From positions 1 to 18,333 of the forward strand of contig JAKPAR010000183.1 of the NCBI GenBank assembly GCA_029779375.1: DNA of 18,333 nt, read 5' to 3'. Below the pieces are notes generated by a model. It worked only from the letters and a program-made list of their open reading frames with translations. It did not search any database and was not told where the DNA came from. Each line of letters opens with the position of its first letter. Position 1 is the stretch's first letter. The stretch is from Bacillota bacterium. Lineage in GTDB: Bacteria; Bacillota; Clostridia; Tissierellales; Sporanaerobacteraceae. The translations under genes and the position numbers were made by a program. Of this stretch, positions 1-18,333 are shown one piece after another.

Positions 1-1
1 G

Positions 2-238
2 GAAAGTTTTATGAAACATTTAGAATATATTTTAGAGTTGGCAGGAGAGGACCATGTAGGATTGGGATTTGATTTTAATGAGTATTTAGGTTCTAAAGGG
101 ACAAAAGATTTAGAGGATTGTACTAAAATTCCAATAGTGACAAAAGAACTTCTAAACAGAGGTTATAGTGAATCTACTATAAGAAAGGTATTGGGAGAAA
201 ATTTTGTGAGAGTGCTTAAAAATATTTTGCCATTATAG
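2..238 (+). CDS. Membrane dipeptidase (peptidase M19), C-terminal part only
   Basis: This is the last 78 codons of a gene that begins before the window; the frame is open from position 2. The ATG at 11 is an internal methionine, not a start. The sequence has the block HVGLGFDFNEY, matching the conserved (I/L)G-x-DF strand near the C-terminal end of the M19 renal-dipeptidase barrel. It is followed by the family's closing signature of a helix 'TKELLNRGYSESTIRKVLG' and 'NFVRVLKNIL'. Members are zinc enzymes that cleave dipeptides, often with broad specificity including D-amino acids; the upstream metal ligands lie outside the window. The stop is at 236-238 and no terminator is visible before the next gene, so co-transcription with the CapA-like gene is possible. 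Confidence 0.85.
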   Translation, partial: ESFMKHLEYILELAGEDHVGLGFDFNEYLGSKGTKDLEDCTKIPIVTKELLNRGYSESTIRKVLGENFVRVLKNILPL

Positions 239-282
239 AATATAAAGGCGGGTATATTTAAAGTTCAATGAGGGGGATAAAA

Positions 283-1317
283 TTGAGAAGAAAAATTTCC
301 ATGCTTTTAATATTTATTTTACTGTTTTCTACTATTCCTGTAAAAGCGGAAGATAATGGCGAGAAAGATGAAACAATCATATCTATGGCAGGAGATGTTT
401 TGTTTGATGGAGGCATTAGAAAATATCACAATCAATATGGAATAGGATATCCTTGGGAAAAGGTAAAAGCATATTTTATAGAAGATGATTTGACAATAGT
501 AAATTTAGAAACCAGTATTACCAATAGAGGAAAAAAGTGGCCAAACAAGCAGTACAATTTTAGATCCAGTCCTATGACATCAAAGGCGATGAAAGAATCA
601 GGAATAGATGTGGTGACTCTTGCAAACAATCATGTGCTAGATTACGGATATGATGGATTTATGGATACATTAGACAATTTAGATAAATATGAAATTAAAT
701 ATACAGGAGCTGGAAGAAATAAAAGTGAAGCAATGAAGGGAATTATAGTTGAGGAGAATGGAATTAAAATTGGAATTGTGGCTTATTCAAGAGTTATCCC
801 AGATCCAAAGTGGTATGCAAATGATAAAAGACCTGGGGTTCTTAGTGGATATGATATTTATGTAGATGAAGTGTGTAAAAAGATTCAAGAGATGAAGAAA
901 AATGCAGACATAGTAGTTCTTTCTATTCACTGGGGAGTTGAAAGAAGTACTACTCCAAGAGTACAAGAGATAAAGTTTGCTAAAAGAGCGATAGACAGTG
1001 GAGCAGATATTGTCATGGGTCATCATCCTCATGTTCTTCAAGGGATAGAGGTTTATAGGGGGAAACCTATTTTTTATAGTTTGGGAAATTTTGTTTTCAA
1101 TTCAACAAGTGAATTAAGCAAGAAGACCATGATTGGGCAAATAGTCATAAAGAATAAGAAAATAGAAAGAGTAAATATCATACCATGTAAAATAGCCAAT
1201 TCAAGACCTATACCTTTAGAGGGCAAAGAAAAAGCAGAAGCTATATCCTATATAAATGGTTTATCTAAAGGTTTTAATACCAAGATAGAAAAAGAAGGAT
1301 TCATAGATATAAAGTAG
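283..1317 (+). CDS. Secreted CapA-family protein (metallophosphatase fold)
   Basis: CapA/PgsA-like protein of about 344 residues with a calcineurin-like metallophosphatase fold, the family linked to poly-gamma-glutamate capsule synthesis. Visible signatures, in order, are SMAGDVLFDGGI (metal-binding Asp strand), NLETSIT, LANNHVLDYG (Asn-His), HWGVE, GHHPHVLQG (double His) and YSLGNFVFN. An N-terminal signal peptide (MRRKISMLLIFILLFSTIPVKA) predicts export. I prefer the TTG at 283 over the in-frame ATG at 268. The strong AGGGGG (271-276) sits 6 bases before the TTG and overlaps the ATG, and starting at the TTG gives a clean Arg-Arg-Lys n-region. No pgsBC/capBC genes lie next to it, so a capsule role is not supported by context. 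Many clostridial CapA-like proteins have unknown substrates. Confidence 0.88.
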   Translation: MRRKISMLLIFILLFSTIPVKAEDNGEKDETIISMAGDVLFDGGIRKYHNQYGIGYPWEKVKAYFIEDDLTIVNLETSITNRGKKWPNKQYNFRSSPMTSKAMKESGIDVVTLANNHVLDYGYDGFMDTLDNLDKYEIKYTGAGRNKSEAMKGIIVEENGIKIGIVAYSRVIPDPKWYANDKRPGVLSGYDIYVDEVCKKIQEMKKNADIVVLSIHWGVERSTTPRVQEIKFAKRAIDSGADIVMGHHPHVLQGIEVYRGKPIFYSLGNFVFNSTSELSKKTMIGQIVIKNKKIERVNIIPCKIANSRPIPLEGKEKAEAISYINGLSKGFNTKIEKEGFIDIK

Positions 1318-1373
1318 AATTTGTGATATTTATCAATAGTTTATGAAAAAAGGAAATGAATGGGGGTACTTTT

Positions 1374-2573
1374 ATGTATGGTTTAATTCTTGAAGGTGGA
1401 GGAGCCAAAGGAGCATATCATATAGGAGCATATAAAGCTATAATGGATATGGGGATTGAAATTGGTGGAATAGCAGGTACTTCTGTTGGAGCACTGAATG
1501 GAGCTATGCTAGTTCAAGGTGAGTATGAGAAAGCTTATGAACTTTGGTACAATATGACTTATTCAAGGGTTATAGAAGCTAATGATGAGGAAATAGAAAA
1601 AATAAAAAAGGGAAAGATGAGTAGAAGTGATATAAAAAATTTAGCAGGAGCTATTAAGGGAATCATAAGTGATGGAGGATTAGATATAACTCCCTTGAGA
1701 AATTTGCTGGAAGAAGTAATAGATGAAGAAAAAATTAGAAATTCAGGGAAGGATTTTGGTATAGTCACAGTATCACTTTCAGATTTAAAACCTGTGGAAA
1801 TATGTATTGAAGATATACCTAAAGGAATGCTTGTAGATTATTTAATTGCCAGTGCATATTTTCCTGTATTTAAAAAAGAAAAGATAGACGGGAAAAAATA
1901 TATAGACGGCGGAGTTTACAACAATCTTCCTATAAATTTGCTTTCGGATAAAGGATATAAAGATTTAATTGCTGTAAGGACTTATGGTGTAGGCAGAACT
2001 AAAAAATTTGACAATAAAGATTTAAATATTATATATATTTCACCCAATGAGGATTTAGGAAAGACCTTAGATTTTGATAGTGAAATAGCTAGAAGAGATT
2101 TGCAACTTGGATATTATGACGGAATAAAGGCTTTGAGAAAACTTAAGGGCTATAAATATTATATTGAGCCTAAGATGGACGAAGACTACTTTTTAAATAC
2201 TCTATTAGATTTAGGTGAACACAAAATTTTAGAGATAGGACAAGTTCTTGGTATAGAAGATGTACCTTATAGAAGGGCTTTGTTTGAGTTTATAATTCCA
2301 AAGATAAGTGAAATTTTAGGGACAAATAAAGAAAATGATTATGAAGATATTGTCATAAGATTTCTCGAAATATTGGCAGAAAAATATGATATAGAAAAAT
2401 TTAAGATATATTCTTATGATGAATTTTTAGATATTGTTAAGGAACAACATGAAGAAAGAGAAATAGAAGAAGACAGTGGAGGAATATTGGCTAAAGTTGT
2501 AAGAAAAGTAGATTTTCTTTCTGCATTGAACAAAGAGGAAACAATTTTAAATGTTGCCGATATCATATTTTAG
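1374..2573 (+). CDS. Patatin-like phospholipase / acyl hydrolase
   Basis: About 399 residues. The patatin Ser-Asp dyad is complete: the oxyanion-hole loop GGGAKG (residues 8-13), the nucleophile elbow GTSVG (Ser37) and the DGG motif in YIDGGVYNNLP (Asp178). Members hydrolyse acyl esters of phospholipids or other lipids; the substrate cannot be read here. No signal peptide or membrane segment is visible, so it is probably cytosolic or membrane-associated. Beyond about residue 270 is an acidic, helix-rich tail with no motif I recognise. I place the start at ATG 1374 because GGGGG at 1362-1366 lies 7 bases upstream and the protein then opens directly with the first beta strand (MYGLILEGGG). The in-frame ATG at 1356 has only a poor AGG 2 bases before it. 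It lies just upstream of the B12 operon promoter but has no visible link to B12. Confidence 0.9.
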   Translation: MYGLILEGGGAKGAYHIGAYKAIMDMGIEIGGIAGTSVGALNGAMLVQGEYEKAYELWYNMTYSRVIEANDEEIEKIKKGKMSRSDIKNLAGAIKGIISDGGLDITPLRNLLEEVIDEEKIRNSGKDFGIVTVSLSDLKPVEICIEDIPKGMLVDYLIASAYFPVFKKEKIDGKKYIDGGVYNNLPINLLSDKGYKDLIAVRTYGVGRTKKFDNKDLNIIYISPNEDLGKTLDFDSEIARRDLQLGYYDGIKALRKLKGYKYYIEPKMDEDYFLNTLLDLGEHKILEIGQVLGIEDVPYRRALFEFIIPKISEILGTNKENDYEDIVIRFLEILAEKYDIEKFKIYSYDEFLDIVKEQHEEREIEEDSGGILAKVVRKVDFLSALNKEETILNVADIIF

Positions 2574-2592
2574 AGCTTGGGAATGAATTTAT

Positions 2593-2622
2593 TTGACATA
2601 AAATAAATAAGAATGATATTAT
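2593..2622 (+). promoter_or_regulatory. Promoter of the B12 operon
   Basis: A perfect -35 TTGACA (2593-2598) is separated by 18 bases from TATTAT (2617-2622), which matches the -10 consensus at 5 of 6 positions and carries an upstream TG (2614-2615) as in extended -10 promoters. Transcription would start near 2629, about ten bases before the first conserved bases of the cobalamin riboswitch, which is where a leader promoter is expected. Confidence 0.7.
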
Positions 2623-2639
2623 TAAATAGAAAATAGAAT

Positions 2640-2816
2640 AGTGGTTTAGGTGCCCTATGGGTTAAAAGGGAAAGTGGTGAAATTCCACTACAGCCCCCGC
2701 TACTGTAAATGGTGACGAATTCCATATCCACTGGCTTTGCTGGGAAGGAGGAAAGAGGATTTAGCCATGAGTCAGGAAACCTGCCTGAACTAAAAGCATT
2801 CTTTCGGAGGGAAAGG
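2640..2816 (+). promoter_or_regulatory. Cobalamin riboswitch (AdoCbl-sensing leader)
   Basis: The conserved core elements appear in the right order: GGTGCC (from 2649), AAAAGGGAA with GGTGAAATTCC (about 2665-2686), the near-invariant CAGCCCCCGCTACTGTAA (2691-2708), CCACTGG and GGGAAGG in the middle arm, and the B12 box AGTCAGGAAACCTGCCTG (2770-2787). After the box a short hairpin, CTTTC (2801-2805) with GAAAG (2811-2815) and loop GGAGG, occupies the position of P13. The aptamer lies between the promoter and the first B12 gene and is followed by an intrinsic terminator, so bound adenosylcobalamin should shut off the operon. The outer ends of the aptamer are estimates. Confidence 0.95.
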
Positions 2817-2841
2817 TAGTGTTTTTTGTTGATTTGTAGGC

Positions 2842-2872
2842 AAGAGAACTTCGAGGAGGTTCTCTTTTTTTT
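2842..2872 (+). terminator. Riboswitch-controlled intrinsic terminator before cbiP
   Basis: The arms 2842-2852 (AAGAGAACTTC) and 2856-2866 (GAGGTTCTCTT) form an 11-bp stem with one G-U pair and a GAG loop, and the U-run occupies 2865-2872. The Shine-Dalgarno GGAGGTGAG begins at 2873, immediately after the U-run and outside the stem. This points to control at transcription rather than by hiding the ribosome site. Confidence 0.9.
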
Positions 2873-2884
2873 GGAGGTGAGAAA

Positions 2885-3724
2885 GTGACAAGTATTATGG
2901 TACAAGGTACTACTTCTTCTGCAGGAAAGAGTATGCTTTGCACAGCACTGTGTAGGATATTTGTAGAAGATGGATTTACTGTATTTCCATTTAAATCTCA
3001 AAATATGTCATCTAAGTCGTACATCCTTGAAGATGGGCGTGAAATAAGTACAGCACAAGCACTTCAAGCTGTTGCTGCTAGACTTAAGCCAGATTCAAGA
3101 ATGAATCCTATTCTTTTGAAGCCTACTGGAGACAGAACTAGTCAAGTTTTTATAGATGGCGAAAATAAATATACTATGGATGCGGTAGAATATTTTAAAT
3201 TTAAAAGTAGCTTAAAGCCTATGATATTAGAGACATTTAAGGAAATTGAGAGTACTTACGATATAGTAGTGATAGAAGGGGCAGGAAGTCCAGCAGAGAT
3301 AAATTTGAAGGAAAATGATATTGTGAATATGGGCATGGCTGAAATGGCAAATTCTCCGGTATTGTTGATAGCTGATATAGATAGAGGCGGGGTATTTGCA
3401 TCTCTTTATGGAACAGTAATGCTTTTAGAAGAAGAAGAAAGAAAGAGAATAAAAGGACTTGTCATAAATAAGTTTAGAGGAGATATATCTCTTTTACAAT
3501 CTGGCATAGACATGATAGAAAAGCTAACTCATATTCCTGTAGTTGGAACTATTCCTTATGTTCATTTGGAACTGGAAGATGAAGATAGTCTTTTAGATTA
3601 TGAAAAGAATTGCAATAGCAAAGAACAAAGGGAATGGGAAAAGGAAGAAGAGATATCTAAATTTGCAAAGGTAGTTAGAGAAAATATAAATATGGAGTAT
3701 ATTTACTCTGTTTTGAAGAAATAG
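2885..3724 (+). CDS. cbiP: Cobyric acid synthase lacking the glutamine amidotransferase domain
   Basis: First gene of the B12 operon, 279 residues against roughly 480-510 for normal CbiP/CobQ. The ATP-dependent amidoligase domain is intact: P-loop GTTSSAGKS (8-16), the CobQ signature KSQNMSSKSYILEDG, ALQAVAAR, MNPILLKPTGD, VVIEGAGSPAEINL and LIADIDRGGVFASLYG. It ends with VGTIPYVHLELEDEDSLL (220-237). The next residues expected in the family open the type-1 glutaminase domain, with its nucleophilic Cys and catalytic His. Instead a 15-residue Lys/Glu-rich linker leads into ISKFAKVVRENINMEYIYS (257-275), which resembles the extreme C-terminal tail of full-length CbiP. So about 200 residues seem removed in frame. 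Amidation of adenosylcobyrinate a,c-diamide would need ammonia or a partner glutaminase. The GTG start is preceded by GGAGGTGAG. Confidence 0.9.
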   Translation: MTSIMVQGTTSSAGKSMLCTALCRIFVEDGFTVFPFKSQNMSSKSYILEDGREISTAQALQAVAARLKPDSRMNPILLKPTGDRTSQVFIDGENKYTMDAVEYFKFKSSLKPMILETFKEIESTYDIVVIEGAGSPAEINLKENDIVNMGMAEMANSPVLLIADIDRGGVFASLYGTVMLLEEEERKRIKGLVINKFRGDISLLQSGIDMIEKLTHIPVVGTIPYVHLELEDEDSLLDYEKNCNSKEQREWEKEEEISKFAKVVRENINMEYIYSVLKK

Positions 3725-3736
3725 GTGAATTATGTG

Positions 3737-4669
3737 ATGGATATTGTATTGGCAGTTTTTTTGGATTTGCTTATAGGAGATCCCTATAGTTTTCCTCATC
3801 CAGTGAAATATATGGGGAAGCTTATTTCAGTTGAAGACAATTTGCAAAGAAAGATTTTTAAAACTAAAAGAGGACTTAAAATAGGCGGATTTATAATAGC
3901 TTTTTTGAATATTTTTATAGCCTATTTTGTTCCATATTTACTTCTTAAAAGTGTAAAAAAACATGAACTTATTTATCATATAGTCAATGTATATCTTATA
4001 TATACTTGTATTGCTGCTAGATGCCTTCACAAAGAAGCTATGAAAGTATATAAAGGATTTGAAAATGGAATAGAAGAGGCTAGGTTGAGGCTTTCCTATA
4101 TAGTGGGAAGGGATACTGAGAACTTGACTGAATCTGAAATAGTAAGAGCAGATGTAGAAACAGTAGCAGAAAATACTTCTGATGGTGTCATTGCACCTAT
4201 ATTTTATATCTTACTTTTTGGAGCACCTGGTGGAATGATGTATAAAATGATAAACACTATGGATTCTATGCTTGGGTATATGAATGAAAAATATATAGAT
4301 TTAGGCTATTTTCCAGCAAGAGTAGATGATGTATTCAATTTTATTCCAGCAAGGATTTCGGGAATTTTGATGTGCATATCTTCTATGTTTAAATATGATG
4401 TAAAAAATGGATTTAAAATAATGTTTAGAGATAGAAAAAATCATAAAAGTCCTAATTCTGCTTATCCAGAAGGTGCTGTAGCAGGACTTTTGAATATACA
4501 GCTTGGTGGAAATAGCTATTATTTTGGGAAGATAGTAGAAAAGCCTACTATTGGAGATGATAATAGACTATTAGAAAAAGATGATATAAAAAGAACTATT
4601 GAAATAATGTATAGAGCTGAAATGCTTTTGATTTTTATTTATATTTGCATTGTTCTTTTAGGAAAGTAG
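3737..4669 (+). CDS. cbiB: Adenosylcobinamide-phosphate synthase CbiB (membrane)
   Basis: Joins adenosylcobyric acid to aminopropanol phosphate, the product made by CobD next door. About 310 residues, the usual size. The family signatures GDPYSFPHPVKYMG near the N-terminus, AENTSDGVIAPI, GYFPARVDDVFNFIPAR, NSAYPEGAVAGLL and the C-terminal hydrophobic segment are all present. Several hydrophobic stretches (about 1-14, 45-65, 75-92, 150-165, 205-220 and 295-309) fit an integral membrane protein. AGGTGA at 3723-3728 overlaps the upstream stop. It sits well for ATG 3737 (8-base spacing), less well for GTG 3734 and not at all for the in-frame GTG at 3725, which lies inside it. The gene follows cbiP by 12 bases, implying translational coupling. 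Confidence 0.93.
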   Translation: MDIVLAVFLDLLIGDPYSFPHPVKYMGKLISVEDNLQRKIFKTKRGLKIGGFIIAFLNIFIAYFVPYLLLKSVKKHELIYHIVNVYLIYTCIAARCLHKEAMKVYKGFENGIEEARLRLSYIVGRDTENLTESEIVRADVETVAENTSDGVIAPIFYILLFGAPGGMMYKMINTMDSMLGYMNEKYIDLGYFPARVDDVFNFIPARISGILMCISSMFKYDVKNGFKIMFRDRKNHKSPNSAYPEGAVAGLLNIQLGGNSYYFGKIVEKPTIGDDNRLLEKDDIKRTIEIMYRAEMLLIFIYICIVLLGK

Positions 4670-4677
4670 GTGATTTT

Positions 4678-5727
4678 ATGGAACATGGTGGAGATTTGAT
4701 TTCTTATAGCGATTTTTATGATGGAGAACTTATAGATTTTTCTAGCAATATAAATCCATTAGGGCCTCCTTGTGGATTGTATGAAATTCTTTCGAATTCC
4801 CTCCATACTTTGACAATTTATCCAGATATAAAGTATAGACATCTTAAACAGCATATTGCTGATTATTTAAAATGTAAAGTTGAAAATGTGGTGGTTGGCA
4901 ATGGGGCTGTTGAAATAATAGATAATTTTATACAGCTATTTGATAGAGTTGTAGTATTTGTACCTTCTTTTATTGAATATGAAAAACGAGGGAAAATACA
5001 TGAAAAAGAAGTTTTAAAACTAAATTATACAGAAGATTTCAAGATAGATTTAAATCTTTTAGAAACTAATATAAAACATGGAGATGTGCTTATTCTAGGA
5101 AATCCTAACAATCCTACAGGGTTAAGAATTGAAAGAGAAGTATTGTTAAGTATATATAAAATAGTTAAAAAGAAAGATGGGTTTTTACTTTTAGATGAAG
5201 CATTTTATGAATTTTGTCCTGAAGATTATGATAGCATAGATATATTTAAGGATTATGATTTTGAAAATGTAGGGATCATAAGGGCAGCAACTAAATTTTT
5301 TGCCCTTCCAGGAATTCGTTTGGGATATGGATGTACTTCGATAGATATGAAAAAAGCATATGAAATTGTAGAATTGCCTTGGTGTGTAAATTCTTTAGCA
5401 GAAATAGCTGGAAGCTATATTTTTAGTTGCAAAGATTATATGGAAAAAAGCAAGTCTTATATAGAAAATGAAAGAAGATTTATATTTGAAGAGCTTTCAA
5501 AAATAGATGGATTAAAGCCCTATGACACCGATACCAATTATATGCTTATTAAATTGCTTAAGTGGAATGAAGAATATGTATTTAATTATTTTCTTAAAGA
5601 AGGTATGGTTATAAGAAAGTGTTCTAGTTTTCAAGGACTTGATACTAGCTATGTTCGAATAGCTATAAAAAGAAGAGAAGACAATCTAAAACTCATTGAG
5701 ACTTTTAGAAATTTGGAGAGGATGTAA
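4678..5727 (+). CDS. cobD: L-threonine-O-3-phosphate decarboxylase CobD (PLP enzyme)
   Basis: A 349-residue fold-type I PLP enzyme of the histidinol-phosphate aminotransferase family. The opening MEHGGDLISY followed by IDFSSNINPLGPP is typical of CobD, which makes (R)-1-amino-2-propanol phosphate for the B12 nucleotide loop. Other landmarks are GNGAVEII, GNPNNPTG (PLP-ring pocket), LLDEAFYEF, and RAATKFFALPGIRLGY with the Schiff-base lysine at residue 206. The C-terminal phosphate-binding arginine lies in YVRIAIKRREDN. AGGTGA at 4668-4673 precedes ATG 4678 and overlaps the cbiB stop codon; the more upstream in-frame TTG at 4645 lies within cbiB and has no ribosome site. The close homologue HisC is the alternative, but the position between cbiB and cbiA and the N-terminal signature favour CobD. 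Confidence 0.9.
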   Translation: MEHGGDLISYSDFYDGELIDFSSNINPLGPPCGLYEILSNSLHTLTIYPDIKYRHLKQHIADYLKCKVENVVVGNGAVEIIDNFIQLFDRVVVFVPSFIEYEKRGKIHEKEVLKLNYTEDFKIDLNLLETNIKHGDVLILGNPNNPTGLRIEREVLLSIYKIVKKKDGFLLLDEAFYEFCPEDYDSIDIFKDYDFENVGIIRAATKFFALPGIRLGYGCTSIDMKKAYEIVELPWCVNSLAEIAGSYIFSCKDYMEKSKSYIENERRFIFEELSKIDGLKPYDTDTNYMLIKLLKWNEEYVFNYFLKEGMVIRKCSSFQGLDTSYVRIAIKRREDNLKLIETFRNLERM

Positions 5728-5728
5728 A

Positions 5729-7048
5729 ATGAAGAGTATCATGATTTCGGCTCCTTCTAGTGGAAGCGGGAAGACTACAATTACATTGGGAATTGTAAGG
5801 GCCCTTAAAAAAAGAGGATTAAATGTATGCTGCTATAAGACAGGTCCAGATTATATAGATAAGAAATTTTTAGAATTGGCTTCTGGACTGGATGCGGGGA
5901 ATTTAGATATTCATCTTATGGGAATGGATGGAATAGAGGATTCTTTTTCTATGGGGAAGGGAGAAATTGCAGTAGTAGAAGGTGCTATGGGATATTTTGA
6001 TGGAATTTACAATACTTTCGAAAATTCATCTTATGATATTTCAAGAAAGCTTAAAATAAATACAATACTTGTATATACTCCAAAAGGAGAAATGTTTTCA
6101 GCTATACCCAAGATAAAGGGCATGGTAGATTTTAAATATTCAAATATAGTTGGAGTTATTTTAAATAAAGTCAGAAAAGATATATATGTATTGATGAAAG
6201 AACAAATTGAAAAATATATAGGCATAAAAGTATTAGGTTTTGTAGAAGAGGATAAGGAATTGGAAATAAAGAGTAGGCATCTAGGACTTGTCCAAGGTGA
6301 AGAAATAGAAAATATTGATGAGCTCATAGAAAGAGCTTCTGTACAAATAGAAAACAATGTAAATTTAGATAGTTTGATAGATAGTATGAGTGAAGTAGTG
6401 ACAAAAGAATACACATATCCAGCAAAAAGAGATGTAGTGGTGGGCATAGCTTATGACAGAGCTTTTTCTTTTTATTATAGAGAAAATTTAAATTTATTTG
6501 AAAACACTACAAATGTTGTTTATTTTTCTCCTATGAAGGATAAGCAAATTCCTAAATGCGATCTTTTATATTTAGGAGGAGGATATCCTGAAGTTTTCAG
6601 TGAATTTCTCTCAAAAAATACAGAGATGAGAAAATCAATAAAAAGATTTGCTGAAAATGGAGGACATATTTATGCAGAATGTGGAGGATTTATGTATTTG
6701 ATGAGTGCTATAGAAGACCATGAAATGTGTGGCGTATTTAATGGAACGAGTAAAATGACTGACAAGTTGCAAAGATTTGGCTATATAGATATAGAATTAA
6801 TGAAGGATTGTATTTTAGGGGAAAAAGGTGATATTCTGACTGGTCATGAATTTCACAAATCTATGACCCAAATAGATGGAGAAGAAATCTATAGTATAAC
6901 CAAACCTATGAGTGATAAAAGGTGGAATTGTGGATATATGTATAAAAATGTGTTGGCGGGGTATCCTCATATAAATTTTTTAGGAAATATGAAGGCATTT
7001 TTAAATTTGTTAGATATTGTTGAAAAGGAGAAATCAAAATGTATGTAA
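5729..7048 (+). CDS. cbiA: Cobyrinate a,c-diamide synthase CbiA
   Basis: Amidates the a and c side chains of cobyrinate using ATP and glutamine. The 439-residue length is normal. The N-terminal synthetase domain has the P-loop SAPSSGSGKTT (7-17), YKTGPDYID, ASGLDAGNLD and VEGAMGYFDG. The C-terminal glutaminase domain is complete: LLYLGGGYPEVF, then AECGGFMYL with the nucleophile Cys318, and the His in GYPHINFLGN. This contrasts with the domain-less CbiP of the same operon. The start is ATG 5729, with GGAGAGGA (5715-5722) 6 bases upstream; an in-frame codon at 5696 lies within cobD. One base separates it from the cobD stop. The nickel F430 homologue CfbB is an alternative in methanogens but not in this context. 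Confidence 0.95.
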   Translation: MKSIMISAPSSGSGKTTITLGIVRALKKRGLNVCCYKTGPDYIDKKFLELASGLDAGNLDIHLMGMDGIEDSFSMGKGEIAVVEGAMGYFDGIYNTFENSSYDISRKLKINTILVYTPKGEMFSAIPKIKGMVDFKYSNIVGVILNKVRKDIYVLMKEQIEKYIGIKVLGFVEEDKELEIKSRHLGLVQGEEIENIDELIERASVQIENNVNLDSLIDSMSEVVTKEYTYPAKRDVVVGIAYDRAFSFYYRENLNLFENTTNVVYFSPMKDKQIPKCDLLYLGGGYPEVFSEFLSKNTEMRKSIKRFAENGGHIYAECGGFMYLMSAIEDHEMCGVFNGTSKMTDKLQRFGYIDIELMKDCILGEKGDILTGHEFHKSMTQIDGEEIYSITKPMSDKRWNCGYMYKNVLAGYPHINFLGNMKAFLNLLDIVEKEKSKCM

Positions 7049-7659
7049 AGAAACCTATGGCAATAGAAAAAAAGAGCATGGAGATTATTGAGGAAGTTAT
7101 GGGAGATACTTACTTTTCTGAAGAAGAAAAGTTGATTGTCAAAAGAATGATTCATACTACAGGAGATTTTGATTATAGAAAAATAGCAGTATTTCAAAAT
7201 GATTTTTTAAATACTGCTGTTGAAGGAATAAAAGCTGGTGGAACTATATTCACTGACACCAAAATGGTAGCAGCAGGAATAAATAAAACAGCTCTTGCAA
7301 AGACTTCATGCCAATTGAAATATTTTATAGATGATAAAAAAGTAGTAGAACTTTCTAAAACATTGGGGACTACTAGATCGGCTTGTGCAATAGATGCAGC
7401 GGTATCTGAGGGGATAGATATGTTTGTTATAGGCAATGCACCTACAGCTATTTTTAGGCTTCTTGAATTGATAGATGAAGGAAAGGTAAATCCAAAATTT
7501 GTTGTGGGGGTTCCGGTTGGCTTTGTAGGAGCAGCTGAATCAAAAGAAAGTTTAAGAAAATATGCTATACCTTCTATATCAACAGTTGGAACTAAAGGTG
7601 GGAGCAATGTAGCAGCATCTATTATGAATGCAATATTATATATGGTGGTAGGAAGATGA
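7039..7659 (+). CDS. cbiC: Cobalt-precorrin-8 methylmutase CbiC
   Basis: Moves the C11 methyl to C12, converting cobalt-precorrin-8 to cobyrinate. The 206 residues match the family length. The catalytic histidine lies in KRMIHTTGDFDY (His39), and the substrate-binding signature GGTIFTDTKMVAAGI and the C-terminal VGVPVGFVGAAESK with GTKGGSNVAAS are present. The ATG at 7039 lies inside the last codons of cbiA (10-base overlap), with AAAGGAGAAA about 8 bases upstream, so translation is coupled. Confidence 0.95.
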   Translation: MYVKKPMAIEKKSMEIIEEVMGDTYFSEEEKLIVKRMIHTTGDFDYRKIAVFQNDFLNTAVEGIKAGGTIFTDTKMVAAGINKTALAKTSCQLKYFIDDKKVVELSKTLGTTRSACAIDAAVSEGIDMFVIGNAPTAIFRLLELIDEGKVNPKFVVGVPVGFVGAAESKESLRKYAIPSISTVGTKGGSNVAASIMNAILYMVVGR

Positions 7660-8735
7660 ATGAAGAACTATATGTAATAAAAGAAGGCAAAAAACTTAAG
7701 TGTGGCTATACAACTGGCAGTTGTGCTGCAGCAGCTGCTAAAGCGGCAGCTAAATTGCTTAAAGGTGAAAGAGTTTCTTTTATAGAGATAAATACTCCTG
7801 CTAAAATCAAATTGAAACTTGAAGTTAAAAATCAATATATAGATGGAGAGTGGGCTCATTCTACTATTATAAAAGATGGTGGAGATGATCCAGATGTGAC
7901 AGATGGCATGGAAATATGTGCAAAGGTAAGGAAAAGAAATGATGGACAAGTTTTCATAGATGGAGGAGAGGGAATAGGCAGAATATGTAGAAAAGGACTG
8001 TTTGGAGAGGTGGGGGATGCAGCTATAAATCCTGTGCCTAGAATGATGATAGAAAAGGAGATAAAAGAAATTTCAAATTGCGGATATGATGTAATTGTAT
8101 ATGCTCCTATGGGAAAAGAAATTGCCAAGAAAACTTACAATAAAAACATAGGAATAGAAGGAGGTATTTCTATAATTGGAACTAAAGGTATAGTATATCC
8201 TATGTCAGAAGATGCTCTCATAAAGACTATATATTTAGAAGTTGATACAGTGGGTGAAAATATAGGAAAAGAAAATATAATACTTGTACCAGGAAACTAT
8301 GGAGAAAAAATTGCGGATACATTGAATTTACAAGGAGGGAAAGTAAAAATTTCAAACTATATAGGAGACAGTATATTGTATGTCTATAATAGCGAATTTA
8401 AGTCTATGACCCTCGTTGGGCATATTGGAAAATTTTCAAAATTATCAATAGGAGTATTTAATACTCACAGCAGAGTGTGTGATGGAAGAATTGAAGCTTT
8501 TATATACTATTTAGCACTGAAGGGTGCTCCTATGGATATTATAGAAAAAGTAAAGGCTGCTATGACGGCTGAAGAAGCCTTAAATATATGTATAGACAAT
8601 GGATACGGCAAAATAGTCTATGATATGGAAAGAGGTTGTGAAGAAAGGATAAAAGTGTATTTGAAAGATAAAGATTATCCTGTGAAGGTGATTATATATT
8701 CTATGGAAAGAGGTGCATTTATTTGCTCACAGTAG
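7656..8735 (+). CDS. cbiD: Cobalt-precorrin-5B C1-methyltransferase CbiD
   Basis: Adds the C1 methyl after ring contraction and deacylation. It is the SAM enzyme specific to the anaerobic route and is unrelated to the other methylases of the cluster. The 359 residues and the near-invariant opening LKCGYTTGSCAAAAAKAA are diagnostic. Further conserved blocks are DGGDDPDVTDG, GGEGIGRICRKGL, INPVPRMMI, GGISIIGTKGIVYPMSE and GHIGKFSKLSIG. ATG overlaps the cbiC stop (ATGA, 7656-7659). The ribosome site is weak (GGTAGG close to the start), consistent with reinitiation after cbiC. Confidence 0.96.
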   Translation: MNEELYVIKEGKKLKCGYTTGSCAAAAAKAAAKLLKGERVSFIEINTPAKIKLKLEVKNQYIDGEWAHSTIIKDGGDDPDVTDGMEICAKVRKRNDGQVFIDGGEGIGRICRKGLFGEVGDAAINPVPRMMIEKEIKEISNCGYDVIVYAPMGKEIAKKTYNKNIGIEGGISIIGTKGIVYPMSEDALIKTIYLEVDTVGENIGKENIILVPGNYGEKIADTLNLQGGKVKISNYIGDSILYVYNSEFKSMTLVGHIGKFSKLSIGVFNTHSRVCDGRIEAFIYYLALKGAPMDIIEKVKAAMTAEEALNICIDNGYGKIVYDMERGCEERIKVYLKDKDYPVKVIIYSMERGAFICSQ

Positions 8736-9319
8736 CTGGTATAGGACCTGGAAATACTAAATATTTAACAGTTCAAGTATTGGAAGCTATAAAATCAGCG
8801 GAATGTATTGTAGCTTTTGGGAGAGCAGGAGAGTCAATAAAAGATTTGAGAAGCGATTATATAAAAGTTAAAAATATAGATGAAGTGTATAGATATTCTT
8901 TGAGGAAGGAAAATATCTTGATTCTTGCATCTGGGGATCCGTGTTTTTATGGTATACTAGAGTATTTGAAAAATAAAGGTATAGTAGTAGATGAAGTTCT
9001 TTCTGGATTGTCTTCTTTTCAATATATGATGGGAAAGCTTAAGAAAAGTTGGCACAATTCTAGATTTTTATCTCTTCATGGGAGAGAAGAAAGCCTAGAA
9101 TCAGTACTTGATACTCCTATGACTATTATACTTACAGATAGCATAAATACACCAAAGACTATATCAAAAAAATTGCATGAATTGAGTATGAGGGGGACTA
9201 TGTATATAGGATACAATTTGTCCTATGAAGATGAATGCATATTGAAAATAAATATAGGAGAAGAAATAGAAGATATCTCTTCTTTGGCAGTGGTGGTGGT
9301 GGAAAATGAAATGGATTAG
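8723..9319 (+). CDS. cbiE: Cobalt-precorrin-7 C5-methyltransferase CbiE
   Basis: A 198-residue class III (tetrapyrrole-type) SAM methylase. It opens with LTVAGIGPGNTKYLT, the glycine-rich loop of the family, and carries LASGDPCFYGI, which corresponds to the conserved GDP loop. It methylates C5 of cobalt-precorrin-7. In some bacteria CbiE and CbiT are fused (CobL); here they are separate, adjacent genes overlapping by 14 bases. The start is the TTG at 8723, since AAGAGGTG (8708-8715) lies 7 bases upstream and the protein would otherwise lose its first strand. It overlaps the end of cbiD by 13 bases. Confidence 0.93.
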   Translation: MLTVAGIGPGNTKYLTVQVLEAIKSAECIVAFGRAGESIKDLRSDYIKVKNIDEVYRYSLRKENILILASGDPCFYGILEYLKNKGIVVDEVLSGLSSFQYMMGKLKKSWHNSRFLSLHGREESLESVLDTPMTIILTDSINTPKTISKKLHELSMRGTMYIGYNLSYEDECILKINIGEEIEDISSLAVVVVENEMD

Positions 9320-9854
9320 AGATGAAGAATTTATCAGGGGAAATATTCCTATGACTAAATTTAATATTAGGACACTTGCTATTGCCTATTTAGCTATTGA
9401 AAAAGGAGATAGACTATTAGATATTGGAGCTGGAACAGGTAGCATATCTATAGAAGCAGCATTGCAAGGTGCAAATGTCTGGGCTATTGAAAAGGAGAAA
9501 GAAGGAATAGATATTATAACTAAAAATAGTATTAAATTTAATGTGAAGTTAAATCTAATAGAGGGACAAGCTCCAGAGGCTTTACCAGATATTGAGATAA
9601 ACAAATGTTTTATAGGTGGCAGTGGAGGGAAATTTAATGAAATATTTAAGTATTTAGAAGCTCATCTAGAAACAGGCGGTATTGTCTGTGGAAATTTTAT
9701 TAGACTACAAAATTTAAACAATTGTATTCAATGTTTAGAAGAATATAAATATGAAAATATAGAAGTACAGTTAATTCAATCTTCTTATATGGATAAAATT
9801 GGACTTATGAAGGGACAAAATCCAATATTTATAGTTAAGGGAGTGAAAATATGA
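9306..9854 (+). CDS. cbiT: Cobalt-precorrin-6B C15-methyltransferase (decarboxylating) CbiT
   Basis: A 182-residue class I Rossmann methylase that methylates C15 and removes the C12 acetate carboxyl. The opening block DEEFIRGNIPMTKFNIRTLAI is the CbiT signature, followed by the SAM-binding motif LLDIGAGTGSISIEAA, the acidic residue after the second strand (VWAIEKEKEG), and FIGGSGGKFNEI. The ATG at 9306 overlaps the cbiE end. The ribosome site is only a GTGGTGGTGG run, so translation probably depends on coupling to cbiE. Confidence 0.94.
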   Translation: MKWIRDEEFIRGNIPMTKFNIRTLAIAYLAIEKGDRLLDIGAGTGSISIEAALQGANVWAIEKEKEGIDIITKNSIKFNVKLNLIEGQAPEALPDIEINKCFIGGSGGKFNEIFKYLEAHLETGGIVCGNFIRLQNLNNCIQCLEEYKYENIEVQLIQSSYMDKIGLMKGQNPIFIVKGVKI

Positions 9855-10513
9855 AAAAATTATATGGAATAGGAACAGGTCCAGGCGATAAAGAGTTGTT
9901 GACATTAAAAGCAGTAAAAGAAATAGAATTGGCCAGTGTAATTTTTGCACCAAATAATAAGGGGAAAAACATGGCTTTGGATACAGTAGAGGATTTTATT
10001 CATGGGAAAAAGATAGTACTGTTGGACTTTTCTATGGGGAAGGTAGGAAAAGAAGATTATATAAATGCAGCAGAGATTATATACAATGAAATCCCAGAAG
10101 AAGGTACTGGGGCTTATTTAACTATAGGGGATTCTATGATATATAGTACCTTTATTTATATCATGAAAGAATTGGAGAAAAAGAATATTCAAGTAGAAAT
10201 CATTCCTGGCATACCTTCTTTTGTAGCAGGAGCAGCAAAGTCCAAGACTCCTTTAATTTTAAAAGGAGAAAGTTTTTTACTTTGTGATGAATTTAATGAA
10301 GAAGTATTAGATAAAATAGATTCTATTTGTGTATTAAAGACATTAGAGAATAAAAAAGAAATTCTAAATAATTTAGAAAATAAAGATTATGTCTATAGAT
10401 ATATGAAAAGAGTTACATTGGAAAATGAAGAAATACTTGTAGATAGAGACCAGATACTTAAAGACAGAGATTATATATCGTTTATTTTTGGAAGGAGGGA
10501 AAGAAATGATTAG
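9851..10513 (+). CDS. cbiL: Cobalt-factor II C20-methyltransferase CbiL
   Basis: A 220-residue class III SAM methylase. It acts first among the ring-modifying enzymes encoded here, methylating C20 of cobalt-sirohydrochlorin (cobalt-factor II). Visible features are KLYGIGTGPGDKELLTLKA at the N-terminus, then IFAPNNKGKNMALD, which resembles the CbiL/CobI substrate region, LTIGDSMIYSTFIYIM (the GD loop) and EIIPGIPSFVAGAA. Among the paralogous methylases the S-Y/I-F-A-P element and GTGPGD with no following cap fit CbiL best. It overlaps cbiT by four bases (ATGA). Confidence 0.92.
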   Translation: MKKLYGIGTGPGDKELLTLKAVKEIELASVIFAPNNKGKNMALDTVEDFIHGKKIVLLDFSMGKVGKEDYINAAEIIYNEIPEEGTGAYLTIGDSMIYSTFIYIMKELEKKNIQVEIIPGIPSFVAGAAKSKTPLILKGESFLLCDEFNEEVLDKIDSICVLKTLENKKEILNNLENKDYVYRYMKRVTLENEEILVDRDQILKDRDYISFIFGRRERND

Positions 10514-11261
10514 TTTTGTTGGTGCAGGTCCAGGAGATGTAGACCTTATAACAGTCAAAGGCAGAAGACTTTTAGAACAAGCAGATATTGTTATTTATGC
10601 TGGGAGTTTAGTGTCTAAGGCACATTTAGACTATTGCAAAGATAAATGTAAATTTTATAATAGTGCTTATATGACTTTGGAGGAAGTTGTAAAAATAATG
10701 GTAGAAGGCGAAGAAAAGGGCCTTAAAGTTGTGAGACTTCATACAGGGGATCCTACTATATATGGAGCAATAAAAGAACAGATGGACCTTCTTGATAAAA
10801 AAGATATCCAGTATGAGGTTATTCCAGGAGTTAGTTCTTTTACTGCAGCTTGTTCAGCTATAAAAAGTGAATTTACACTTCCAAGTTTAAGTCAAACTGT
10901 TATACTTACTCGAATAGAAGGAAGAACCAGTGTACCAGAAAGTGAAGATTTAGAAAAATTAGCTTCTTATGAGGCTTCTATGGCAATATTTCTTTCTGTT
11001 CAGAATATAGAAAATGTAGTTGAAAAGTTGAGAAAAGGATATAAAAGAGGAGATGTACCTATTGCAGTAGTATACAAAGCTACTTGGGAAGATGAAAAAA
11101 TCCTTATAGGGACTTTAGATGATATTGTGGACAAAGTAAAAAAAGAAGGCATAAATAAAACTGCACAAATATTGGTGGGAGATTTTATAGATGGGTCTTA
11201 TGAAAGATCTAAATTGTATGATCCAAATTTTACTCATGAGTACAGGGAGGCAAAAAATTGA
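10506..11261 (+). CDS. cbiF: Cobalt-precorrin-4 C11-methyltransferase CbiF
   Basis: A 251-residue class III SAM methylase with the typical CbiF/CobM sequence MISFVGAGPGDVDLITVKGRRLLEQAD, IYAGSLV, RLHTGDPTIYGAIKEQMD, EVIPGVSSFTAACSAI and the C-terminal DPNFTHEYREAK. It methylates C11 of cobalt-precorrin-4. The start is ATG 10506, with AAGGAGGG (10492-10499) 6 bases upstream; an in-frame TTG at 10488 precedes that site and is not used in my reading. The gene overlaps the end of cbiL by 8 bases. Confidence 0.95.
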   Translation: MISFVGAGPGDVDLITVKGRRLLEQADIVIYAGSLVSKAHLDYCKDKCKFYNSAYMTLEEVVKIMVEGEEKGLKVVRLHTGDPTIYGAIKEQMDLLDKKDIQYEVIPGVSSFTAACSAIKSEFTLPSLSQTVILTRIEGRTSVPESEDLEKLASYEASMAIFLSVQNIENVVEKLRKGYKRGDVPIAVVYKATWEDEKILIGTLDDIVDKVKKEGINKTAQILVGDFIDGSYERSKLYDPNFTHEYREAKN

Positions 11262-12280
11262 AAGTAGCATGTCTATCTTTTACAGATAAAGGTAGAGATA
11301 TAGGACGCAAATTAGAGAAATATGGAGATAAGAAAGATTTTTTGGAAATTTGTCACTATGAAAATTCAGAAGTTGAGGGCGGAATAAAATCTATATTTGA
11401 AAAGATAGTTAAGGAATATGAAGGCATAGTATTTATTTCAGCTACGGGTATAGCAGTACGAATGATTTCTCCGTATATAATAGATAAGACTGTAGATCCA
11501 GCTGTGGTAGTTGTTGATGACTTGGGAAGGTATTCGATAAGCTTATTGTCAGGACACATAGGTGGAGGAAATAGATTGTGTGAAATTGTAGGGGAAATAC
11601 TGGGGGCAAAGCCAATCATAACTACTGCTTCTGATGGGAGAAATATAGAGGCGGTAGATATATTTGATATGAGAAAAGGTTATGTTATGGAGAATATGGA
11701 AGAGGTAAAGAAGATAACTAGTATGATGGTTAATGATAAAAGGATAGGGTATTTTTCTGAAATGGAAGGCCATATAAAATATGACAATTTGGTTTTTATT
11801 TATGGATTAGAAAATATAAAAGAATATGAAGACAAGTTAGATGGAGTATTGTGTATAAGTTCTATAAAACAAATAGATATCAATATACCTCATGTAATAT
11901 TGAGACCTAAAAATTTAAATATAGGAGTAGGTTGTAAAAAAGGTACTAGTGGAAAAGAAATAATAAATGCTATATTAGATGTGCTTGATAAAAACAATTT
12001 TTCATCTAATTCTATAAAGTCTATAAATACTATTGAAATAAAAAGTGATGAATTAGGTATTTTAGAAGCTGCAAGTTATTTTAAATGCCCTAGGAATATT
12101 TATACTATAGAAGAAATAAAAATGGTGGAAGAAAAATTTGAAAAAAGCGATTTTGTTAAAAGAAATGTTGGAGTTTATTGTGTCAGTGAACCTTGTGCAT
12201 ATCTATCGGGAGGAGAGATAGTAGTAGGAAAGACTAAATACAATGGTATAACTGTGGCAGTTTCAAAGGAGATGATTTAG
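11258..12280 (+). CDS. cbiG: Cobalt-precorrin-5A hydrolase CbiG
   Basis: Opens the delta-lactone of cobalt-precorrin-5A and releases acetaldehyde, the hallmark step of the oxygen-independent pathway. The 340 residues show the three CbiG regions: an N-terminal alpha/beta domain (KVACLSFTDKG), a central domain with FISATGIAVRMISPYI, DPAVVVVDDLGRY and LLSGHIGGGN, and a C-terminal domain starting at NIGVGCKKGTSG and including VSEPCAYLSGGEIVVGK. The TTG at 11258 is the start, with GGGAGG (11245-11250) 7 bases upstream. It overlaps the cbiF stop as TTGA, so the two genes are probably translationally coupled. Confidence 0.95.
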   Translation: MKVACLSFTDKGRDIGRKLEKYGDKKDFLEICHYENSEVEGGIKSIFEKIVKEYEGIVFISATGIAVRMISPYIIDKTVDPAVVVVDDLGRYSISLLSGHIGGGNRLCEIVGEILGAKPIITTASDGRNIEAVDIFDMRKGYVMENMEEVKKITSMMVNDKRIGYFSEMEGHIKYDNLVFIYGLENIKEYEDKLDGVLCISSIKQIDINIPHVILRPKNLNIGVGCKKGTSGKEIINAILDVLDKNNFSSNSIKSINTIEIKSDELGILEAASYFKCPRNIYTIEEIKMVEEKFEKSDFVKRNVGVYCVSEPCAYLSGGEIVVGKTKYNGITVAVSKEMI

Positions 12281-12281
12281 T

Positions 12282-13001
12282 ATGTCTAAACTTTATGTAG
12301 TGGGGATAGGGCCAGGCGGAAGAGAAAATATGACAATTAGAGCAGTAGAGACTATAAAAAGATGTTCAGTAATAGTAGGATATACTTCTTATATTGAATA
12401 TTTAGGAGATTTAAAAGAAGGAAAGGAAATTTATTCAACAGGAATGAGGGGAGAAATTGAAAGATGTAATATGGCCATAAAAAAAGTCAAAGAAGGGAAA
12501 GATACTGCCATCATAAGTACTGGAGATTCAGGTCTCTATGGTATGGCAGGGCCTATTTTGGAATTGGCAGAAGGAATAGAAGTAGAAATAATCCCTGGAA
12601 TAGTAGCAGCTTTTTCAGCTGCTAGCGAATTGGGTTCTCCTATTATGCATGATTATTGTTCTATTAGTTTGAGTGACTTGATGACTTCTTGGGATATAAT
12701 AGAAAAGAGAATAGAATATGCATCTTGTGGAGATTTTGTTATAACAATTTACAATCCCAAGAGTAAAACTAGGACTGATCATTTAAAAAAAGCTGTGGAT
12801 ATAATGCTTAAATATAAAGCACAAAAGACACCTGTGGGAATAGTTAAAAATTCGGGAAGGGCCAATACGGAAAAATATATTACTACTTTAGATGATATAG
12901 ACTATGATATTATAGATATGATGTGTGTTTTAATAATTGGAAATAGCAATACATATATAAAAGATGACTTCATTATAACTCCTAGGGGGTATGAAATTTG
13001 A
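12282..13001 (+). CDS. cbiH: Cobalt-factor III C17-methyltransferase CbiH
   Basis: A 239-residue class III SAM methylase that methylates C17 with ring contraction. Signatures are KLYVVGIGPGGRENMTIRAVE, IVGYTSYIEYLGDL, ISTGDSGLYGMAGP, EIIPGIVAAFSAASELG, the CbiH/CobJ-specific MHDYCSISLSDLMTSWDIIE, and ITIYNPKSKTR. AAGGAGATGA lies 6 bases before the ATG, which falls one base after the cbiG stop. Confidence 0.96.
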   Translation: MSKLYVVGIGPGGRENMTIRAVETIKRCSVIVGYTSYIEYLGDLKEGKEIYSTGMRGEIERCNMAIKKVKEGKDTAIISTGDSGLYGMAGPILELAEGIEVEIIPGIVAAFSAASELGSPIMHDYCSISLSDLMTSWDIIEKRIEYASCGDFVITIYNPKSKTRTDHLKKAVDIMLKYKAQKTPVGIVKNSGRANTEKYITTLDDIDYDIIDMMCVLIIGNSNTYIKDDFIITPRGYEI

Positions 13002-13741
13002 TATGGATAATAGGGGGAACTAGTGAAGCAAGTACTCTTTCTCGAAAGATAGAAGATATAGATGATTTTGTCATAACTAGTGCTACTGAAAGTGAAGAGG
13101 AATTTATAGATTTGGACAAGCTAATTGTTGGGAGAATGGGATTAGAAGATATGTTAAATTTTGTTGAAGAGAAGAATATAAGTCTTATAGTTGATTTATC
13201 TCATCCCTATGCCAAAATTGTAAGTGAAAATGCCAGGAAAGTATCTAAAATAAAAGATATTATGTATATAAGATATGTAAGAAAAAAATCGGAAATTCCT
13301 TCGGATGCTATATATTTAAAAACTTATGAAGAATGTATAGAATATCTAAAAAATATTTCTGGGACGGTATTTTTCACTACAGGTTCAAAGAATATAGGAG
13401 ATTTTGAAAAAATAAAAAGGGATAATAGATTTATTTATAGGGTACTTCCTGCTAATAGTAGTATACAAGAATGCAAAAAGTGGAATGTAACAATGAAGGA
13501 TATTGTAGCTATTTTAGGACCATTTTCTATAGATTTTAATAAATCAATGTTTAAAGAATACGATGTAGATTATGTAGTCATGAAAGATAGTGGAGAAGCA
13601 GGGGGAACATTAGAAAAGATACTTGCCTGTAGTGAGTTAAATATAGTGCCTATAGTCATAGGGAGAGAAAAAGAAGATGGAATTGATGATTTAGACGAAA
13701 TTGAAAAAGTCATAAGAAATCACAAAAAGAAAGGAGAATAG
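12998..13741 (+). CDS. cbiJ: Cobalt-precorrin-6A reductase CbiJ
   Basis: An NAD(P)H-dependent reductase that reduces cobalt-precorrin-6A to 6B. The 247 residues match the CbiJ/CobK family: IWIIGGTSEASTLSRKI at the N-terminus, DLSHPYAKIVSENAR, YIRYVRK, VFFTTGSKNIGDF, RVLPA and the C-terminal VVMKDSGEAGGTLEKI with PIVIGREKE. The only plausible start is TTG 12998, because AGGGGGT (12984-12990) is 7 bases upstream and the first nucleotide-binding strand follows at once. It overlaps cbiH by four bases (TTGA). Confidence 0.94.
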   Translation: MIWIIGGTSEASTLSRKIEDIDDFVITSATESEEEFIDLDKLIVGRMGLEDMLNFVEEKNISLIVDLSHPYAKIVSENARKVSKIKDIMYIRYVRKKSEIPSDAIYLKTYEECIEYLKNISGTVFFTTGSKNIGDFEKIKRDNRFIYRVLPANSSIQECKKWNVTMKDIVAILGPFSIDFNKSMFKEYDVDYVVMKDSGEAGGTLEKILACSELNIVPIVIGREKEDGIDDLDEIEKVIRNHKKKGE

Positions 13742-13743
13742 CT

Positions 13744-14013
13744 GTGGAAAATTCATATAGGTTTTATAGAAATACTGCTTGTAGTTATTTCCCATGTCAC
13801 AAGGTGAAAAATGAAGAGGATTTTAATTGTATGTTTTGCTACTGTCCTCTATATTTTTTGGAAGACTGTGGAGGGAATCATAGGGATTACAATGGTATAA
13901 AGGATTGTAGCAATTGTCTTATACCTCATTCACCCAATGGATATGACTATATCAACAACAAAATAATGGCTATAAATAGAGAAAAAATGAAGAACAATGA
14001 TTCTTGCAAATAA
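13744..14013 (+). CDS. Cysteine-rich small-domain protein ending the B12 operon
   Basis: An 89-residue protein with nine cysteines: residues 13, 18, 29, 32, 34, 42, 55, 58 and 88. Eight are packed in C-x4-C-x10-C-x2-C-x-C-x7-C-x12-C-x2-C, ending in the motif CSNCLIPHSPNGYDYI. This matches what I know as the cysteine-rich small domain (PF04071 as I recall it), a presumed metal-binding module of unknown function that recurs near B12 genes. The start is GTG 13744, with AAAGGAGA (13729-13736) 7 bases upstream, two bases after the cbiJ stop, so it is the last gene of the operon. A cobalt- or other metal-handling role is an inference from the ligands and context; a structural zinc fold is equally possible. 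Confidence 0.85.
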   Translation: MENSYRFYRNTACSYFPCHKVKNEEDFNCMFCYCPLYFLEDCGGNHRDYNGIKDCSNCLIPHSPNGYDYINNKIMAINREKMKNNDSCK

Positions 14014-14032
14014 TTTTTGTATAATGTATAAT
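14004..14032 (+). promoter_or_regulatory. Promoter of the manganese-riboswitch transcript
   Basis: TTGCAA (14004-14009, 4 of 6 matches to TTGACA), a 17-base spacer and a perfect TATAAT (14027-14032) predict a start near 14039, about 20 bases before the riboswitch. A second TATAAT at 14020-14025 lacks a suitably placed -35. The -35 lies within the final codons of the cysteine-rich gene. Confidence 0.65.
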
Positions 14033-14055
14033 GAATGTAAAATTTAAGTTATTTT

Positions 14056-14161
14056 TTGCTAAAGGGGAGTAGCTGCAAATATTTGCAAATAGAGTCAACA
14101 TACTGGTAGAAATACCTGGTTCTATTTACTCTTACAAAAAAAGAGGAGCGAGACTTTTAGC
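14056..14161 (+). promoter_or_regulatory. yybP-ykoY (Mn2+) riboswitch
   Basis: The hallmark sequences of the class are present: AAAGGGGAGTAGC (14061-14073), TACTGGTAGAAATACCTGGTTC (14101-14122; described by its ends TACTGG and CTGGTTC), and GGAGCGAGAC (14145-14154). P1 pairs GCTAAAG (14058-14064) with CTTTTAGC (14154-14161). The class is known to bind Mn2+ and to precede GDT1/UPF0016 genes, as here. The 3' strand of P1 is also part of the 5' arm of the downstream terminator, so forming P1 should prevent termination: an ON switch at high manganese. Confidence 0.93.
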
Positions 14162-14201
14162 TTAATGGGGAACAATACCTATTAAGCTAAAAGTTTTTTT
14201 T
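14153..14201 (+). terminator. Riboswitch-controlled intrinsic terminator before the GDT1 gene
   Basis: A perfect 14-bp inverted repeat (14153-14166 with 14181-14194) extends inward by three more pairs, including one G-U, to a 17-bp stem with an 8-base loop. It is followed by eight Ts (14194-14201). It is mutually exclusive with riboswitch P1. Confidence 0.92.
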
Positions 14202-14227
14202 CTATGTAAATAAAAGGAGGAAAAACT

Positions 14228-15340
14228 GTGTTTAATGAACTGATGAGAAGTTTTTTACTTATTTTCGTGGCTGAAATGGGAGATAAAACTCAAATTTTAG
14301 CTATGACTTTTGCAACTCAATATAAAGTACGACAAGTGCTTTTAGGTGTTTTTTTAGGAGTATTTTTAAATCATGGTCTAGCTATAGTTCTTGGAAGATA
14401 TATTTCAAAAATTGTTCCAATGAGTTTTATTCAAATAGTTGCAGGTTTACTTTTTGTAGTTTTTGGAATATTGGCATTAATTGATGAAGACGATGAAGAG
14501 CAAGGTAAAGATAAAAAGAACTTTGGCCCTGTGATGACTGTAGCCTTAGCATTTTTCGTTGGAGAATTGGGGGATAAAACTCAACTTACTGCTATGACAC
14601 TGGCTACAGAAGGTTCTTATCCATTTTTCATACTTATGGGTACTACTTTGGGGATGATAGCTGTAAGTGGTATAGGGATTTTTATAGGAAGTAAAATAGG
14701 AGAAAAAATTCCAGATATTTTCATAAAACTCATTTCATCTCTTGTATTTATAACTTTTGGGACATTGAAACTTTTTCAGACAATACCAAGTAAGTATTTA
14801 ACATCTTTAAACATTGGAATTTATTTTGGTATATTGTCATTATTGGCTATTATATTGATAAGAAAACTCATAGTGAAAAGGAAATCTGGAGAAAAATCAG
14901 CATTGAAGGAAGTGGCAGCAACTCTTTATATGCAGACGCAAGAATTAAATGAAGCGGTAAATAATATTTGTCTAGGTGAAGGAACTTGCGGTATTTGTAT
15001 GAGGGATAAATGTATTATTGGATACACTAAAAAAATTCTTAGAGATGCAAGAGAAAATGAAGAATATTATATTGATGACGAGATTGTTTTTAATGTAAAT
15101 GATAAAAAATTTGATATAGATAAAGTGGTAGAGGCATTGAGTTTAGTGATAGAAGATTATATAAGATATGGAGTAGATAAAGATGATAAATTTATTGTCA
15201 ATAAAGTCAGAGTAGCACTAGAAAAAGTTGCTTTTGGAAATGAGTTATATTTTGATGGGAATATAGATAAATATATAAAAAATATTTATAGCCAAAATCA
15301 GTATATTGGAACAAAAATAGAAGAGAGTATTGTCAGATAA
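14228..15340 (+). CDS. GDT1/UPF0016-family cation exporter (probable Mn2+ exporter) with C-terminal extension
   Basis: Two copies of the UPF0016/TMEM165 transport motif, EMGDKTQ (residues 16-22) and ELGDKTQ (113-119), sit in the first transmembrane helices of two three-helix repeats covering roughly residues 5-215. The family exports Mn2+ or Ca2+, and the yybP-ykoY switch just upstream supports manganese. The total of 370 residues is well above the roughly 190-230 of simple bacterial members. After the last helix and a basic stretch (RKLIVKRKSG) comes a soluble, mostly helical region of about 150 residues containing CLGEGTCGICMRDKC (C-x5-C-x2-C-x4-C), which I cannot assign. GTG 14228 is the start, with AAAAGGAGG (14212-14220) 7 bases upstream. 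Confidence 0.92.
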   Translation: MFNELMRSFLLIFVAEMGDKTQILAMTFATQYKVRQVLLGVFLGVFLNHGLAIVLGRYISKIVPMSFIQIVAGLLFVVFGILALIDEDDEEQGKDKKNFGPVMTVALAFFVGELGDKTQLTAMTLATEGSYPFFILMGTTLGMIAVSGIGIFIGSKIGEKIPDIFIKLISSLVFITFGTLKLFQTIPSKYLTSLNIGIYFGILSLLAIILIRKLIVKRKSGEKSALKEVAATLYMQTQELNEAVNNICLGEGTCGICMRDKCIIGYTKKILRDARENEEYYIDDEIVFNVNDKKFDIDKVVEALSLVIEDYIRYGVDKDDKFIVNKVRVALEKVAFGNELYFDGNIDKYIKNIYSQNQYIGTKIEESIVR

Positions 15341-15358
15341 ATTATTTAGTATGATAAT
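15330..15358 (+). promoter_or_regulatory. Possible promoter of the TetR gene
   Basis: TTGTCA (15330-15335), a 17-base spacer and GATAAT (15353-15358) precede the TetR-family gene. AT-rich sequence makes chance matches common, so this is tentative. The -35 lies in the end of the GDT1 gene. Confidence 0.4.
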
Positions 15359-15381
15359 ATATATTTATGAAATGATAATAT
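15351..15381 (+). repeat. Direct repeat upstream of the TetR gene, possible operator
   Basis: ATGATAATAT occurs at 15351-15360 and again at 15372-15381, 21 bases apart (about two helical turns), between the possible -10 and the Shine-Dalgarno GGAGGT of the TetR-family gene. TetR proteins usually bind inverted repeats, so a regulatory role is uncertain. Confidence 0.35.
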
Positions 15382-15397
15382 TTTTTGGAGGTCTAAA

Positions 15398-15991
15398 ATG
15401 AAAAGAATGTCGAAGGTAGAGGAAAATAAGCAGCTTAAAGAAGAATCGCTTTATGCTGCTGCATATGAGTTATTCACAACTCAAGGTATTCACAATACGG
15501 CTATAAATGATATCGTAAAAAAAGCAGGTGTAGCTAAAGGTACTTTTTATCTGTATTTTAAAGACAAATATGATATATTAGATAAAATTGTTTTAAAAAA
15601 GAGCAGCCAAATATTGAGCCAAGCTATAAGTGAAACAAATAAGGAACAATTTGAAAAATTTGAAGATAAACTTCTTTATTTTATAGACTACATAATTGAG
15701 TATTTAAAAGAAAACAAATTGCTTTTAAAGATTATATATAAAAATCTTTCATGGGGAATAATAAAAAAAGCCTATAAAGATTATGAAGAAATAAATGAAA
15801 TATTTTACATGTTCGAAGAAGGACTTAAAGATTTTAATTATGAAGAAGAAGAGATAAAGAAATTGCTTTTTATAATTTTGGAATTGACAGGTTCAGTATG
15901 CTATAGTTGCATAATTTTAAACGAACCGGCCGATATAGATGAAATGAAACCAATTTTATTTTCTGCTATTAAAAAAATTATCATAAGATAA
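15398..15991 (+). CDS. TetR/AcrR-family transcriptional regulator
   Basis: A 197-residue protein with an N-terminal TetR helix-turn-helix at about residues 12-60: LYAAAYELFTTQGIHNTAIN, DIVKKAGVAKGTFYLYFKDK and YDILDKIV. The G-V-A-K-G-T-F-Y-L-Y-F recognition helix is textbook. The C-terminal ligand domain is not one I can match to a known inducer. It follows the GDT1 gene by 57 bases on the same strand, with GGAGGT (15386-15391) 6 bases before the ATG. It may regulate itself or a target outside the window. A direct role in manganese export is not shown, since the exporter already has a riboswitch. Confidence 0.93.
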   Translation: MKRMSKVEENKQLKEESLYAAAYELFTTQGIHNTAINDIVKKAGVAKGTFYLYFKDKYDILDKIVLKKSSQILSQAISETNKEQFEKFEDKLLYFIDYIIEYLKENKLLLKIIYKNLSWGIIKKAYKDYEEINEIFYMFEEGLKDFNYEEEEIKKLLFIILELTGSVCYSCIILNEPADIDEMKPILFSAIKKIIIR

Positions 15992-15999
15992 AGACCAGT

Positions 16000-16031
16000 A
16001 AAATTTGGCTAGTGGATACTAGGTAAATTTT
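16000..16031 (+). terminator. Weak hairpin after the TetR gene
   Basis: AAAATTT (16000-16006) pairs with AAATTTT (16025-16031), and CTAGT (16009-16013) with ACTAG (16018-16022), around a GGAT loop with one internal mismatch. It lies 9 bases after the tetR-type stop and ends in four Ts, so it may be a weak terminator. Confidence 0.4.
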
Positions 16032-16094
16032 GTGTATCTATTCATATCTAATGTTCTCATAAATTATGGCTATCTATCATAATTTCACCTCAAA

Positions 16095-16135
16095 CAAAAA
16101 ATAGTTAGAATTCTAACTGTTAGAATTCTAACTAT
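16095..16135 (-). terminator. Double palindrome, probable terminator of the CAP-domain gene
   Basis: GTTAGAATTCTAAC occurs twice (16104-16117 and 16119-16132), each copy a perfect palindrome. The whole 16101-16135 block is also symmetric about T16118 and can fold as a 17-bp hairpin. Read on the minus strand it lies 31 bases after the CAP gene stop and runs into TTTTTT, as for an intrinsic terminator. It could also be a tandem operator. Confidence 0.6.
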
Positions 16136-16166
16136 AATTATAAGTACTATTTTAAATTAGCTAATA

Positions 16167-16850
16167 TCAATCTGTAAATATTTGTGTCCAATAAGTTGTA
16201 CCGCTTTTATCTGTAGCATAACCTATACCAATTTTGTTGAAGTTTGGATTCAATATATTTGCACGGTGTCCTTGAGAGTTCATCCATCCATTTACCACAG
16301 AAGAAGCACTGTAGTAGCCTTTGGCAATATTTTCTCCTGCAGTTTTGTATTTTATTCCAAAGCTTTTCATCATAGTGAAAGAATCTCCATAAGTAGGTGA
16401 AGTGTGGCTAAAATAATTTTTATCAGCCATATCTTGAGATTTAGTTCTAGCTACTTTTGAAAGTTCTTCACTGTAAGTAAAGGGAGCTAGTCCTTCTTTT
16501 TTTCTCTCTTCATTTATGAGTTTTAAGACTTCTAACTCCATTGCATTTGCTGTACTTGATACAGAAGTATTGGTATTAGTGTTAGTGTTGGTATTAGTGT
16601 TAGTATTGGTATTAGTGTTGGTATTAGTATTAGGTACAGCATATCTATTATAAGTATATTTATATGGTGAATAGGTTACATATTTATATAGGACATTTTG
16701 ATTATTTATTTGATAACAGTTTGAGCAATTGGTATTTATGGTATATCTTATGGTTGTGGAACCTCCAGCACTAGCAAAGCTTGATGAAGAAAGCAGTAAC
16801 AGAGATATAGTTGTCGACAATAGAGTTTTTTTCGCATTTCCTTTTTTCAT
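16167..16850 (-). CDS. Secreted CAP-domain (SCP/YkwD-like) protein with Asn-Thr repeat linker
   Basis: A 227-residue exported protein. A signal peptide with a Lys-rich start and a Leu/Ser-rich core ends near SSSSFASA. It is followed by a Tyr/Asn-rich stretch containing CSNC, then eleven Asn-Thr repeats, then a bacterial CAP domain (about residues 104-227). CAP landmarks are ELEVLKLINEERKKEGL, YFSHTSPTYGD (His), AGENIAKGY (Glu), and GHRANILNPNFNKIGIGYA (His). Bacterial CAP proteins of this kind are extracellular or cell-surface, sometimes spore-associated; their biochemical role is unsettled. AAGGAGGTAAT lies about 8 bases before the ATG. It is convergent with the TetR gene and downstream of tyrS on the same strand, but a terminator after tyrS makes it an independent unit. 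Confidence 0.92.
   Translation of the reverse strand: MKKGNAKKTLLSTTISLLLLSSSSFASAGGSTTIRYTINTNCSNCYQINNQNVLYKYVTYSPYKYTYNRYAVPNTNTNTNTNTNTNTNTNTNTNTSVSSTANAMELEVLKLINEERKKEGLAPFTYSEELSKVARTKSQDMADKNYFSHTSPTYGDSFTMMKSFGIKYKTAGENIAKGYYSASSVVNGWMNSQGHRANILNPNFNKIGIGYATDKSGTTYWTQIFTD
16566..16631 (-). repeat. Eleven tandem hexanucleotide units encoding Asn-Thr
   Basis: On the minus strand, eleven consecutive AAY-ACY codon pairs encode eleven Asn-Thr dipeptides. The third bases vary (T or C), so the tract is not perfectly uniform. Because the unit is six bases, gain or loss of copies keeps the frame and changes only the linker length. Confidence 0.95.
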
Positions 16851-16930
16851 TATTTATTACCTCCTTGGATTTTTGAGTGTAATACATAAAGATATTTGAC
16901 TTTCCCCCTTCCTTTTTAAATTTGTTTATG

Positions 16931-16939
16931 AGTATATCA
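16931..16939 (-). promoter_or_regulatory. Possible extended -10 for the CAP-domain gene
   Basis: On the minus strand TG-A-TATACT (16939 down to 16931) resembles an extended -10. No good -35 sits 16-18 bases further upstream, so the call is weak. Nothing else is recognisable in the 16851-17000 interval apart from the ribosome site. Confidence 0.3.
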
Positions 16940-17002
16940 TTAATGACTTTTCAGATAAACCCTTAATATGTGGGTATAGAGGGATATGAAGGAAATGGGC
17001 TA

Positions 17003-17042
17003 TAAAAAATAAGAAGTTCTACAATTTTTGTAGAACTTCTTT
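17003..17042 (-). terminator. Intrinsic terminator of tyrS
   Basis: AAGAAGTTCTACAA (17011-17024) pairs with its complement at 17028-17041 as a 14-bp perfect stem with a TTT loop. On the minus strand it begins about 20 bases after the tyrS stop and is followed by ATTTTTTATA, the expected U-run. Confidence 0.9.
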
Positions 17043-17060
17043 AATATAAAAATTATAATC

Positions 17061-18287
17061 TTAGACTAATTTAACTTGATGATAAACTTTTTTGCCTTTT
17101 CTTATCATCAATTTATTGTCATCAAAGTCAGCTATTTCTATCTTTAGATTTGGATCATCTACTCTCCTATCGCCAATGTAGATTCCACCTTGCTTTATAA
17201 GTCTCCTACCTTCACTATTTGAACTAGTTAATCCCAATTTGGTCATTAAATCCAATATTCCCATGCCATCTTTAAAATTGGATTTGTCTATTTCAGTAGT
17301 AGGAATAGACCCTTCTTGGTTTCCACCTGCAAATAGTGCTTTGGCAGCTTTTTGTGCTTTTTGTGCTTCTTCTTCTCCATGAACGGTTTTGGTTACTTCA
17401 TAAGCAAGAATTTCTTTAGCTCTGTTTATCTCTGCTCCTTCAAGGGATGACAATTTTTTTACTTCATCCATAGGAAGCATGGTAAGCATTGAAAGACATT
17501 TTTCTACATCTCTATCATCAATATTTCTCAAGTATTGATATAGTTCATAAGGTGAAGTTTTTTCACTATCTAGCCAAATGGTGCCAGATTCCGTTTTTCC
17601 CATTTTTTTGCCCTCAGCATTGGTTAAGAGCTTAAATGTCATAGCATATACTTTGTCATTTTCAATTCTTCTTACCAATTCATATCCACTTAATATATTG
17701 GACCATTGATCGCTTCCACCTATCTGAAGTTTACAATTGTAGTCTCTGTAAAGTTTTAGAAAGTCATAGGATTGCATGAGCATATAGCTAAATTCAAAAT
17801 AAGTTAGTCCTTTTTCTAGTCTCTGTTTATAGCATTCGGCAGCAAGCATTCTATTGACTGAAAAATGTATACCAATTTCTCTTAAAAACTCAACATAGTT
17901 TAGATCTAAAAGCCAGTCTGCATTATTTACTACCAATGCCTTATCGTCACTGAAATCAATAAATTTTGAAAGTTGCTCTTTAAATCTAGTTGCATTGTAA
18001 TCAATTTGTTCTTTTGTAAGCATTTTTCTCATATCTGATTTTCCACTTGGGTCTCCAATCAATGTTGTACCACCACCAAGTAGTGCAATAGGCTTATGTC
18101 CAGCTTCTTGCATATGTTTCATAACCATTATTTGAACAAAATGTCCTAAGGTCAAACTGTCTGCTGTAGCATCGAAGCCAATATAAAAGGTAACAGATTC
18201 CTTATTTAAAAGTTCATGTAGTTCATCTTCATAAGTAACTTGGTCAATATATCCTCTTTCTTTTAACAAGTCGAGTACATTATTCAA
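17061..18287 (-). CDS. tyrS: Tyrosyl-tRNA synthetase
   Basis: A 408-residue class I aminoacyl-tRNA synthetase that charges tRNA-Tyr. [17 protein letters not shown] contains the HIGH-equivalent motif (LGH, residues 47-49). [31 protein letters not shown] and [12 protein letters not shown] form the tyrosine pocket, and KKMGKTESG (227-235) is the KMSKS equivalent. The C-terminal S4 RNA-binding domain (about 340-400) carries [17 protein letters not shown]. The start is a TTG (18285-18287) with AAAAGGAGG ending 8 bases upstream. Two TyrRS subtypes exist in Firmicutes (TyrS and TyrZ); I cannot assign the subtype firmly. Only 46 bases of leader are in the window. Confidence 0.95.
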
Positions 18288-18302
18288 AACAAAAACCTCC
18301 TT

Positions 18303-18333
18303 TTTCTAAAATAAATAATATAAAAAAGGGTTC
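18303..18333 (-). other. Edge of the tyrS leader, possible terminator remnant
   Basis: Read on the minus strand, the window edge shows GAACCCTTTTTTATATT, a short G/C-containing run followed by six Ts just before the tyrS ribosome site. This would fit the 3' arm and U-run of a leader terminator such as that of a T-box. The rest lies outside the window, so this is only a hint. Confidence 0.25.

Follow-up and report, generated by a model that had tools for sequence, protein, structure and literature searches.

The closest described relatives of the gene studied here are the cobyric acid synthases CobQ/CbiP (EC 6.3.5.10; models NF001989 and TIGR00313). CbiP amidates carboxylates b, d, e and g, and CobQ accepts ammonia in vitro. 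In a passage of one review, the positions amidated by CbiP are printed as b, d, e and f (PMC7242693), and CobB is described in part of another paper as taking glutamine or ammonia (PMC8123684). CTP synthase likewise consists of an amidoligase and then a glutaminase, and a passage on it places a tunnel loop in the amidoligase (PMC8325340). In MurT/GatD, the GATase_3 glutaminase is a separate subunit. BioD, a dethiobiotin synthetase, is a carboxylating enzyme. Type N NAD synthetase (NadE) is likewise a synthetase without a glutaminase, with a different fold from CbiP and in another pathway, and the ammonia-dependent asparagine synthetase AsnA is another ammonia user. A tethered glutaminase is thought necessary for glutamine-dependent amidotransferases because cellular free ammonia is low. 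According to excerpts of a 2012 paper, single-domain NAD synthetase was concluded to use ammonia in vivo and was counted, next to glutamine synthetase, as no more than the second enzyme known to do so (PMC3376133).

We analyzed an 18,333-nucleotide stretch of DNA (the window) from a Bacillota bacterium of the family Sporanaerobacteraceae (GCA_029779375.1, contig JAKPAR010000183.1), in which cbiP heads a cobalamin operon, downstream of a cobalamin riboswitch (Table 1). Its start codon is GTG, preceded by a ggaggtg-type site. NF001989 covers the product at model positions 2-239 of 480 (381 bits, cut-off 273) and TIGR00313 at positions 1-239 of 477 (326.5 bits, cut-off 309.9), i.e., the amidoligase domain scores above the family cut-offs of both NCBIfam cobyric acid synthase models, while Pfam found no GATase_3 match in the 279-residue protein. 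The short gene resembles CobQ/CbiP in its amidoligase domain, its terminal helices and its operon place, with the riboswitch, cbiB, the aminotransferase gene, cbiA and cbiC nearby, and differs in having no GATase_3 and in replacing L43, N44 and R56 of the long forms. We consider it likely that the gene encodes an ammonia-using cobyric acid synthase and forms part of a recurrent glutamine-to-ammonia switch in cobalamin amidation.

The aminotransferase gene is presumably cobD. Among the corrin ring genes, cbiC was identified by Pfam, and homologues of the remaining ones sit in like clusters at related loci; their names (cbiD, E, T, L, F, G, H and J) are our assignment from the order of the open reading frames. 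A small cysteine-rich domain protein (PF04071) at 13744-14013 closes the cbi genes, and its homologue adjoins cobD in loci L144 and L145. Further downstream lies a GDT1-type cation antiporter (14228-15340), whose translation shows a long C-terminal extension containing several cysteines. A minus-strand gene at 16167-16850 encodes a putatively secreted protein that carries an Asn-Thr repeat, and we take the region after the repeat to resemble a CAP/SCP domain.

Table 1. Features of the cobalamin operon and of the short cbiP within the window.
Feature	Position	Strand	Basis or remark
Cobalamin riboswitch upstream of cbiP	2631..2802	+	Rfam RF00174, 118.4 bits, cut-off 31.5
Short cbiP (279 aa), cobyric acid synthase lacking the glutaminase	2885..3724	+	ORF; NF001989, TIGR00313
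Amidoligase core, residues 1-238	2885..3598	+	Pfam CbiA/AAA_26; dethiobiotin synthetase fold
Residues 43-44, S-K in window, L-N in long forms	3011..3016	+	Lost in 6 (43) and 4 (44) of 7 short clades
Residue 56, T in window, R in long forms	3050..3052	+	Lost in 6 of 7 short clades
Linker, residues 239-253, site of glutaminase in long forms	3599..3643	+	Short/long alignment
Terminal helices, residues 254-279, homologous to long-form C terminus	3644..3721	+	Alignment, models
cbiB	3725..4669	+	Pfam CobD_Cbib, 354 bits
cobD-type aminotransferase (name presumed)	4681..5727	+	Pfam Aminotran_1_2; ORF opens at 4645, start codon tentative
cbiA, full length	5729..7048	+	NF002204, 415.7 bits; GATase_3 at 6440-6985
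cbiC, D, E, T, L, F, G, H, J, corrin ring genes, same operon (names after cbiC presumed)	7039..13741	+	

The initial annotation had described an intact amidoligase, a short linker and a kept C-terminal tail within 279 residues, and this architecture was borne out by the family matches, the alignment and the structure models. The alignment comprised 66 short rows (65 distinct, as the window gene appears twice, also as L101) and 99 long rows; L010 (stop codon), L034 (ambiguous letters), L134 (broken copy), L199 (open end) and exact duplicates were dropped from the CbiP set. The P-loop and most other conserved columns are retained in the amidoligase core of the window. Alignment with the 99 long forms put the insertion point of the glutaminase between residues ~240-253 and residue 254 of the window protein, and paired residues 254-279 with the long-form C terminus. 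The annotation was also right that the type-1 amidotransferase domain is absent with no remnant. Its spacing of 12 bases between the cbiP stop and cbiB holds for the ATG at 3737; the alternative GTG at 3725 directly abuts the stop, and neither start leaves space for a remnant.

AlphaFold models of the window short form and of the long form L020 each had a mean pLDDT of 92. Their secondary structures are alike up to residue 224, small details aside, and both models have two terminal helices beyond the insertion point (250-267 and 270-277 in the window, 454-472 and 475-481 in L020). In structure comparison, the short model matched dethiobiotin synthetase, BioD, best (1dbs, E 9.5e-10, 16% identity), and the long model GatD; a search by sequence found no solved relative. 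Taken together, the models, the alignment and the dethiobiotin synthetase match indicate that the long-form glutaminase is an insert placed ahead of the last helices of the amidoligase fold, and that the short form is this fold minus the insert.

A gene this short could be a decaying copy or the product of an assembly or sequencing deletion. Single broken copies do occur: L010 of Clostridium sp. N3C has a stop codon, G173 holds a broken second copy of short cbiP (L134, G173:C28), and the cbiP of G100 has an in-frame TGA. The form itself recurs, however, in the congener G209, whose CbiP is also 279 residues long and 96% identical to that of the window, and in many separate assemblies, some of a single contig, on which ground an assembly gap was rejected. 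Decay was rejected because the dN/dS of cbiP between the window and G209 is 0.068, i.e., strong purifying selection, and this is the lowest value among the five operon genes measured (0.088-0.139 for cbiC, cbiB, cbiD and cbiA). CbiP lengths were bimodal among 164 distinct proteins, at 276-300 (n = 65, window included) and 434-565 residues (n = 99) with none between. For the family, the order-wide survey and these lengths already refute decay or deletion, to which we give a negligible chance in the window. The annotation had taken the domain to be lost cleanly and in frame from a gene that still functions in its operon, a view supported by purifying selection, by the sharing of the form among relatives and by the upstream riboswitch.

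The short form proved common to the congener and many other relatives. In a survey of 249 genomes of the order, a match was returned for 123; by hand count from the match table, these comprise 60 with the short and 53 with the long form, G198, where the gene is cut by a contig end, and nine genomes with weak unrelated matches alone. The 60 short-form genomes include G100, with its in-frame TGA, and G256, whose cbiP lies in two pieces, and none of the 60 showed a long CbiP alongside the short one. No second cbiP was found in the genome of the window (88.8% complete). A sample of the phylum (398 genomes) gave 228 genomes with a match, and among the matches listed most were long; the short form with the kept tail was verified from the sequence in G423, G553, G582, G367, G535, G341, G460, G579 and G622. 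G579 has one long and one short CbiP (L187 and L167), and G184 has two short ones from different clades (L135 and L136). Named holders of the short form include Anaerosalibacter bizertensis, Tissierella praeacuta, Ezakiella coagulans and Treponema putidum; the eight genomes searched in the genus of the last comprised six with the short form, one with the long form and one with neither.

A tree was built from 47 short and 52 long representatives of the 66 and 99 rows, with the linker columns omitted and L101 left out. The CbiP form changes eight times on the careful tree (5-95% bootstrap range 8-8, from a bootstrap not fully settled), and the starred branches force at least six changes. Constraining all short forms to one clade cost 163.6 log units and was rejected (p-AU 0.0015). 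The short clade of the window (27 rows) adjoins long forms of Caloramator, G342 and L016; the other short clades are f8 with f13, G258/G260/G261, one copy in G184, G423, and G553/G367, and the short f55, f88 and G582 stand near one another. The number of changes in itself says nothing on direction, which leaves room for an ancestral short form into which the glutaminase was later inserted. Against this order of events speak the nesting of the short clades within long forms and the rejection of a single short clade, since one and the same domain would have had to enter at one site several times over; we regard this order as highly improbable. The nesting instead favours repeated loss of the glutaminase, as read from the sequence tree. 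For NadE, fusion or fission is read as one event in the part of the source concerned (PMC3376133), in contrast to the eight changes of CbiP.

If the glutaminase is gone from CbiP, it could act in trans, either as the domain of CbiA or as a stand-alone protein like GatD for MurT, an arrangement for which MurT/GatD is a precedent. The CbiA of the window is encoded in the same operon and, as annotated, keeps its glutaminase, with Cys318 (6680-6682) and His414 (6968-6970) present, so its lineage has not abandoned glutamine in both steps. Among short-CbiP genomes, however, the CbiA nucleophile was missing in 38 of 46, in comparison with 7 of 48 others (Fisher p 2.4e-11, relatedness ignored). The 46 are those scored of 47 short-CbiP genomes with a CbiA, G244 being omitted as split over two contigs; the 48 consist of 44 genomes with the long form and of G039, G191, G193 and G199, where the search for CbiP found none. 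G029, G183 and G201, in which the gene is in pieces, were left out, as was G025, which has no CbiP. All seven comparison losses lie among the 44 long-form genomes, which alone gave a Fisher p of 2e-10; they are six genomes of genus g19 with a long CbiP and G111. In the short-CbiP genomes the cysteine has given way to G, A or S, and in the seven others to G.

The CbiA cysteine is kept in the window, G209, G205, G207, G171-G173 and G258, and within the window's own family it is replaced by S in G206 and by G in G208. On a quick tree of CbiA, the cysteine state changes seven times, at least five of them forced by starred branches. Both CbiP form and CbiA cysteine follow phylogeny, and the three independent pairs are too few for a test. 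A further CbiA set, overlapping the 46, lacked the cysteine in 11 of 13 proteins (e.g., Tissierella praeacuta and Treponema putidum), and examples of the Cys-less glutaminase domain are L147, L148, L152 and L169. Three of the 99 long CbiP proteins lack their own nucleophile, with Asn or Ala instead (L041, L054 and L220, from Facklamia, Ignavigranum and G043). The glutaminase cysteine of CTP synthase is kept in all ten aligned sequences from these genomes, including that of the window, so the loss of glutaminase function is not general as far as this one enzyme was compared.

The genome of the window (402 contigs, 88.8% complete) contains a single GATase_3 domain, that of CbiA, and no orphan CobQ-type glutaminase was found in it, in contrast to MurT/GatD, where the partner gene is present. 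CbiC is present in 51 of the 60 short-form genomes, and in six of these 51 (G032, G033, G034, G035, G260 and G261) CbiA was not found by protein or family search, although corrin ring genes and short CbiP are there (L151 and L153-L157). Two of these assemblies consist of few contigs, namely one for G261 and two for G034. A search for AAA_26 proteins in G033, G260 and G261 turned up nothing but the short CbiP, and G260 and G261 gave no GATase_3 match at all despite their ring genes. G034 does have a stand-alone GATase_3, which would suit a glutaminase in trans, but it was rejected as a partner of CbiP, as it is GatD, encoded one base behind murT; no CTP synthase N-terminal domain was found in the two contigs of this genome. 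Second or third weak GATase_3 matches occur in several short-form genomes (e.g., G209, G208, G221 and G033, the last with two matches in total) and are in principle candidate partners. The second GATase_3 matches seen in one set of the genomes we take to be HisH, PurL-type, DJ-1/PfpI-type and GatD proteins. Among the 53 long-form genomes, CbiC without CbiA was seen in G188 alone (87% complete); G198, with its cut CbiP, also has CbiC without CbiA. In a passage of a review, cbiA (printed cbiA/cobA) is given for 99% of predicted cobamide producers (PMC8123684).

A docking glutaminase would keep an interface on the amidoligase, so the parallel loss of residues would be expected once none docks. 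We scored 87 columns, each at least 93% conserved in long forms, over seven short clades. L43 and R56 were lost in six of the seven, Q87 in five, and N44, E53 and K79 in four, whereas the P-loop columns were untouched; the window protein itself retains E53, K79 and Q87. Six columns were lost in at least four short clades, against a mean of 0.21 and a maximum of 3 in 20000 shuffles. Residues 43, 44 and 56 may be interface or tunnel residues. Profile alignment of CobQ with CTP synthase covered 34 columns by default (probability 34), and a forced longer alignment set M41-S42-L43 of CobQ against M52-S53-P54 of CTP synthase with low confidence, making the mapping of the tunnel loop onto CbiP at most suggestive. 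These losses, the lack of a second GATase_3 in the window's genome and the Cys-less or absent CbiA of relatives together make a glutaminase in trans unlikely. Of the two donors that the annotation had left open, free ammonia or a separate glutaminase, ammonia is therefore favoured, on the grounds of the single GATase_3, the CbiA-less genomes, the residue losses and the Cys-less CbiA.

Short CbiP might alternatively do other work, such as the salvage re-amidation of damaged or incompletely amidated corrinoids. In seven of the 60 short-CbiP genomes CbiC and CbiA both went unmatched, and in one of the seven, G235, cbiP adjoins cbiB and cobD (L170), which would suit such a role. With CbiC in 51 and a long CbiP in none of the 60, four amidations would then be left without an enzyme, and genomes with CbiP and no CbiA have, in passages of two papers, already been classed as cobyrinate-diamide salvagers (PMC6593275, PMC8123684). 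We therefore judge a function other than cobyric acid synthesis to be very unlikely.

On ammonia as the donor, the annotation had added that an amino-acid-fermenting lifestyle would make its use plausible. An ammonia-rich life of these groups is plausible from their known physiology. By hand count, a glycine reductase match was present in 54 of the 60 genomes with the short form and in 41 of the 53 with the long form, six of the 41 being weak, which corresponds to a Fisher p of 0.08 for all matches and 0.002 with the weak ones set aside, relatedness ignored in both. At most, the survey leans the expected way; both groups commonly carry glycine reductase, so the lifestyle is plausible and not established.

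We propose that CbiP was reduced to an ATP-dependent amidoligase when the glutaminase insert was dropped in frame, leaving the fold complete. Using ATP, the short enzyme would activate the four carboxylates on adenosylcobyrinic acid a,c-diamide, and the activated carboxylates would be amidated by free ammonia of the cytosol. By analogy, it may work like single-domain NAD synthetase. The switch would take more than one route, as CbiP loses its domain and CbiA often loses its nucleophilic cysteine or disappears. In the CbiA-less genomes, the a,c-diamide would be made by the short CbiP or else by another enzyme. A bolder version, in which amidation in the whole anaerobe group proceeds without glutamine and short CbiP alone makes all six amides (a and c included) from ammonia in G032-G035, G260 and G261, is possible, and we hold it as tentative.

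Among the entries listed by searches of open-licence full text in PubMed Central, none described a short CbiP or a Cys-less CbiA. The short CbiP most likely represents a new variant inside a known family and a step in a broader, recurring abandonment of glutamine in cobalamin amidation. It matters for annotation rules in which CbiP has to be of full length or CbiA has to be present, and it could supply compact enzymes for making B12 cell-free from ammonium. The source of the a,c-diamide in CbiA-less genomes becomes a testable question. In the pathway of a complex cofactor, nature has here run an experiment several times over, and one end was apparently reached by three routes, namely domain excision, nucleophile mutation and gene loss.
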